A stretch of DNA of 64,000 nucleotides from the NCBI GenBank assembly GCA_018335035.1, contig JAGXKT010000008.1, positions 1 to 64,000 of the forward strand, read 5' to 3'. The stretch is from Phycisphaerae bacterium (lineage in GTDB: Bacteria; Planctomycetota; Phycisphaerae; SM23-33). Position numbers and translations under genes: made by a program. The notes beneath the pieces are model-generated. The model saw only the letters and a list, made by a program, of their open reading frames with translations, had not been told where the DNA came from and did not search any database. Below, piece by piece: positions 1 to 64,000 of this stretch; within the stretch, counting starts at the first letter, position 1; each line of letters begins with the position of its first letter.

Positions 1-103
1 GTTCGGCTTGCGCGCTCCATGCGCGGGATTCGCGCTCTTGTTGCGAGCGCCCCATGCACCGGCGGTGTTCAATAGCTACGCAACCGACGTAGGGAGAATT
101 ACG

Positions 104-1612
104 ATGATGCGAAACCACTGGATTACCACTGTTTTGGCCGTGTTGTCTGTGACGGCCTTCGCCGCGTGTGCCGCCGCCGATGAGTTGCAGCTCGAGCCCT
201 GCACGATCGAGCTGGTCGACGGCACGGAGATCGATGGCAAGCTGGCCGTGCAGTTCGAGATGGACGATCACCTGATCGTCTATTCCCCGCGGCTGGCGAC
301 GGTGCGGAGCTTCCTGAAAAAGCACGTCCACGCGGTCACCGTGGACGGCAAGCGTCAGGAACTCAGCGCCAAACGCGAATTAACCGACGCCGATAGGAAG
401 CTGATCGGGCAGGTCGCCTGGCCGGACGAGCCACCGGCCGAGGGCCCCAAGCCCGCCTACACCACTGAAACGTGGAAGGCGCCGCGAGAGCTTCTGGTGT
501 GGGGCTCGCCGGGAAAGAGCGGGAAGTTCTTCGACGTGGGCAAATGGCTCCAGAACGGCAAGCCGCGGACCGAAGCGTTCACGGAAAGCGGCACCTACAA
601 GCGACGACACTCGACGACCAGCGCGTTCCTCACGCCCGAGACCGACATGCTGGTGCCCGTGTCCGAGAAGCGCTATGAGGTTCGGGGCCGGGCGCACTGG
701 CGGGGCGGTCACTACGTGATACGCCACACCACGATAGAGAACAACGTTACGTATCAGCACAACCTCGTCGGCGGGTTCGGCAATCTGTGGGTTCATCCCG
801 ACGGGTCGTTCAACGGCGGCGGCGGGGCCGGCTTCCGCGGCGTCAAGCACACCTTCCTTCGCGTCGGTAAGGTCCGCCCCCTGGGTGAGCCGGTCGAGCC
901 GGCGAAACTGGACGGGCCTACGCTGGGGCGCAAATGGGAGCTGCGCAAGGACGACCCGAAGGCCTCGATGGAGATTATCGGAACCGCCGTCTCCGGCGAC
1001 GAGACGCATTCGGTCCGCGGGCGGCTGATACTCAGCGAGGGCAGCACGATCCTGTTCGGCCCGCGGTGCGTCTTCAGCGTGGGCAAGGACGCTACGCTGG
1101 AGTTGCACTCGTCGTCCGTGTTCATGATGAACGGCAACTGCACCTACCGGCCGGACGTTCACGCCAAGGGGCCCATCCTGATCGGCACGCCCAAGCGCCC
1201 AATCGAGCACGACGTCATCATCGGATTGGGCTTCAAGGACCGTCACGATGCGTTGAAGAGCAAGCACCACGGCGACGATCCCAAATACGGCATGAGCGTT
1301 CGTGACCTGCGCATTTACAGCACGAATCCGAAGAAGGCGCGCCTCGTGTTGCAGTATCACGGACGGGACGGCGACGGCGAGAAGCCCGTCCCAAAGAAGG
1401 ACAAGCACCCGAAGAAGCACGCGATCTATCAGAACCTTCCCAGGAAGATCAGCGTGATGTTCCGGGACTCGGTTGTGCTGAACGGCGTGGTGTTCAACGA
1501 TTTCATGAAGGGGGGCATCAAGCTGGCCAACCCCGCCGACCGCCGGAAGTGGAAGAACGTGTTCTACGGCGAGCGGAACGCCGGCACGCCGGACGAGTTG
1601 TTCGGCCGCTGA
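104..1612 (+). CDS. Secreted protein of a window-specific paralogous family (G8-like?), copy 1
   Basis: 502-residue exported protein of unknown function. ATG at 104 is preceded by AGGGAG at 91-96 and opens a signal peptide ending near ACAAADE; the frame extends upstream to a TTG but with no ribosome site. Right after the signal peptide is an about 80-residue block (PCTIELVDGTEIDGKLAVQF, then DHLIVYSPRLATVRSFLK) shared almost word for word with the proteins at 12016 and 13695. The middle (ETWKAPRELLVWGSPGKSGK, then a beta-rich region) loosely resembles G8/CEMIP-type beta-helix modules, but I cannot confirm that. The C-terminus (GGIKLANP, then WKNVFYGERNAGTPDELF) also recurs in the paralogs. 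It lies 139 bp upstream of a glycoside hydrolase, so a role in polysaccharide processing or binding is inferred from context only. Confidence 0.85.
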   Translation: MMRNHWITTVLAVLSVTAFAACAAADELQLEPCTIELVDGTEIDGKLAVQFEMDDHLIVYSPRLATVRSFLKKHVHAVTVDGKRQELSAKRELTDADRKLIGQVAWPDEPPAEGPKPAYTTETWKAPRELLVWGSPGKSGKFFDVGKWLQNGKPRTEAFTESGTYKRRHSTTSAFLTPETDMLVPVSEKRYEVRGRAHWRGGHYVIRHTTIENNVTYQHNLVGGFGNLWVHPDGSFNGGGGAGFRGVKHTFLRVGKVRPLGEPVEPAKLDGPTLGRKWELRKDDPKASMEIIGTAVSGDETHSVRGRLILSEGSTILFGPRCVFSVGKDATLELHSSSVFMMNGNCTYRPDVHAKGPILIGTPKRPIEHDVIIGLGFKDRHDALKSKHHGDDPKYGMSVRDLRIYSTNPKKARLVLQYHGRDGDGEKPVPKKDKHPKKHAIYQNLPRKISVMFRDSVVLNGVVFNDFMKGGIKLANPADRRKWKNVFYGERNAGTPDELFGR

Positions 1613-1751
1613 GGTCGGTACCCGCGCCGCGTCGAGCCGGCGGGTGGGGGCGCCGCGGGTCCGCTGCGCGAATCGAGCGTGCAAAACTCGGCGAATCCGT
1701 GTATATCGTCTTCTGCGAACGGCGGCGCGACGCCGCGCGAGGAGACGGCAT

Positions 1752-4169
1752 ATGATTCGGCGGACCGTAAGCATCTCGATGATCGTTCTGGCAGCGTCGT
1801 CCGCTGCCGCGTGGGCACGGACACCGGCCGACGTCGGCGCGACGGACCCGGCGGACATCCCGGCCGAGCACTACGTGCAGGTCAGCGCGGACGGGCATCT
1901 GGAACTGGGCGGACAGCGCGTCCGATTCTGGGGGCATATCGGGCATTTCCCTGACCCCAAGCTCGGGCAGCGCGAACACCCTCGCCGCGATCACGAATTG
2001 ATGGTTCAGCGGCTGGTGGACCTCGGCTTCAACATGCATCGCCTGTGGTTCAACGCCCACACGGAGGACTATGAGAAGCACGACGGATCGCGCGCCGAGC
2101 TGCGGGACTACGGCATCTACCTGATGAAGCAACGCGGCATCCGCATCTGGTTCTCGTGCCTCAACAACCTGGGACTCGCTCAGGAGAAGGACGTGGACGT
2201 TTTGGATGATCCTGCCACGGCCGAGGCATGGAAGAAGGCCATCCGCAGCATGTCGCGCACATGGTGGTGGTCCGAGGGCAAGGTCGGCGCGCGGATGCAC
2301 CGCAACCTGGCGCGGATGTGGGACCCGCGCCTCCAGGCGCTGTCGCTGGAACGGATGAAGGCCGTCGCCACGCACTTCAATAAGTACACCGGCCTGCGAT
2401 ACTGCGACGATCCGGTCATGGCCGTGTGGGAACTGAGCAACGAGGAGTGGTGGCTGCGCCAGATGTTGATGAAGGGCTGGTGGCAGGATGAGGAGAAGCT
2501 GGCCGACTACTTCCGCAAGACGCTGATCGGGCAGTGGAACGCGTATCTGCGCACGAAGTACGGGACGGACGAGGCCCTCAAGCGGGCGTGGCTGGGGCTG
2601 CTGCCGGGCGAGTCGCTGTCCGGCGGGACGGTCCTGTTCGCGCCGATCGCCCAGCCGGTCGACGTCGACGCCCAGTGGCGGGTTCTCGGCGTCGATCCCG
2701 CCGGCCGGGCCGATGGCACGGTCGAGCGAGGCGATTTCAACGCCGCGCGCATGGCCGACGTGATCGACTTCTGCCTTCAGACGGTCGTCGCCCAGAAGCG
2801 CCGAGAAGTTGAGGCCCTGCGAAGCTGGGGCAAGAGCACGCGTCTCTGTCCGGTTATCTGGGACACGGGCTTCGGCAGCGAAATCCACTCGCAGTACCTC
2901 CAGCAGTTCGGCGACGCCATCGCGCACGTCAACTACACGCATGGGCTGCACGACGATCCGACCCACGAGCACTATCCGTTCCGCAGCGGGCTGACGGAGT
3001 ATCCGCAACTCCGCTGGAACGGCATCTCGCGCGGCGAGCACGGCAAGGCGCCGGGTAAGCCGTACTTCATCTACGAGAACCAGATCGGCTCGACCAGCAA
3101 GTACCGCGCCGAATACCCCATGCGCATGGCGGCGCTGGGGTCCACCCAGGACTGGGACATCATCTGCTGGCATTCGTACGGGCCCGGGCCCGATGCGGCC
3201 AAGGACCGCCCGCACGTCCGCGCCCTGGAGGTCGGCACGGAATTGAACCTGCACTTCGGCGGCGACGAGGTGCAGCTATCGTCCATGCGCGCCGCCAGCG
3301 AAATCTTCCGAAATTGCCACGTGGCGGCCGCACCCGACCCCACGCATTTCATCTTCGGCCGGACCGCCCTGTACGATCCGGAAAGCATGAACACGGACGA
3401 AAGCTACGGGCTGATGGGGATGCGAATGGCCCCGACCGCCTACCGCTACGGCTGCCGGGTTACCGTGGACCCGACGCTGGACGATCGGCCGGACGCGCCG
3501 ATCTTCCTCGGCGAGGATGGCAAGCCCGATGTCGAGCGTTTCGAACGGTTCGGTCGTGAGGGGTATCTCGTCGTCGGCCCGACGGTACGCCCGCGGGCCT
3601 TCAAGCCGTGTCCGGTCCGCCCGAATGACCAGGTCAGCTACGATTGGCGGCGCGGTAATCTGACGTTCGACGCGCCGGGCGCGGCGATGTTCACCGGCTT
3701 CTACGGGCGCCTGGCCGATCCCGAATCCGGCGTGAGCTTCCGCAACGGCGTGACGCTCAGCGACGTGGAAGTCCGCAACCCCGAGGGCATGCCGTATCCG
3801 GTCGAGCCGGGCGAGCGGTACATCACCTTCGCCCTGGCCAGTACCGACGGCCGGCCTCTGGGCGAGTGCGGCGCCGCCGTGCTGTCGCTGGTGTCCACGA
3901 GCTTCAACACGGGCTTCCGGCTGGACGAGGCGAACCCCCGCCCGCTGCACGGGTGCAAAGTCGCCGAGCCGGGCGGCCTGCCGGTGCTGGTCGCGCGCGT
4001 CGGCGCGCGGATCGCCTGCGACGCGATCGACGGCATGGCGTACACGCTGCGCGACTACGAGATGAACGTGATCGGTCAAGGCGTTGTCCGCGACGGTGAG
4101 ATGCGTCTCTCGGCTGATGATGCCGTGTTCTACGTGGAACTGCGCCGTGACACGGACGCCGAGGAATAG
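1752..4169 (+). CDS. Secreted clan GH-A-like glycoside hydrolase
   Basis: 805 residues with an N-terminal signal peptide (hydrophobic SISMIVLAASSAAAWA). GAGGAG at 1738-1743 precedes the ATG at 1752; the longer upstream frame is rejected. Residues about 35-480 look like a (beta/alpha)8 hydrolase: GLNMHR-type text (LGFNMHRLWFNAH) near strand 3, AVWELSNEEWW with the candidate acid/base Glu231 following Asn230, and YFIYENQIG with candidate nucleophile Glu442, matching the Asn-Glu and second Glu arrangement of clan GH-A (GH5/GH42-like). The C-terminal third is beta-rich and likely an accessory domain. Substrate cannot be read from sequence. It follows the paralog-family gene at 104 and precedes an orphan ORF and a beta-helix protein on the same strand. 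Confidence 0.85.
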   Translation: MIRRTVSISMIVLAASSAAAWARTPADVGATDPADIPAEHYVQVSADGHLELGGQRVRFWGHIGHFPDPKLGQREHPRRDHELMVQRLVDLGFNMHRLWFNAHTEDYEKHDGSRAELRDYGIYLMKQRGIRIWFSCLNNLGLAQEKDVDVLDDPATAEAWKKAIRSMSRTWWWSEGKVGARMHRNLARMWDPRLQALSLERMKAVATHFNKYTGLRYCDDPVMAVWELSNEEWWLRQMLMKGWWQDEEKLADYFRKTLIGQWNAYLRTKYGTDEALKRAWLGLLPGESLSGGTVLFAPIAQPVDVDAQWRVLGVDPAGRADGTVERGDFNAARMADVIDFCLQTVVAQKRREVEALRSWGKSTRLCPVIWDTGFGSEIHSQYLQQFGDAIAHVNYTHGLHDDPTHEHYPFRSGLTEYPQLRWNGISRGEHGKAPGKPYFIYENQIGSTSKYRAEYPMRMAALGSTQDWDIICWHSYGPGPDAAKDRPHVRALEVGTELNLHFGGDEVQLSSMRAASEIFRNCHVAAAPDPTHFIFGRTALYDPESMNTDESYGLMGMRMAPTAYRYGCRVTVDPTLDDRPDAPIFLGEDGKPDVERFERFGREGYLVVGPTVRPRAFKPCPVRPNDQVSYDWRRGNLTFDAPGAAMFTGFYGRLADPESGVSFRNGVTLSDVEVRNPEGMPYPVEPGERYITFALASTDGRPLGECGAAVLSLVSTSFNTGFRLDEANPRPLHGCKVAEPGGLPVLVARVGARIACDAIDGMAYTLRDYEMNVIGQGVVRDGEMRLSADDAVFYVELRRDTDAEE

Positions 4170-4198
4170 GCGAAGCGCAGGCGGGGCTCGCGTGTTGC

Positions 4199-4624
4199 AT
4201 GTCAGGCGTTTTCGGGATGCCAGGCGACGCCGCGAACGACGTTCTGCTGGGCGGCGTGGACGGAACGCTCGCGCTGCTGGTCAACGAGACGCTCTCGCTC
4301 CGCGAACCGCCGACGGAGCGGACCTTCCATCACGACCGCAAGCGATACAACGTGACGATCCTGGCGATCGACGTGGCCGGGCCGGTCGGCGTGATGGGCG
4401 CGACGCTTCTGCTCACGGATTCCGAGAAGCGCACGATCGCGCGCCGCGCGATCGGAAACAACGTCAACGTCGGCAGTTGCAGTTCGGATCGGGTCAACCT
4501 GGCCGTTCGCGAGGACGGAACGTACACGCTGACCGTGACGTGGTCGGACGGGGCGAGCCGCGACGTGACGGTCGAGGTGGGCGAGAAGCGGCGCATGCCG
4601 CTGACCGTCGAGCGGCCGGAGTAG
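4199..4624 (+). CDS. Hypothetical beta-rich protein, possibly a gene remnant
   Basis: 141-residue frame that I do not recognise. It has no signal peptide, and no good ribosome site precedes the ATG at 4199 (a second ATG follows at 4217). The composition is that of a genuine protein: alternating hydrophobic strands (YNVTILAIDVAGPVGVMGAT, YTLTVTWSDGASRDVTVEV) typical of an Ig-like or carboxypeptidase-regulatory-like fold. It starts 29 bp after the glycoside hydrolase. It could be a small stand-alone protein or the surviving C-terminal domain of a larger secreted protein. Confidence 0.45.
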   Translation: MSGVFGMPGDAANDVLLGGVDGTLALLVNETLSLREPPTERTFHHDRKRYNVTILAIDVAGPVGVMGATLLLTDSEKRTIARRAIGNNVNVGSCSSDRVNLAVREDGTYTLTVTWSDGASRDVTVEVGEKRRMPLTVERPE

Positions 4625-4631
4625 GAGGACC

Positions 4632-4685
4632 GTGGCGGCACGGGCACAATGCCCGTGCTACATATGGGCGCAACGCCCATGCCAC
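4632..4685. repeat. Cruciform-like double hairpin (REP-type element)
   Basis: Two perfect hairpins in tandem, both with the three-base loop CAA: GCACGGGCA (4638-4646) pairs with TGCCCGTGC (4650-4658), and ATGGGCG (4664-4670) pairs with CGCCCAT (4674-4680). They are enclosed by GTGGC at 4632-4636 and GCCAC at 4681-4685, so the whole can fold as a three-way junction. It lies between two same-strand genes, without a T-run, and so looks like a dispersed palindromic element more than a simple terminator. Confidence 0.7.
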
Positions 4686-4817
4686 AATCGAGTCGGGTGC
4701 CCGCTGTGCAGCGGCGGCGATTTGGGCCTGTCGGCTTGCGTCTAATTCCGCTAGTATCGCCGCCTCGTTTCAGCGGTACATGGCGAACCCGTCGTTTCCA
4801 GCGAGAAGGTTTTTTGC

Positions 4818-6785
4818 ATGAGCAAGACGCGTGAACTCATAGTCGATTGCAACAACCCCAACGCCGACGACGCCAACCCGGGCACGTCGGACGAGCCGGT
4901 CGCGACGATCAACGCGGCCGCTCAGCGCGCCGAGCCGGGCGACACGGTGCTGGTGCGACCGGGCGTCTATCGCGAGTGGGTCCGCCCCGCACGCGGCGGC
5001 ACAGCCGATGCGCCAATCGTGTACCGGGCGGGCGAGCGGGACCGTGTCATCGTCAAGGGCTCGGACCTCTTCGAGCCGGACTGGGCCCGCCACGCGTCGC
5101 TCGACGGCGTCTGGACGGCCGAGCTGCCCGAGCAGCGATTCACCTACCGCAACCCCTACACGACCGGCGAGAGCATCTCCGGCGAAGACCACAACCCCGT
5201 CGCGCGCCCGCACGAGGGCCCGGAGTTCCCCCTGACCCTGGGGCAGGTGTTCGTCGACGGGCGGATGTTGACGCAAGTCGAGTTTCACGAGCAGCTTGCG
5301 TCGCTGGCCGGCGTGTGGATGGTCAGCCCGGACGGGCGCGAGCTTTGGCTGCACCTGCCGGACGCGGTGGACGAGCCGGGCGACGCGGCGATCGAGTTGT
5401 CCGTCCGCCATCGCATCTTCTCGCCGATCCGTCGCGGGCTGGAGCACCTTCACGTCCGCGGGTTCGTCTTCGAGCATTGCGCGAACCAGGGCAGCTTTCC
5501 GCAGGCCGGGGCGGTTTCGCTCCGCAGCGGCAGCCACTGGCTGATCGAAAGCAACACCGTCCGATTCGCCAACTCCATCGGCGTCGACATCGGCATGGAG
5601 TTCTGGAAGCACGACCGGATTCCGGACGTCGTGCCCGAGGACCAGCACGCCATCATGCCGGTCGACAACGTGATTCGTGCCAACCGCGTGACGGACAACG
5701 GCCTGTGCGGCATCGCCGGCGCCGGGTCGCTGCGGACGCGCATCGTCGGCAACGTCATCGAGCGGAACAACGCCCTGGGCCATACGCCCAACCGCGGCAA
5801 GAAGATCTGGGAGGAAGAAGGCGGCATCAAGACCCACGGCATGGCCTACGGGCTGATCGAGGGCAACCTGCTGCGCGACAACGACGGGCCGGGCATCTGG
5901 ATCGACAACGGCTTCACGCACGCCCGCGTCACGCGCAACGTCGTGATCGGCAACCTCCGCATCGGCATCTTCATGGAACTCGGCTCGGGCCCGGCGCTGA
6001 TCGACAACAACTTCATCGCACACACCCGTATGGGCGACGGGTTCTACTCGCACGACGCGGCCCGGATTACGGTGACGCACAACACATTCTTCGGCAACGC
6101 CAACTGGGGCCTGTGGTGCGCCTGGGCGACGGATCGCCGCTTCCGCTGCCATACGGACGAATCCGGCGAGAGGCATTACGAGGAAAGCCACCACCGCCAT
6201 TGGCGCATTCGAAACAACCTGTTCGTGGGCAACCGCGCCGGGACGATCAGCTTGCCGCTGGAGATCCCCGGCAAGGTGGAAGACAACCACTCCGACCACA
6301 ACCTCTTCCTCGGCGGCGGGATGGGCACCGACCTGTCCGAGGAGATCATCTACCCGCTGTTTCAGGTCAACCACGTGCACAAGAAGCGTACCCGCGAGGA
6401 CGTGGCCGAGGCGATGGTCGCCGCGCTTGGCGAGGCCGGCTGGTCCGCTGAGCAGATGCCCAATCCGGAGTTCTACAAGCAGCATCTGCTGCTGTCGCTG
6501 GCGATGTGGCAGGCCTTCACCGGAAACGACGAGCACTCGCAATGGGGCAAGACCGGCCGGCCGAACCTCTCGGCCAGAACGTGCGTCTTCGAAATCAAGC
6601 CCGACGACGAGCCGCCGACCGTGCCGGACGACGAAGACGAGCGCGTCACGCACGACCTGCTGGGCCGAGCATACGCCCCCGGCGAGGCCCGGCCCGGCTG
6701 CATCCAGAGCATGCGGAAGAACTGGAACCGGTTCGTCCTCTGGCCGCTGGCGACGGCGTCGCTCAGCGCCACAGAAGCGAGCTGA
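4818..6785 (+). CDS. Right-handed parallel beta-helix protein
   Basis: 655 residues. The N-terminus (ADDANPGTSDEPVATINAAA, then GDTVLVRPGVYREWVRP) is the standard opening of DUF1565/pectate-lyase-like parallel beta-helix proteins, and residues about 210-440 contain repeated N-rich coils (LIESNTVRFANSIGVDIGME, DNVIRANRVTDNGLCGIAGA, RITVTHNTFFGNANWGLWC). Such folds act on or bind polysaccharides as lyases, epimerases or hydrolases; the reaction cannot be assigned. Unlike most relatives there is no visible signal peptide: the protein opens MSKTRELIVDCNN, with no hydrophobic core. Its 3' end overlaps the convergent transporter gene by 23 bp. Confidence 0.85.
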   Translation: MSKTRELIVDCNNPNADDANPGTSDEPVATINAAAQRAEPGDTVLVRPGVYREWVRPARGGTADAPIVYRAGERDRVIVKGSDLFEPDWARHASLDGVWTAELPEQRFTYRNPYTTGESISGEDHNPVARPHEGPEFPLTLGQVFVDGRMLTQVEFHEQLASLAGVWMVSPDGRELWLHLPDAVDEPGDAAIELSVRHRIFSPIRRGLEHLHVRGFVFEHCANQGSFPQAGAVSLRSGSHWLIESNTVRFANSIGVDIGMEFWKHDRIPDVVPEDQHAIMPVDNVIRANRVTDNGLCGIAGAGSLRTRIVGNVIERNNALGHTPNRGKKIWEEEGGIKTHGMAYGLIEGNLLRDNDGPGIWIDNGFTHARVTRNVVIGNLRIGIFMELGSGPALIDNNFIAHTRMGDGFYSHDAARITVTHNTFFGNANWGLWCAWATDRRFRCHTDESGERHYEESHHRHWRIRNNLFVGNRAGTISLPLEIPGKVEDNHSDHNLFLGGGMGTDLSEEIIYPLFQVNHVHKKRTREDVAEAMVAALGEAGWSAEQMPNPEFYKQHLLLSLAMWQAFTGNDEHSQWGKTGRPNLSARTCVFEIKPDDEPPTVPDDEDERVTHDLLGRAYAPGEARPGCIQSMRKNWNRFVLWPLATASLSATEAS

Positions 6786-7521
6786 CGTACAGCAGTCCGC
6801 TGCCGAGCATCGCGCAGGCGACCACCACGGCGAAGGTCTTCTCGTTGAGCCCGCGCGCGATGCGCTGCCCGGCGACGGTCGCCACCAGCGCCCCGCCGCA
6901 CGCGACGGCGATGAAGACGACGTCGCCCGAGGCGCGCGGCCTCGATGCGCCGGCCGGGGGCAGCCACACCAGCGCCGCCAGCAGGATGTTCAGACCCGTC
7001 CAGATCGCCGCCAGCGTGGCGCGGAAGCTGTCGCGCTCGGGTAGCCGCAGGCGCATATACGGCACGAGCACGGTCCCGCCGCTGGCGAACGCGCCGTGGA
7101 CGCACCCGGCCAGCGCCAAGACCCCCAGCCCAACCGGGCGGGGCAGGGTCAGCGGCTTGGCCCCCTTGGCGCGCAGCAGGCAGATGCCCGCGCCCGCCAG
7201 CAGCACGCCCAGCGCGGCCTTGATCGCGCCCTGCGAGGCGACATACGCCGTGTAGCGCCCGACGGGCAGCAGCACGCCGACGCTCGCGACGGTGTAGAGC
7301 GCCTCGCGCCAGCGGATGTGCCGCGCGTTCGACGTCGCGATCACGCCCGCCTGCAACAGGCCGCACCACGCCAGGACCGCCACGCTCTCGTGCAGGCGAT
7401 CAGTGCCGCCCACGGCGACCAGCAGCGCCATCGCCAGCAGGCTGCTGCCGAACGCCGTGACGCCGCCGACGACGTGCGCGGCCGTGATGATGCCCGTCGC
7501 CCACCAGTGCCATTCGCTCAT
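6763..7521 (-). CDS. TauE/SafE-family membrane transporter-like protein
   Basis: 252 residues, almost entirely hydrophobic, with about seven to eight membrane segments. The two halves and motifs such as GCVHGAFASGGTVLVPYMRL resemble the sulfite exporter TauE/SafE (DUF81) family, whose members export or import sulfur-containing anions and other small organic acids. The start (MSEWHWWATG, ATG at 7521) is chosen because the preceding in-frame sequence is non-coding in character. Its 3' end overlaps the convergent beta-helix gene. The substrate is unknown. Confidence 0.75.
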   Translation of the reverse strand: MSEWHWWATGIITAAHVVGGVTAFGSSLLAMALLVAVGGTDRLHESVAVLAWCGLLQAGVIATSNARHIRWREALYTVASVGVLLPVGRYTAYVASQGAIKAALGVLLAGAGICLLRAKGAKPLTLPRPVGLGVLALAGCVHGAFASGGTVLVPYMRLRLPERDSFRATLAAIWTGLNILLAALVWLPPAGASRPRASGDVVFIAVACGGALVATVAGQRIARGLNEKTFAVVVACAMLGSGLLYVSSLLWR

Positions 7522-7539
7522 GCGGTCGCCTGCCCGTCC

Positions 7540-7677
7540 TTCCCGCCGGCCGCCGGGGCCCGCGTAGTGGACTTGGCCGGACAGCCGCTGAGCTACAACG
7601 CCGACGACGGAATCAAACGCCCGGGGTTCATCGTCTACCCCGAGGCGATGCACGAAACGGTGCAAGCGGCGATCTAG
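7540..7677 (+). pseudogene. 3' relic of an inositol monophosphatase/CysQ-type gene
   Basis: About 43 codons in one frame ending in TAG at 7675-7677 read AAGARVVDLAGQPLSYN, then GFIVYPEAMHETVQAAI. This matches the usual C-terminal pattern of inositol monophosphatase/3'(2'),5'-bisphosphate nucleotidase proteins (AGG-V-TD-DG-PL ... H-A-L-AAI). No metal-binding motifs (DPxDGT or WDxAA) lie upstream in this frame, because that DNA is occupied by the transporter gene on the other strand. The fragment is squeezed between two minus-strand genes and is most easily read as the end of a gene removed by a deletion. Confidence 0.5.
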
Positions 7678-8936
7678 CTTCTGGCCGCCTCGCGCCGGGC
7701 CAGACGTCGCAGTCCTCGGGCGGCTGTGACGAGCGCCGTCGCCGCCAGGATCAGCAGCACCGGCTCGACCGGCAGTCGGTAGCGTACCATGAACAGCGCG
7801 GCATAGTAGATCAGAGGGAAGATCACGGCCGTCGCTACCAGAATCCAGGCGCGGCGGCGACGCCACAGGACGATCACGGCCCCGAGGATGGCCAGTGTGC
7901 CCGGCACGGTCGTCGCTGCGACGCGAATCACATGATGCGTGGGCGAGCGGGCAAGCTCGTGGCGGCCAAACCAGAACCACCGCATGCGTCGCAGGGCGAG
8001 CCGGAAGAATCGCTCTGGATTCTGACGCCACCACCGGCCCACATCCTCCCGGCAGGCCTGGAAGTAGCCCCACTCGCCCAAGCGGCCCATCCGTCGGGCT
8101 TGTTCTTCGTTGAAGACCGGGTGGAATCGCTCGCCGTCCTGGTTGAAGAAGTAACCGTCTGACCACGGCGCGTTGCCGACCCACAGTTCCATGGGCAGGT
8201 TGCCGCGGAGGTAGAGGAGCTTGCCGAAGGTCACGTAGTTGCGAATCGTCCAGGGCGCGATCGCCACGGCGAAGCCCGCGACGATGAGGCCGGCGTATCG
8301 CGTGAAGTCCAGAACGCGACGTCGATCGGGCCGGCGTCCCAGCCAGGCGCAGACGACCCAGGCCGGGTAGCACAGCGTCCAGCAGGGGTTGACCAGTGCG
8401 CCGGCGCCGAAGCCCAGGCCCGCGGCGAACACGGCCAGCGACCTGCGCGGCGGGGCAAGGACGCACAAGCCCAGCAGGGCGGCGCCAACGAGCATGGCCC
8501 AGTTGGTGTCCCACACTTCCGGGCTCTTGTAGACGATCGTCGGGCTGAGGCAGATCAGCGCCGCGGCCAGCCAGGCGGTGGGGCGGTCGAGCAGGCGGCG
8601 CGCCACAAGAAAGAACAGCCCTGTGCTGACGCCCAGCGCCGCGAGATTCAGCAGGCGAATCGTCGAGAGCGTCGCCGGGCCGCTCTGCCCGACTACCGCC
8701 ATCACGGCGGTCATCAGGGCGATGTAGCCGGGCACATACCAGCTCGACGGGTCGTCGCGCGGCGGGCCGACGGGACAGACGAAGCCCCGCCCCTGGAGCA
8801 GATACTGCGCCATGCGATACTGCTCATTGTAGGGCGTGGTCGGCGAGGTCAGTTTGCCGCGGACGCCGGCCAGACCGGCATGAACGATGAACACGACCCC
8901 GGCGACCGTCAGGAACGGTTTCCAGTTGCCTTGCAT
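7674..8936 (-). CDS. Polytopic membrane glycosyltransferase-like protein (GT39/ArnT type)
   Basis: 420 residues with roughly nine to ten membrane segments. Early residues include a luminal-type loop (YNEQYRMAQYLLQGRGF) and a WYVPGYIALMTAV segment typical of GT-C dolichyl-phosphate-mannose/ArnT-like transferases, which move sugars from lipid-phosphate carriers to extracytoplasmic acceptors. Loop text ELWVGNAPWSDGYFFNQDGE and a second soluble loop (residues about 250-320) are common in planctomycetal members. ATG at 8936 has GGGAG upstream. Its stop codon shares bases with the end of the phosphatase relic on the other strand. The acceptor and donor are unknown. Confidence 0.7.
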   Translation of the reverse strand: MQGNWKPFLTVAGVVFIVHAGLAGVRGKLTSPTTPYNEQYRMAQYLLQGRGFVCPVGPPRDDPSSWYVPGYIALMTAVMAVVGQSGPATLSTIRLLNLAALGVSTGLFFLVARRLLDRPTAWLAAALICLSPTIVYKSPEVWDTNWAMLVGAALLGLCVLAPPRRSLAVFAAGLGFGAGALVNPCWTLCYPAWVVCAWLGRRPDRRRVLDFTRYAGLIVAGFAVAIAPWTIRNYVTFGKLLYLRGNLPMELWVGNAPWSDGYFFNQDGERFHPVFNEEQARRMGRLGEWGYFQACREDVGRWWRQNPERFFRLALRRMRWFWFGRHELARSPTHHVIRVAATTVPGTLAILGAVIVLWRRRRAWILVATAVIFPLIYYAALFMVRYRLPVEPVLLILAATALVTAARGLRRLARREAARS

Positions 8937-9162
8937 GGGCTCGCAACTCCCGTCATACATGTGCGCAACAGGCGGCGGCATGGCATCGGCTGTTGCGCCC
9001 TGTCGCGATGATGCCCGCGCCGGGCCCCAGAAGCAAGTGCGCTGCTGGCGGAAATGCGTATCGGCCTTGGCGAACATCTCCTGCTGCGCCTCGTCCGTGA
9101 AGCCCTCGGCGATGGCTGGCGAGGCGGCGCCGGCGGCGGTACCATGTCCGTGGGAGTCATTC

Positions 9163-10242
9163 ATGGTCTGGTTCGTGGTCGGATTTTTGGCCGGGGCGGT
9201 GATCGGCGCCGGCGTGGCGCTGGTCGCGGCGAACGCGCGCGGGCGTGCGGCCCAGCGGCAGATGCGCGAGACGTTCGCCGCGCTGGCCGGCGAGGCGCTC
9301 GACGCCAACGCCAAACGCCTCGGCGAGGCAACCGCGGCGCAGCTCGACGGCAAGAAGCAACTGATCGACCAGTCCATCAAGGCCGCCAACGACCGTCTCG
9401 AACAGGTCCGCCGGTTTCTCCAGCGCATCGAGGCCGAGCGCAAGCAGGATTTCGGCAAACTCAGCCAGTCGGTCGCTTCGCTGTCGACCACGACAGGCGA
9501 GCTGCACCGGATGCTCGCCAGCAGCCAGCGGCGCGGCGCCTGGGGCGAGCGGATGGCCGAGGACGTCCTGCGCCTCGTCGGCATGGTCGAGGGCGTCAAC
9601 TACGCCAAGCAGGACGAGCGCTATGCCACGACCGGCCGGCCGGACTTCACGTTCTTCCTGCCCAACGACCTCAAGTGCAACATGGACGTCAAGTTCCCGC
9701 TGGAGCATTACAAGGCGTACGTCGACGCCGACGGCGAGTCGGCGCGCGGGCGGGCCGCCGGCGAGCTGGTCGCCGCGGTGCGGCGATACATTCGTGACGT
9801 GTCCGGGCGCGGTTACGTGGACGCGGCGATCCCCACGGTCAACTACGTCATCGTCTTCGTGCCGTCCGAGCAGCTTTACGCCGTGGTGCTGGCGAGCGAG
9901 CCGGACCTGATCGACGAGGCGCTGGGCCGCGGCGTGGTCCTGGCCAGTCCGCTGACGCTGTACGCGATGCTGGCGGTGGTTCGCCAGGCGGCCGAGAGCG
10001 CAAACGTCATGCGCACCGCCGATGAAGTGCTCGACCTGCTCGGGCAGTTCGAGAGCCAATGGCAACGCTACAAGGAGGAGCAGGACAAGCTCGGCAATCA
10101 ACTCGAGACCGTCCGCCGGACCTACGATGCCCTCCGCACGACGCGGACGAACACGCTGGAAAAGCCGCTGGTCAAGATCGACGAACTCCGTCAGCGGCGC
10201 CTCTCGGGCCGGGATGAGTCGCCCGACAACGCGCCCGGGTGA
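9163..10242 (+). CDS. rmuC: DNA recombination protein RmuC
   Basis: 359 residues. The N-terminus is a membrane anchor (MVWFVVGFLAGAVIGAGVAL), followed by a coiled coil at about 40-115 and the RmuC nuclease-like core. Hallmarks are RRGAWGERMAEDVLRLVGMVEG, the acidic-lysine core DLKCNMDVKFPLEHY, and VNYVIVFVPSEQLYAVVL. The family is thought to limit DNA inversions. ATG at 9163 is chosen because GGGAG lies at 9152-9156 and the membrane anchor begins there; the longer upstream frame is non-coding. It is divergent from the glycosyltransferase gene with a 226 bp gap. Confidence 0.92.
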   Translation: MVWFVVGFLAGAVIGAGVALVAANARGRAAQRQMRETFAALAGEALDANAKRLGEATAAQLDGKKQLIDQSIKAANDRLEQVRRFLQRIEAERKQDFGKLSQSVASLSTTTGELHRMLASSQRRGAWGERMAEDVLRLVGMVEGVNYAKQDERYATTGRPDFTFFLPNDLKCNMDVKFPLEHYKAYVDADGESARGRAAGELVAAVRRYIRDVSGRGYVDAAIPTVNYVIVFVPSEQLYAVVLASEPDLIDEALGRGVVLASPLTLYAMLAVVRQAAESANVMRTADEVLDLLGQFESQWQRYKEEQDKLGNQLETVRRTYDALRTTRTNTLEKPLVKIDELRQRRLSGRDESPDNAPG

Positions 10243-10646
10243 CCCATGTGGATGAGCGGGCGCCAGCCATGTCGGGCCCTCGGGGCGTGCACGCGTCTTG
10301 CTTGGCTCGGCGCGGTCTTGCTCTCCGTCACGGCGTGTTTCTGTGCTCAGCAGCGAGTGCCTCCGCGATCACGCGTGTCTGACAGGCGCACACGCCTTGA
10401 GGAACGCAGACATGACGTGATTATGCGAACAAATCATCGGTATCGCATTCCTGCTACGGCTGACGGCCGTGCCGGTACCCGTCGGGGCCGTCGACGGCAG
10501 ACCGCCACGGCTGAAATTCAACATCGATGACTTGATGGGGCGGTAATCCAGTGGTACGATACACGTGCTAAGTTTACTCAGAGGGATAGAGGCCTACACC
10601 CCACTAGATAGCCGCGGGAGGTAACACGCGAAGGTGATCTGCATCG
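10243..10646. other. 404 bp gap without a convincing gene
   Basis: A short plus-strand frame (10246-10530, 94 codons) begins with a signal-peptide-like stretch (LAWLGAVLLSVTACFCAQQ) but continues as arginine-rich, low-information text, and its ribosome site is poor. It may be the eroded start of an exported protein or chance. I see no terminator or clear operator here. Confidence 0.3.
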
Positions 10647-11798
10647 ATGCCACTTGTTACGCAAAATGACATTGCCAAGGCCGCCGGCGTCAGTCGCCTG
10701 AGCGTTCATCGCGCGTTGACAGGCCAAAAGGGGGTCAGTCAGGCGACACGGCGACGGATCCAAAAACTGGCCGACAAGTTCGGCTATCGCCCGAACGCCT
10801 TCGCACGCGGGATGCGAACGGGCACGTTCGGCACTGTTGCCCTGATACTCTCAAAGCACGCGGAGCGGAGCTACCTGCCCTTCCAGGCCCTGGCGGGCAT
10901 TTGCGACGCCCTGGATCAAGATGGGCTGCAATTGACGGTGGCACGGTTGCCGGACGAGAAGCTCACCGATGCCAGCTTCTTGCCGCGAATCTGTCGCGAG
11001 TTGTGCTCGGACGGGATGCTCATCGACTACACCAACGATACGCCGAACAAGCTTGATCGTCTCGTCGAGTCGCTCCGCCAGCCGGCGATCTGGCTGAATC
11101 GCAAACGGGCGCACGACTGCGTGTATCCTGACGACGTGGCTCTGGGGCGGGAGGCGACGCGGCGGCTTCTGGCGGTCGGGCATCGCCGCATCGTCTACTT
11201 CGATTGGGGCCCCGGCTGGAAGCAACTCGACCATGTTCACTACAGCCGGCGCGATCGACAGGTCGGCTATGCCGAGGCGATGCGAGACGCCGGGCTGACG
11301 CCGCGCCCGATCCGCCGCGACGATTCGGACGTGCCTACCTCGTCGCAGGAGATTATGGCGGTCATCGGCGAGCTTGTCCGCGGCGAGAACGCCGCGACCG
11401 GGTTCGTGTCCTATGCGTGGCGGTTCGGCCGGCATGTCGCCGCAGGGGTTCAGCGGCAGGGGTTGCGCGTGCCGGCGGACGTGTCCATGATCACGATCGG
11501 CGAGCAACTGCACCGGACGGACGACAACACGTGGGTCGATACCGCCGTCGTGCCGAGCTACGGATACGGCGTGGCGGCTGTGGAGGCCGTGCTGGATAAG
11601 ATCAAGTCTCCCGAGACGCTGCTGCCCGCTCGGGCAGTTGAGCCCGCGGAGTTTCGCTCGGGTCAGACCGTCGCGCCCCCGCCCGGTGTGAGCCGTAGCC
11701 AAGCGGTGCACGACGGGAAGTGGATCCCCACGCAGACGGGCACGCGTGGCCGCGTCACGTTGGATGAGGGATGGATCGCTGACAAGGTCGGCGTGTGA
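10647..11798 (+). CDS. LacI/GalR-family transcriptional regulator
   Basis: 383 residues. The N-terminal LacI helix-turn-helix (TQNDIAKAAGVSRLSVHRAL, then KLADKFGYRPNAFARGMRTG with the hinge) is followed by a periplasmic-binding-protein-like sensor fold through about residue 340 (ILSKHAERSYLPFQALAGIC, RRLLAVGHRRIVYFDWG, GVQRQGLRVPADVSMITIGE). Such proteins repress or activate sugar genes in response to a sugar or sugar phosphate. GAAGGTG precedes the ATG. It sits directly ahead of two secreted family proteins and a GH3 enzyme on the same strand, so it probably controls this carbohydrate locus. I could not identify its operator. Confidence 0.9.
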   Translation: MPLVTQNDIAKAAGVSRLSVHRALTGQKGVSQATRRRIQKLADKFGYRPNAFARGMRTGTFGTVALILSKHAERSYLPFQALAGICDALDQDGLQLTVARLPDEKLTDASFLPRICRELCSDGMLIDYTNDTPNKLDRLVESLRQPAIWLNRKRAHDCVYPDDVALGREATRRLLAVGHRRIVYFDWGPGWKQLDHVHYSRRDRQVGYAEAMRDAGLTPRPIRRDDSDVPTSSQEIMAVIGELVRGENAATGFVSYAWRFGRHVAAGVQRQGLRVPADVSMITIGEQLHRTDDNTWVDTAVVPSYGYGVAAVEAVLDKIKSPETLLPARAVEPAEFRSGQTVAPPPGVSRSQAVHDGKWIPTQTGTRGRVTLDEGWIADKVGV

Positions 11799-12015
11799 GC
11801 CGGTCGTCCCCGGATCGTCCAGCGGACTCAAACCGCGTGTGCAACCGAGCGCAAGCGGCCGGCGCGAGAGCATGCGGGCACGGATTGCAGGGACGGACGT
11901 ACCACACGCGATGCAGGGGGGAACTACCCGCCTTGGTTTTTTTCATCGGTGTGACCGTGCTGCCCATGACGTGTGTTATACATGGCAAAGTGTCGCTGAC
12001 CTACGGAGATGAACA

Positions 12016-13560
12016 ATGCAGAAACAGGCCATGATTGCCGCTGTTACGGCCGTCTTGTGCGTCACGGTGTGGCCGGTTTGGGCCGCGGATGAGGTCTCGG
12101 AGCTGGAGCTGAAGCCCTGCACGATCGAGCTGGTCGACGGGACGGAGGTCGCCGGCAAGCTTGCCGTGCAGTTCGACATGCCCGATCACCTGATCGTCTA
12201 CTCGCCGCGCCTGGCGACCGTGCGAAGCTTCCTCAAGGACCACGTTCATGCGCTGACGGTGGACGGCAAGCGCGAGGAACTGAACCCGAAGCGCGACCTG
12301 ACGGACGACGACAAGACGCTGCTCGGCCGCGTGACCTGGTTTGACGAGCCGCCCGAAGCGGGGCGCAAGCCGGCGTATACTGTGGAAACGTGGGGGCCGC
12401 CAAAACAAGTGCTGGTCTGGGCCCAACCGGGAGAAAGCGGGAGGTTGGAAGAACCGGGGAACTGGCTGCTCAACGGCGAAAAGCTGCCCGCGATCCAGTT
12501 TGACAAGGAGAAGCGGCGGGCGGACGGGGATGCCTTTGATCTGAATACCGATATCGTTCTTCCCGCCGCCGGCGCATCCTACGCGGTCGGATACAGCAGC
12601 CGCAATCGAGGTGGTTTCAAAGCGCGGCACATCAGCATCGGCAACAACGCCAAGCTGAATACCAGCACTCTGACTGTTACGGGCAATGTGCGTGTTGTTC
12701 CTCTTGGCAGACTGCGAGTGCGCTACACTATTGCGCTCAAGGGCGACCGCGACACGTTCTTCCTCAACGACAAGCCGCCTTTTACTGCCGAACAGAACAA
12801 CGCCCTGCAGGCAGGCTACCCCGCAACAAAGTACGTTAATGGAATCGGCTATAGCGTTGCCCAGTACCTCCGCGTGCAAAAGGTCCGAGATGCCTCGGTG
12901 GAGTTTGTCGGCACGACACAGACCAGCGACGACTTGCAAATGCCCTCGGGGGTTACCATCGTGGCGCCGGCAGCGCAACTGATGCCCGGCAAACGATCTA
13001 CTCAGAGAATCGGCGAGGAGGCGGTGCTTCGATTGCACTCGGGCAGCATGTTCTGCAAGACGAGCAACTCTGTGTATTACGACAATGACTTGATCGTCGA
13101 AGGGCGCATTGAGGCGGGCACAAAGGAGCATCCCATCACCAAAGACTGCATCCTGGGAATCAGCTTCAAGGACCGTTCCCACTACGACATGGATGGGCCG
13201 TCGGTCAAACGGGCGGCGCCGGGATTGGTCTTCCGACCGGGCGCGGATGTGCAGGTTCACACCGACGACCCGCGGACGGCCAGATTGGTGATCCGCTGGC
13301 ACGAACGCGAGAACACGTGGCAACGGGCCCGCATGAAGAGCGAAAGCGGCAAGGATTACATGGCCTTTCCCCGAAAGATTGAGATCGAAGTGCACGGCAG
13401 GCTGACACTGAACGCCGTATGCTTCGACGATGTGCATCGCGGTGGCATTCATCTCGCCCATCCGGAGGTACAGAAGCGTTGGGAAAATGTCTTCTTCGGG
13501 ACCGACAATGCTGCTCCGAAGGAAGACCTCTTTGACTCATTGCCGGAAGAAGATAAGTGA
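12016..13560 (+). CDS. Secreted protein of a window-specific paralogous family, copy 2
   Basis: 514 residues with a clear signal peptide (MIAAVTAVLCVTVWPVWA) and GGAG at 12005-12008 before the ATG. Residues about 30-105 nearly repeat the N-terminal block of the proteins at 104 and 13695 (PCTIELVDGTEVAGKLAVQF, DHLIVYSPRLATVRSFLKDH). The middle is a beta-rich region with NTDIVLPAAGASYAVGYSSR, more divergent. The end keeps the family signature: a Gly-Gly-Ile-x-Leu-Ala stretch, then W-E-N-V-F-F-G and an acidic LF tail. The function is unknown. It lies between the LacI regulator and the third copy, suggesting tandem duplication. Confidence 0.85.
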   Translation: MQKQAMIAAVTAVLCVTVWPVWAADEVSELELKPCTIELVDGTEVAGKLAVQFDMPDHLIVYSPRLATVRSFLKDHVHALTVDGKREELNPKRDLTDDDKTLLGRVTWFDEPPEAGRKPAYTVETWGPPKQVLVWAQPGESGRLEEPGNWLLNGEKLPAIQFDKEKRRADGDAFDLNTDIVLPAAGASYAVGYSSRNRGGFKARHISIGNNAKLNTSTLTVTGNVRVVPLGRLRVRYTIALKGDRDTFFLNDKPPFTAEQNNALQAGYPATKYVNGIGYSVAQYLRVQKVRDASVEFVGTTQTSDDLQMPSGVTIVAPAAQLMPGKRSTQRIGEEAVLRLHSGSMFCKTSNSVYYDNDLIVEGRIEAGTKEHPITKDCILGISFKDRSHYDMDGPSVKRAAPGLVFRPGADVQVHTDDPRTARLVIRWHERENTWQRARMKSESGKDYMAFPRKIEIEVHGRLTLNAVCFDDVHRGGIHLAHPEVQKRWENVFFGTDNAAPKEDLFDSLPEEDK

Positions 13561-13694
13561 GGGCTGGGGCAGTTGCGACCCGTGCGCTCGAACGGTTCAA
13601 GTTCAAGGCGCCCCAAGACCGCATGAAGAATGGCGACGCATACGTCTTTGGCCAGTATAATCCCGCCGCAGCACAGTCCACGGAGAAACTGCCA

Positions 13695-16652
13695 ATGAAT
13701 CACCGCACGAAGGTTATGCTCGTATCCGCCGTCGCCGTTCTGATGTGCGCGGCGGCGTACGCCCGATCAGATGACGCACCGGAACTCCAGCTCACGCCGT
13801 GCGCGATCGAACTGGTCGACGGGACGCAGGTCGCGGGCCGACTCGCCGTGCAATTCGACATGCCGGATCACCTGATCGTCTACTCGCCGCGCTTTGCGAC
13901 CGTGCGGTCGTTCCTGAAGGACCACGTTCATGCGCTGACGGTGGGTGGCAAACGCGAGGAACTGAACCGGAAGCGCGAGCTGACGGAGGACGATAAGACG
14001 TTGCTCGGAGGCACCGACTGGCCTGAGACCCCGCCAGCTAAGGGGCCCAAGCCCGCCTACTGCACCGAAACGTGGGAAAAGCCCCGGCGTCTTCTGGTCT
14101 GGGCCCGGCCGGGCATCAAGGATCTGCGCGCGGACAACCCGTCCAACTGGTTGCTGAACGGCCGGCCCGTCGAGGCGTTCGAATACACGCAGCGCCAGCC
14201 CTTCGTCATCGACGCCGAATCCGGTAAGAAGAAGGAGGTCTCCTCTTTGTTCGACACGGAGACCGACATCCTCATCCCGGCCTCGGACAACAGCTATCGA
14301 ATCGTGTACAGCTCGGAGCGGGAGAACATCGCGCTGCAGTGCCGGCACCTGACCACGGACGTCAATGCCCTGTTCCGGCCGCGGAACCTCAGCCGCATGG
14401 CGGGGAACCTCTGGAACCGGGGGGGAAGGGGATGCATGTCCGGACGCAAATGGATCCGCTTCAGCGGCGACAAACACACGTTCATCATCAACAACGTTGA
14501 CCACCCCGGCTTGGCGCCCGAACCGGTCGGCTCGGGCCTGTCGTATCTCCAGACCATCTTCGCGCACGAGGTCTACTTCGATAAAGGCGAAGGTTCCGTG
14601 CATTTGTTGGGTCCGCTGGCGGCCAAGTATCACATGCAGGCCATTTCCGGGACGACGATCGTCGGTTCAGGCGCGATGCTCATGTACGCGTCCGACACGC
14701 CCTTCGTGGTCGAGCCCGACGCGACGGTCGAGTTGCGTTCCGGCGGCATCGTCGCCTACCGCGGCGCGTCCCGCTGGGGCAAAGAGGAAAACGACTACCG
14801 GATGATTCTCCGTGGCACGCTCAAAGGCGGGTCGGCCGAGTTCCCCTTGACGTCGGACTGCTATCTCGGCGTGCCGACCTTCGAGCATCCGGCCGAAGGC
14901 GTCCTGCCGCGCCTCATTTTCGCGGAGGGCGCGACCGTGAAGGTCCACACGAGCGATGCGGAAGCCGCCCGGTTGGTCGTGACCAACGATCGTCGCGACA
15001 AGGGCGAGCACATCGCCATCGTCGTCAACGACGCGGACGGCCTGCATCTCGACGGTGTGCTGTTCGATCACGTGCGAGAAGGCGGCATCATGCTCGCCGA
15101 TATGACGATGCGTCGTGCGTGGAAGGCCGCGTCGTTTGGCGAGCACAACGCGGCCGGGCCGGACGAGTTGTTCGCGTCGATTCCCAAGCATCTCGTGCAG
15201 GGCCAGTGGCTCTACCCCCAGGACGCCCCGGTGCCCGAGATCGCCCCGGTACCCCGCGTCCATGTCAAGGGCCGGGATACGGTCCGCGTCACCCTCAGCG
15301 CCGAGGCGGCCGCCGATGGTTGCATGCGCTACACGCTCGACGGCACGGTGCCCGACGTCGGCGATCAGGTCTACGAAGGCCCGATAGCTCTCAATGAGAC
15401 CACGGTGGTCAGGGCCCGCTGTTTCAAGGATTCCCAGCGTCTGGGCCCTCCCGCGCGGGCGCATTACGTGTTCGAGGCCCCTCGAGCCCTGAAACCCGGC
15501 AAGCCGGACATGATCGAGCAAGGTCTGAACGTGGCTCACTTCGGAAAGGCCAGCCGCTATACGTCGTATGGCGTGTTCGAAAACGCGCCCGTGCGCACGG
15601 GCGCCGTCGAGCAGGTGGACCTGAGCTTCACAAAGGGCCAACCGGCGGCGCTGCGATTCACCGGCTACCTGCGGATACGGAAAGCGGGGGTCTACGAATT
15701 CGAGGCGGTGACCGACCGGGCAAGCGACGACCGGGGCTTCGCGCGCATGCGGCTCGCCGGCCGGCCGATCTTCCAGCACGCGTCGTATCGCGTGGCCGCC
15801 GACGACGTTCGGCTGTCCGGTGTGGCACGGCTCGAGGCCGGCATGTACCCCCTCAAGCTGCACACCCTCGCCGAAGGCAGCCGACTGAAGTTGCTGTGGA
15901 AGGGGCCCGGCTTCGATCGCCAAGCCATCCCGGCAGAAGTGCTGCACCAACCGCAGCGATGGAACGCGGTCATCATGCCGGGCGGCGGGCTGCGTAAGGA
16001 CGGCAAGCCGCTCGCGGTCCGCATGAGCGTCGAGACCCGCGCCGCCACGGACGGCGTGACGGTCCACTACACGCAGGACGGCAGCGAGCCAACGGCGGGA
16101 TCGGCGGCGTATGCCAAGCCGATTACCGTTACGGAGGACATCACCGTTCGCGCACGGTGTTTCCGTGACGGCAAGCCGCTGCCCGGCAAGGTGGCGACAG
16201 CCCAATTCCTGTTCCTCAGCGGGCTGGATGACGCGAAGCCGGGGCTGGTCTATCGCGCCTACGAGGGCGGCTGGAGCACGCTGCCGGACTTCGACAAGCT
16301 CGACCCGGCCGTCAGCGGCGTGACGGAGCGGTTCGGTCTCGGCGCCATCGAGCGCGACAGCCGCTTCGCATTGGTGTTCAACGGGTACCTGAAGGTTGCC
16401 ACGCCCGGGCAGTACACGTTCTACACCACCAGCGACGACGGCAGTGCGTTGTACATCAACGACAAACGAATCGTGAATAACGACGGCGCGCACGGCATGC
16501 AGGAGCGCCACGGCACGGTCACGCTGAGCGAAGGCCCGCATCTGATCCGCGTGGAGTACTTCCAAGGCGGCGGCGGGAAAGGGCTAGAGGTTCATTGGAA
16601 TGGTCCGGGCGTCGACAAGCAGCCCATCCCGGCCGACGTGCTAAGCCACTGA
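13695..16652 (+). CDS. Secreted paralogous-family protein with two CHB_HEX_C-PA14 modules, copy 3
   Basis: 985 residues. ATG at 13695 (CGGAG just upstream) starts a signal peptide (VMLVSAVAVLMCAAAYA). Residues about 30-500 are the same family domain as the proteins at 104 and 12016, including the signature GGIMLADMTMRRAW, then FGEHNAAGPDELF. The remaining half is an added carbohydrate-binding tail. It has two chitobiase C-terminal-like modules (about 512-592, MRYTLDGTVPD; about 756-842, VHYTQDGSEPTAGSAAY), each followed by a PA14-like beta-barrel (about 604-751 and 846-985, the second with FYTTSDDGSALYINDKRIVN). This alternating arrangement is typical of exported glycan-binding proteins. It is probably expressed with the GH3 gene downstream. 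Confidence 0.88.
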   Translation: MNHRTKVMLVSAVAVLMCAAAYARSDDAPELQLTPCAIELVDGTQVAGRLAVQFDMPDHLIVYSPRFATVRSFLKDHVHALTVGGKREELNRKRELTEDDKTLLGGTDWPETPPAKGPKPAYCTETWEKPRRLLVWARPGIKDLRADNPSNWLLNGRPVEAFEYTQRQPFVIDAESGKKKEVSSLFDTETDILIPASDNSYRIVYSSERENIALQCRHLTTDVNALFRPRNLSRMAGNLWNRGGRGCMSGRKWIRFSGDKHTFIINNVDHPGLAPEPVGSGLSYLQTIFAHEVYFDKGEGSVHLLGPLAAKYHMQAISGTTIVGSGAMLMYASDTPFVVEPDATVELRSGGIVAYRGASRWGKEENDYRMILRGTLKGGSAEFPLTSDCYLGVPTFEHPAEGVLPRLIFAEGATVKVHTSDAEAARLVVTNDRRDKGEHIAIVVNDADGLHLDGVLFDHVREGGIMLADMTMRRAWKAASFGEHNAAGPDELFASIPKHLVQGQWLYPQDAPVPEIAPVPRVHVKGRDTVRVTLSAEAAADGCMRYTLDGTVPDVGDQVYEGPIALNETTVVRARCFKDSQRLGPPARAHYVFEAPRALKPGKPDMIEQGLNVAHFGKASRYTSYGVFENAPVRTGAVEQVDLSFTKGQPAALRFTGYLRIRKAGVYEFEAVTDRASDDRGFARMRLAGRPIFQHASYRVAADDVRLSGVARLEAGMYPLKLHTLAEGSRLKLLWKGPGFDRQAIPAEVLHQPQRWNAVIMPGGGLRKDGKPLAVRMSVETRAATDGVTVHYTQDGSEPTAGSAAYAKPITVTEDITVRARCFRDGKPLPGKVATAQFLFLSGLDDAKPGLVYRAYEGGWSTLPDFDKLDPAVSGVTERFGLGAIERDSRFALVFNGYLKVATPGQYTFYTTSDDGSALYINDKRIVNNDGAHGMQERHGTVTLSEGPHLIRVEYFQGGGGKGLEVHWNGPGVDKQPIPADVLSH

Positions 16653-16685
16653 CGTCGCCTTACCGGCTGAGGCCGCTTGGCGCAC

Positions 16686-16710
16686 ACGGCGAGCCACAGG
16701 GCCTCGCCGT
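16686..16710. terminator. Perfect hairpin after the PA14 protein gene
   Basis: ACGGCGAG (16686-16693) and CTCGCCGT (16703-16710) form an 8 bp stem around a 9-base loop, 34 bp after the stop of the preceding gene. There is no T-run, so it may stop transcription poorly or be a dispersed palindrome rather than a terminator. Confidence 0.4.
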
Positions 16711-16803
16711 CCCAATGCTGCCCACCTGAGACGTTTGCGCCGCGCCGTGCATTTCGGCCGCCGCGACGGTAGGATCGCGGCGTCACGAGACGAGGAGATT
16801 TCG

Positions 16804-18450
16804 ATGCTGGCAAGCATACCGGAGCAGCGGCGCGCGTGGATCGCCGAAACCGTCGCGGGCATGACGCTGGAGCAGAAGGTCGCCCAGGTCATCGGCCTGC
16901 ACTTCGCCGAGCGAAACGAGGAACAGGTCCGCGAGTTGATCGAGACGTACCAGCCGGGCAGCATTCTCGGCGGCGGAGGCGGCAAGGATCAGGACGGCTC
17001 GCAACGCATCCGGGAGATGTTCGCCGACTACAACGCCCGTCACGAGATTCCCCTCCTGCTTTCCGGCGATTGCGAGTCCGGCGCGGGCATTGCCGGCGCG
17101 AGCACGCCGTTTCCGTGGTCGATGGCGGTCGGGGCCTGCGACGACGAGCAGCTCGCCTACGAGATGGGCCTGGCGACCGGGATCGAGGCCCGTGCGTTCG
17201 GCATCCACTGGACCTACTCGCCCATTGTGGACCTGGACCTCAATCGCAATCCGATGTGCATGTGCCGGTGCTTCGGCGAAGATCCCGCCCACGTGGCGCG
17301 GATGGCGCGGGCGTTCATCCGCGGCTGTCAAACGGACGGGAATCTCGCCTGCGCGGCCAAGCACTTCCCCGGCGACGGCGTGGACCTGCGCGACGCGCAC
17401 GTGATCGCGTCGATCAACTCGCTGCCGATGGACCAGTGGTGGGAGACGTTCGGGTACGTCTACCGCGAGGTGATCGACGAGGGCGTGATGTCGATCATGA
17501 CCGGGCAGCTCGCCCTGCCGGCCGTGGATGCCGGCGACGGCGGCTACCTGGGCCCGCCGCCGGCGACGATGAGCCGCAAGATTCAGACGGACCTGCTGCG
17601 CGGGGAGTTGGGCTTCGAGGGACTGATCGTCACCGACGCGATCGACATGATCGGCTATGCCAGCCGGCTGCCGAAGCCGCGACGGGCGATCACCGCCCTC
17701 GCCGCCGGAGCCGACATCGTCCTGCGGTGCGAGGTGCGGGATTTCGAGTGGATCGCCGAAGCCGTCCGCAACGGCGAGATTCCGCAGGAGCAACTGGATG
17801 CTTCCGTGCGGCGCGTGCTGGAGCTCAAAGCCCGCGTCGGGCTGTTCGACGACAAGCCCGCGCCGGACCCGACCGAGCACAAGGAGCGCTTCGAGACCGC
17901 CTCACGCACGATTTGCGAGAACGCGGTGACGGTCCTGCGCGACGCGACGGGCCTGCTGCCCCTGACGCTGGATGCCGGCGCCAAGGTGCTGACGATGGAC
18001 CTGCAATTCGCCGGTCGCCAGCGCGGCCGGGTGCAGGGGCTTCAGACCGTCGCCGAGGCACTGCAGGAGCATGGGCTGGACGTGGACCATTGGGTCTCGC
18101 CGCTGCACGGGGAGTTCGACATCTACCCCGTCATCGACCAGTACGACGCGATCTTCGTCAACTTCCACGTCCCGGCGCGATACGGCTCCACGCGGATGCA
18201 CAGCGAGATTATCGACGCGCTGTGGAACGGGTGGTGGATGGACCACGGACGGGTCGTGTTCACGTCGTTCGGCAACCCGTACACGATCTGGGAGCTGCCC
18301 TGGATGCCGAATTACATCAACACGTTCAGCAACAGTGCCGCTTCGCAACGCGCGGCCGTGAAGGTCTGGCTCGGCGAGATGCCTGCACGCGGCAAAAGCC
18401 CGGTGCGGCTGGAGGGGTTCTTCGATATCCAGGTGGGCGGCGACGGCTGA
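16804..18450 (+). CDS. Glycoside hydrolase family 3 (beta-N-acetylglucosaminidase-like)
   Basis: 548 residues without a signal peptide, so probably cytoplasmic. GAGGAG precedes the ATG at 16804. The N-terminal (beta/alpha)8 domain carries the GH3 nucleophile in VTDAIDM (Asp278) and a NagZ-type loop, KHFPGDG (His187) followed by DAH (Asp197, His199). An Asp-x-His pair in that loop is the catalytic dyad of NagZ-type hexosaminidases. The usual KHFPGHG has Asp191 in place of the second His. Residues about 365-545 are a GH3 C-terminal sandwich. It likely releases terminal beta-linked sugars, perhaps GlcNAc, from imported oligosaccharides. It follows the secreted chitobiase-module protein. Confidence 0.87.
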   Translation: MLASIPEQRRAWIAETVAGMTLEQKVAQVIGLHFAERNEEQVRELIETYQPGSILGGGGGKDQDGSQRIREMFADYNARHEIPLLLSGDCESGAGIAGASTPFPWSMAVGACDDEQLAYEMGLATGIEARAFGIHWTYSPIVDLDLNRNPMCMCRCFGEDPAHVARMARAFIRGCQTDGNLACAAKHFPGDGVDLRDAHVIASINSLPMDQWWETFGYVYREVIDEGVMSIMTGQLALPAVDAGDGGYLGPPPATMSRKIQTDLLRGELGFEGLIVTDAIDMIGYASRLPKPRRAITALAAGADIVLRCEVRDFEWIAEAVRNGEIPQEQLDASVRRVLELKARVGLFDDKPAPDPTEHKERFETASRTICENAVTVLRDATGLLPLTLDAGAKVLTMDLQFAGRQRGRVQGLQTVAEALQEHGLDVDHWVSPLHGEFDIYPVIDQYDAIFVNFHVPARYGSTRMHSEIIDALWNGWWMDHGRVVFTSFGNPYTIWELPWMPNYINTFSNSAASQRAAVKVWLGEMPARGKSPVRLEGFFDIQVGGDG

Positions 18451-18468
18451 GCCGCGCCCGCGCGGTCC

Positions 18469-19467
18469 CTACACGCCGTTATCGAGGCACCACTTGACGG
18501 CGCGTTCGATGCCTTCCTCGTAGCTGACGGTGGGCTGCCAGTTGAGTTGCTTGCGGGCCTTCTCCGGGCTAAAGAAGCACCGCCGCCCCATCAGCCAGAC
18601 GGAATACCGCGTCACCAGCGGCGGGGTCTTCCGGCCGAACATGTGCCCGAACAGCTCCATCAGGAACGCCGCCGAGTACGCCACCTTGTAGGGGACCTTC
18701 TTGGTCACGGGCTTGGCGCCGAGGCACGCGGCGATCTTGTTGAGATACTCGCCCTGCGTGATCTCCCCATCGGCCGAGAGGTTGTACGCCTCGCCGAGCG
18801 CGGCGTCGGTGGTGCCCGCGAGGATGGCGCCCTCGGCCTCGTTGGCGGCGTAGGTGAGGTTCAGGCGGTTGGTGCCGTCGCCGATGAGCTTGGCCTTTCC
18901 GGCGCGGATGGCGCGGATGAGTCGCGGCATGGAGGCGCGATCACGCGGTCCATAAAGCCAGCTTGGTTTGACGACGGTCAGGGGGATCTCATTGCGCTCG
19001 TAGTAGCTCCAGGCGATGCGTTCGGCCTCGGCCTTGGCGCGGCTGTAGTAGCTCCAGCGGTGCAGGTCGACGCCCAGCGGCGCGGATTCGTCGAGGACGA
19101 GCCCTTCGCCGTCGGGATGCCCGTAGGCGGAAATGCTGCTGACGTGCACGAAGCGCTGAACGCCGGCGTCGCGGGCGGCGGTGAGCATGTTACGCGTGCC
19201 GTCGATGCTGATGGCGACGAACTCGCGCCACGGGCCCCAGTCGCCGACGCGTGCGGCCGCGTGGTAGACCGTCTCCACACCCTTGTGCGCCTCGATTAGC
19301 GACTTCGGATCGGTCACGTCGCCAGTGACAAGCTCGACGCCGAGCGATTCGAGAAAGCGCGTGTCGCTGGTTGGGCGGACCAGCGCGCGGACCGGTTGGT
19401 CGCGCTGGACGAGCTGTTGGGCGATGTGGCTACCGAGCAATCCGGTTGCGCCGGTAATCAGGTTCAT
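18469..19467 (-). CDS. NAD-dependent epimerase/dehydratase (extended SDR)
   Basis: 332 residues. The N-terminal Rossmann motif is TGATGLLGSH, and the SDR active site is the Tyr-x3-Lys in SYYSRAKAEAE, preceded by the Ser-containing HVSSISAYG. The overall pattern, including ending on PEKARKQLNWQP...GIERAVKW, matches extended SDRs of the 3-beta-hydroxysteroid/dihydroflavonol-4-reductase or NDP-sugar epimerase type. The substrate is not predictable. AGGAGA lies just upstream of the ATG at 19467. It stands alone, convergent with the GH3 gene and divergent from the protease gene. Confidence 0.88.
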   Translation of the reverse strand: MNLITGATGLLGSHIAQQLVQRDQPVRALVRPTSDTRFLESLGVELVTGDVTDPKSLIEAHKGVETVYHAAARVGDWGPWREFVAISIDGTRNMLTAARDAGVQRFVHVSSISAYGHPDGEGLVLDESAPLGVDLHRWSYYSRAKAEAERIAWSYYERNEIPLTVVKPSWLYGPRDRASMPRLIRAIRAGKAKLIGDGTNRLNLTYAANEAEGAILAGTTDAALGEAYNLSADGEITQGEYLNKIAACLGAKPVTKKVPYKVAYSAAFLMELFGHMFGRKTPPLVTRYSVWLMGRRCFFSPEKARKQLNWQPTVSYEEGIERAVKWCLDNGV

Positions 19468-19634
19468 GGCGTCTCCTGAGCTGCCCGGTGGCCTACACGG
19501 ACCGGACGAGAGGGCGGACTCTAAGGCGCCCGGCGGGCCTCGTCAAGGGCGGTTTTCGCTGGCCCGTCAGGGCGATGCGCTGGTAGGGTGACGCACGCCC
19601 GCCGAGCGGCGGGACAGATCGGGAGGGCGACGTC

Positions 19635-21200
19635 ATGCCCACACGCAACCTTATCTTCCTGGCGGTTCTGGCGGCGATTGCCGGCGGGTCCGTCGTGGCG
19701 TTCCATTGGGTGCAGTCGCGCCAGCAGCGCCGCCTGGTCGAACTGAGTGAGAACTACGCCGAAATCCACAGTCAGCTCATTCAAGCCGGCAGCGACATCC
19801 GCGCCTTGCGTGGCGTTGTGGCCCAGTCCGACGGCCCCCTGACGGCCGTGGACATCGCCCGCCGTCTCGAAAAGGGCATGCCGCAGTACGAGCTGACCGA
19901 TGCCGAACGCCAACGTGTGCTGGAAGGCGGCCTGCAGGGCGAGGTGGACGTGCTCCGTCAGATCACCGGCGACAAATACCTTCGCTACGTGCCACAGAGC
20001 CGGCGGGAGGCATTCACGGAGCGTATCGGCGGGACGGGGCGCGGTCTGGGGCTTCGATTCGAGCTTGGGGACGACGGTGCACGGATTACGGATGTTCTGG
20101 TCGGCTCGCCCGCCGACGCTGCGGGCCTGCGCGCCGGCGACCGCATTGTTGCTATCGACGAACAGCCCGTCGCAGCGATGGATGCATCGGCGGCGCGGTC
20201 GGCGCTGCACGGCCGGGTCGGGCGCAGCGCGGTGCTGGAAGTCATTCCCGTCGAGACGCCAAACGGTAACCCGAAGCGGCTGGATCTGACAGGGCGCCGC
20301 TTTGAGGTCGGCACGGTCGAAGGGCTTTACCGCCACGGCGACGGGCGATGGCACTATCGGTTGCCGGACGCGGCGTGGAAGTACCGCCCCGAGGACGAGG
20401 CCTCGGGCGGGCTGCATTACTTGCGGGTAAGCGAGCTGACGAGCCAAACGCACCGGCAACTGCGGCGAGCGATTCGCCGCATGGGTCGACCGCAGGGGCT
20501 GATTCTCGATCTCCGCGATAATCCGGGAGGCCAGCCGCAACCCGCTGCTGAGGTCGCCAACCTGTTTGTCTCCGCGGGATTGCTGTTCCGCACGGTCAGC
20601 ATTTTCGACGGGGAAGCGTCGGAGAAGTCGTTTGCCGCGCACGCCGAGGGCACGTACGGACCAGAGATGCGGATGGTGGTTCTGACTAACGGTCAGACGG
20701 CTTCGGCGGCGGAGATCGTCGCCGGTACGCTGCGTGCCCATGGGCGGGCGGTGCTTGTCGGCGGTCGCACGTACGGCAAGCCGTGGGTTCAGAGCATCAT
20801 GCCGGTGGGCGAGTTGGGGCTGATCATTCATAGCACGGGATGGTATTTCCTCGGCCGCCCCAGCGATGTTCCCCCTGCAGCTCGCCGTCGAAGCGAGTAC
20901 ATCACGCCTGATGTCGCCGTGCAGGCCCGCACGTTCGACGAAGGCGAAACGGGTAAGCTTCTCCATGCCCGCCTGCGCGCCCGAATGCGCGCCATGCCGC
21001 GACCATGGCGCGATGCGCTTGCCGACGATACGGACGCGGCGCGATGGGAGGAGTCGCCTGTGGTGCAATGGCTCTGGCTTGATGCGCCGCTGGCCGCCGC
21101 CGTCGAGATGCTGAAGTCGCCGAAGCGGTACGAAGCCATCTTGACGCAGCGCCCCGACTGGTTCCGCACCCCGACGACGGACACGGCCAATGGTGACTAG
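19635..21200 (+). CDS. S41-family carboxy-terminal processing protease with PDZ domain
   Basis: 521 residues. An N-terminal membrane anchor/signal (LIFLAVLAAIAGGSVVAFHW) precedes a short coiled region, a PDZ domain at about 130-205 (LGLRFELGDDGARITDVLVG, AGLRAGDRIVAID) and the tail-specific protease core. The catalytic Ser357 is in NGQTASAAEIVAG and Lys382 in GGRTYGKPWVQ, the correct 25-residue spacing for CtpA-type Ser/Lys proteases. It should cut C-termini of periplasmic or membrane proteins. GGGAGG precedes the ATG, and the tsaD start follows its stop by only 4 bp, so the two are probably co-transcribed. Confidence 0.92.
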   Translation: MPTRNLIFLAVLAAIAGGSVVAFHWVQSRQQRRLVELSENYAEIHSQLIQAGSDIRALRGVVAQSDGPLTAVDIARRLEKGMPQYELTDAERQRVLEGGLQGEVDVLRQITGDKYLRYVPQSRREAFTERIGGTGRGLGLRFELGDDGARITDVLVGSPADAAGLRAGDRIVAIDEQPVAAMDASAARSALHGRVGRSAVLEVIPVETPNGNPKRLDLTGRRFEVGTVEGLYRHGDGRWHYRLPDAAWKYRPEDEASGGLHYLRVSELTSQTHRQLRRAIRRMGRPQGLILDLRDNPGGQPQPAAEVANLFVSAGLLFRTVSIFDGEASEKSFAAHAEGTYGPEMRMVVLTNGQTASAAEIVAGTLRAHGRAVLVGGRTYGKPWVQSIMPVGELGLIIHSTGWYFLGRPSDVPPAARRRSEYITPDVAVQARTFDEGETGKLLHARLRARMRAMPRPWRDALADDTDAARWEESPVVQWLWLDAPLAAAVEMLKSPKRYEAILTQRPDWFRTPTTDTANGD

Positions 21201-21204
21201 CTAG

Positions 21205-22284
21205 ATGCACATCCTCGGCATTGAGACGAGTTGTGACGAGACCGGATGCGCCGTGGTCGTCGACGGCCGCGCGGTGCTATCCAATGTCGTTGCCAGCCAG
21301 GTCGAGCTTCACGCCCGCTTCGGTGGTGTGGTGCCGGAGATCGCCAGCCGCGCGCACATCGAGGCGATCAACCCGATTATCGCCAGGGCCCTCGCCGAGG
21401 CCGACTGCGGCCGGAAGGACGTCGCCGCCGTCGCCGTCACGCACGAGCCGGGACTGATCGGCTCGTTGCTGGTCGGGCTGATGGCCGCCAAGACGCTCGC
21501 CTGGGCGTGGGGCGTGCCGCTGATCGGCGTCAATCACGTCTACGCCCACGCGTATGCCCCCGCGCTGTATCGCCCCGGCCGGGACGAGCCGCCGGCGCCC
21601 ATCGAGCCGCCGGCCGTGGCGCTGATCTGCTCGGGCGGGCACACGGCGCTGTATCGTTACGACGGGCCGACGGAGCTGGAACTGCTGGGCAGCACGATCG
21701 ACGACGCCGCCGGCGAGGCGTTCGACAAGGTCGCCAGCATCCTGACCCTGGGCTATCCGGGCGGACCGTCGGTGGAAAAAGCCGCCCGCGACGGCAACCC
21801 GGCGGCCGTGGAGTTCCCCCGCTCGCTGCTGAAGGGCCAATCGCTGGATTTCTCCTTCAGCGGGCTCAAGACCGCCGTGCTGTATCACGTCAACGGCGTG
21901 CCCGGACGCCGGCGCGAGGTAGCCGGCGAGACCGCCCATCCCAACGCCGGGCGAGGCATCGAGAACTTCACGCAGCGCGAGATTGCGGACACGGCTGCGA
22001 GCTTCCAAGCAGCCGTGGTGGACGTCCTGCGGATCAAGCTGCGCCGGGCCGCTCGGCAGATCGGCGCGCGGACGCTGATTCTCGGCGGGGGGGTCTCGGC
22101 GAACTCGGCCCTGCGCGCCGCGGCCGGCGAACTGGCCGATGACCTCGGCTGCTCGCTGCGCCTGCCGGCGATGGCGCACTGCGTAGACAACGGCGCGATG
22201 ATCGCCGGGTTGGCGTATCACGAGTTGCGCGCCGGGCGAACAAGCGGGCTGGACCTCGCTGCGCGCGCGACGGTGCGTGGATGA
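21205..22284 (+). CDS. tsaD: tRNA N6-adenosine threonylcarbamoyltransferase TsaD
   Basis: 359 residues, normal length. It transfers the threonylcarbamoyl group to A37 of ANN-decoding tRNAs (t6A), with TsaB/TsaE partners not seen here. Signature text: ILGIETSCDETGCAVV at the N-terminus, the metal-binding HVYAH with His111 and His115, the nucleotide-binding ICSGGHTALY, GEAFDKVASILTLGYPGGP, FSFSGLKTAV and the C-terminal CVDNGAMIAGLAYHE. It begins 4 bp after the protease gene. Confidence 0.97.
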   Translation: MHILGIETSCDETGCAVVVDGRAVLSNVVASQVELHARFGGVVPEIASRAHIEAINPIIARALAEADCGRKDVAAVAVTHEPGLIGSLLVGLMAAKTLAWAWGVPLIGVNHVYAHAYAPALYRPGRDEPPAPIEPPAVALICSGGHTALYRYDGPTELELLGSTIDDAAGEAFDKVASILTLGYPGGPSVEKAARDGNPAAVEFPRSLLKGQSLDFSFSGLKTAVLYHVNGVPGRRREVAGETAHPNAGRGIENFTQREIADTAASFQAAVVDVLRIKLRRAARQIGARTLILGGGVSANSALRAAAGELADDLGCSLRLPAMAHCVDNGAMIAGLAYHELRAGRTSGLDLAARATVRG

Positions 22285-22326
22285 CGACGCTGTAGAATGT
22301 CGCAAGCGCTCTATAATGGGACCGCT

Positions 22327-23085
22327 ATGGATGCCGAGACGCTGAGAGAACTGCTGGCCCGGGTTCGCGACGGGCAGGTGGACCCGGATGCGGCGCTGGA
22401 GCGGCTGCGGCACCTGCCGTTCGAGCGGACGGACTGCGCCACGGTGGACCACCACCGGGCGATCCGTTGCGGCTTCGGCGAGGTCATTTACTGCGCCGGC
22501 AAGACGCCCGAGCAGGTTCGCGACATCTTCGCCCGCCTGGCGGAGAACAACCCCACCGTGCTGGCGACCCGCGCCGACCGGGCCCACTACGACGCCGTCG
22601 CCGAGGCGATCGACGCGTCGACGTATCACGAAACCGCCCGGGCGATCACTTTGCGTCGCGAGCCGGTGGCGCCGGTCGGCCACGTGGCGATCGTCGCGGC
22701 CGGCACGACGGACCTGCCCGTCGCCGAGGAGGCGCGCGTGACCGCGGCGATCATGGGCGCTCGGGTGACGACGCACTACGACGTGGGCGTGGCGGGGTTG
22801 CATCGGCTGCTTGCCGCCGCAGAGGCGCTCCAGGCGGCCCACGTCATCGTCGCCGTCGCCGGCATGGAAGGGGCGCTGGCGGGCGTGGTCGGCGGGCTGG
22901 TGGGCGTGCCGGTGATCGGCGTGCCGACCTCGGTGGGCTACGGGGCGAGCTTCGGCGGCGTTTCGGCGCTGCTGACGATGCTCAACAGTTGCGCCTCGAA
23001 CGTCAGCGTGGTGAACATCGATAACGGCTTCGGGGGCGGCTACATCGCGGCGCTGATCAATCGCCGAGCCGCATCAGCGGAGTGA
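22327..23085 (+). CDS. larB: Pyridinium-3,5-biscarboxylic acid mononucleotide synthase LarB
   Basis: 252 residues matching LarB, the PurE-like carboxylase/hydrolase that starts synthesis of the nickel-pincer cofactor from nicotinic acid adenine dinucleotide. The C-terminal PurE-like Rossmann domain shows VAIVAAGTTDLPVAEEA, TTHYDVGVAGLHRLL, VAGMEGALAGVVGGLVGVPV and IGVPTSVGYGASFGG. ATG at 22327 is taken as the start. Its partners larC and larE are not in this window. It is 14 bp before the NAD(P)HX dehydratase gene. Confidence 0.92.
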   Translation: MDAETLRELLARVRDGQVDPDAALERLRHLPFERTDCATVDHHRAIRCGFGEVIYCAGKTPEQVRDIFARLAENNPTVLATRADRAHYDAVAEAIDASTYHETARAITLRREPVAPVGHVAIVAAGTTDLPVAEEARVTAAIMGARVTTHYDVGVAGLHRLLAAAEALQAAHVIVAVAGMEGALAGVVGGLVGVPVIGVPTSVGYGASFGGVSALLTMLNSCASNVSVVNIDNGFGGGYIAALINRRAASAE

Positions 23086-23098
23086 CGGGAGCAGACCC

Positions 23099-24076
23099 AT
23101 GACGGCTTCAAACGGGCAGAACGTTCACCGTATCGAGACACTCGAGTTACTCCCGCCGCGCGCGCCGGACGGGCACAAGGGTGATTACGGCCGGGTCCTC
23201 GTCGTCGGCGGCTCGCGGGGGATGGTCGGCGCCGTGGCGCTGGCGGCCAATGCGGCATTGCGCGGCGGGGCGGGGTTGGTGACGTTTGCCGCGCCGCAAC
23301 CGGTGCAGTTGACCATCGCGGGCCTGGCGCCGTGTGCCACCTCGATCGCGCTGGCGTGCGACGACGCCGGGTTGCTTGCGCCGGAGGCCGAGCAGCAACT
23401 GGCCGGTGTTGCCGCCGGCTGCGACGTGTTCGCCGTCGGGTGCGGATGGGGCGTCGGGTCCGGGCAGAAGGACCTGCTGGCCTGGGCGCTGGGCCAGTCC
23501 CGCCCGATGGTCTGCGACGCCGACGGGTTGAACAACCTCGCGGGGCTCAGCGGCTGGCAGACGGTGCGGAGTTGCCCGCTCATCCTGACGCCGCATCCTG
23601 GCGAGATGGCCCGCCTGACGGGACGCGACGCCTCGGATATTCAGTCCGACCGCGAGACCGCCGCGCGGCAGGCCGTGCTGGACTGGGCGGGTTCGCCGCG
23701 ACCCGGCTGCGCCCCGTTCGTCGTGGTCCTCAAGGGCGCCGGAACCGTTGTGACGGACGGGCGGCGGGTCTACGTCAACGACACGGGCAACCCCGGGATG
23801 GCGACCGGCGGCGCGGGTGATGTGCTGACCGGGCTGATCGCCGCGCTGCTCGGCCAGGGCATGCTGCCGTTCGAGGCGGCGTGCCTGGGCGTCTACGCAC
23901 ATGGGCTGGCGGGTGACCTGGCCGCGGCGGCGCTGGGCCGGCTTGGACTGATCGCCTCGGATCTTCTGGATTTTCTGCCGGCCGCGTTGGAGGAGGCCCA
24001 CGGTCGGCCGATTGCACGGGCCGACGCGGTCATCGACGCCGACGAGGATGGCGACACGGACGCGGAGGGCGACTGA
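23099..24076 (+). CDS. nnrD: ADP-dependent (S)-NAD(P)H-hydrate dehydratase
   Basis: 325 residues. It repairs damaged NAD(P)H by dehydrating the S-hydrate form. Ribokinase-like fold: GDYGRVLVVGGSRGMVGAV at the N-terminus, CDADGLNNL in the middle, ILTPHPGEMARL, and the catalytic-site block NPGMATGGAGDVLTGLIAAL. Only the kinase-like dehydratase half is present; the epimerase (NnrE) domain often fused in bacteria is missing. The last about 25 residues are acidic and unlikely to be structured. Confidence 0.93.
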   Translation: MTASNGQNVHRIETLELLPPRAPDGHKGDYGRVLVVGGSRGMVGAVALAANAALRGGAGLVTFAAPQPVQLTIAGLAPCATSIALACDDAGLLAPEAEQQLAGVAAGCDVFAVGCGWGVGSGQKDLLAWALGQSRPMVCDADGLNNLAGLSGWQTVRSCPLILTPHPGEMARLTGRDASDIQSDRETAARQAVLDWAGSPRPGCAPFVVVLKGAGTVVTDGRRVYVNDTGNPGMATGGAGDVLTGLIAALLGQGMLPFEAACLGVYAHGLAGDLAAAALGRLGLIASDLLDFLPAALEEAHGRPIARADAVIDADEDGDTDAEGD

Positions 24077-24136
24077 CAGGAACCGTCGCGAGGTGCCGGG
24101 CGAGCGGACTTCCGCCGCCCCGGTTGGCGGCTTAGA

Positions 24137-25096
24137 ATGCTCCGGATGAGCGCACGCCTGATCCAAGGTCTGCAAAACGTCGACGACGCCCTCCGCGGCG
24201 GGGTCGTGACGGTCGGAAATTTCGACGGCGTCCACCGCGGGCACCAGTCGATCCTGCAAACGGCCCGCGCGCTGGCCGACGCGTCGGATGCGGCCGTCGC
24301 GGCCGTGACGTTTGACCCGCCGCCCGATGGCGTGCTCCGACCCGGTCATGTCGTGCAGCGCCTCACGCCGCATCGCGTGCGGTGCGAGCATCTCGCCGTG
24401 GCGGGCGCCGACGCCGTCGTCGCGATTCGTGCCGAGCCGCGAGTGCTGAACATGCTGCCGGAGGACTTCATCGTGGAAGTGCTCGTGGCGCGGTTCGCCC
24501 CGCGGCACGTGGTGGAGGGGTGCAACTTTCGCTTCGGGCGCGACCGGGGCGGCGACGTGGAAACGCTCGCGCGGTTCGGCTCGCGCCACGGCTTCGACGT
24601 TCACGTGGTCGAGCCGGTCATGGTCGAGATCGACGGCACACCGGTGCGGGTCTCCAGCACGCGGATTCGTCGTCTGGTCGCCGACGGGCGGATCGAACAG
24701 GCCAACAGCTGTCTGGGGCGTGCGTTCACGTTGTACGGGACGGTCCGGGCGGGTGCCGGTCACGGCCGGCTGCTGAAGTTCCCCACGTGCAACATCGACC
24801 CGGTCGAGCAGGTTGTCCCCGCCGACGGGGTCTACGCCGCCGTGGCGATCGTCGACGGCGCGCGCCACGCCGCGGCCGTGAGCATCGGCAACAAGCCGAC
24901 GCTCGGCCCGGCGCCGCGGCGCGAGGTCGAGGCCTTTCTTCTCGATGCCGATGGGGATTACTATGACCGCGAACTGGCGTTGGCGTTGTACGCCCGCCTG
25001 CGCGACCAGCGGCGCTTTGACGGCGCCGAGCAGTTGAGCGCGCAAATTGCAAAGGACGTCGCCCGTGTGCGGGACATCTGCGAACAACGCGTTTGA
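24137..25096 (+). CDS. ribF: Bifunctional riboflavin kinase/FAD synthetase RibF
   Basis: 319 residues (316 if the ATG at 24146 is used; neither start has a strong ribosome site). It makes FMN and FAD from riboflavin and ATP. The N-terminal nucleotidyltransferase has VTVGNFDGVHRGHQSI and CNFRFGRDRGGDVETL, then the VSSTRIRRLVADG KMSKS-like segment. The C-terminal flavokinase shows LKFPTCNI, DGVYAAVAIVDG, SIGNKPTLG and VEAFLLDADGDYYD. The 3' end overlaps the DHH phosphoesterase start, consistent with translational coupling. Confidence 0.95.
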   Translation: MLRMSARLIQGLQNVDDALRGGVVTVGNFDGVHRGHQSILQTARALADASDAAVAAVTFDPPPDGVLRPGHVVQRLTPHRVRCEHLAVAGADAVVAIRAEPRVLNMLPEDFIVEVLVARFAPRHVVEGCNFRFGRDRGGDVETLARFGSRHGFDVHVVEPVMVEIDGTPVRVSSTRIRRLVADGRIEQANSCLGRAFTLYGTVRAGAGHGRLLKFPTCNIDPVEQVVPADGVYAAVAIVDGARHAAAVSIGNKPTLGPAPRREVEAFLLDADGDYYDRELALALYARLRDQRRFDGAEQLSAQIAKDVARVRDICEQRV

Positions 25097-26066
25097 GCAG
25101 ATCGTCGAGCGATTGGCAGCGGCCGATTCGCTCCTGCTCGTGACGCATGCCCGCTCGGACGGTGACGCCCTGGGCAGCATCCTCGCGCTGGCGCGTGCGG
25201 CCGAGGGCGCCGGAAAAACCGCGCGCCTGCTCGTGCCCGATCAGCCCCCGCCGCGATACGGTTTTCTGCTTGGCGAGCGGCCGGTCGCCTCGGGCGGGCA
25301 GTTTGCCGCTCTGGGCGACGCTGCCGATCTCGTCGTCATCGTCGATACGTGCGCGCTGGGGCAGTTGGAGGGGTTGGAAGACGCCATCGCTGCCCGGCGC
25401 GACAAGATCGTCGTGGTCGACCACCACGCCACGGCCGACGACATCGCCTCGGTTCGCTGGATGGACACCGCCGCCGCGGCCGCCGGCGTGATGGTCTCCG
25501 AATTGCTCGATGCGCTGGACTGGCCCGTGGACCTGCACACCGCCGTCGCGCTGACCACGGCGGTCACGACGGACACGGGCTGGCTGCGCTACGCCAACAC
25601 GGACGGCCGGGCGCTGCGCGCCGTGTCACGCTGGCTGGACCAGGGCGTGCGTCCGGATGAGCTGTTCCGCGAGATCTACCAGTCGGATCGCCCCGAGCGG
25701 ATCGCCTTGCTGGCGCGGACGCTGGCGGGCCTGCGCCTTTACGCAGGCGGGCGCCTGGCCGTGATGGTCATCCGCGACGCCGACTTCGCCGCGACGGGCG
25801 CGCGGGCCGACGAAACGGAGAACTTCGTCAACGAGGCCATGCGGCTGGGCTCTGTTGACACGGCTGTGACGTTGGTGGAAAACGGCGCATGCGTCCGCGT
25901 GAGCTTGCGCAGCCGCGGCGCGATTGACGTGTCCGAAATCGCCCAGCGCTTCGGCGGCGGGGGCCACAGCCGGGCGGCCGGGCTGCGACAGCACGACCCG
26001 ATCGACCAACTCGCCTCGCAGCTCATCGAGGCCTGCACGACCGCGCTCGACGACGCGCGCGAATAA
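25065..26066 (+). CDS. DHH/DHHA1 phosphoesterase (NrnA-like oligoribonuclease)
   Basis: 333 residues if started at GTG 25065, which has AAAGGAC 8 bp upstream; a TTG at 25047 would add six residues. Metal-binding motifs: HARSDGDALGS, IVDTCAL, VVVDHHATADD, and the DHHA1 end GGGGHSRAAGL. Family members degrade nano-RNA and cyclic-dinucleotide products, or 3'-phosphoadenosine phosphate. The start lies within the end of ribF (32 bp overlap). Confidence 0.9.
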   Translation: MCGTSANNAFEQIVERLAAADSLLLVTHARSDGDALGSILALARAAEGAGKTARLLVPDQPPPRYGFLLGERPVASGGQFAALGDAADLVVIVDTCALGQLEGLEDAIAARRDKIVVVDHHATADDIASVRWMDTAAAAAGVMVSELLDALDWPVDLHTAVALTTAVTTDTGWLRYANTDGRALRAVSRWLDQGVRPDELFREIYQSDRPERIALLARTLAGLRLYAGGRLAVMVIRDADFAATGARADETENFVNEAMRLGSVDTAVTLVENGACVRVSLRSRGAIDVSEIAQRFGGGGHSRAAGLRQHDPIDQLASQLIEACTTALDDARE

Positions 26067-26172
26067 ATCTCGCGCCTGCCGCGGCGCGAGATTCGCCCCG
26101 TCCTGCGGGCGCCAACGTGCCTGAGCGGGCACCGCTACGCGGCGTCGCGGCGGAAAAAGCTCGCCCGGCGGC

Positions 26173-26201
26173 TTGACGAACCCGCGTCCGGCCGCTACAG
26201 T
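26173..26201 (+). promoter_or_regulatory. Sigma-70-type promoter of the cobalamin riboswitch transcript
   Basis: TTGACG at 26173-26178 and TACAGT at 26196-26201 are separated by 17 bp. The predicted start, about 26208, falls exactly at the first base of the riboswitch P1 stem, which supports both calls. Confidence 0.65.
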
Positions 26202-26208
26202 ACCACAC

Positions 26209-26409
26209 GTTGCAGGTGGCTCGGCGAACGCCGGGCTGACAAAAGGGAAGGCCGTGAGAATCGGCCGCGGACGCGCCGCTGTAACCGGCGACGAACGCTG
26301 CAAAAGGCCACTGACCTCGTGCGTAGCGAGGTTGGGAAGGCGCAGCCAGTAGGATGATCCCGACGACGTCGGGGTCGCGACCCGGAAGCCAGAAGACCTG
26401 ACCTGCAAT
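26209..26409 (+). ncRNA. Cobalamin (adenosylcobalamin) riboswitch
   Basis: The conserved elements occur in order: the P1 strand TTGCAGGT, AAAAGGGAAG (26241-26250), GTGAGAATC (26254-26262), CGCCGCTGTAA, GCCACTG (26307-26313), GGGAAGG (26334-26340), CAGTAGGATGA and the 3' GCCAGAAGACCTG (26388-26400), closed by ACCTGCAAT. This is the B12 aptamer core. An intrinsic terminator follows 65 bases later, so cobalamin binding probably promotes transcription stop. The first gene downstream is the PEP-CTERM protein at 26770, not a familiar B12 transport or synthesis gene. Confidence 0.93.
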
Positions 26410-26473
26410 CGACCTGGAACGGCCATCGCGGTACGTGGCCGGTCGGGACGATGCAGCCAACGGTTCGCAATCG

Positions 26474-26510
26474 ACCCCGGCCCCTCGACCGCGAGGGCGC
26501 CGGGGTTTTT
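26474..26510 (+). terminator. Intrinsic terminator downstream of the B12 riboswitch
   Basis: ACCCCGGC (26474-26481) pairs with GCCGGGGT (26499-26506), extended by CCCTCG (82-87) with CGAGGG (92-97), and is followed by a run of five T. Placed after the aptamer and before any gene, it is the likely expression platform; the antiterminator partner is not obvious by eye. Confidence 0.8.
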
Positions 26511-26769
26511 GTGTGGCCGCTCGCGGACCGGCGGCTGGTACTCGCCCTCCGCTTCGGTCGTCTTCGCACATTCCCCTCAGGTCGTCGGCCGGTATGCCTT
26601 GCGCCCGGGCAGACCGGCCAACGCTCGATGGGCTCGCGGAAATGTGTAAGGAGATCGCCCCCATGCCGTAACCGACCGGATGTGCGCTCGACGTGTTGGA
26701 TGGCTGTTTGCCGAAGGCGGCGGACCCCGCAGGGCTGCCGCAAGCTCTCAAAACATAGAGGAGAACGCA

Positions 26770-27330
26770 ATGCTCACAGGACGCTCCATTGCCGTGTGTC
26801 TGGCCGTCGCGCTGTGCGGGACGGCAGCCACGGCCGCAACCCATGACTTCAACGGAACCCCGGTGGATATCGAATACTGGTGCGGGTACGGATCCTCGAC
26901 GAGCGGCACGAACGAGGCCGTCTGCGTCGTGGACTACGCCGATGGGAACTCGTTCGCCTTCGGATACAAGTGGCCGGGCGACGAGACCCGCACCGGTTAC
27001 GACATGCTGGCCGCGGCCGATCTCGGCGGCGCCCTCGAGGTGGACCTCTCCTGGTGGGACGACATGGGCGCGTTTATCGACGCTATTGAATACGACGGCA
27101 ACACCACGACGAACTGGTGGGCCTATTGGACGTCCGCGGACGGGCAGAGCTGGGATCCCCCTACGGTCGGCATGTCCGGCCGGACGCTCAGCGACGGGGA
27201 TTGGGATGGCTGGAGCGCCGCGGCCGATTTCGGCAGCGAGCCACCGGCGGTTCCGGCGCCGGAGCCGGCCTCGATGGGGTTGTTCCTGTTGGCGGGCGTG
27301 GGATTGCTGAGACGGCGCCACCGACGCTAG
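26770..27330 (+). CDS. PEP-CTERM exported protein under B12 riboswitch control
   Basis: 186 residues. GAGGAG precedes the ATG. A signal peptide ([17 protein letters not shown]) is followed by an about 130-residue Trp/Tyr/Gly-rich domain ([62 protein letters not shown]). It ends with the exosortase sorting signal: VPAPEPAS, a hydrophobic helix and RRRHRR. It should be exported, cut by an exosortase and left at the cell surface. I do not know the domain's function. Because the only upstream control is a cobalamin riboswitch, a surface role in cobalamin or cobalt capture is a reasonable inference, not a demonstrated one. Confidence 0.88.
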
Positions 27331-27389
27331 ATGGAGCGGTCCGGCCGGGCGGATCGGCGCGTCCGCCCGGCGCGGGCCGATCGACGCAC

Positions 27390-28166
27390 ATGAGAGACAG
27401 GTGTGGACAAGCCGCTGGATTTACGCTGCTCGAACTGTTGGTCGTCATCGCCATCATCGCAGCGCTGGTCAGCATCCTGATGCCCTCGCTGGAGCAGGCC
27501 CGCGTTCTGGCCCGGCGCACGCAGTGCCTGGCGAATCTGAGCAGTCTCGGGCGGACCATGGCGTCCTACCATGCTGATAACGGAGAGACGTTCTGGCCTT
27601 GTGTGGTGTACGACCACCCCGAGCCCGGGACGCACACCTACTTCTGGGGTACGGCGACGGTCCCCGTTGATCGTGCGCCCAGCGGGCTGATGCAATACTG
27701 CGATGGCAAAGTGGGCTACCTGCTGTGCCCGTCGATGCGTTGGGGTCAGTACGTCCCCCAGGGCGGCGTGGACGAACCGACCACCACCTACGGGTACAAC
27801 GCGTGGTGTCTCGATCCGGCCTACTGGGGGCGGCGGGACGACGAGGGAGATCCGCTTTCGCGCAAGCGCGCGCACGACTTGAATCGACCGTCCGACCTGT
27901 TCGTCTTCGCCGACGCGGCGATGTACTGGTCGCCGGCCGGCGTGCCCATTTTTCAGAACAGCACGTCGCTCGACCCACCCACGCTCGGCAGCTGGGGGGC
28001 GAACGATACGCCGACGACGCACTTCCGCCATGACGGGCGCGCCGGCGCGCTATGCGCCGACGGGCACGCGGCGACATTCGACCCCGCCGGCGGGCGTATG
28101 CCTGTGCCCGAACGCAACCTTGGTTTTGTCGGAGAGACCAATGTGCCGCATTACGGTCAGGATTAG
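27390..28166 (+). CDS. Pseudopilin-like protein with H-X9-DG C-terminal domain
   Basis: 258 residues. The type IV prepilin-like start is [20 protein letters not shown] with the cleavage Gly before Phe and Glu at position 5. The end carries the H-X9-DG signature (His214, then Asp224-Gly225), a family expanded in Planctomycetota and Lentisphaerota. Such proteins resemble major pseudopilins of type II secretion-like systems; individual roles are mostly unknown. The start lacks a strong ribosome site. It follows the PEP-CTERM gene by 59 bp and overlaps the lipoprotein gene by 26 bp. Confidence 0.85.
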
Positions 28167-28542
28167 CTTTGTCTTCGGGGTGGCGATGCTGCTGGGCGGC
28201 TGTGGCCGGGAGTACGGGCACGAACGCCTGGACGACGCCTCGGAGCCGTCGCGTCGTGTCCGCGAGATGATCGCGGCGCTGCGGTCGGCCGGCACGGAGA
28301 ACCTCGCTGTGGTCTATCACGCTCAGTGTGTGGCCGAACTGAGTGAGGACCGCGCCGACCGCCTGCGCACGGCGCTGCGCCGTATTGCTCAAGCCGACGC
28401 CGCTGAACTGCGCAAACTCGATGCCTACGGGGGCGATGTACTTCGTGCGTCGATCGAGCTTCAAAGCGGTCAGCGCCGCAAGACAGTGTTTCTGCTTCTG
28501 GTGGCTAAGGGTGACAAGCTTCTGTGGGCGGGCGTGAACTGA
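28141..28542 (+). CDS. Small putative lipoprotein
   Basis: 133 residues. ATG at 28141 with GGAGAG just upstream. A short hydrophobic leader ends in LLGGC, a plausible lipobox with the lipidated Cys near residue 21. The rest is a charged helical domain with repeated alanine-arginine helices and no recognised motif. It overlaps the pseudopilin gene, so the two are probably translated together. The function is unknown. Confidence 0.7.
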
Positions 28543-28642
28543 CGGTGATGGAATCCCGACGGGCGGGGCTCGGGCGGCTGCCATGCCGGTCCGATGCCCC
28601 GCGCCGTTTTCATTGCCGTGTCGGCGGGGGCACGTTGGCGGA

Positions 28643-29437
28643 CTAACGAGAGGCCTTGTCGGCTTTGCCCGCGAGGATGCGTCCCAGCGCTACCAGCCCG
28701 CGGGCCAGCAGCGTGATCGTCAGCAGCACCAGCAGGTTCGCCCACACGTACGTCAGCAGCGGCCAGGCCGACTTCTGCAGCAGCCAGCCGAACCGTTCGC
28801 TGATCGCTCCGGCAAGGGCGATGCCGCCGGCGACGACGACCACGGCCGCCAGCGTCGGACGCATCGGTCGCGTCACCGGCGAGAGCCGTACCGACAGGCA
28901 CGCGGCGAGATAGACGAACAGCGGCCCCGTCCACGTCCGCCAGGCGAAATCGCCCAGCGCCTCGAACATCCGTCGCAGGAGCGTCACGTGAACGTGTACG
29001 TGGTCCCAGAGCTGCGACCAGCTTGTCGGTAGCGTCTTGGGCAACTCGTCACCGGCCGACAGCGGGCCCTGCATGAATTGCCCGACGACGGGCTCACCGA
29101 GAAGGGCGTGGGCGGCCAGGACGGCGCCGATGCACGCGACGATGGACAGCACGCTGGCCAGCACGGGCCCGACGACCTTGATGCCTGCGGCCGCGTCGGT
29201 CGTCGGCTCGCTCGTCGAGCGTTTGTCCTTCCCGGGCAGATCGATGATGCGCGCGCGGCGAATCTCGCCGCCCGTGATCAGGCACCCGAAGATGTAGGCC
29301 ATCTCCGAGACGACCGTCCCGGGCAGCAGCGCCCAGTGCACGTACGCCGGGCGCGTCAGCGACGTCCACATTCGATAGACGCCGACGCCTGCGAAGAGAA
29401 TCAACACGAACCAGACGGTAAAGGCGGCGTAGACCAC
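28643..29437 (-). CDS. Polytopic membrane protein of unknown function
   Basis: 264 residues starting with GTG at 29437 (GGGAG upstream). About six membrane segments: one at the N-terminus (VWFVLILFAGVGVYRMW), one or two around 40-55 and 85-110, and three to four in the second half (LTYVWANLLVLLTITLLARG near the end). A charged cytoplasmic or periplasmic loop lies near residues 60-80. No catalytic motif is visible. It is convergent with the lipoprotein gene and divergent from the NfnA-like gene. Confidence 0.7.
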   Translation of the reverse strand: MVYAAFTVWFVLILFAGVGVYRMWTSLTRPAYVHWALLPGTVVSEMAYIFGCLITGGEIRRARIIDLPGKDKRSTSEPTTDAAAGIKVVGPVLASVLSIVACIGAVLAAHALLGEPVVGQFMQGPLSAGDELPKTLPTSWSQLWDHVHVHVTLLRRMFEALGDFAWRTWTGPLFVYLAACLSVRLSPVTRPMRPTLAAVVVVAGGIALAGAISERFGWLLQKSAWPLLTYVWANLLVLLTITLLARGLVALGRILAGKADKASR

Positions 29438-29666
29438 GATTTCGCTCCCGATCGCCGCGCGGCCCCCGCCGACGGCGCATTGACTATCTATCGGCCTGAG
29501 AGGGCGGTTTTCTGCACCGCGTTGGGACGGCGTGGTTCGGTATGCTGTTAGCGTTTCTTATGCGCCCTATTCGCCTCGGTGGCGGCGTCGGCATTGTCGG
29601 TCATGGCGGGAAGATGCTAGACTGAAGGTCTGCGAATTGGACGCGTGGCCGGGAAAGGACCCCGCG

Positions 29667-30497
29667 ATGTACGAGGTCATTCACAACGAGGAGCTGGCCC
29701 CTGAGGTCTGGCGGCTGGTGGTTCGCGCGCCGCGTGTGGCGGACGCCCGCAAGCCGGGGCAGTTCGTCATCGTCCGCGCCAGCGAGGCGTGCGAGCGGAT
29801 TCCGCTGACCATCGCCGATGCCGATGCCGACGAGGGGACGATCACGCTGGTCGTCCAGGCCGTCGGCGACAGCACGCGGGAGATCGCGTCCGTGCCCGCC
29901 GGCGGGGCAATGCGCGATGTGGCCGGACCGCTGGGCCGACCGACCGAGATCGAACAGTGGGGGCGCGTCGCCTGCGTCGGCGGCGGGGTGGGCACAGCGG
30001 TGCTGTTCCCGCTGGCTAAGGCCTTGGCCGAGGCGGGCAACGCGGTGACCACGCTTATCGGCGGGCGCAGCGAACCGCACGTGATTTTGCGCGACGAACT
30101 GGCCGCGTTTTGCGAGGACGTCCGCGTGACGACGGAGGACGGCTCGCTGGGGCGCAAGGGCTTCGTCACGGCCGAGTTGGAGGAGATGCTCGCCGACGAC
30201 GCCACGTGCCCGCAGGCCGTCTATGCCGTCGGGCCGGTCCCGATGATGAAGGCCGTCGTCGAATTGACCCGCCCGCAAGCGGTCAAGACCATCGTCAGCT
30301 TGAATCCGATCATGGTGGACGGAACCGGCATGTGCGGCGGCTGCCGCGTGACGGTCGGCGGCGAGGTGAAGTTCGCGTGCGTCGACGGGCCGGAATTCGA
30401 CGGGCACGCGGTCGATTTTGACGAGTTGTCCACCCGCCAGCGGACCTACGAGGAAGACTACTGCCGCCTGGACGCGCAGTTTCGCCAGACGGAGTGA
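29667..30497 (+). CDS. NfnA/SudB-like FAD-NAD(P) oxidoreductase subunit
   Basis: 276 residues. Ferredoxin-NADP-reductase fold: the FAD part carries RIPLTIADADADEGTITLVV, the NAD part VACVGGGVGTAVLFPLAKAL, and the C-terminus has a [2Fe-2S]-type cysteine set in GTGMCGGCRVTVGGEVKFAC. With the next gene this matches the pair annotated as NADH-dependent ferredoxin:NADP oxidoreductase (Nfn) or sulfide dehydrogenase, which in anaerobes can bifurcate electrons. GGGAAAGGA precedes the ATG at 29667. Confidence 0.88.
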   Translation: MYEVIHNEELAPEVWRLVVRAPRVADARKPGQFVIVRASEACERIPLTIADADADEGTITLVVQAVGDSTREIASVPAGGAMRDVAGPLGRPTEIEQWGRVACVGGGVGTAVLFPLAKALAEAGNAVTTLIGGRSEPHVILRDELAAFCEDVRVTTEDGSLGRKGFVTAELEEMLADDATCPQAVYAVGPVPMMKAVVELTRPQAVKTIVSLNPIMVDGTGMCGGCRVTVGGEVKFACVDGPEFDGHAVDFDELSTRQRTYEEDYCRLDAQFRQTE

Positions 30498-30617
30498 CAC
30501 CGGCAGGCCGCGGATGGCGTAGAGGGCTTCCGCGTGTGCCGCTGGAGCGTCTGCATGGGCCAAACGGCAGGCCGTAATGTCTGAGTCATCTGTGGATAAC
30601 GTTGTTGTGAGCGTCCC

Positions 30618-32036
30618 ATGAGCACGACAGAAACGCCGACAGCGAAAGAGCGCATGGCCATCGAGCGGGCGGCGATGCCTGAGCAGCCCGCCGAGGAGCG
30701 CGTGCGGAACTTCAACGAGGTCAACCTCGGTCTGGTAGAGGAGGTCGCCGTGCGCGAGGCACAGCGGTGCCTCCAATGCAAGAATCGCCCGTGCGTTCAG
30801 GGCTGCCCGGTGGGGCTGCGGATTCCGGAGTTCCTGGAGAAGATCGCCGCGCGGGATTTTGCAGCCGCGGCGGAGATTCTGCAGGCCGACAACGCTCTTC
30901 CCGCCACGACCGGTCGCGTCTGCCCGCAGGAGGAGCAGTGCGAGCGGTTGTGCGTGCGTGGCAAGCGGGGCGAGCCGGTGGCGATCGGCTGGTTGGAGCG
31001 GTTCGTCGCCGACTGGATGGCCGAGCACGCCACGGCGCCGGCGTCGAAGGCCGATCCCAGCGGCTTCCGCGTGGCGGTGGTCGGCTCGGGTCCGGGCGGT
31101 CTGACGGCTGCGGGCGAACTGGCGCTTCGCGGGCACGAGGTGACGATCTTCGAGGCCCTGCACGACGCCGGCGGCGTATTGCGCTACGGCATACCGGAGT
31201 TTCGTCTTCCCAAGCGGATCATCGACCGCGAGGTGGCGAACCTCGAGGCGCTCGGGGTCGCGCTTGAGACGAACGTCGTTGTCGGGCGGACGCTGACAAT
31301 CGGGCAGATCCGCGAGCAGTTTGACGCGTGCTTCATCGCCAACGGCGCAGGCCTGCCGCGATTCTGCAACATCCCCGGCGAGAACCTCAAGGGCGTCTAC
31401 TCGGCCAACGAGTACCTGACGCGCGTTAACCTGATGGGCGCGTACCGCTACGAGTCGCGGACGCCGGTGGCGCGCGGGACGACAACGGTGGTCTTCGGCG
31501 GGGGCAACACGGCGATGGACTCGGTCCGGACGGCGCGGCGACTGGGCAGCGAGCGGGCGATCATCGCCTACCGCCGCGGTCGCGAGGAGATGCCCGCCCG
31601 CGCCGAGGAGGTCAAGCACGCCCAGGAGGAGGGCATCGAGTTCATGTTCCTGGTCAGCCCTACGGAGCTTCTCGGCGATGAGGACGGCTGGCTGCGTGCC
31701 GCGCGGTTGCAACGGATGGAGCTGGGCGAACCAGACGCGTCCGGGCGGCGGCGCCCCGTCCCCGTCGACGGCAGCGAGTTCGAACTGCCCTGCCAGGTGG
31801 CCGTTGCGGCCATCGGAACCAAGGCCAATCCGCTACTGACCGGTACGGCGCCGAACCTGCAACTCAACAAATGGGGCAACATCGAGACGAACGAGCGGCA
31901 CCAAACGTCGCTTCCGGACGTCTTTGCCGGCGGGGACATCGTTCGCGGCGGGGCGACGGTGATCCTGGCGATGGGCGACGGAAAGGCGGCCGCACGCGAG
32001 ATCGACGACTTCCTGCGAGAGGGCGCTTCGGCATAG
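30618..32036 (+). CDS. gltA: NfnB/GltA-like NADPH-dependent oxidoreductase large subunit
   Basis: 472 residues. The N-terminal iron-sulfur domain carries CLQCKNRPCVQGCPVG and VCPQEEQCERLCVRG for two [4Fe-4S] clusters; then an FAD domain (VAVVGSGPGGLTAAGELALR, YGIPEFRLPK) and an NADPH domain (VVFGGGNTAMDSVRTARRLG), ending DVFAGGDIVRGGATVILAMGDGK. This is the glutamate synthase small-subunit family, and beside the NfnA-like gene it most likely forms Nfn rather than glutamate synthase. No glutamate synthase large subunit is in the window. The two genes are 120 bp apart. Confidence 0.9.
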   Translation: MSTTETPTAKERMAIERAAMPEQPAEERVRNFNEVNLGLVEEVAVREAQRCLQCKNRPCVQGCPVGLRIPEFLEKIAARDFAAAAEILQADNALPATTGRVCPQEEQCERLCVRGKRGEPVAIGWLERFVADWMAEHATAPASKADPSGFRVAVVGSGPGGLTAAGELALRGHEVTIFEALHDAGGVLRYGIPEFRLPKRIIDREVANLEALGVALETNVVVGRTLTIGQIREQFDACFIANGAGLPRFCNIPGENLKGVYSANEYLTRVNLMGAYRYESRTPVARGTTTVVFGGGNTAMDSVRTARRLGSERAIIAYRRGREEMPARAEEVKHAQEEGIEFMFLVSPTELLGDEDGWLRAARLQRMELGEPDASGRRRPVPVDGSEFELPCQVAVAAIGTKANPLLTGTAPNLQLNKWGNIETNERHQTSLPDVFAGGDIVRGGATVILAMGDGKAAAREIDDFLREGASA

Positions 32037-32078
32037 GCGGCGGGGCCCGCGAGCGTCACCGGCGCCCTTGTCTTCGCG

Positions 32079-33830
32079 CTAATCGCCACCGGTAAATTCG
32101 GCGGTGGCTTCCAGCGACGTGATACCGGCGGTCAGGAGGGCAGCCGCCGCGCGGCGCCGTGCGTCGGCCGTTCGGCGACGGATCGATTCGATGTCGCCGG
32201 CGCGGACGGGCCCGGCGAGGGCGTCGCCGGCGATGCTCACGGCCGCCGCAAGTGCTCTGCCCGTGTAGCCGCTGTGACCGCACGCGGCGCAGCCGACGGC
32301 GCGGAACAACTCGTCGCCGGCAGCGTCGCCCAGCCAGTCCGGCGTCGTCGTCTCGCCCGGACGTTTGCAGTGCTCGCAGAGCCGCGCGACGGCGCAGGTC
32401 TCCACGACGGTCGAGAGCGTCTCCGCCAGTGGCCAGGGCTCCACGCCCATCTCCAGAAGCTCGCCGATCGCGGCCGCGGCGTCGCGCGCCTGCATGGCCG
32501 CGAGAATCGTCACGCCACTACGGGCGGCCTCCAGGGCGTCCAGCGCCGTCGCGGGGTCGCGCAGGTCGTCTATCGCGATGAGGTCCATGTCCTGCGCCAC
32601 GGCGGCGCTCAGTGCGGTTGCGTAGCCCAACCCGTCGCGCCCGGCCGCGAGGATGTGCGCGAGTGTGCCGGGGGCGCCGCGCGGGCTCCGCGCCAGGACG
32701 CCAGCGGCGGCATCCGCTCCGGCGGCGCTTTCGGCCAGCGAATGCAGCAAGGCGGTCCGCCCCGTGCGCGGCGCTCCGGCCAAAAGGACCATCGCTCCCG
32801 GCGTCACGGCGAGCGCGCGCAAGCGACGGACGTCCTCGTCGCTTAGCCGCAGTGCGTCGAGCGCCATCGCCTCGTGCGTTGCGCGGTCCAGATGAATCGC
32901 GATGCGCTCGCCGCCGGTCGTCGGACACGTTGCGATCTGCAACGCACAGTCCCGTCCGTTTACCTTCATGTGAGCCGTGCCCTGCTGCGGTCGGCTGTGG
33001 GCGTTCGCCTTCAGGCCCGCCATCGTCTTGAGTCGCTCGACGATGCGGGCCTCCAGCCCCTCCGGGAGGTGCTCGGCGAATCCCGGCTTGGCCCGCAGTG
33101 CATATCCGACACGTAGCCGGAGCATCATCGTTTCGCCCGACGGCTCAAAGTGTACCGCCGTGGCGCCCTTGTCCAGGGCGTCGGCCAGCACGGCGCGAAT
33201 CACCTGCTCGGCGGCATCGCCCGTGGCCGCGTCGCTCGCCGGTTCGTACCGGCCGATAGCATCGGCCGGCTCTTCGAGCGCTTCGCCGGCCTGCTGCGGC
33301 GGCTCGCCAGGTGAGGCGTCTTCCTCGTCGTGCGGCTCAGGCGCAATGTCCGGCGGCGGCGCGGAGGAACGGGAGACCGGTTCGGTTGCGTCAAGGACGT
33401 CATCGTCCGATAGCCCGCCGGCTCGTTCGCCGCGCCACGGCGCTTCGGCCGGCGGCGCGTCGGGGGGGAATGCCTCCGCGTCGTCGCCGGGCATGTCGGC
33501 TTCTTCAAGGGTGGGTGCTTCACGTGGGCCCATATCCTCGGCCGGATCAGCCGCGATGCGCCGCACCAGCAGCTTGCGCGCACGGCGATCAGCGTCTTCA
33601 TCCGCCTGGGCGCCGGGGGCGTTCTCGAACCGCGCACCGGCGAGGATCTCCGATAAGTCCACTCCGCGGTCCTGCAGAAAGCTGACCAGCCCGCGCTCCG
33701 ATATACGGATGCTCCCCTCGGGCATGCGGCGGACGGGCAGCCACCCCTTCTGAATCCACTCGACGACCGTCCCCGGCGTCTGGCCGAGCAGTTCGGCGAC
33801 CTGATACGTGGTAAACGTCCTCTCAGACAT
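32079..33830 (-). CDS. HTH-fused, degenerate GspE/PilB-type ATPase
   Basis: 583 residues. ATG at 33830 has GGAGG 6 bp upstream. Residues 1-60 form a MerR/excisionase-like helix-turn-helix (YQVAELLGQTPGTVVEWIQK, RRMPEGSIRISERGLVSFLQ). About 70-200 is an acidic, proline-rich linker. About 205-580 matches the T2SS/type IV pilus ATPase, including the zinc tetracysteine C485-x2-C488 and C514-x2-C517. The Walker A is GAPRTGRTA, with Arg358 replacing the ATP-binding Lys, and the Walker B reads DLIAIDDLRD instead of the usual GEIRD. It therefore may bind DNA and no longer hydrolyse ATP normally. It could be a regulator derived from a pilus motor. Confidence 0.85.
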   Translation of the reverse strand: MSERTFTTYQVAELLGQTPGTVVEWIQKGWLPVRRMPEGSIRISERGLVSFLQDRGVDLSEILAGARFENAPGAQADEDADRRARKLLVRRIAADPAEDMGPREAPTLEEADMPGDDAEAFPPDAPPAEAPWRGERAGGLSDDDVLDATEPVSRSSAPPPDIAPEPHDEEDASPGEPPQQAGEALEEPADAIGRYEPASDAATGDAAEQVIRAVLADALDKGATAVHFEPSGETMMLRLRVGYALRAKPGFAEHLPEGLEARIVERLKTMAGLKANAHSRPQQGTAHMKVNGRDCALQIATCPTTGGERIAIHLDRATHEAMALDALRLSDEDVRRLRALAVTPGAMVLLAGAPRTGRTALLHSLAESAAGADAAAGVLARSPRGAPGTLAHILAAGRDGLGYATALSAAVAQDMDLIAIDDLRDPATALDALEAARSGVTILAAMQARDAAAAIGELLEMGVEPWPLAETLSTVVETCAVARLCEHCKRPGETTTPDWLGDAAGDELFRAVGCAACGHSGYTGRALAAAVSIAGDALAGPVRAGDIESIRRRTADARRRAAAALLTAGITSLEATAEFTGGD

Positions 33831-33988
33831 CGCGGCCTCCTGCGTTGATGCGGAACGTATTGTCCCACCGCTCGGCGAATCCGTCAACGCCGCCGTTGCT
33901 TGTCAGACGAGGCGGGCGTTGGTAGACTCTGCGTTTCGGCGTCGCCGTGCGGCGACGCCGAACCCCTACAAGCGCGAAGGAACAGGAC

Positions 33989-35089
33989 ATGAGGATTGCG
34001 GTCATCGGGGGCGACGGAACCGGGCCCGAGGTGGTCGCCGAAGGGCTCAAGGTGCTTCAGGCGGTTGCCGAGAAGGTCGGCTTCGACTACGAGACGACGG
34101 ATTTCGACGTCAGCGGCGACCGGTACCTGGCCGCCGGAGGCGACCCGAACGTCGCGTCGATCCCCGTGATCCGCGACGAGGAAATCGACGCGCTGCGCGC
34201 CTACGACGCGATTTACCTCGGCGCGGTCGGGCATCCGGACATCGCCCCGGGCATCCTGGAAAAGGGGCTGCTGCTGCATCTGCGGTTCGCGCTGGACCAG
34301 TACGTCAACCTTCGTCCGGTTAAGCTCTACCCCGGCGTCGAGACGCCGCTGGCCGGCAAAGGTCCGGAGGACGTCGACTTCGTCGTGGTCCGCGAGAATA
34401 CCGAGGGGCTGTACACCGGCATGGGCGGCGTGCAGTACGCCGGCACCGCCACCGAGGTCGCCACGCAGATCATGTGCAACACGCGCCACGGTGTCGAACG
34501 CGCGATCCGCTACGCCTTCGAGCTGTGCCGCCGCCGCAACGACAAGAAACGCCTCACGCTGGTCGGCAAGACGAACGTGCTGACCCACGCCCACGGGCTG
34601 TGGTACCGCGCGTTCTGCGAGATCGGCGAGGAGTATGACGATATCGAGAAGGACTACAACCACGTCGACGCCTGCTGCATGTGGTTCGTCAAGAACCCCG
34701 AGTACTACGACACCATCGTCGTCTGCAACATGTTCGGCGACATCATTACCGACCTCGGCGCGATGATCCAGGGCGGCATGGGTGTCGCCGCCGGCGGCAA
34801 CATCAACCCGGACGGCGTGTCCATGTTCGAGCCCATCGGCGGCTCGGCGCCAAAGTACACGGGCCAAAACGTCATCAATCCCGTCGCGGCCGTCGCGTCA
34901 TTGGCGATGCTCCTGCGCGAAACCGGCCAGAACACCTCTGACGCCAAGCTCATCGAGGCCGGCGATCGTGTCGAGGCGGCCATCATGGCCGTGACGCCCA
35001 AAATGAAAAGCCAGTCCGCCAAGCGAATGGGGTATTCGACGAGCGAGGTCGGCGACCTGATCGCGGCCGCCGTCGCCGAGGCGCAGTAG
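33989..35089 (+). CDS. Isopropylmalate/isocitrate dehydrogenase-family enzyme
   Basis: 366 residues. AAGGA precedes the ATG at 33989. Metal-dependent beta-decarboxylating dehydrogenase: GGDGTGPEVVAEGL at the start, LRFALDQYVNLRPVKLYPGV, VVRENTEGLYTGMGGVQYAG, then VCNMFGDIITDLGAMIQGG and EPIGGSAPKY. The RENTEGLY pattern resembles tartrate/3-isopropylmalate-type members more than classic bacterial LeuB, so the label leuB would be a guess; leucine synthesis is one possibility. The HTH-ATPase is divergent, and no leuCD is present. Confidence 0.87.
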   Translation: MRIAVIGGDGTGPEVVAEGLKVLQAVAEKVGFDYETTDFDVSGDRYLAAGGDPNVASIPVIRDEEIDALRAYDAIYLGAVGHPDIAPGILEKGLLLHLRFALDQYVNLRPVKLYPGVETPLAGKGPEDVDFVVVRENTEGLYTGMGGVQYAGTATEVATQIMCNTRHGVERAIRYAFELCRRRNDKKRLTLVGKTNVLTHAHGLWYRAFCEIGEEYDDIEKDYNHVDACCMWFVKNPEYYDTIVVCNMFGDIITDLGAMIQGGMGVAAGGNINPDGVSMFEPIGGSAPKYTGQNVINPVAAVASLAMLLRETGQNTSDAKLIEAGDRVEAAIMAVTPKMKSQSAKRMGYSTSEVGDLIAAAVAEAQ

Positions 35090-35124
35090 CGGCGCAGGCA
35101 GCTGGCAGACCAAAACGGCCGTGC

Positions 35125-35884
35125 TCAGCGGGATGCCTTGTCGAGTTTCAAGAACTTCCGAAAGGGCTCGTACTCTACGGTCAAGCTCCAGTCGGTTCGC
35201 TGGTTTAAGCGACGAGCACCGCCAGGCAGGAGCCGGTGGCTACGCGTCATAAAGGCGACGTTCACCACCTGCTTTCCGCAGTCTTTGGCAACTTGGACTG
35301 CTGGCACGTAGTCTTGGTCACCTGAGACGATCACGGCCACATCGTAGATGTCACGGAGCATCAGTAGGTCGGTTGCAAGTTTGACATCCACAGCTTTTTC
35401 GCGGCCAAATGAACGATAGAAGAGGTTGTAGGCGATCGTGCCTTCCCGTCTAAATTCGATGGATCGATGGGTTTCTGCGATCTTGTCGTGTACTGCACTC
35501 CAGCCATCGAAACGCCGCTGCATCTTACGTCGCTCGGCAAGGAGGTCTTCCCGCCGCTTTCGCAGTTCCTGTGAGAGTGATTCGCCTGCCAGTTGGTCCA
35601 GTTGATCTCGGTTGTCCTTGTCCTTGCAGAGAAGCCGCTGCAGACGGCCTGGCTCTTTGTCAGCGCTGGGGAATTTATACGGGAAAAATCGATACGCCCC
35701 ACAACATACCAGTAGGTACGCAGACGTCGGGCATTGCCGCCTGAACTCATGCGAACCACCCAGTCGAAGAGCCCTTCCCAATCGGCGTTCTTTGGCAGGT
35801 AATCTTGTCGAAGTCTGCGAAGAGGTCGGTGATGCTATGGCGAAAATTCTCTCCGTCGATGAAGACACAGGCCCGTTGCAACAT
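35125..35884 (-). pseudogene. NYN-domain nuclease gene broken by two one-base frameshifts
   Basis: The natural start is ATG at 35884 with GGGGAG upstream; it reads MLQRACVFIDGENFRHSITD, then DLFADFDK, and hits a stop. The homologous text continues one frame away from about 35804 (DYLPKNADWEGLFDWVVRMS, then YWYVVGRIDF), and shifts again at the A-run 35684-35688 to FFPYKFPSADKEPG. That frame runs to the stop at 35125 with the SGDQDYVPAVQVAKDCGKQV core. Each shift is explained by a single missing base. Together they form a NYN (PIN-like RNase, LabA/DUF88) protein with FIDGEN and SGDxD acidic residues. The gene is AT-richer than its neighbours, suggesting horizontal origin. Sequencing error and true inactivation cannot be told apart here. 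Confidence 0.75.
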
Positions 35885-35902
35885 GACGCTCCCCTAATAA
35901 TA

Positions 35903-35960
35903 GGCGGAGGGCACGCAGCCCTCCGCGGAGGTATCCAGGTCTGGGACACACCCAGACCTT
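35903..35960 (-). repeat. Twin 9 bp hairpins in the leader of the NYN gene
   Basis: On the NYN coding strand: AGGTCTGGG and CCCAGACCT (35937-35945 and 35951-35959) enclose the loop TGTGT, and GCGGAGGGC and GCCCTCCGC (35904-35912 and 35918-35926) enclose the loop TGCGT. Both have 9 bp stems and a five-base TGYGT loop, with 10 bases between them. They lie in the RNA leader between the promoter and the ATG. The stems differ in sequence, so they are not copies of one repeat. Confidence 0.7.
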
Positions 35961-35980
35961 TGATCGCAGATTAATACTCT

Positions 35981-36010
35981 ATATTACGACCGAAATGCGC
36001 CAGCGGTCAA
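35981..36010 (-). promoter_or_regulatory. Sigma-70-type promoter of the NYN gene
   Basis: On the minus strand TTGACC (bases 36010-36005) and TAATAT (35986-35981) are 18 bp apart, giving a start near 35974 and a leader of about 90 bases holding the two hairpins. The local DNA is unusually AT-rich. Confidence 0.55.
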
Positions 36011-36052
36011 CAAATTTCCGCTTTTTCTTGCAAACGACGCTCTGACTACCCC

Positions 36053-36400
36053 TTATGTTGCTCCCTTCTTAGCCGCGGCGTAGGCGGCCAGCCCCGGCCG
36101 GCTGCGGCGGAGTTTGCCGATCCGCTCGGCCAGTTCGCTTTTCTGCTCGGCCAAGGCCAGTTCCAGGGCATGTTCCAGGGCGGCAATTCGTTCGATCCGC
36201 TTCTGATCGGGCCGGGCCCCGGAGTTCAGCGCGGCCAGCCGCTCGGTGCACCGTCGCAGATCGGCATCCAGCCGGGCGAGCTGTTCGTACTGGCCCGCCT
36301 GTGCCAGTTCCAGTTGCCGTTCCAGCACGGCTGCGATGTCGCCCAGAAGCCCGTTGACATCCTTGGGCGGACCGTGTTGCGGGTCGTCGGTCGTGGTCAT
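36053..36400 (-). CDS. Small coiled-coil protein, FlgN/FliT-like chaperone candidate
   Basis: 115 residues, almost all amphipathic helix (LLGDIAAVLERQLELAQAGQ, EHALELALAEQKSELAERIG), charged and without a membrane segment. Its ATG overlaps the stop of the TPR gene by 4 bp, so it belongs to the flagellar operon. Size and helical content fit the export-chaperone class (FlgN, FliT) or a FlaG-type accessory, but no diagnostic motif is present. Confidence 0.6.
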   Translation of the reverse strand: MTTTDDPQHGPPKDVNGLLGDIAAVLERQLELAQAGQYEQLARLDADLRRCTERLAALNSGARPDQKRIERIAALEHALELALAEQKSELAERIGKLRRSRPGLAAYAAAKKGAT

Positions 36401-37047
36401 CGGTTCAACACGCCGGCCGTCTCGTCGGCCGCCAAGCGGCGCTCAAGGTCGCGCAACAGCTCGGCGGCCTCGGACTTGTCGGGCTCCATCGCCACCGTAC
36501 GCCGCAGCGCGTCGCGGGCATCGTGGAGGCGGTCTTCCTTGACGTACAGCGATGCCAGGCAGAACAGCACGCTTGCGTCGTCCGGGTGGCGGTCCAGATA
36601 GACCTCCAAAAAGTGAATGACCTTCGCGAACGTGCCCATCTGGCAGGACGTTTGGAACAACCCAAGCAGCGCGGTGAGGTTGTCCGCGTCCAGTTCGAGG
36701 CACGTCAGGTACATCTCGAACGCCTCGGCGTAGCGGCCCTGTTGCTGATGGACCATCGCCAGCCCCCCGTAGGCCTCGGCGCAGTCCGGCTCGGTGCGGG
36801 CGGCCTGGGTGAAGGCCTCCAGGGCCTCGGCGCTTCGCCCGGCCTGCAACGCCAGGACACCCAGCCCGATGTGCGGTTTAGCGCGGGCCGGGTCCAGCGC
36901 CATCGCCTGGCGATAATATCGCCGGGCGGCGGGCGCGTCGTCGAGCCCGGCGTAGCAGTCGCCCATTTCGATCATCACGTCGTATCGGCGAGGGGCGTTG
37001 AGCCCCACCCGAGCGGGTGCGTCGTGCCCTGTCTGCTTCCAATCCAT
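36397..37047 (-). CDS. Tetratricopeptide-repeat protein of the flagellar operon
   Basis: 216 residues if started at ATG 37047 (GAGAG upstream); the ATG at 37065 is also possible. It consists of about five TPR units (RYDVMIEMGDCYAGLDDAPA, AKPHIGLGVLALQAGRSAEA, AEAYGGLAMVHQQQGRYAEA, ASVLFCLASLYVKEDRLHDA) and has no signal peptide. It is the penultimate gene of the fliK-to-tail operon, after flgL, so a cytoplasmic role in flagellar assembly or export is likely by context only. Confidence 0.75.
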   Translation of the reverse strand: MDWKQTGHDAPARVGLNAPRRYDVMIEMGDCYAGLDDAPAARRYYRQAMALDPARAKPHIGLGVLALQAGRSAEALEAFTQAARTEPDCAEAYGGLAMVHQQQGRYAEAFEMYLTCLELDADNLTALLGLFQTSCQMGTFAKVIHFLEVYLDRHPDDASVLFCLASLYVKEDRLHDARDALRRTVAMEPDKSEAAELLRDLERRLAADETAGVLNR

Positions 37048-37211
37048 TCGCAGGTCTCTCGGCATGCCCGCAGCATCGGCGCGCGGCCATGTCCGCCATT
37101 GCACTGCAAATCCCATGCCGACCCGTAGATCGCCGCAATGCCCGCATTCGCACAGTTTCCGGCATCGCCGCGTCAAGATATCACACGCGGCTGCGTACAA
37201 ACGCTTGGCAA

Positions 37212-38633
37212 TCAGATGAAGTCCAGCAGCGACAAGCTCAGCACCCGCGACGCGCTGGCCAGCGTCGTCTGGTACAAGGTCTGCGTGCGGGCGAGGTCGG
37301 CGGCCACCTGGGCCAGGTCGGCGTCGGCGAGGCGGCCCTTTTCCATCTCGGCCTCGCTCTTGACGTTTTCCAGCGTGGTCTGGAGCGAATCCATCGCGCT
37401 GATGCGCGCGCCGATGCTGGTCATCTGTTCGGTGACCTGAACGGCGACCTCCTCCAGGGACGCCAGCGACTCTTCCATGAAGGCCTTGCGCGATTCGGTG
37501 TCCAGCCCACGCTGCCCGGCGAGAACGTCCCGCACGGCGATCAGCGTGCCGAACACGTCGTACGTGCCCGGCATGCGCACGGGTTCGATGCCTTCGCGCA
37601 CGATGCCGCTCGTGTCGACGTTCAGAACCTGTCCGCTATCGGCGTCGGTCACGGCCAGTTCGCCGCCGAAGCTCGTCAGCGCCGTGGTGCTCTCGCCGTC
37701 GTCGATCGAGGCCGTCCCCGTGCCCGTGACGGTGACGGTTTCGTCGTTGCCCGACCAGCCGGAGACGTCGACGTACACCACGTCGCCGTCGGCGTTGGTG
37801 ACCTGAACGTTAGTTTCGCCCGCCGTGAAGCTCGCGCGCGGACCGCCGTCCAGGGCGATCTCGTTCGTCGCGGCGTAGACGTTCAGCGTGTGCTCGCCGA
37901 GGATCGTGCCGCCGTCGGCAGAGTCGTCGCCGGCGGCCAGTCCGTGCGTCCCGGCCGCGTAGTTCGTCGTGGTGTGCGTCAGTGTCAGCCAGACGTCACC
38001 TTGTACGGAGTTCGTAGCTTCACCAGCCGCGGCACCCGTGGTGCCGAGGAACTGCGCGTCCTGCCGGTCGTCCGAGCGGAAGACCTCTTCGCCCACCATG
38101 AGTCCGGAGTGCAACACGCCGTTGGCGACGGGCACGGGCATGTCCTCGTAGCTTCCCTCGTAGCGGACGTGTGAGATGTCTCCGTCGGTCCGCTCGACCA
38201 CATAGGGCCGAACGCCGGTGCTGGCGCCGCTGAAGACGTACCGTCCCATGCTCTCATGATTCGCCAGCGAGACGACCTGTTCGAGCAGCGAGTTGATCTC
38301 CTGGGCGACGGTGCGGCGGTTGCTCTCGTTGAAGGTTCCGTTGACGGCCTGAGTGAGCAGCTCGCGGGTGCGCGACAGTGCCGAGGAGACCTCCTGAAGG
38401 GCATTGGTGCCCTCTTGCATGCTCTGGACGACGTTGTGGAGGTTCTCGGTGTAGCTGGCGATGGTTCGCGCTTCGCTGGCCAGGTGCATGACGCGATTGG
38501 CGTCACTGGGATCGTCGGAGGCGCGAGCGATCCGCGCGCCCGTGGAGACCTGGAGTTGCAGGTCGGCCATCCGCTGGCTGTGAACGCTCATTGCGCGCGT
38601 CGTCGTGTTGTAGATTGTGCCCCATCCGCTCAT
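37212..38633 (-). CDS. flgL: Flagellar hook-filament junction protein FlgL
   Basis: 473 residues, longer than enterobacterial FlgL (about 317). It joins hook to filament together with FlgK. Flagellin-like N-terminus (YNTTTRAMSVHSQRMADLQLQV, STGARIARASDDPSDANRVM) and C-terminus (TTLENVKSEAEMEKGRLADADLA, LYQTTLASASRVLSLSLLDF). The extra length lies in the central variable part around 170-370, rich in Thr, Gly and Asp. GGAGA precedes the ATG. Confidence 0.93.
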   Translation of the reverse strand: MSGWGTIYNTTTRAMSVHSQRMADLQLQVSTGARIARASDDPSDANRVMHLASEARTIASYTENLHNVVQSMQEGTNALQEVSSALSRTRELLTQAVNGTFNESNRRTVAQEINSLLEQVVSLANHESMGRYVFSGASTGVRPYVVERTDGDISHVRYEGSYEDMPVPVANGVLHSGLMVGEEVFRSDDRQDAQFLGTTGAAAGEATNSVQGDVWLTLTHTTTNYAAGTHGLAAGDDSADGGTILGEHTLNVYAATNEIALDGGPRASFTAGETNVQVTNADGDVVYVDVSGWSGNDETVTVTGTGTASIDDGESTTALTSFGGELAVTDADSGQVLNVDTSGIVREGIEPVRMPGTYDVFGTLIAVRDVLAGQRGLDTESRKAFMEESLASLEEVAVQVTEQMTSIGARISAMDSLQTTLENVKSEAEMEKGRLADADLAQVAADLARTQTLYQTTLASASRVLSLSLLDFI

Positions 38634-38668
38634 CGGGTCTCTCCGGCCTCAGATCGCTTCGTCCGCGA

Positions 38669-40636
38669 TCAGAGCAGTTCGCCCAGAATGCGCAGCGCCT
38701 TTTCCTGTGTGCTCATGAATTTCGCCACGCCCTGGAACATCTGCTCGAAGATCAGCAGCTTGGCGGCTTCCTCGTTGACGTCTACGCCACCGATCTCGTC
38801 GCGCCGCTGCATGAGCTGCTGGACGACGGTTTCGAGCCCGTCGCGGCGTGCCCGCCGGACGGTGACGGCCTGCCCGATGGTCGTCGTCAGTTCGCGTGAC
38901 GCGTCGGCGCACGTCAGCCCGTCCAGTGAGTCATGCGTCTGCTCGCCGATCTCTGCCATGCGGCGGACGTTTGTGTTATCGGTCATATCGGCGCCCACGC
39001 TGCACGCCAGGCGGCGCGGGTCGGTCAGGACGTCCTGCCGCACGCCCAGCGTGCTTGCGGTGCGCCCGGCGAACAGCGTGTTGACGCCGGCCGCGGCGAG
39101 CAGGCCGGTTTCGTCCGTCTCCAACAGGCCTAGAACCGTAAACGATTCGCCGTCGGTTACCGTGCCGCCGGACAGCGAGACGTTCAGCCCGTCGCCGATG
39201 TCGATCCGGTCGCCCGGGGCGTACCCGGCCCCGATCGCCACGGTATCCAGCAGGGCGCCGCCGCCGTCGCGAATCTCAAGCGACAGGTCGCCGGTGCCTA
39301 TGGTACCGGCGCCGCTGACGGTCAGGGTGTACTCGTCGTTGCTCGCGCCGGTGTAGATGCCGCCGGCCGATGGACTGGACGTGCCGGACCAGCCCCCCGA
39401 CGTGTCCGCCAGCGGCGCCGGAAGGAAGTCGAACGTGAAGACGTCCGCGTCGGCGCTCTGCAGGCGCAGCGCGCCACCGGCGATCGAGGCAGACAGGGCG
39501 GTCGTTCCGTCAGCGTCGGTCAGCCCGTCCAGTGTCGTCGCGACGTCGCTGAGTGTCATGTCCGTGGTGATGTCGACCTGGTGGCGCGTGGTTGTGTTGG
39601 TGTCTGTGTTCGTGATGCGCACGTACAGGGCGCCGGCGGAAATCTCGGCGTTCCAGTCACTGAACGCTTCGGTGGACGAAGGCAGCCCAATCAGCTCCGT
39701 AAACGCCCCGTTGGACCCGACGCCCTGGGCGTGCAGACGGTTGACCTGGTCGGCGACGGTCGCGGCCAGGGTGTCCAGCCGGTCGGCCAGGTCGGGGATG
39801 ATCTCGTTGTGCAGCGACAGAAGCCCGCCGAGCTTCCCGCCGTCGCAACGCGTGGTGTAGCTTGCGGAATCTTCGGCCGCGATGCCGAGCTTGCCGCCCA
39901 TGGTGATGCCCGTGGCCAATCCGGTGGAAACATTGCTGACCGACAGCGGTGTTCCGACGGACATGACGGTCACCGCTCCGGAATCGCCCTCGGGATAGCT
40001 GATGTCCGTCTCGATCAGCGTGCCGAGTTCGGTCAGTGCCTGGTCGCGCTTGTCGAGCAGCACGTTGGGGTTGCCCCCACGGACGTTCATCGTCTCGATC
40101 TGGCGGTTGTAGGTGGAGATGTCGCCGGCGAGGGCGTTGACCTGGTTGACGGCGTTTCCGGCTTCGAGAACGATTTGCTGTTTGAGATCCGTCAGGTAGG
40201 TTCCCAGGCGGCGCAGCTCGGTCGTCAAGGCGTCGGCGGACCAGACGGCCTGCTGGCGGAGCGGCTGGCTGTTCGGGTCGCTGCTGAGTTCGCGAAACGC
40301 GTTGAACAATCCGTCCAGCGCGCTGGCGAGTCCCTCGCTGTCCACCTCGCCGAAGACGCTTTCAATCGTCTCCAGGGCGGTCAGTTCGCGGTCGATCTGC
40401 CCCTGCGTGGGCTGCTGGTTCATCAGTTCGCGTTCCAGCAGCGTGTCGACGGCCCGGCTGATGCCGGCGACCTCAACGCCCTGGGGGTCCTGCATCGTTC
40501 CGCCGTACACGATCGGCGCCAGCTGCAGGTCCTGGCGGTGATAGCCCTCGGTCGCGGCGTTCGAGATGTTCGTGCCGACCAGCTCGATGGCCCGCTGGGC
40601 CGCGTCCAGCCCGGTCAGTCCGATCGACCAGTTCAT
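38669..40636 (-). CDS. flgK: Flagellar hook-associated protein 1 FlgK
   Basis: 655 residues. It forms the first layer between hook and filament. Start: GLDAAQRAIELVGTNISNAA, TEGYHRQDLQ (GFN-like pattern of rod/hook axial proteins). End: EEAAKLLIFEQMFQGVAKFM, the C-terminal flgK heptad region. The middle third is a variable beta-rich insertion (about 350-500). GGAG precedes the ATG at 40636, and the gene follows flgN with 3 bp between them. Confidence 0.93.
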   Translation of the reverse strand: MNWSIGLTGLDAAQRAIELVGTNISNAATEGYHRQDLQLAPIVYGGTMQDPQGVEVAGISRAVDTLLERELMNQQPTQGQIDRELTALETIESVFGEVDSEGLASALDGLFNAFRELSSDPNSQPLRQQAVWSADALTTELRRLGTYLTDLKQQIVLEAGNAVNQVNALAGDISTYNRQIETMNVRGGNPNVLLDKRDQALTELGTLIETDISYPEGDSGAVTVMSVGTPLSVSNVSTGLATGITMGGKLGIAAEDSASYTTRCDGGKLGGLLSLHNEIIPDLADRLDTLAATVADQVNRLHAQGVGSNGAFTELIGLPSSTEAFSDWNAEISAGALYVRITNTDTNTTTRHQVDITTDMTLSDVATTLDGLTDADGTTALSASIAGGALRLQSADADVFTFDFLPAPLADTSGGWSGTSSPSAGGIYTGASNDEYTLTVSGAGTIGTGDLSLEIRDGGGALLDTVAIGAGYAPGDRIDIGDGLNVSLSGGTVTDGESFTVLGLLETDETGLLAAAGVNTLFAGRTASTLGVRQDVLTDPRRLACSVGADMTDNTNVRRMAEIGEQTHDSLDGLTCADASRELTTTIGQAVTVRRARRDGLETVVQQLMQRRDEIGGVDVNEEAAKLLIFEQMFQGVAKFMSTQEKALRILGELL

Positions 40637-40639
40637 GCG

Positions 40640-41158
40640 TTACGACTCCGTATCCACCAGCCCCGTGTGCGGACGCCAGGATTCCCGCCCTGCGGCACCA
40701 TATGTCGTCACCGGCGTGCTGGCTGGGAAAAGACTCTCCAGAAGCTCGCGATTGATCCGCGCGCACTCGGACAGAAGCATGGCGGCCTTGATGTGCTCAC
40801 GGCGGACCGCCTCGACCAGCGCGACGATCCGCGCGCGCCGCCGCTCGATCCGATCGCGGTCCGCGCCGTCCAGTCGGTCGACCAGTCGCGACAGCCGCAA
40901 CTGGGACGCGTCGCACGCCAGCGCTGAAGCCATCGCGTTGCGGGCGGCGCGCAAGCGGTTGTCCGTTTGCGCCTGCGCCTGCTGGGTTCGCTCCATCTGT
41001 TGGAGCAGGCGCTCGGTGGCGCGCTCGTCGCCGCCGGGAATCGCGACGGTCAGCCGGGCGAGTTGGTCGCGCCGCGCCGCCAGAAGGTCGATTTCCTCGT
41101 CAAGGACGGCGGCCAGGTCCGCCACCCGTTGCGTGCGTGTCGCTCCGGTGGGCATCAT
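40640..41158 (-). CDS. flgN: FlgN-like flagellar chaperone
   Basis: 172 residues. Helical protein with the FlgN-family arrangement, ending in HIKAAMLLSECARINRELLE, a region typical of the C-terminal amphipathic helix that binds FlgK/FlgL. Its position between flgJ and flgK supports this. The ATG overlaps the flgJ stop by 4 bp (ATGA), so they are translationally coupled. Sequence identity to known FlgN is low by eye. Confidence 0.75.
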   Translation of the reverse strand: MMPTGATRTQRVADLAAVLDEEIDLLAARRDQLARLTVAIPGGDERATERLLQQMERTQQAQAQTDNRLRAARNAMASALACDASQLRLSRLVDRLDGADRDRIERRRARIVALVEAVRREHIKAAMLLSECARINRELLESLFPASTPVTTYGAAGRESWRPHTGLVDTES

Positions 41159-41490
41159 CGCGCGGGCTCCGTGCCGGGCGCGGCGGCGCCGTAAGCCCGG
41201 CTTATGTCTTTCCACAGTCCCAGCCCGCCGCTATCGGCCAGATCACGTGCCAGGTACATCCAGAAGATGTCCTGCACCTGCTTCGTGATGCCGCCGGACA
41301 GCAGCCCGGAATCCGGGATCGTTCGCTTCATTTCGTCGAGCAGCTTGCCGAGCAGGACGGACTCGAAGTCCTTGGCGGCCTGGTCGGGCGAGGAGGCCTT
41401 GTCGGCCGCGGCGCGTGCCTCGGCCGCACGGAGCGCTCCCAGCGGGTCGATCGCTTGCTGCGGCTGGATGGGCATATCGCTTCCGCTCAT
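41155..41490 (-). CDS. flgJ: FlgJ rod-binding domain protein
   Basis: 111 residues, containing only the N-terminal rod-binding half of FlgJ: AAKDFESVLLGKLLDEMKRT and KQVQDIFWMYLARDLADSG. The C-terminal muramidase of enteric FlgJ is absent, so another enzyme must open the peptidoglycan. It is placed after flgI and before flgN. Confidence 0.85.
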   Translation of the reverse strand: MSGSDMPIQPQQAIDPLGALRAAEARAAADKASSPDQAAKDFESVLLGKLLDEMKRTIPDSGLLSGGITKQVQDIFWMYLARDLADSGGLGLWKDISRAYGAAAPGTEPAR

Positions 41491-41499
41491 AGCGTGTTC

Positions 41500-42609
41500 C
41501 TACATTACCTTCAGTTCCGCTTGGAGGGCGCCGGCCTGCTTGAGCGCTTGAAAGATTGCGATGATGTCTCGCGGTGTCAGGCCCATGGAGTTCAGCGCCC
41601 GCGCGAGATCGGCGACCGACGCGCCGCGAGGGATGACCTCGAGCTTGCTGCGCTCCTCGATTACGCGAATGTCCGTCTTCTTCGTCTTTTCCGTGGTGCC
41701 GGTTCGCGAGAATGGCGACGGCTGGGAAACCTCTTCCCGTTCTTCGGTCACGATCGACAGATTGCCGTGGGAGATCGCCACCTCGGAAATCCGCACGTTT
41801 TGGCCGACGATGACCGTGCCGGTTTTCTCGTTGACCACGACCCGCGCGGGGTAGTCCACCTTGACATCCAGCCCGCGTATCTTGCGGATGAATCCCGCCA
41901 GCGTCTTGGGCGTCACGGCTTCGGGCACGGCGACGCGGACGGTTCCGGCATCGGCCGCCGTCGCCGCGTCGGTATGGACGGCGTTGATCGCCTCGGCGAC
42001 GCGCTCGGCCGTCGCAAAGTCCGGATTCCGCAGCAGCAACGTCACCTCGTCGTTTTCGACGAACTCGCCGATTTCCTCGCGCTCCACGATCGCCCCGTCG
42101 GGAATGCGTGCGACGGTGGCATGGCCGCTGGTGACGGAGCTGGCATCGCCCGTGGCGCTGAATCCGCCGACCGTGACCGGCTGCTGCACGACGGCGTAGA
42201 CCTGTCCGTCGGCGCCTTTGAGCTCGGTCATCAGAAGCGTCCCACCGCGTAAGCTGCTGGCGCTGCCGATGGTCGAGACCGTCACGTCCAGCCGTGACCC
42301 GCGTCGGTCGAACGAGCCCAGTTCCGCCGTGACGATCACGCTGGCGATGTTGTCACTGGAGACGTCGTCGGGGTCGAGAACCAGTCCCTCGCGCCGCAGG
42401 ATGTTCGTCAGCGCCTGGCGGCTGGCCGTGCTGTTGTCGCCCGTGCCGTCCAGGCCGATTACCACGCCGTAGCCCCACAGCGGGTTGCCGCGGGCGCCCT
42501 TGATCGTGGTGATGTCCTTTATGCGCTCAGCGCCGGCAGGTGCCGTCAGCGCCAGCAGCGCCAAGCCCGCCAGGAACCATCGTGTCGTTCGCATTTGCGG
42601 TGTCATCAT
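41500..42609 (-). CDS. flgI: Flagellar P-ring protein FlgI
   Basis: 369 residues, normal length. Signal peptide WFLAGLALLALTAPAGA, then ERIKDITTIKGARGNPLWGY, GVVIGLDGTGD, the beta domain VVNEKTGTVIVGQNVRISEV and the C-terminus LNSMGLTPRDIIAIFQALKQ, all FlgI hallmarks. It forms the ring around the rod in the peptidoglycan layer, implying a Gram-negative envelope with a canonical rod. Confidence 0.97.
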   Translation of the reverse strand: MMTPQMRTTRWFLAGLALLALTAPAGAERIKDITTIKGARGNPLWGYGVVIGLDGTGDNSTASRQALTNILRREGLVLDPDDVSSDNIASVIVTAELGSFDRRGSRLDVTVSTIGSASSLRGGTLLMTELKGADGQVYAVVQQPVTVGGFSATGDASSVTSGHATVARIPDGAIVEREEIGEFVENDEVTLLLRNPDFATAERVAEAINAVHTDAATAADAGTVRVAVPEAVTPKTLAGFIRKIRGLDVKVDYPARVVVNEKTGTVIVGQNVRISEVAISHGNLSIVTEEREEVSQPSPFSRTGTTEKTKKTDIRVIEERSKLEVIPRGASVADLARALNSMGLTPRDIIAIFQALKQAGALQAELKVM

Positions 42610-42618
42610 GCAGGCGTC

Positions 42619-43254
42619 CTAGTAGGGGCTCAGGGCATTGGCCATTCGAGACAGCCAGCCCGGATTGACGAAGTCTTCTTCCTGCCCTCCGCTCTTGAAG
42701 ACGATGTGGAAGTCGGCGACGCGCTCGCTGTCGACCTCGTTGCTGATGTCGATATCGGACGGGCGGACGATGCCGCTGGCCTGGATGATCTGCGTATCGC
42801 CGCCGATCGTCCGCGTGCGCGTGCCCAGGACGACGAGGTTGCGATTGGGCAGCACGTCCTCGACCACGACCGAGATCTTGTCGGTCATACTGCGATCCGT
42901 GTCGAAATCGGCGCTGCCCTCGAACTCGCTGCCCGCCTCGCTGGAGAAGTCCAGCTTCGGGAAGTCGAAGATGTATCGCCCGACCTCGGCGACCAGGTTC
43001 GCCGGATCGAACGTGCCGCTCATCTCGGCCGACCGGGCTTCGCTCTTGTCCAGCTCACGGCTGGTCTCATTTTCGATCGTGGTCTTCTCGTCGATGACGA
43101 CGGTCAGGATGTCGCCGACGTTCCGCGCCGTGTCGTCGGCGTAGATCGTCTGCGTTCGTCGCGAGCCGCGGGCCCAGATCGAGCCCGCCAAAGCGGGGCC
43201 GGCCAGCGTCACGGTCACAAGCATCCACGCCAGGATTTGCCGTTGTCTGCCCAT
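42619..43254 (-). CDS. flgH: Flagellar L-ring protein FlgH without a lipobox
   Basis: 211 residues. Recognised by the FlgH core: DDTARNVGDILTVVIDEKTT, the mid-domain and QASGIVRPSDIDISNEVDSE, then VADFHIVFKSGG. The leader (WMLVTVTLAGPALAGS) ends like a signal peptidase I site and contains no cysteine, whereas enteric FlgH is a lipoprotein. The rest of the length is typical. It lies between flgA and flgI. Confidence 0.93.
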   Translation of the reverse strand: MGRQRQILAWMLVTVTLAGPALAGSIWARGSRRTQTIYADDTARNVGDILTVVIDEKTTIENETSRELDKSEARSAEMSGTFDPANLVAEVGRYIFDFPKLDFSSEAGSEFEGSADFDTDRSMTDKISVVVEDVLPNRNLVVLGTRTRTIGGDTQIIQASGIVRPSDIDISNEVDSERVADFHIVFKSGGQEEDFVNPGWLSRMANALSPY

Positions 43255-43257
43255 GGG

Positions 43258-44271
43258 TTACCTCTTCAGTACCGGCTCGACGGCGCCGTCGAAGCCGACT
43301 TTTGCCACGACGACGCGGCGGGAATCCACGTTCTGGACCTTGATAAATTCGCCCGGGCGGCCGTCCTGCAACGCCCGGCCGACCGTGGAGATCACGAACC
43401 CCTCACCGGTGATCTGCATCATCACCGGCTCATTGCGACGGACGACGATTTCCAGCTTTGCCGGTGCCAGGTGCGCGGCGCGAAGGATTGTCCCGGCGCT
43501 GACACGCTGGCGGAGCTTCTGCCCGTAGGGCGGTTGCCAGTCCGCCGGCGGGGGCGAGGTCTTCTCCACCGTGCGAATCTCGGTATTGGTCGGTGTTAGG
43601 ACGGTCCCGGGCGGCAGGTCCTCGCCCGCTACGAGTTGCCGGACGCGATACCGCGCCGAGAAGTGCAGTTCCTGTGTCGCCAGCGTCTTATCGCCGGCAA
43701 CGGCCGAGACCGTCACGCGCGCCCGCCCGGCCGCGCTGTCGTCGGCGAGGTGCGCCGTCAGCGTCGCGTCCGCGTCGGCGGGCACGGCCAGCGGCTCGGG
43801 GTGCCGCGTCAGGTGCCATGAGGCGCTTGCGACCTGCCCGGTGTCGGGAAGTGCCTCATACGCTGCGGCGAGAAGCCGCTCGGGCGCGATCAGTTGGTCG
43901 CTGCGCCGTACGCGTATTTCCTCGGCGCCGCTGAAGCGGACGCGCTGCGGCGCAATGCCCGATGCAGCCAGGCGGGTCAGGATCGCGCGGCGCTGGATGG
44001 CGATGGTCTCGTCCTTCCAGGGCGTCCGGCCCATGGCGACGGTGCAGGCACGGGCATGGAGGTCCGCGTCGTCGCTGCTGAGCACGGCGATCTGCTCCAG
44101 CGTCAACCGCGGGCCTTCCACCGTCATGCGCCGCGGGCAGTAGACGGTCAGCGGGGGGGGTTGGGCCTTGCTGCCGGTATCGTCGCCGTTGGCGGGCAGC
44201 AGCATCACGGCCGCGGCGAGCAGAGCCAGTGCCAGTCGTGTCGTTCGCGTCATGGCGGTTCCGGTTCTCAT
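43258..44271 (-). CDS. flgA: P-ring assembly chaperone FlgA
   Basis: 337 residues, larger than enteric FlgA (219). Signal peptide ALALLAAAVMLLPANG. The C-terminal SAF-type domain (YRVRQLVAGEDLPPGTVLTP, RQRVSAGTILRAAHL, GEFIKVQNVDSRRVVVAKV) is standard; the N-terminal about 200 residues form an added domain. It assists FlgI assembly in the periplasm. The start overlaps the flgG stop by 4 bp. Confidence 0.92.
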   Translation of the reverse strand: MRTGTAMTRTTRLALALLAAAVMLLPANGDDTGSKAQPPPLTVYCPRRMTVEGPRLTLEQIAVLSSDDADLHARACTVAMGRTPWKDETIAIQRRAILTRLAASGIAPQRVRFSGAEEIRVRRSDQLIAPERLLAAAYEALPDTGQVASASWHLTRHPEPLAVPADADATLTAHLADDSAAGRARVTVSAVAGDKTLATQELHFSARYRVRQLVAGEDLPPGTVLTPTNTEIRTVEKTSPPPADWQPPYGQKLRQRVSAGTILRAAHLAPAKLEIVVRRNEPVMMQITGEGFVISTVGRALQDGRPGEFIKVQNVDSRRVVVAKVGFDGAVEPVLKR

Positions 44272-45056
44272 GAGATCAGGCGGTTGGCGGTGGTGAGCAT
44301 CTCATCGCCGGCGCGGATGGCGCGGGAGTTGATCTCGTACGCCCGCTGGGCGGTGATGAGGTTGACCAGTTCCGTGACCATCTGCACGTTGGCCTTTTCG
44401 AGGAAGCCCTGACGGATGGTTCCGAACCCACCGGCCCCGGCGGTGCCCGTCGTCGCCGAGCCGCTGGCGGGCGTCTCGGCGAGGAGGTTCTCGCCCTCGC
44501 TGCTGAGCCCAGCGGGGTTGGCGAACCGCGCCAGCGTCAGCGTGCCGACCACGCTCGGCGTCTGCGAGGCGCCGGCCAGCACGGAAATCGTCCCGTCCTT
44601 GCCGATGCTGATCGACCGGGCGTCCGTGGGGATGCTGATCGCGGGGGACAGCAGGTAGCCCGACGAGGTCACGAGGTTTCCGTTGGCGTCGATCCGCAAC
44701 GAGCCGTCGCGCGTGTACCGCGTGGCGCCGTTGGGCGTGGTCACCTGGAAGAACCCGTCGCCTTCGATCGCCACGTCCAGCTTGCGTTGGGTGTTGACCA
44801 TTTCGCCCTGGCTGAAGACCCGCAACGTGGACGCTGGCGAGACGCCCGTGCCGACCTCGAAGCCGCTGGGGGCCACGACGCCCGCGGCCGTCTCGCGACC
44901 GGCCTCGGCGAGCTTGAGATACATCAGGTCCTGGAAGTCCACCTGGGCACGCTTGTAGCCCGTCGTATTGATGTTCGCCAGGTTGTTGGCGATCACGTCC
45001 ACGACCGTCTGTTGGGCTTCCATGCCCGTTGCCGCTGTCGAGAATGCTCGTAGCAT
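44268..45056 (-). CDS. flgG: Distal rod protein FlgG
   Basis: 262 residues, the expected length. Rod signature MLRAFSTAATGMEAQQTVVD, VIANNLANINTTGYKRAQVDF and the flagellar basal-body end VTELVNLITAQRAYEINSRA. It forms the long distal rod. Flanked by flgF upstream and flgA downstream in the same operon. Confidence 0.96.
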   Translation of the reverse strand: MLRAFSTAATGMEAQQTVVDVIANNLANINTTGYKRAQVDFQDLMYLKLAEAGRETAAGVVAPSGFEVGTGVSPASTLRVFSQGEMVNTQRKLDVAIEGDGFFQVTTPNGATRYTRDGSLRIDANGNLVTSSGYLLSPAISIPTDARSISIGKDGTISVLAGASQTPSVVGTLTLARFANPAGLSSEGENLLAETPASGSATTGTAGAGGFGTIRQGFLEKANVQMVTELVNLITAQRAYEINSRAIRAGDEMLTTANRLIS

Positions 45057-45075
45057 CGATGTCGCTCCCGTCTGC

Positions 45076-45786
45076 TCAGGCCATTGCGACTTGTAGAATC
45101 TGGCCCATGCGCTCGTCCTGCTTGCTGATGGATTTCATGTTCGCCTCGTAGAGGCGTGTAACCTGGATCAGATTGGTCAATTCCGTGACGGTCGAGACGT
45201 TCGAGCTTTCCTGGAAGCCGCCCTGGACGGCGACGTCGCTTGCCGCTACCGGGCGAAGGTCTTCCGGCGCGGCGAAACACGCCGCCCCGACGGCCTCAAG
45301 CTGCGCGGGATTCTCGAACCGCACGAGCCGAAGCTGGCCGATGGTTTGTCCGCCCGCCGACAGTCGTCCGTCGCGCGCCACGCTGACGTGCGAGACGCCC
45401 ACACTGCTTGGCAGCACAATCGGCCCGCCGGTACCGGCGACGAGCCGCCCGGCGCCGTCGACGAGTTGCCGCCGCTCATTCGTGCGAAACACGCCGCAGC
45501 GGGTGTAGAGCTGTCCGCCAGGGGCATCGGGCGTTTCGACGACGAAGAAGCCGTCGCCGTGCAGCGCCATGTCCAGCCCGCGCCCGGTTCGCACGAGTCG
45601 GCCCTGGGTGAAGTCCACGGCCGCCTTGCCGATAATCGCGCCCGGCGCCTGTTTGCTGTCGGTCTCGTACGTCATCAGGCGGCGCTTGAAGCCCGGCGTG
45701 GCGGCGTTGGCGAGGTTTTCCGTCGTCGTGCGGAATTGCTGCGCCAGCGACTCCAGCCCGGTTGTCGTGCTGATCGGAAGGGTCAT
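45076..45786 (-). CDS. flgF: Proximal rod protein FlgF
   Basis: 236 residues. Start TTGLESLAQQFRTTTENLAN, AATPGFKRRLMTY; end SSNVSTVTELTNLIQVTRLY, EANMKSISKQDERMGQIL. These are rod-family ends, and its length and place before flgG identify it as FlgF. Its ATG overlaps the stop of the PilZ gene by 4 bp. Confidence 0.88.
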   Translation of the reverse strand: MTLPISTTTGLESLAQQFRTTTENLANAATPGFKRRLMTYETDSKQAPGAIIGKAAVDFTQGRLVRTGRGLDMALHGDGFFVVETPDAPGGQLYTRCGVFRTNERRQLVDGAGRLVAGTGGPIVLPSSVGVSHVSVARDGRLSAGGQTIGQLRLVRFENPAQLEAVGAACFAAPEDLRPVAASDVAVQGGFQESSNVSTVTELTNLIQVTRLYEANMKSISKQDERMGQILQVAMA

Positions 45787-46937
45787 GCCTGTTCGCCTGT
45801 CTCTGCCGGCGCGGTGGCGTTGCGGGCGGCCGCATTTGTCGCGCGGACCAGCTCGGCGGTTTGCTCTTCACTGAGCCCGGTCAGCTCCATCGCCAGAAGC
45901 GTTGTGTCGCCCTCGCCGGGCTGGACGCGCCGGACGGTTCCGACGGCGCGAATCTTCTTGTCCTCGTCGATGTGCACCACGGCCAGGACGTTCTGTCCGA
46001 CGCGGGCCTGAAGCGCGCTGGCGATTTGCAGCCCCGGGCCGGCGATCTCAACGACGTTGCCGGGCAGGAACGTCGGCGCGTTATCGGCGTCGGCGGATTC
46101 GATGCCGCCGGTCTCGGCGACCTGCGCGGGCATGTCGGTCGCCATGCGGGCAAATCTGCGCCGGTTGATGTAGCGAAACGTCTCGGGACGGTTCAGCACG
46201 AACCGGTTCTTCTCTCGCCGCAGCAGCGAGGTGTCAAACTCCCAGACGGTTCCGCCGTTGGGGTAGCGAACCAGCCACGCCTCGCCCGGGCGGGTCGTCT
46301 CCGGCGGCAGGTCGGACTCGATCACCAGTTCGCTGTCGGTCACTTCGCGAATCGTGCCGGCATATCCACCCGCCTGCCCGCGATGCACGACGGAGACCTC
46401 GCCCCCTGTGTTCAGGGGCTGCCTGTCGGTTTGAGAGGGCGTCTTGGTCGGGCGGCGGAGGAGCTTCTCGCGGAGCGACTCGATGTGTCCCACGATGCTC
46501 TGTTGCGACTCGACGCTCAGCCCGCCAAACGCGCTTCCGGCGAAGTACGCCGACACGCCGCGAGCGAACGCCGGTTCGGACGTGAACACGGTCGAGGGAT
46601 CCTTGAGCCGTGCGGCGCGGGCGACGTTCCAGGCGGTGTCGACTTCCGCACCGCTCAGCCCGGACTGCCGCCCTTGTCGCTCGAACGCCTTGCGCCGGCG
46701 GCGCGAGACGGCGCAAACACCGTAGATGATCAGCCCGATCGAACTGAGCACGAGCAGACCCAGTACAAGCCACAGAGCAACCCACAGCCAGGACGACGAG
46801 GTGTCGTCGGACATGTTTCGGGCGGCTTCGAGCCGTTCCACCGCATTGAGCGCCCAAAACGGATCGCGCGCCGGCGAGGATGTGCCGGCGAGCGTCGCCG
46901 TTGCGGCCGGGCTTGTTGTCACCGACGCATACGTCAT
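45783..46937 (-). CDS. PilZ-domain membrane protein within the hook operon
   Basis: 384 residues. A single membrane helix at about 49-72 (WLWVALWLVLGLLVLSSIGL), a helical region, a YcgR-N-like beta part (about 175-250) and a C-terminal PilZ domain with the R-x3-R switch in NRRRFARMATDMPA. The second PilZ motif, normally D/N-x-S-x2-G, reads VEIAGPGLQI, so c-di-GMP binding may be weakened. It could act as a c-di-GMP flagellar brake, or as a c-di-GMP-free adaptor. An alternative start is ATG 46814. It sits between flgE and flgF, co-translated with flgF. Confidence 0.82.
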   Translation of the reverse strand: MTYASVTTSPAATATLAGTSSPARDPFWALNAVERLEAARNMSDDTSSSWLWVALWLVLGLLVLSSIGLIIYGVCAVSRRRRKAFERQGRQSGLSGAEVDTAWNVARAARLKDPSTVFTSEPAFARGVSAYFAGSAFGGLSVESQQSIVGHIESLREKLLRRPTKTPSQTDRQPLNTGGEVSVVHRGQAGGYAGTIREVTDSELVIESDLPPETTRPGEAWLVRYPNGGTVWEFDTSLLRREKNRFVLNRPETFRYINRRRFARMATDMPAQVAETGGIESADADNAPTFLPGNVVEIAGPGLQIASALQARVGQNVLAVVHIDEDKKIRAVGTVRRVQPGEGDTTLLAMELTGLSEEQTAELVRATNAAARNATAPAETGEQA

Positions 46938-46958
46938 GGCAGGCGGCTTCCTGAGCGG

Positions 46959-48644
46959 TCAGCGGATCAGATTGGTCAGTTCGCGGAGCATCTCGTTGCT
47001 CGTCGTGATGGTCCGCGCGTTGGCCTGGAACGCGTTCTGGGCCTGGATGAGGTTGACGAACTCGTTGGCCATGTCCACGTTCGAGCCCTCCAGGGACCCA
47101 CCGTGGACCGCGCCGGCACCGCCGGACATCGCCTTGGTCGGCACCGGCTCGCCGGAGTTGGCCGAGGGCTCATAGTAGTTGTCGCCGATGGCCAGCAGGC
47201 CCGCCGGGTTCTGGAACGTCGCGACCTTGATCGCGGCCAGGTCGCGCCGCGCCCCATTCGTGAACACGCCGACCAGCACGCCCTCGCGCGTGACCGACAC
47301 GCTCGACAGCGCCCCGGAGGCGTACCCATCCTGCCCCGAAGGCGAGACCGTGGAGGAGCCGCCGAACTGGCTCAGCCCGTCGTACTGGCCCACCGTGCCC
47401 AGGTCGACGTTGACTTCCACTTCGCTGTCCGGATCGTGGGCGAACTTCATCTTGAAGCTCTGCGCCTCGGGCGGCGTTGCCTCGGCCAGCCCGCCGAACG
47501 CACCGTCGGACAGGAACGTGATGCCCTTGACGCGGCGGTCCACCAACTCGACGTCGCCGGTGATGGTCGTCAGCACCATGTCCCACTGGTTGGCGGTGTC
47601 GGTTTTGACGAACGCGGCCGAGAGAATATGGCTGTTGCCCTGCGAATCGAACACCTCGACGTTGGTGTTCTTGACTTCCTGTCCGCCCGCCTTGGTGATC
47701 TGCCAGTGTTCCGGCAGTTCGAGCGTGGCGTCCGTTCCGCCGGAGAACGCCATGTGCAGGTTGGCCTGGCTGTAGCCGGTCTCGTCGTCGGTCAAATGGA
47801 TCTCGCCGTTGACCAGCGACGCCGTCGAGCCGTCGTAGAGCGAGCTGACGTGGGCCAGAAGATCGTCCATGGTGTAGACCTCGCCGGCTCCGGCGACGGC
47901 GTCGACGACGGTGACCGAGTCGGACACGGCAGTGCCGTCGCGATCGGTCCCGGTGATCGCCAACGTGCCGCCGACGATGGTGCCGCCGGCATCCGTGACG
48001 TCGACCTGATCGAGGTCCTTGATCAGGGTGTCGCCGGAGGCGCTGGCCCCGTCGATCGTGTACTGGATGCCGGAGTCGATCGTGTGTTGGGTAGGCGTGG
48101 TCTGGTCGGCCGAGAGATTGCCGTTGTACGTGATGTTCTCGGTCGCCTGGGCGGGCAACGCCACGTCGTACGGCACGCGGATGGCGTCGCTTGTCGGGTC
48201 CTGGAAGCCCTCGGAGACGCCCTCGGAGCCGACGCGCTGCACGCGGTAGCCCGTGCCGGGGTCGACGAGGTAGAACTCCGAGTCCACCGCGAAGGTTCCC
48301 ACGCGCGTGAACACGTCCTGCGTGCCGTCATTCAGCACGAAGTAGCCCGCACCCTCGATCGCCATATCGAGCGGCTGGCCCGTGTTGAACAGACTGCCCG
48401 CGGCCATGTCGCGGTCGATGCTGGCGATCTGCACGCCGCTGCCGACCTGGGCCGGGTTCGTCCCGCCGACGCTGGCCGTCGGCTGAGAGGCCTCCTGTGT
48501 GGTCTCGCTCATCAAATCGGCGAAGGTGATGCGGCTGGCCTTGTAAGCGTTGGTATTGACGTTGGCGAGGTTGCTGCCCGCCACGTCGATCATCTTCTGG
48601 TTCGCCCGCAGGCCCGATACGCCGGCTAACAGTGCATTACTCAT
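46959..48644 (-). CDS. flgE: Flagellar hook protein FlgE
   Basis: 561 residues, longer than enteric FlgE (about 400). Start NALLAGVSGLRANQKMIDVA, GSNLANVNTNAYKASRITFA; end DMANEFVNLIQAQNAFQANA, RTITTSNEMLRELTNLI. The surplus lies in the central beta domains. GAGGA precedes the ATG. It follows flgD by 78 bp. Confidence 0.96.
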   Translation of the reverse strand: MSNALLAGVSGLRANQKMIDVAGSNLANVNTNAYKASRITFADLMSETTQEASQPTASVGGTNPAQVGSGVQIASIDRDMAAGSLFNTGQPLDMAIEGAGYFVLNDGTQDVFTRVGTFAVDSEFYLVDPGTGYRVQRVGSEGVSEGFQDPTSDAIRVPYDVALPAQATENITYNGNLSADQTTPTQHTIDSGIQYTIDGASASGDTLIKDLDQVDVTDAGGTIVGGTLAITGTDRDGTAVSDSVTVVDAVAGAGEVYTMDDLLAHVSSLYDGSTASLVNGEIHLTDDETGYSQANLHMAFSGGTDATLELPEHWQITKAGGQEVKNTNVEVFDSQGNSHILSAAFVKTDTANQWDMVLTTITGDVELVDRRVKGITFLSDGAFGGLAEATPPEAQSFKMKFAHDPDSEVEVNVDLGTVGQYDGLSQFGGSSTVSPSGQDGYASGALSSVSVTREGVLVGVFTNGARRDLAAIKVATFQNPAGLLAIGDNYYEPSANSGEPVPTKAMSGGAGAVHGGSLEGSNVDMANEFVNLIQAQNAFQANARTITTSNEMLRELTNLIR

Positions 48645-48722
48645 GGTCTATCCTCACACAAAAACGCATTGCCCAATGCTCAATGTCCGCTAAGACGGTT
48701 CGGCGCCGCGCCGTCGGCGGCG

Positions 48723-49094
48723 TCATTCTTCTATGGATCCGATCTCATCCAGGGGCACGACGGCGTTGCCCACGTGCAGCATGATCTGCTCGCCCGTCAG
48801 GTCCACGCGGTCGACGCGCCCGACGACGGCCTCGGTCGCATCAGTCGGAAAGTAGCTCACCCGCTTTCCGATCAGTTCGGCGGCCTGGTCCCGCTGCGTC
48901 GAGGCCAGCACGGCGCCGAACGTGCGGTTCATGTTCTCGATCTGCTCGAGCTGCGAGAGCTGAGCGAGCTGCGAGGCCATCTCGTTGTTGTTGAGCGGAT
49001 CCATCGGGTTCTGGTTCTGAAGCTGCGTAATGAGCAGATTCAGGTAGTTCGTGGTGATCTCGCCCGATGATTGTCCCAATGCGGAAATCGCCAT
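48723..49094 (-). CDS. flgD: Minimal hook-capping protein FlgD
   Basis: 123 residues, about half the usual length. The N-terminal FlgD domain is intact (TTNYLNLLITQLQNQNPMDP, NNNEMASQLAQLSQLEQIEN), then a short tail with EAVVGRVDRVDLTGEQIMLH. The Ig-like and tudor-like extensions of enteric FlgD are missing. GTAGGAG precedes the ATG. It is between fliK and flgE, as in many operons. Confidence 0.92.
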   Translation of the reverse strand: MAISALGQSSGEITTNYLNLLITQLQNQNPMDPLNNNEMASQLAQLSQLEQIENMNRTFGAVLASTQRDQAAELIGKRVSYFPTDATEAVVGRVDRVDLTGEQIMLHVGNAVVPLDEIGSIEE

Positions 49095-49103
49095 CGTCGT
49101 CTC

Positions 49104-50789
49104 CTACAGCCACACGTTGATTGAGTTATCGGCGACGTGCGCCCGCCCACCGCCGACGGCGGCGTTCTCGGCCGGGTCGTGGGAATCCGGCCCGCCGTTG
49201 GGCTGTGATTCGGACCGGCCGGCCTGCAAGGCGCCGCCGCGGTTGTCGCCGTCGTTGCCGGCGGCCGCCTGATCGCCGTCCCGCGTTGCGCTGTGCCCGT
49301 CACTGTCGGCACCACCGCGCTGGGAGGCGTCGTTGAGCGTTACGTCCAGACGTCGGAAGGCGATGCCCTGGTCGCTGAGCCGCTCGGCCAGGGCGGCGCT
49401 TTGCCGCTCGACCTCGGCCAGTGTCCTCGCGTTGTCCACCTCGACGACGCCACGCACACCGTCGCCGTCCGAGCGGATCGTCACGCGGACGCTGCCCAAC
49501 TCCGGCGGGTGCAATCGGACGACCACACGCCGCCCGGCCCGCACGCCGCCGCCGCTGATTGCCTCGGCGATCTGATCGGCTACGGGCGTCTGAGGTGTCG
49601 GCGGCGCCGACTGCGGGGCTCGCGCGGCGCCGACATCCGATGCCGCGTCGACCTGCTGGACGCCCTCGCTGCCGGCGATGGTCTGGACGGACGTGACCCG
49701 CGTGCTGGGTTGCGAGGGCGTGCGCACCACCGCGCTTGCCGCGATTGGCGGCGGCGTCTGGATCGGCGACTCGCCCGCCCGAGCGTCCTGCGCGGTGCTC
49801 GGCGGCGCGACGGCGAATCGTTCGGCTGTGGGCGCGGCGCCTTGCGGGCCGCCGTGAACCGGGGCGTCGGCCCGTCCATCCGTTGAGACCGTCTCCATCG
49901 GCGTTTGCCTGCTTGTCGATATGTCAGCGGGCAGTTCGCTTGTTGCTTGAACGGCAGACGGGGGCGTCGATGTGGCGACACCCCGCTCGGCGTTCGCGCC
50001 GACGGTCTGTCCCTGTGCAGGCAGGCGCTGGGGCAACACGGCCGAGGAGTTCGTCGCGTCGTCTGCGCTTGCCGCGGGTGTGGTCGTTGCGGCCTGCGCA
50101 GCCCCATTGCTTATCTGCTGGACGGGCTCGCCAGCGACGGGCACGGTCTGCGTCGTCATGGAGCCACCGGCTGTCTGCGTCGGCTGGAGCGGGCCCGCGC
50201 CGTCGGGCCGCCCGGGCGCGATCTGTCCTGTCGGCATGCTTCGCGCGTCCCGTGGGGTTGCGGGGCCTTGGGCCTGTGCTTGCAAGACTGCTTGCGGCGC
50301 GTTCGGCGCGGGGGCGGCGCCGGCAAGTCCCGCCGCAACGCGAAGGGCCCGTGGGATGGCTCCGGGCTCCGAGCCACTGGCATTGCCGGCTTGCTGAGCG
50401 CCCGGTTGTGCCAGGCCGTCCGCGGTGACGACCGCCTCAGCGGCCGAGACGCCGGTACGCGTGCCGACCTCGGCCAGCAGCGTCGCGAAATCGCTTTGCG
50501 GCACGCTCCTCGGCACGGCGTCTTGCGCTTGTCCGGCCGCCAGTGCGGCCTGGCCTTGCGGTTCCGTCGCGTCGTGCGGCTTCGAGACGTCCGTCTCGCG
50601 AGCCCCCGTGTGCGACGGGTGCGTTCCGGCGTCTGCTGGGGGCGGCTTGGGTGATTTCGCCCCGTGGCGTACGGGATTCACCTGTCCTGTTCGGAGCGCC
50701 GGGTGTTCGGACGGCGCCGACGCAACGGCTGGACGCGCCGCAGTGGAAGGCGGGGTGACGTTCAGGATGTCCGAAACGGATGTGGTCAT
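49104..50789 (-). CDS. fliK: Hook-length control protein FliK
   Basis: 561 residues. A long Pro/Ala/Gln-rich, low-complexity N-terminus (ruler part) is followed by the conserved C-terminal switch domain VVVRLHPPELGSVRVTIRSD at about 460-535. It measures hook length and switches the export gate. The start is fixed by the sigma-54 promoter at 50827-50841, whose predicted transcript begins near 50815: the longer frame beginning at 50873 would start upstream of the promoter, so ATG 50789 is used. Confidence 0.9.
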   Translation of the reverse strand: MTTSVSDILNVTPPSTAARPAVASAPSEHPALRTGQVNPVRHGAKSPKPPPADAGTHPSHTGARETDVSKPHDATEPQGQAALAAGQAQDAVPRSVPQSDFATLLAEVGTRTGVSAAEAVVTADGLAQPGAQQAGNASGSEPGAIPRALRVAAGLAGAAPAPNAPQAVLQAQAQGPATPRDARSMPTGQIAPGRPDGAGPLQPTQTAGGSMTTQTVPVAGEPVQQISNGAAQAATTTPAASADDATNSSAVLPQRLPAQGQTVGANAERGVATSTPPSAVQATSELPADISTSRQTPMETVSTDGRADAPVHGGPQGAAPTAERFAVAPPSTAQDARAGESPIQTPPPIAASAVVRTPSQPSTRVTSVQTIAGSEGVQQVDAASDVGAARAPQSAPPTPQTPVADQIAEAISGGGVRAGRRVVVRLHPPELGSVRVTIRSDGDGVRGVVEVDNARTLAEVERQSAALAERLSDQGIAFRRLDVTLNDASQRGGADSDGHSATRDGDQAAAGNDGDNRGGALQAGRSESQPNGGPDSHDPAENAAVGGGRAHVADNSINVWL

Positions 50790-50795
50790 GATGGT

Positions 50796-50818
50796 CGATG
50801 CGAGACACACTCGCATCG
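50796..50818 (-). repeat. Hairpin overlapping the fliK transcription start
   Basis: CGATGCGAG and CTCGCATCG (50796-50804 and 50810-50818) form a perfect 9 bp stem around the five-base loop TGTGT on the minus strand. The predicted RNA start, about 50815, is inside one arm, so the RNA would begin with a 6 bp stem-loop, and the DNA palindrome would cover the start site. Confidence 0.7.
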
Positions 50819-50826
50819 CACATAAC

Positions 50827-50841
50827 GCAAGCCGCGTGCCA
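50827..50841 (-). promoter_or_regulatory. Sigma-54 promoter of the fliK-flgD-flgE operon
   Basis: On the minus strand the sequence reads TGGCACG, four bases, TTGC: the sigma-54 consensus with the required 10 bp between GG (-24) and GC (-12). The start lies near 50815, giving a 26-base leader before the fliK ATG. It is divergent from the sigma-54 activator gene at 51263. Confidence 0.88.
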
Positions 50842-51262
50842 CGTCGGATCGGTTGCGGCGCGCAAATCCACATAACCCGTTTTTAGGATGTGTGTTATGT
50901 CATTCCTTCTTCGGCCGAACGTTTCCGCATGGCGCCCGGCCGTTGCGGCTCGCCCGGAAGAATCTTCCGTCGGCGGTCGAAATCGCCGTTGCGTGCTGGC
51001 CGGCCGGGCAGCCACACGATGCGCCGTGCGAAGCGGCAGGTAGTGCGGCAGGGGATTGCCTGATGTCAGGGGCTGTCACAGCACCGTGCTCTGAGTTTCG
51101 GAAAAATGCGAAACTCCCCCTTGCATTTCGTGGCCCGGGTTGCGTAAGCTTCGTGCCCATGGGGCTATGGAAAGCCCTCCAGCTCTCGGGCAACCCTACA
51201 TATAGGGGGGGGGCTGCTTGGGCGGCATATTATCGTTTGGTAGGAAGGCAGGAGCGTCGTTG
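50842..51262. other. Divergent regulatory gap with inverted repeats
   Basis: About 420 bp between the fliK promoter and the activator gene. A perfect 8 bp inverted repeat lies at 51093-51116 (GAGTTTCG, 8-base loop, CGAAACTC). Smaller hairpins are at 51162-51177 (GGGCT/AGCCC) and 51194-51207 (CCCTA/TAGGG). TATTAT at 51228-51233 is a possible -10 for the activator gene, though no good -35 pairs with it. The repeat could be an activator-binding site or part of a folded leader. I could not match it to a known riboswitch. Confidence 0.5.
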
Positions 51263-52729
51263 ATGGAACAGGGCGCGAAGGCCATGCTTGGGTGCGTTGT
51301 TGTAACCGGGCCAAGGGATGCTCAGCGACTCACTGAGGTGGCTGATGCGCTGGAGCCGCTAGCGCGTCAGGTCTTCCGTGCGGAGGACACACAGGCGGCA
51401 CTGGCGTGCGCCCGTGCGGAGCGGCCCGATCTGTTCCTCGTTGCTGAGCGGGGCGCCGGCTCGGCCGGGGGCGTCGAGGTCGTCATTGGCCTGTCCACGT
51501 GCGAAGCGCCCGTGGTCGTGCTCGCCGAGCAGCCGAGCGTCGATTGGGCGGTACAGTATGTCCGGCACGGCGCGTACGACTATGTCGCCGGTGACCTGGA
51601 CGAGGATATGCTGGGCCGGCTGGTTACGGGTATTCGCGGTTGTGGTGACGGAGGCGACGACGCGCGCGATCACTGCTTCTGCGACGAATGCCCGGCGGGC
51701 GTGCCGTTCGTCGGGCGGAGTGAAGCCACAGTCAAGGTCCTTGAGACAATCCGGCTGGTTGCCGAGAGCCGCTGCAATCCTATCCTCATCGTCGGCGAGA
51801 CGGGCACGGGCAAGGAGCTGGCCGCCCGCGCCGTCCACGCATGGCGCTGCGGCGATCCGGAGCAATTTGTCGCCGTCAACTGCGCCGCGTTGACGGCAAC
51901 GCTCCTGGAGAGTGAACTGTTCGGGCACGTCAAGGGGGCGTTTACGGGGGCTGACCGAGACAAGGCGGGCTTGTTCGAGTTGGCGGGACGGGGCACGCTG
52001 TTTCTCGACGAGATCAGCGAAATGTCGCCCGAATTGCAGGCCAAGCTGCTGCGGGTCCTCCAGGAGAGAAGCTTCCGAAAGGTGGGCGGCACGCGGGATA
52101 TCGCCTGCGAGGCGACCATCATCGCCTCGTCGAATCGCGACCTGCTCGCCGCGAGCCGCAGCGCGAAATTCCGCCAGGACTTGTACTACCGGCTGGCGGT
52201 GTTCCCGATTCGTCTGGCGCCGCTACGCGACCCGTCACGCCGTTCGGACATTAGCATGCTGGCGGAGTACTTTCTTCGGACGAGTTCGCTCGGCGGTCCG
52301 GAGGCATCGCTGACGCCCGAGGCCGAAGGCGAACTGACCGGCCACACTTGGCCGGGCAACGTCCGCGAACTTCGGAACGTGCTGGAGCGTGCGCTGTTGC
52401 TGGCGCGGGGTGGGCAGATCACGCCGCAGGAACTGCGCATCGAGCGCGTCGACGCGGCGCCTGCGGATTCGGCGCGGGCCAGCGCCGCGAAGAAGAAGGA
52501 TTTCTCGCTGGAGACCGCCGAGCGCGAGTTTATCATTCGCGCCCTACGGGAGACCGGCTGGCAGCGAACGCGCGCCGCAGCACTGCTGGGGATTACGCGC
52601 GCGACACTTCACGCGAAGCTCAAACGGTATGGCATTCAGCCGCCTGACAGTGCCCACTGCGGCCGCGGCCAGGTCGGCGAATCGTCCGGCGCGTGCCGCC
52701 GTCGCCAGCCGCAGCGGGCGGACAAGTAG
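51263..52729 (+). CDS. Sigma-54 activator (FlrA/FleQ-like) with a pseudo-receiver
   Basis: 488 residues. ATG 51263 follows GGAG. Residues 1-125 are receiver-like but Ala61 stands where the phospho-Asp should be (PDLFLVAERG). The AAA+ domain (about 150-390) has Walker A GETGTGKE (178-185), GAFTGA (225-230) that contacts sigma-54, DEISEMSPELQAKLL and TWPGNVRELRN. The C-terminus is a Fis-type HTH (TRAAALLGITRATLHAKLKR). It should activate the nearby sigma-54 flagellar promoters without direct phosphorylation, as FleQ-type regulators do. Confidence 0.92.
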   Translation: MEQGAKAMLGCVVVTGPRDAQRLTEVADALEPLARQVFRAEDTQAALACARAERPDLFLVAERGAGSAGGVEVVIGLSTCEAPVVVLAEQPSVDWAVQYVRHGAYDYVAGDLDEDMLGRLVTGIRGCGDGGDDARDHCFCDECPAGVPFVGRSEATVKVLETIRLVAESRCNPILIVGETGTGKELAARAVHAWRCGDPEQFVAVNCAALTATLLESELFGHVKGAFTGADRDKAGLFELAGRGTLFLDEISEMSPELQAKLLRVLQERSFRKVGGTRDIACEATIIASSNRDLLAASRSAKFRQDLYYRLAVFPIRLAPLRDPSRRSDISMLAEYFLRTSSLGGPEASLTPEAEGELTGHTWPGNVRELRNVLERALLLARGGQITPQELRIERVDAAPADSARASAAKKKDFSLETAEREFIIRALRETGWQRTRAAALLGITRATLHAKLKRYGIQPPDSAHCGRGQVGESSGACRRRQPQRADK

Positions 52730-52780
52730 TGCACGCCGAGTAAAGAAGGCGAGCGCGGCCGCGCGCAAAAAAATGACACG

Positions 52781-52838
52781 CCTCAGGTCCAGACCGCTAA
52801 AAACAGAGTCGGCCCTTGACGTTAATATCCCCTGAGGC
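52781..52838. repeat. Inverted repeat upstream of the second sigma-54 promoter
   Basis: GCCTCAGG at 52781-52788 and CCTGAGGC at 52831-52838 are exact complements 42 bp apart, 37-95 bp upstream of the -24 box. This is a possible binding site for an activator, or a chance repeat. Confidence 0.4.
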
Positions 52839-52873
52839 ACCCTTGAATGCCCCTCGTCTTATTTTGTCACCTG

Positions 52874-52889
52874 TGGCATATCTGTTGCA
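52874..52889 (+). promoter_or_regulatory. Sigma-54 promoter of the TPR/flgB operon
   Basis: TGGCATA, four bases, TTGCA, with GG and GC 10 bp apart. The predicted start near 52900 gives a 62-base leader before the ATG at 52962. Weaker than the fliK promoter in the -24 region (TA instead of CG at the last two positions). Confidence 0.8.
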
Positions 52890-52961
52890 AGCTGCTCGTC
52901 AAGGCGGTCTGCGCACGCGCCGTGTCGTCGTGCGCGGGCGGGCGGATAACGACAGAGCCAC

Positions 52962-55631
52962 ATGGCCGACAACGACAGACAGGACAACTCGGCGAAAGCG
53001 ACTTCCGGAGCGGACGGCGAGCCGTCGGCGGCGGATGCGGCGGACGATCAGGCGCGGGCGCCGGTCGGCGACGCGGCCGAGGGCGCCGACACGCCGGGCG
53101 GGCACGCGCCCGAGGCAGATGCTTCGGTGGCCGCTGACGCACAGGACGCGGCTGACGAATCCCGGACGCCCGACGATGCACCGCTTGCCGGCGAGGGGGA
53201 GGCCGAATCGTCGCGCGCCGCTGACGACGGGCAGGCGCGGGGTGCGCCGGGTGAGCCGTCGCTTGAGCAGTTGATTGCGCAGCAGCGCGAGCGGCTCGGC
53301 GCCACGGTAGCCAAGAAGGACACGTCGCCGCCGGGCGGGGCGCCGACGGGCGAAGGCGGCGGAGAGGGCGTTGAGCGCCGCGAGACGACGGAGGCGCCCG
53401 TTCCGACGACCCGGGGAGCGCTGCAGTCGCGCTTCGTGCAGGCGATTCTGGTAGTCAACACGTTGCTGATCTTGGGCGTTGTGGCGGTGATGATCTGGCA
53501 GTTCGGCTTTCTGTCGGACGGTTCTGCCGCCACACCGGCCGGCGCGGCGCCGAGCGATCCGGCGTCGACGACGCGTCCGGCGGCTCCGGCCGAACCGCCG
53601 CCGCGGCCCATGTCGTGGGCACGGGCGGAGGCGGCACTGGAACAGCAGCAATACAAGGTGGCATTGGCCGGGTATCGCCACTTGCATGCCGAGGCGGCGC
53701 GCACGCCCGCCGATTCGCTGGTTGCCGATCTGCTCGTGTTTCGCCGGGGGTACTGTCTGGCGCAGATGGGTCGCGGTGATGCGGCGCGGGCGCTGTTACG
53801 TGAGGCAACGGCCAGCGGCTCACCCCTCGTGCGAGCGGCCGCGTGGTATCACCTGGGGGCGCTCGACCTCGCCGGCGGACAGCATCTCCAGGCACGGACG
53901 AAAGCATATCGGGCCTTGGGCGCGCTGGGTGCCGTCGCCGAGCCGCTTGCCTTGGCGGGTGACTGCGACGCCCTCGCCGCACGCGCCGTAACGAGCAAGG
54001 TGTTGTGGACGTACGGTCAGGTGGAGGCGGTGCGCTGGACCGACAGGCCGTGGCGGGATCCCTTCGCCGGCCTGTCGCAAGCGGCGTTGCGCGATCGGCT
54101 GCGCTCGGGCACCGACAAGCTGGAACAGGGCTTGCTCGGTCCGCAGGTGGCGCGCGCGGAGCCGCGCGCCTTGCGGCGGCCGTGGCACGTCCGCGCCGTC
54201 GAGGCGCATCTTGACGAGTTGCTGGCGCGACTGGGCGCTCAGGCGCGACTGGATGTCCGTTGGGTCAACGTCCGTCCGCCCTTGCGGGAGCGGGCGGTGA
54301 CGGTCTTTGCCGGGGACGCCTCCGAGACGCGCATAGCGGAGATCGCAGTCGGGGCAGCCGGCCTGGTCGCGCGGTTCACCGGGGAGACGGTGGACGTGTA
54401 CGACCCGAACGGCTTCGACACATTGACCGGCGCGCGCGACCTGCTAACGCGCGAAACAAACGCCTGCTGGCGGCGGCTGCTGCTGCGTCTGGGCGGCCGC
54501 GACACGACGCGCGCGGCGACGGGGCGTTTCGCGCTGGCGGTCGTGCAAGAACTGGCCGGCGATACGCTGGGGGCGATAAAGGAGTATCAGCTCGTCGCGG
54601 GACGGTTTGACACGTCGCGCGTCGCGCCGCGGGCGCTGCTGCGTTGCGCACGGCTGCGTTTGGCGATGAACAACGACGACGGCGCCCGAAGCGACCTTCA
54701 ACGATTGCTGGACAAGTATCCGGATTTCCAGGCGCAGGACGAGGTCTATCTGGCTCTTGGGGAGGCCAACCGTCGCGCCGGACAGTTCAACGAAGCAATC
54801 AGCGACTTACGCCGCCTCTACGTCCAGAACCTGTCTGCGGATTCTCGTGCGGCCGCCGCCTACGGGTTGGGGCGCTGCTACCACGCCAAGGGCATGCCCG
54901 TCGATGCCGAGACGTGGCTGACGCGGTTCATCGGCCTGGCCGAGGCGGACCACGCGGACCTGCCCGCCGCGTATCTGCTTCGCGGACGGTGCCGGGACGG
55001 CGTCGGAAATATCGAGCCGGCGGAGGGGGACCTTCGCCGGGCGCTGGTCTTGGCCGGGGCGCAGCAGGTTCACCTGGATGCCGCGCTGGCGCTCAGCGAG
55101 CTGTACCTGGATTCCCAACGCTATGTGCGCGCCCTGGGTGTGCTTTCCGACCTGGACGTAGCTTCGCTGCCGCAGGCGAAGCTCGGGCGCTACCTGGTGC
55201 TTTCCGGAAGGATGTATCGGCATATGGGGCTGCCGAACCGGGGGGTCCGCCTGCTGACCGATCACCTCGGCGCGGTTAAGGATACGCAGGCGCGTGCACG
55301 CGTGGCGGCCGAGATCGCGCGTGGTTACCTCGCGTCTGATCAGCGCGACGCGGCCGAGCAGGTCCTTACCGACGTGCTCGAAGAGATGACGCCGTGTGCG
55401 GCGTACTATGCTGCGGCGTGCGATTTGGCGCAGTTGTGTCTGCATCGCAGCGAGCCGCAACGTGCGATACGCCTGACCGGCATCGTGCGTACCGGCGACA
55501 GCGATGAGGCGACGCGCCGGCGCGCGACGCGCCTGCTCGGCGAGGCCTATGCGTTGCAGGGCGACTACCGCAACGCCGCTCTGGCCTACTCGAACATGCT
55601 CGACGACGAGACGGGAGGCCCCCAGCGATGA
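52962..55631 (+). CDS. Large membrane-anchored periplasmic TPR protein of the flagellar operon
   Basis: 889 residues. First about 155 residues: disordered, acidic (Asp/Glu/Ala), presumably cytoplasmic. A single membrane helix at about 160-182 (AILVVNTLLILGVVAVMIWQ). The remainder, about 185-889, is TPR-like helices (LEQQQYKVALAGYRHLHAEA, YLALGEANRRAGQFNEAISD, AAYGLGRCYHAKGMPVDAET) and a mid-part with a short beta region near 400-480. No enzyme motif. It is the first gene after the sigma-54 promoter and overlaps the next TPR gene by 4 bp. A scaffold or stator-related role in the periplasm is inferred from topology and position. Confidence 0.85.
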   Translation: MADNDRQDNSAKATSGADGEPSAADAADDQARAPVGDAAEGADTPGGHAPEADASVAADAQDAADESRTPDDAPLAGEGEAESSRAADDGQARGAPGEPSLEQLIAQQRERLGATVAKKDTSPPGGAPTGEGGGEGVERRETTEAPVPTTRGALQSRFVQAILVVNTLLILGVVAVMIWQFGFLSDGSAATPAGAAPSDPASTTRPAAPAEPPPRPMSWARAEAALEQQQYKVALAGYRHLHAEAARTPADSLVADLLVFRRGYCLAQMGRGDAARALLREATASGSPLVRAAAWYHLGALDLAGGQHLQARTKAYRALGALGAVAEPLALAGDCDALAARAVTSKVLWTYGQVEAVRWTDRPWRDPFAGLSQAALRDRLRSGTDKLEQGLLGPQVARAEPRALRRPWHVRAVEAHLDELLARLGAQARLDVRWVNVRPPLRERAVTVFAGDASETRIAEIAVGAAGLVARFTGETVDVYDPNGFDTLTGARDLLTRETNACWRRLLLRLGGRDTTRAATGRFALAVVQELAGDTLGAIKEYQLVAGRFDTSRVAPRALLRCARLRLAMNNDDGARSDLQRLLDKYPDFQAQDEVYLALGEANRRAGQFNEAISDLRRLYVQNLSADSRAAAAYGLGRCYHAKGMPVDAETWLTRFIGLAEADHADLPAAYLLRGRCRDGVGNIEPAEGDLRRALVLAGAQQVHLDAALALSELYLDSQRYVRALGVLSDLDVASLPQAKLGRYLVLSGRMYRHMGLPNRGVRLLTDHLGAVKDTQARARVAAEIARGYLASDQRDAAEQVLTDVLEEMTPCAAYYAAACDLAQLCLHRSEPQRAIRLTGIVRTGDSDEATRRRATRLLGEAYALQGDYRNAALAYSNMLDDETGGPQR

Positions 55632-56377
55632 TCCGGTGGGCGTGGTTACTGTCAGCATTGCTGCTTCTTGCCGCTCCGGCCGCGCCGGCTGCGGACGAGG
55701 AAGCGGCCGCCACCGCGGACGCCGCCGAAGATGAGGCCTTGCGACAGGGCGTCAGCGAGTTGTGGCGCGAGAGCATTACCGCGCCGCCCGACGACGCCGA
55801 TCGTGAAAAACGGACGGACCTGCTGGCGACCGTGCGGCGATTGCGCGCCTTGCACCTGGAGGCCGGGGAGACGCAAGCGAGTTCTGACGCGGCGCGGGCG
55901 GCTTCCGACGCCGCCGCCGCGGCGCCGACGACTCGCCCGGTCGAGGCAGTCGCCGCACCGCCCCCCCAGCGGTCCGGTCTGGATGTAGCGACGTTGGAGA
56001 CGCTGCGGACGAAGGTCGCGCCGGACAGCGTCGCCGACCCGCTGGCGCTGGCGGACATGCTCTTCAAGGCCGGACACGACAAGACGGCGGGCGCGTTCTA
56101 TCGCATCGCGCTTCGCCGCGCCCCGCCGGCACAGGAGGAGGCGTGGATTCTGTTGCAACTCGGCAATTGCCTGCGCGACGACGACCCCGCCGCGGCGCGC
56201 GAGGCCTACCGGCGCGTCATTGCCGAGCACGCCGACAGCCCCTGGACGCCGCTTGCCGAGGCCTACGACGGCCTGCTGGCGTGGAAGAATTCGGCCCGTC
56301 CGACAAAGTTGATTCGCAAAATCGAACAGTTGCCCTCCGCGGACGCGCCTCTGGCTGTTGACGAGGACGACGAGTAG
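55628..56377 (+). CDS. Exported TPR-like protein of the flagellar operon
   Basis: 249 residues. Signal peptide WAWLLSALLLLAAPAAPAAD, an acidic helical middle, and a TPR-like segment at about 130-215 (DPLALADMLFKAGHDKTAGA, FYRIALRRAPPAQEEAWILL, YRRVIAEHADSPWTPLAEAY). It resembles CpoB/YbgF-type periplasmic TPR proteins in layout but lacks specific motifs. The ATG overlaps the previous stop by 4 bp and its own stop is adjacent to the next gene, so it is tightly operonic. Confidence 0.8.
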   Translation: MIRWAWLLSALLLLAAPAAPAADEEAAATADAAEDEALRQGVSELWRESITAPPDDADREKRTDLLATVRRLRALHLEAGETQASSDAARAASDAAAAAPTTRPVEAVAAPPPQRSGLDVATLETLRTKVAPDSVADPLALADMLFKAGHDKTAGAFYRIALRRAPPAQEEAWILLQLGNCLRDDDPAAAREAYRRVIAEHADSPWTPLAEAYDGLLAWKNSARPTKLIRKIEQLPSADAPLAVDEDDE

Positions 56378-57778
56378 ATGGCCGAACGCATCATCGAAGA
56401 CATTCTGATCGTCAGTCGCCGCCAGGACGTGACGCGCCTGGTGCTGGAGACGCTCGCGGCGCGGGCCGTACGCGGCACGGTGGTCGACGGCATCGTGGCA
56501 GCGGCCAAGCGGCTGGGCGATCGCGACTGGCGACTGGTGCTGGCCGAGTTGGACGGCGACGTGGCCGCCGCGGCCGAGTTGATGGCGCGCGTCCGCGCCG
56601 TGCACCCCGAACTGCCGGTGGTGATGATAGCCGCCGATGATTCGGTGCAAACCGCGGTCGGCGCGATGCGCGCCGGCTGCCGCGACGTGATCGAGCCGCC
56701 GGTAACGCGGGAAAAGCTGGAGAGCGTATTGAACGCCTATGCGCCCTCGCACGCGGTACCCCTGGCCGCCAGCGGTGCCGCCGACGCCCGCCGGCCGTAT
56801 CGCATCGCCGGTCAGAGCCGTCGCCTCCGTGAGACGATCGCGCTGGCCGAGAAGGTGGCGGCTACGTCGCTGCCGGTTCTGATCACCGGGGAGAGCGGGA
56901 CGGGCAAGGAGTTGATCTCCCGGATGATCCACGATCGCAGCCGGCGCTCGAGCGAGCCGTTCGTGGCCGTCAATTGCGGCGCGATGAGTGAGTCGCTCCT
57001 GGAGAGCGAGCTGTTCGGTCACGAGCGTGGGGCGTTTACCGGCGCTCACGCGCGGCGGGTGGGGCGGTTCGAGCAAGCCCACGGCGGCACGCTGCTTCTC
57101 GACGAGGTTTCCGAGACGAGCCCCCGTCTGCAGGCGGAGTTGCTTCGCGTGCTGGAGCAGCAGTATTTCGAGCGCGTCGGGGGTAGCGACGCGGTGGACG
57201 TCAACGTCCGGGTCATCAGCACATCGAACCGCAACCTGGCGCGCGATGTCGAGCAGGGCGCGTTCCGTCGAGACCTGTACTATCGCCTGGGCGGGGTGCA
57301 GATCTCCGTGGTGCCCCTTCGCGAGCGTATTGACGACATCGCGCCGCTGGTATGGCACTTCGTCAACAGTTTCGCAGGCGAGGTCGGTCGGAACATCGAA
57401 CAGCTCGACGAGGAAATGCTCGTTGCCTTCCGTAGCTACGCTTGGCCGGGAAACGTACGGCAGTTGCGCAACGTGGTACGCACGGCGCTGGCGCTGGGCA
57501 AGGGGCCGACGCTGTCGCTGGCGGGTGTGCCGGCCTTGTGGAGCGAGTTGCGGTGCCCGCAGCCGCGCAACATGTCCACGCTGTCGCTGGCGGAATTGGA
57601 GCGATCGGCCATCTACGAGGCCTTGCGCCGCACCGAGGCCCACCAAGCCAAGGCCGCCGAACTTCTGGGCATCACGGACCGAACGCTGCGTGAGAAACTG
57701 CGGCGGTACAAGCGCGACGGGTACGCCCCGCCCGACGCTTTCGGCCGCACGGGAGAACGCCAATGGGCGACGGCGTGA
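56378..57778 (+). CDS. Sigma-54 activator (FlbD/FlrC-like) with a pseudo-receiver
   Basis: 466 residues. Receiver-like residues 1-120 with Glu57 at the expected phospho-Asp position (WRLVLAELDG), which could mimic a constitutively charged state. AAA+ domain: GESGTGKE (171-178), GAFTGA (218-223), DEVSETSPRLQAELL, SYAWPGNVRQLRNVV. C-terminal Fis HTH (HQAKAAELLGITDRTLREKL). It lies between the TPR genes and flgB and overlaps flgB by 16 bp. It is a candidate class-III flagellar activator. Confidence 0.92.
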   Translation: MAERIIEDILIVSRRQDVTRLVLETLAARAVRGTVVDGIVAAAKRLGDRDWRLVLAELDGDVAAAAELMARVRAVHPELPVVMIAADDSVQTAVGAMRAGCRDVIEPPVTREKLESVLNAYAPSHAVPLAASGAADARRPYRIAGQSRRLRETIALAEKVAATSLPVLITGESGTGKELISRMIHDRSRRSSEPFVAVNCGAMSESLLESELFGHERGAFTGAHARRVGRFEQAHGGTLLLDEVSETSPRLQAELLRVLEQQYFERVGGSDAVDVNVRVISTSNRNLARDVEQGAFRRDLYYRLGGVQISVVPLRERIDDIAPLVWHFVNSFAGEVGRNIEQLDEEMLVAFRSYAWPGNVRQLRNVVRTALALGKGPTLSLAGVPALWSELRCPQPRNMSTLSLAELERSAIYEALRRTEAHQAKAAELLGITDRTLREKLRRYKRDGYAPPDAFGRTGERQWATA

Positions 57779-58125
57779 ACATGATCGACATCCTTCAGAC
57801 CGGCCTCCGCGCCACCGGAACGCGGGGCAAAGTGCTGGCCAACAACATCGCGAACATCAACACGCCGGGCTACCGCCGGCGCGCGGTCGCGTTTGAGAAG
57901 GCCCTGTCCGAGGCGATGGCTTCCGGCGACGCCGAGGCGCTGCGCGAGGTGACGTTCGAGACCCTCCAGCCGCGCAACACGCCCGTCGGCGCGAACGGAA
58001 ACGACGTGGATCTCGACAGCGAGGTCGGCGATCTGATTAAGAACAGCGCCTTGCGCAAGACCTACATCCGCCTGCTGCACAAGGTCTATCGCCAGGCGGA
58101 GATGGCGATACAGACGAACAAGTAA
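57763..58125 (+). CDS. flgB: Proximal rod protein FlgB
   Basis: 120 residues. GLRATGTRGKVLANNIANIN, TPGYRRRAVAFEKAL is the rod signature; the end (SALRKTYIRLLHKVYRQAEM) is FlgB-like. The ATG has GGGAG about 8 bp before it and lies inside the end of the sigma-54 activator gene. Together with FlgC and FliE it builds the base of the rod. Confidence 0.93.
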   Translation: MGDGVNMIDILQTGLRATGTRGKVLANNIANINTPGYRRRAVAFEKALSEAMASGDAEALREVTFETLQPRNTPVGANGNDVDLDSEVGDLIKNSALRKTYIRLLHKVYRQAEMAIQTNK

Positions 58126-58166
58126 CCGGCTCGGCGGCACGCCCGTCGCCTGCGAGGTAGACAGAC

Positions 58167-58574
58167 ATGGCAGTCAACGCGGTCAGCAGTTCGGTCGACA
58201 TCGCGGTTTCCGGGCTTCGCGCCCAGTCGCGGCGGATGAATGTCATCGCCGAGAACCTCGCCAACGCGCACACGACGCGGACGACCGGCGGCGGGGCGTA
58301 CCGTCGCAAGGAAGTCGTTCTCGATACCGCAGGCGACGACCCGACCGGCGTGCGGATCGAGACGATTCGCACGGACAACGAGACGCCGCTCAAACGTGTA
58401 CGCATGCCGGGCCACCCGGACGCCGACGGCGACGGGTTCGTGACGCTTCCGAACGTCTCCATTCCGACCGAGATGATGAACCTCGTGGTCGCGTCACGGG
58501 CGTATCAAGCGAACGCGGCCGTGCTGAAACGATACCAGCAGTCCGTGGATACCGCACTGGAATTACTGCGATAG
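58167..58574 (+). CDS. flgC: Proximal rod protein FlgC
   Basis: 135 residues. VDIAVSGLRAQSRRMNVIAE, NLANAHTTRTTGGGAYRR, and the end SIPTEMMNLVVASRAYQANA with LKRYQQSVDTALELLR. Conventional FlgC length and position between flgB and fliE. Confidence 0.96.
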   Translation: MAVNAVSSSVDIAVSGLRAQSRRMNVIAENLANAHTTRTTGGGAYRRKEVVLDTAGDDPTGVRIETIRTDNETPLKRVRMPGHPDADGDGFVTLPNVSIPTEMMNLVVASRAYQANAAVLKRYQQSVDTALELLR

Positions 58575-58587
58575 GAGCGCGAGTTCG

Positions 58588-58893
58588 ATGGCAATCAACC
58601 CGATAGGCGGACCCGGCGCGGTACAGCACGCGGCGCAGGTCGCGTCAGCGGGCAAGACCCAGCCCGCGGCGCCGGGCAAGTTCAACGAGGCACTGCAGGG
58701 CTACCTGCGGAGCGTGGACCAGGACCAGCAGGCCTCGGCAGAGGCGGTCCAGAACCTTCTCAGCGGCAAGACCGAGGACGTCCTGCCGGCCGTGACGGCG
58801 ATGGCGCGTGCCGACATGAGCTTCAAGCTGCTGGTCGGCGTGCGGAACAAGATGATCGAGGCGTACAAGCAGACGCTGAACATGCAGGTCTAA
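58588..58893 (+). CDS. fliE: Flagellar MS ring-rod junction protein FliE
   Basis: 101 residues. The second half carries the family pattern (FNEALQGYLRSVDQDQQAS, PAVTAMARADMSFKLLVGVRN, EAYKQTLNMQV). It links the MS ring to the rod and is needed to start type III export. Spaced 13 bp from flgC and 20 bp from fliF. Confidence 0.95.
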   Translation: MAINPIGGPGAVQHAAQVASAGKTQPAAPGKFNEALQGYLRSVDQDQQASAEAVQNLLSGKTEDVLPAVTAMARADMSFKLLVGVRNKMIEAYKQTLNMQV

Positions 58894-58913
58894 ACCTGCG
58901 GTGAGGACGAGCC

Positions 58914-60440
58914 GTGGCTCAGATACTTCGCAATCTCGGCGCTGTCTGGCATCAGATGAGCTTCATTCATCGGGTGCTCCTGCTGACGATCGTTTTGGCC
59001 GTCGCCGGTGCGGCGCTGCTGCTGGGCAACTGGGCGACGCAACCGAAGATGACGATCCTCTACGGGGGCCTGAGCCCCGCCGACGCCGCCAAGGTCACGG
59101 CCAAACTCGGCGACCGCGACATTCCATACGAGTTGGCCAATGGCGGCACGACGGTTCTCGTGCCCGCCGAGCAGGTCAATGACTGTCGCATGTCCCTTGC
59201 GAGTCAAGGGCTGCCCGGCGACGGACAGGCGGGGTACAAGATCCTCGATGATGAGAAGCTCGGTACGAGCCCGTTCGCCCAGCGCGTCAATTACGTCCGC
59301 GCCGTCGAGGGGGAGTTGGCCAAGACGATCCGTACGCTCAACAACGTGACGGCCGCACGCGTGCACATCGTTCGCCCCGAGGGCGCCCTGTTCAGAGGCA
59401 ACGAACAGAAATCATCGGCTACGGTCGTCGTAGGGCTCAAAGGCGGCCACGCGCTGGGGGCCAACAACGTCGCGGCTGTAGTTCATCTGGTCGCCGGAGC
59501 CGTCGAGGGGCTCCAGGCCGATGACGTGGTCGTCGTTGACACGGCCGGTAACCTGCTCAGCGGCGACGAGACGGACGACATGGCCGGGCGGGTCGGGTCG
59601 TTCCAGGCCCACAAGAGCCAGGTCGAACAGCGGCTCGCCGACAAGGCCGAGCAGATGCTCGCGGCCGCCTTGGGCCCGAACCGTGCCTCCGTCCGGGTCA
59701 GCGTCGAGATGACGTCCAAGGCCGTTACCCGCGCTATGGAAAACTACGACCCGGCCAAGCGGGTCGCGCGAAGCGAGACGATCGACAGCGAGTCGTCCAC
59801 CGGCACCGGCGAGGGCGGCTCCGGCGAGGGCGGAAACACCAAGGCCGAGACGATCAAGACCGAGTACCTCGTCAGCAAGACCACTGAGCAGAGCAAGCAA
59901 TTGCCCGGCGAGATCGTTTCGAAGTCGGTGGCCGTGCTGGTGGATCTCTCGCCGCCGGAGGGGGAGGAAGACGGCGAGCCGGTGATGAAGCGCGAGGACG
60001 TCGAGGCGCTGGTCGCCGGCGCGCTGGGTTTGACGTTGGAGGCCGCCGGCGAAGGCGGTGAACCGGTCGATGCGCTGTCGGTCGTGACGACGAAGTTCCC
60101 GCGCTCGCCTCAGGAGGAGCCGGTTGAGGCCGGTTTCCTGACGCCCGATTTGCTTCTGAGTCTCGCCAAGCGCGCCTCCTTGGGGCTGGTCGTGATCGGC
60201 ATGCTGCTGGCGCTGAAGATCTTCGGCGGCAAGAGCAAATCGAAGAGCGAGCCCAGTGAGCAGGAGGCCACCGGCGAGCTGGCGGTGCAGAGCGGTCAGA
60301 TGGATCATTTGCTACCAGGCGCCGCCGGCGAGCAGCGCCGCTTGAAGGAACGCATCACCCGCGCCCTGGAAGAGAACCCCGATGAGGTCAAGCGGCTCTT
60401 TCTGACCTGGGCGCAGAGTGATACGACCAGCGCGAAGTAA
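58914..60440 (+). CDS. fliF: Flagellar MS-ring protein FliF
   Basis: 508 residues. GTG start at 58914 with GAGGA upstream. N-terminal membrane helix (FIHRVLLLTIVLAVAGAALL), ring-building domains (TILYGGLSPADAAKVTAKLG, EGELAKTIRTLNNVTAARVH, then SATVVVGLKGGHALGANNVA) and the second membrane helix SLGLVVIGMLLALKIFG near 415. The C-terminal tail (NPDEVKRLFLTWAQSD) binds FliG. Confidence 0.96.
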   Translation: MAQILRNLGAVWHQMSFIHRVLLLTIVLAVAGAALLLGNWATQPKMTILYGGLSPADAAKVTAKLGDRDIPYELANGGTTVLVPAEQVNDCRMSLASQGLPGDGQAGYKILDDEKLGTSPFAQRVNYVRAVEGELAKTIRTLNNVTAARVHIVRPEGALFRGNEQKSSATVVVGLKGGHALGANNVAAVVHLVAGAVEGLQADDVVVVDTAGNLLSGDETDDMAGRVGSFQAHKSQVEQRLADKAEQMLAAALGPNRASVRVSVEMTSKAVTRAMENYDPAKRVARSETIDSESSTGTGEGGSGEGGNTKAETIKTEYLVSKTTEQSKQLPGEIVSKSVAVLVDLSPPEGEEDGEPVMKREDVEALVAGALGLTLEAAGEGGEPVDALSVVTTKFPRSPQEEPVEAGFLTPDLLLSLAKRASLGLVVIGMLLALKIFGGKSKSKSEPSEQEATGELAVQSGQMDHLLPGAAGEQRRLKERITRALEENPDEVKRLFLTWAQSDTTSAK

Positions 60441-60459
60441 CAGTGCGGGAGTTGAGAAC

Positions 60460-61455
60460 GTGGAGTTGACCCCGACACGCAAAGCCGCCTTGCTGCTGAT
60501 GAACCTGGACGCGTCGACCGCGGCCGAACTGCTCGGCTCGGCCGATGCCGACAAGGTCGCCGAGATCGCGGCGGAAGTGGCCTATCTCAAGGCCTCCGGG
60601 CACACGCCCCAGGGCGCCGATGAGCCGGTGCGGGAGTTCTATGGGTTGCTGGAGCAGTCGGACGCCGGCGGCGGGTCGTCCGGCATGTTCGTCGAGCAGA
60701 TGCTGGAAAGGGCCCTTGGCGCCGGTCAGGGACGGCAGACGATGCAGCGCGTTCGGGAGCTGGTCGAGGCCAAGGACCCTTTCCTGCCGATTCGCTCGGC
60801 GTCGGTGGAGGATTTGACCGAGGCCCTGTCCGGTGAGACGCCGCAGGCGGTGGCGGTCGTGCTGGGCGAACTGCCGCAGAAGACCAGCGGCAAGCTTCTG
60901 GGCGCACTGACCGAAGACGTCCGCGCCGCGGCAATCCGCACACTGGCGTCGGGGGCCCCCGTCAGCGCCGAAACGAAAGTGCGCGTCGCCTCTGTCATGC
61001 GCCGGCGGTTGGAGGCGCGTCAGGCGGGCGGCGAACCCGCTACTGGTGACGCGCGGCTGCGTCAGGTGGCCGTTCTGCTGCGCGGGTTGGGCAATGAACT
61101 GCGGAACAGCATGCTGGAGTCGATTCGCGAGCAGAACGCCGAGACGGCCTCCGGCGTCGAGCGGATGATGGTCGTCTGGGAGGACCTCCCCGTCATCGCA
61201 GACCGCTCCATGCAGGAAGCCCTGCGCGAGATCGAGGCGCGTCAGCTCGCGCTGGCGCTGTCGGACGCCGAGGAGGCCGTCCGCGAGAAGATCCGCAGCA
61301 ACATGTCCGAACGCGGCGCCGCCATGCTGGACGAAGAGGCCTCGCTGCTGTCGTCGCCAGGCGACGAGGACATCCAGGCCGGTCGCGAGGCGGTGTTGAG
61401 CACGCTGCGCGACATGTCGAGCAAAGGATCGTTGAACTTCGAGGAAGGCAGCTGA
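60460..61455 (+). CDS. fliG: Flagellar motor switch protein FliG
   Basis: 331 residues. GTG start at 60460 with GGGAG upstream. Begins LTPTRKAALLLMNLDASTAA, middle ALSGETPQAVAVVLGELPQK and ends with VWEDLPVIADRSMQEALREI, RSNMSERGAAMLDEEASL, the C-terminal domain that meets the stator. It transmits torque and sits on FliF. Confidence 0.95.
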   Translation: MELTPTRKAALLLMNLDASTAAELLGSADADKVAEIAAEVAYLKASGHTPQGADEPVREFYGLLEQSDAGGGSSGMFVEQMLERALGAGQGRQTMQRVRELVEAKDPFLPIRSASVEDLTEALSGETPQAVAVVLGELPQKTSGKLLGALTEDVRAAAIRTLASGAPVSAETKVRVASVMRRRLEARQAGGEPATGDARLRQVAVLLRGLGNELRNSMLESIREQNAETASGVERMMVVWEDLPVIADRSMQEALREIEARQLALALSDAEEAVREKIRSNMSERGAAMLDEEASLLSSPGDEDIQAGREAVLSTLRDMSSKGSLNFEEGS

Positions 61456-61456
61456 C

Positions 61457-61999
61457 ATGGCCGAGCCGGTTCGCCTCAACGTGTCCGGGCCGATCGTATC
61501 GGTTTGCGTGACCGGCGGCGAGGACGGCGACGCCGCCGCCGACCGCTCCGGGCAGCTCACCGAGCAGCTCGAGACGGCCCGCGCCGAGATGATCCAGGCG
61601 CGCGACGCGCTGCTTTGTGCCGCGGCCGAGATCCCCGCACTGCGCCAGAAGGCCTTAGAGGCGGCGGAAGAGCAACTGGTAGACCTGGCCGTCGATATCG
61701 CCGCCAAGGTGCTTTGCCAGCAGATCCAGGCCCAGGATTACGAGATCGAACCGATCGTGCAGGACGCCCTGAGGCACGTCACTCTCGGCGGTGACGTCGT
61801 TGTACGCCTGAACCCGGGCGACTACGCAAACTGCAGTCGTGAAGACACGGACATTCCCAACGGCGTCACATTGATGTCCGACACGTCCGTGGCTCCCGCC
61901 GAGTGTCGCGTGGAGACACCCGGCGGGATCGTCGAGTCAAGCGTCGAGGGGCAACTCGAGCACATTCGTGAAGCGCTCAAGGGCTCGGAGGCCGAATGA
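61457..61999 (+). CDS. fliH: Flagellar export regulator FliH
   Basis: 180 residues. Coiled segment (LTEQLETARAEMIQARDALL), then the FliH/YscL core VDLAVDIAAKVLCQQIQAQD and CRVETPGGIVESSVEGQLEH, typical of negative regulators of the FliI ATPase. Ends overlapping fliI by 4 bp. Confidence 0.9.
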   Translation: MAEPVRLNVSGPIVSVCVTGGEDGDAAADRSGQLTEQLETARAEMIQARDALLCAAAEIPALRQKALEAAEEQLVDLAVDIAAKVLCQQIQAQDYEIEPIVQDALRHVTLGGDVVVRLNPGDYANCSREDTDIPNGVTLMSDTSVAPAECRVETPGGIVESSVEGQLEHIREALKGSEAE

Positions 62000-63375
62000 G
62001 CGTCGACCTGAACAAATATCGGGATCGTCTTCGCCAGACCGACACGCGGAGCTGTCGCGGACGGATCGTTCGCGTCGCCGGGCTGACGGTCGAGTCCCAC
62101 GGGCCGCCGGTCGGCGTCGGCGAGCTGTGTCAGATACACGTCGCCGACGGGCGGCGCGTGTCGGCCGAAGTCATCGGCTTTCATGGTGTCAATCGCGTGC
62201 TCATGCCGCTGGAGCCCATTGAGGGCATCGCGCCGGACGACGCCGTGACGGTCCGGTCGGCGCCGCGGTCGCTGCCCGTCGGCCCGGAATTGCTCGGGCG
62301 CGTGATCGACGCGCTGGGCCGGCCTCTGGACGGTGCCGGACCGCTGGGCGGGCGCCAGCGCCGGTCGTTGGATGTGCCGCCTCCGCCGCCGATGAGCCGG
62401 CCGCGCATCACGGAGCCGCTGCTGTTCGGCCTGCGGGCGTTCGACGGCCTGCTGACGTGCGGAAAAGGTCAGCGGATAGGCATCTTCTCCGGAAGCGGCG
62501 TCGGCAAGAGCACGCTCCTCGGCGAGATCGCCCGATGCAGTTCCTCCGACGTCAACGTCTTAGCGCTCGTGGGCGAGCGGGGGCGCGAGGTCCGGCACTT
62601 CCTGGAAGAATCGCTCGGCCCGGAGGGCCTGGCCCGAAGCGTCGTGGTCATCGCCACGTCGGACGCTTCGCCCATTCAGCGCGTAAAGGCCGCCTTCACC
62701 GCCACGTCTATTGCAGAGTACTTCCGCGACCAGGGCAAAGACGTTCTGTTCATGATGGATTCGTTGACGCGCTTCGCCACGGCGCAGCGGGAGATCGGCC
62801 TGGCGGCGGGCGAGCCGCCGACGACCAAGGGCTACTGCCCCAGCGTCTTCAGCGTGCTGCCGAAGTTCACCGAGCGGCTCGGTCGCGCCGAGGTCGGCAG
62901 TATCACGGGGGTGCTGACCATCCTCGTCGAGGGCGACGACATGGACGATCCCGTCGCGGACACCGCCCGCTCGCTTCTGGACGGGCACTGCGTGCTGTCG
63001 CGCAAGCTCGCCGAGCAGGGGCACTACCCGGCCGTGGACATCCTCCAGAGCGTCAGTCGGCTGATGGACCGTGTCGTGGATGACGAGCACGTGCTGGCGG
63101 CACAACGGTTCCGCGCGATCTACGCGACATACCGCAACGCCGAGGACCTGATCAACATCGGGGCGTTCTCGCCCGGTTCGAACCGTCGGATCGACAAGGC
63201 CGTCTCGTTGATCGACCGCGTGAGCGAGTTCCTTCGCCAGCCACGCGGTGAGCCGGCCGCGTATGACGCGATGATCGCCCAACTGAAAGATATCACGGAG
63301 TCGTGGGAATTCCTGATGCCGACGGACTCGCCTGAGGCAACGAATGTCGCGCCGCCCGAAGGAGGCGGAGCATGA
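61996..63375 (+). CDS. fliI: Flagellum-specific ATPase FliI
   Basis: 459 residues. F1-beta-like ATPase of the flagellar type III export apparatus. Walker A GSGVGKST with Lys171, VLALVGERGREVRHFLEESL, DVLFMMDSLTRFATAQREIG, and GSITGVLTILVEGDDMDDPV. Overlaps fliH at the start and fliJ at the end by 4 bp each. Confidence 0.97.
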   Translation: MSVDLNKYRDRLRQTDTRSCRGRIVRVAGLTVESHGPPVGVGELCQIHVADGRRVSAEVIGFHGVNRVLMPLEPIEGIAPDDAVTVRSAPRSLPVGPELLGRVIDALGRPLDGAGPLGGRQRRSLDVPPPPPMSRPRITEPLLFGLRAFDGLLTCGKGQRIGIFSGSGVGKSTLLGEIARCSSSDVNVLALVGERGREVRHFLEESLGPEGLARSVVVIATSDASPIQRVKAAFTATSIAEYFRDQGKDVLFMMDSLTRFATAQREIGLAAGEPPTTKGYCPSVFSVLPKFTERLGRAEVGSITGVLTILVEGDDMDDPVADTARSLLDGHCVLSRKLAEQGHYPAVDILQSVSRLMDRVVDDEHVLAAQRFRAIYATYRNAEDLINIGAFSPGSNRRIDKAVSLIDRVSEFLRQPRGEPAAYDAMIAQLKDITESWEFLMPTDSPEATNVAPPEGGGA

Positions 63376-63839
63376 AGCGATTTACCTGGCCGTTGCAGCG
63401 CTTGTTGGACGTGACGGCGCAGCGCGAGCTGGCATTGCGTGCGGAGCTGTTTGCCTTCGCTCGGCGGATCGCGCAGCAGCGCCAGCAGATCGTCCACCGT
63501 CGTTCGGTGCTGGACGGCATGCTGGAAGCGTTGGGCCGGGATGCGTCGGCCGAGCGCTTGACACGCCAGGAGCTGTTCATGCGCTACGCCGAGACGGCGC
63601 GGCAGGAGATCGACTCGCTCAATATGCAACTCGAGTCGCTTCGTAAGCAGCGGCGACAGAAGACGGCGGAGTTTTCAAAAATTCGTTCCTCGCGCAAGGC
63701 GCTGGAGCGCCTGCGCGAGCAGGCGCGACGCCGCTGGCGCCGCGACTATATGCGATTCGAGCAAAAGGTAACCGACGAGAACGCCAACCTCGCCTACGCG
63801 CGGCAACGGGCCCGGTCCCGAACCGCCGCGCTCGGCTAA
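63372..63839 (+). CDS. fliJ: Flagellar export chaperone-type protein FliJ
   Basis: 155 residues, almost entirely coiled coil (WPLQRLLDVTAQRELALRAE, RKQRRQKTAEFSKIRSSRKA, LERLREQARRRWRRDYMRFE). It follows fliI with a 4 bp overlap, the standard fliHIJ order, and bridges FliI and the export gate in other bacteria. Confidence 0.88.
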   Translation: MKRFTWPLQRLLDVTAQRELALRAELFAFARRIAQQRQQIVHRRSVLDGMLEALGRDASAERLTRQELFMRYAETARQEIDSLNMQLESLRKQRRQKTAEFSKIRSSRKALERLREQARRRWRRDYMRFEQKVTDENANLAYARQRARSRTAALG

Positions 63840-63849
63840 GGAGCCACCC

Positions 63850-64000
63850 ATGAACCGCAAACGGATGATTCTGATTCTTGCCCCGCTGGCCGTGGCGGCG
63901 TTTGCCGGTTCGTACTTTCTGGCCGGCATGTTCGGTGTTGGCAGCGCGCCGCCCCCGCCCGAGTCCGCAAAAGCTCCCGCCGTGGGGCAGTTGCACACGT
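63850..64000 (+). CDS. Membrane-anchored MotE-like protein, cut by the window end
   Basis: Fifty codons are visible. AAGGAG (63838-63843) precedes the ATG at 63850. One hydrophobic helix (MILILAPLAVAAFAGSYFLA) near the N-terminus is followed by a Pro-rich segment. A short single-pass protein directly after fliJ is the usual place of motE (MgtE intracellular N-domain-like flagellar chaperone), but the diagnostic part lies outside the window. Confidence 0.6.
   Translation, partial: MNRKRMILILAPLAVAAFAGSYFLAGMFGVGSAPPPPESAKAPAVGQLHT

Follow-up and report, generated by a model that had tools for sequence, protein, structure and literature searches.

What does a cobalamin riboswitch control when the gene behind it encodes a PEP-CTERM protein? 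In a 64,000-nt stretch of DNA from a Phycisphaerae bacterium (contig JAGXKT010000008.1, assembly GCA_018335035.1; hereafter the window), such a gene follows a B12 riboswitch. A sequence-only reading had predicted that its product is made when cobalamin is scarce and may serve as a surface corrinoid- or cobalt-capture protein of unknown type. Our analysis indicates, with a probability of roughly 0.8, that the gene opens a B12-repressed surface B12-capture operon.

Architecture of the riboswitch operon

The promoter scan, cmscan and folding agreed that a promoter, a complete cobalamin aptamer and a terminator stand in series before the PEP-CTERM gene, as had been proposed (Table 1). The promoter is the sole promoter-like site in the scanned region. 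At 66 homologous aptamer sites, a promoter scoring at least 9/12 lies upstream in 41, compared to 3.4% of shuffles, and in most of the promoter-bearing sites the -10 box ends about 5 nt past the Rfam start. This conserved position suggests that transcription begins around the first base of helix P1 of the aptamer.

The aptamer scores 91.8 bits against a cut-off of 31.5 (model positions 1-189 of 189, E 1.8e-21) and is both the only Rfam match in the window and the only RF00174 aptamer in the genome (2.74 Mb, 96.8% complete). Further downstream, GACCCCGGCCCCTCGACCGCGAGGGCGCCGGGGTT followed by TTTGTG folds into a near-perfect long stem; a generic terminator scanner did not detect this hairpin. 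Among the relatives' sites, a terminator-like hairpin is found within 150 nt of the aptamer in 41/66, compared to 9/66 in a control interval. The aptamer would bind cobalamin and switch the operon OFF.

The sequence-only reading had also asked whether another gene or promoter intervenes, and within 26515-26770, between the terminator and the ORF, we found no convincing example of either. Two candidate ORFs, one antisense (26023-27321, - strand) and one in an overlapping frame (26451-26846), were rejected because they lack third-position GC bias.

Table 1. Features of the operon and its leader, in window coordinates
Feature	Position	Strand	Basis
Sigma-70-type promoter, TTGACG-N17-TACAGT	26173-26201	+	Promoter scan and comparison with 66 homologous sites
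Full-length cobalamin riboswitch aptamer, RF00174	26197-26420	+	cmscan
Intrinsic terminator, expression platform in cis: GC-rich hairpin, then TTTTTGTG	26473-26515	+	Folding
PEP-CTERM protein, 186 aa (gene 1)	26770-27330	+	ORF, profile searches, structure model
Signal peptide of PEP-CTERM protein	about residues 1-22
Trp/Tyr-rich transcobalamin-beta-like domain of PEP-CTERM protein	about residues 25-157, nt 26842-27240		Predicted model
PEP-CTERM tail	residues 163-186, nt 27256-27327
Strong intergenic hairpin lacking a T run, separating genes 1 and 2	27337-27380	+	-41.3 kcal/mol, z -2.5
Pseudopilin; prepilin leader G|FTLLE	27390-28166	+	Profile searches
Small putative lipoprotein, LLGGC box	28141-28542	+	Start overlaps pilin stop

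The first ORF is preceded by a ribosome-binding site (GGAG, 26760-26763), and its GC content by codon position (0.60/0.57/0.84), usual for coding sequence here, supports it as coding. The C-terminal tail scores 25.4 bits against TIGR02595 (cut-off 16) and 20.1 against Pfam PF07589, slightly below the cut-off of 20.7. The protein has the layout of a PEP-CTERM substrate, with an N-terminal signal and a C-terminal PEP motif, hydrophobic helix and basic tail, and the terminal helix is visible in the predicted model. The TIGR02595 match and the codon-position bias confirm the proposed PEP-CTERM gene behind the riboswitch, and we infer display of its product on the cell surface.

The operon extends beyond what was first noted, with a pseudopilin gene and a lipoprotein gene following the PEP-CTERM gene. 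The hairpin between the first two genes may be an mRNA stabiliser or attenuator and possibly sets the PEP-CTERM:pilin expression ratio. The pseudopilin carries a class III leader and N-terminal helix (PF07963, 24 bits, cut-off 21.2; TIGR02532, 23.7 bits, cut-off 16.3). Its predicted model (pLDDT 80) contains the usual helix and a C-terminal domain, for which there was no PDB match; the fold search returned weak pilin matches only. No family or PDB match was obtained for the lipoprotein, and similar small proteins occupy the third place in three relatives (G010, G011 and G033).

Upstream of the operon lie a ribF-like gene and an NrnA-like gene. A flagellar cluster with FlgK/FlgL/FlgG/FlgI/FliF/FliG/FliI-like ORFs, recognized by eye, occupies window positions 37000-63400 and is unrelated to the operon.

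Predicted fold of the PEP-CTERM protein

An AlphaFold model built with 22 family members reached a pLDDT of 86.8 and a pTM of 0.76. In a Foldseek search against the PDB, the matches at ranks 1-19 (probability 0.99-1.00) are exclusively of the transcobalamin-type beta domain, namely a DUF4430 protein, transcobalamin, intrinsic factor and haptocorrin, and the probability falls to 0.14 at rank 20. The bacterial DUF4430 protein 3u7z has a TM score by target of 0.76, and the human transcobalamin beta domain with cyanocobalamin (5np4) has 0.67, with the whole beta domain covered; 5no0, the same human domain without cyanocobalamin, is also among the top 19. TM by query length is modest, about 0.4, because the query contains the signal and tail helices. 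A viral fold library, searched as a contrast, gave no comparable block of matches. The predicted beta-grasp elements are strands 48-56 and 60-68, helix 76-85, and strands 90-96 and 100-108; the helix after strand 2 and the hairpin insert seen in the model are the marks of the transcobalamin-like clade.

Sequence comparison is less outspoken. With the domain as query, a Pfam search found no family and a PDB sequence search no meaningful match; the best of the latter, 8s6c, was set aside, as its similarity lies mainly in its PEP-CTERM tail. None of the 22 family members matched PF14478 (DUF4430) at E <= 1. By HHalign, the enlarged family aligned to Planctomycetota DUF4430 with a score of 28.0 (P 2e-4, 92 colinear columns), compared to a maximum of 18.5 for 200 column-shuffled nulls and 9 for reversed profiles. 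As PF14478 is silent even at an E of 1, homology rests on the predicted structure together with this modest profile match.

In the predicted model, the domain adopts the B12-binding beta-domain fold known from transcobalamin and intrinsic factor. By fold and HHalign, the protein appears to be a distant relative of DUF4430, outside the group filed as PF14478. The capture protein need not be called of unknown type, since the Foldseek matches, with weaker support from HHalign, allow it to be named transcobalamin-beta-like. We note that true DUF4430 proteins occur in other Planctomycetota (L183-L192, e.g., family f61), and one genome (G101) has at least four tandem DUF4430 copies.

Linkage to B12 riboswitches across genomes

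RF00174 is present in 55/60 related genomes. We took the DNA behind 66 aptamers of these relatives and typed the genes into families: family A is the PEP-CTERM family of the window protein, and B, C and D are other PEP-CTERM families obtained by clustering. Across the 60 whole genomes, the family A profile gave 22 near full-length matches scoring over 120 bits and a further one of 120 bits; every one lies on the contig of an aptamer, just downstream of RF00174. Most of the weaker matches come from PEP-CTERM tails.

Each family profile was trained on the same loci that it describes, and domain A alone was tested on independent genomes. As the full family A profile was derived from its own loci, we repeated the search with a tail-less core profile on 392 genomes of the phylum, which yielded 23 loci outside the training set. 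RF00174 is over threshold at 16 of these, within the flank taken in 15 and slightly further upstream in one. Five more have sub-threshold cobalamin-clan matches directly upstream on the same strand (E 4e-5, 6e-4, 0.002, 0.02 and 0.05); of the remaining two, one is marginal (E 0.75) and one is without an aptamer match. In a separate genome collection, 5/5 domain-matching loci have an aptamer. The search for the same domain behind cobalamin aptamers elsewhere, which had been put forward as a check, was answered positively by the 60 relatives and by 16/23 independent loci.

The pilin shows a similar linkage. Its profile gave 36 strong, near full-length matches (at least 162 bits) in 40 genomes, about one per genome; G019 has two strong matches and two riboswitch loci. 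An aptamer precedes 32/36, and three others lie at contig ends. In G014, the genes ahead of the pilin are a propeller gene and a family-C-like one, and the contig begins just before them. Paralogues score at most 146 bits, compared to mostly 160-385 for the B12-linked pilin. Judged by these profile matches, the pilin forms a distinct family, present in single copy and linked to B12 loci.

An interchangeable slot for putative binders

The other PEP-CTERM families behind the aptamers resemble further kinds of B12 binder. Family B is DUF4465 (Pfam E about 1e-52), shown to bind B12 in work that includes a member from Mucisphaera calidilacus (Phycisphaerales) (PMC13398666). Family C, which is BtuH-like, matches residues 394-498 of 8BLW (E 2.3e-5), the BtuB1G1 complex, in which the C-terminal extension of BtuG1 is homologous to the B12 binder BtuH2. 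Family D comprises propeller-like proteins, of which one matches SMP-30/NHL weakly.

Within the 66 riboswitch loci, A occurs in 25, B in 8, D in 7 and C in 38; A, B and D are never together in one locus, and C accompanies most. At least one binder family is present in 52/66, the pilin in 48/66, and both, with the binder first, in 45/66. This gene content suggests that transcobalamin-like, DUF4465, BtuH-like and propeller types share one operon slot with the same pilin.

In 11/66 loci, which have neither binder nor pilin, the riboswitch stands before something else or the contig ends. Several of these precede cobalamin-synthesis-looking genes, one is near a TonB receptor, one is at a contig edge, and some precede a protein of about 517 aa that belongs to no known family. 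At L080, L088 and L089 (G006, G025 and G055), the riboswitch stands directly before this protein, which ends in ...AYLWDGW...; G006 has no strong pilin match.

The arrangement also varies in other ways. At L076 (G046:C51:30148-30358 and 30525-30727), tandem cobalamin aptamers precede one operon of BtuH-like and pilin genes, possibly a two-input or sharper switch. At L051/L090 (G038:C44:40508-40993), divergent cobalamin riboswitches have a BtuH-like PEP-CTERM gene on one side and the pilin on the other, so that the split binder and pilin both remain under B12 control. At L045 (G042:C35:253556-254677), the pilin comes straight after the riboswitch, and no binder gene was detected.

Proposed operation and known systems

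The promoter, aptamer, terminator, operon order, class-wide riboswitch linkage, and the exosortase and BtuFCD-type genes are computational results. The genome carrying the window operon (G000) encodes an exosortase (PF09721, E 1.2e-52), as do all of the genomes tested (21/21). It also has a BtuF-BtuD-BtuC-type cluster away from the operon and a MetH activation-domain fragment, and GATase_3 gave no match over the cut-off there; together, these fit a B12 user that relies on import rather than de novo synthesis. In G003, G005, G008, G010, G011, G035 and G038, BtuF-type binding-protein genes lie about 6 kb or less from the riboswitch operon.

When cobalamin (adenosyl- or other) is plentiful, the nascent leader would fold round the ligand, the terminator would form and transcription would stop; when B12 is scarce, polymerase would pass the terminator into the three genes. 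The first product would be exported, processed by the exosortase/PEP-CTERM system and shown on the cell surface, where its transcobalamin-beta-like domain would probably bind corrinoids. The co-made pseudopilin may be a dedicated partner: it could present the binder, aid its export or build a short pseudopilus that might help B12 to reach or cross the outer membrane. The role of the pilin in B12 capture is the part that we infer above all. BtuF-BtuCD, encoded elsewhere in the genome, would then import B12 through the inner membrane.

Like the beta domains of transcobalamin, intrinsic factor and haptocorrin and like DUF4430 (PF14478), the window protein is secreted and shares the predicted fold over the whole domain. 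Unlike them, it has no alpha/alpha toroid partner, carries a PEP-CTERM tail, falls outside PF14478, and is linked to a B12 riboswitch as well as to a pilin. Transcobalamin encloses B12 with two domains, whereas the window protein has the beta-like one only, which counts against the B12-capture reading. The operon also recalls Bacteroides BtuG, BtuH and BtuJ (DUF4465). These are accessory B12 binders of the cell surface, encoded in loci that B12 riboswitches control, and DUF4465, BtuH-like and propeller families also occur in the sister operons. In Bacteroides, however, these are lipoproteins coupled to BtuB, whereas here PEP-CTERM proteins are coupled to a pilin, the window locus has no TonB receptor, and its binder is of the transcobalamin type rather than DUF4465, BtuH or BtuG.

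The full-length aptamer and terminator platform are as in other RF00174 riboswitches; the regulated genes, a PEP-CTERM binder and a pseudopilin, are not the usual targets. The pseudopilin shares the prepilin leader, hydrophobic helix and RHxG...ADGHA motif of type II secretion/type IV pseudopilins with DUF1559-like bodies and differs from them in belonging to a B12-linked family, present in single copy, that has a C-terminal motif of its own, and in having a C-terminal domain without a PDB match. What had looked like a departure from the rule that B12 riboswitches control transport is better described as a new form of transport control.

Within the SLBB superfamily, Burroughs et al. (2007) noted a transcobalamin-like clade that is present in planctomycetes and for which they predicted binding of B12; their paper mentions neither a riboswitch (0 occurrences) nor a pilin link (PMC1796856). 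Our literature search found no paper combining Planctomycetes and a cobalamin riboswitch. One item combining a cobalamin riboswitch with PEP-CTERM was set aside, being, to judge from its title and abstract, a study of the ecology of a denitrifying reactor.

Pairing of binder and pilin is conserved across the class Phycisphaerae and looks like B12 capture outside the TonB/BtuB arrangement. It would amount to a class-wide module for acquiring B12 in bacteria most of which appear to be without the textbook outer-membrane B12 receptor, and it brings to light a dedicated B12-regulated pseudopilin of no known function. It further suggests that the fold of an animal B12 carrier is used on planctomycete surfaces under direct B12-riboswitch control, with relatives of four B12-binder types united in one interchangeable operon slot.

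Alternative explanations and the outer-membrane step

That the aptamer stands beside an unrelated gene by chance might be entertained from a single genome; given that the arrangement recurs in tens of genera with a conserved promoter position, we regard this as negligible. These genomes contain many PEP-CTERM and pseudopilin genes, and the operon could make a B12-independent substitute or a general surface or matrix component whose domain does not touch B12. This is quite improbable, as the predicted fold matches B12-binding domains only, the slot is common to families known to bind B12, and the pilin is distinct from its paralogues. Somewhat less improbable, though still unlikely, is binding of another ligand of the superfamily (cobinamide or an incomplete corrinoid, free cobalt, or another tetrapyrrole) instead of complete cobamides. 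The superfamily has diverse ligands (Burroughs et al. 2007, PMC1796856), and 3u7z is titled a putative metal-binding protein; the riboswitch, however, links expression to cobalamin, and the other binders of the slot come from families known to bind B12. Of the predicted corrinoid or cobalt capture, the corrinoid part is favored by the predicted fold, the riboswitch linkage and the shared slot, while nothing supports cobalt-only capture, which we do not favor. Expression under cobalamin scarcity for surface corrinoid capture is well supported as the best reading of the riboswitch linkage, the predicted fold and the presence of DUF4465 in the slot.

Granting B12 capture at the surface, two proposals bear on the outer-membrane step. 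No BtuB TonB-dependent receptor is found in the window operon, and a TonB plug domain is absent in 15/21 relatives, including genomes with the same pilin operon. By analogy with pilus-driven DNA uptake, a dedicated B12-repressed pseudopilus and PEP-CTERM binders of transcobalamin, BtuJ, BtuH or propeller type might replace BtuB in Phycisphaerae without TonB receptors, a proposal that we consider rather unlikely. Nearly even odds attach to the pilin and lipoprotein being secretion or assembly helpers, as in type II secretion-like PEP-CTERM export, with B12 entering through an unlinked BtuB. The relatives without any TonB plug speak against such helpers, whereas G000 has three TonB-dependent receptors with BtuB/Cir-like plugs, which makes an unlinked BtuB possible there. 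The helper role is also favored by G001, where a TonB-receptor plug follows closely behind a second B12 riboswitch on one contig (G001:C38:1436-2349). The other B12 riboswitch of G001 controls a binder/pilin operon, and the TonB and binder/pilin routes may coexist in this genome.
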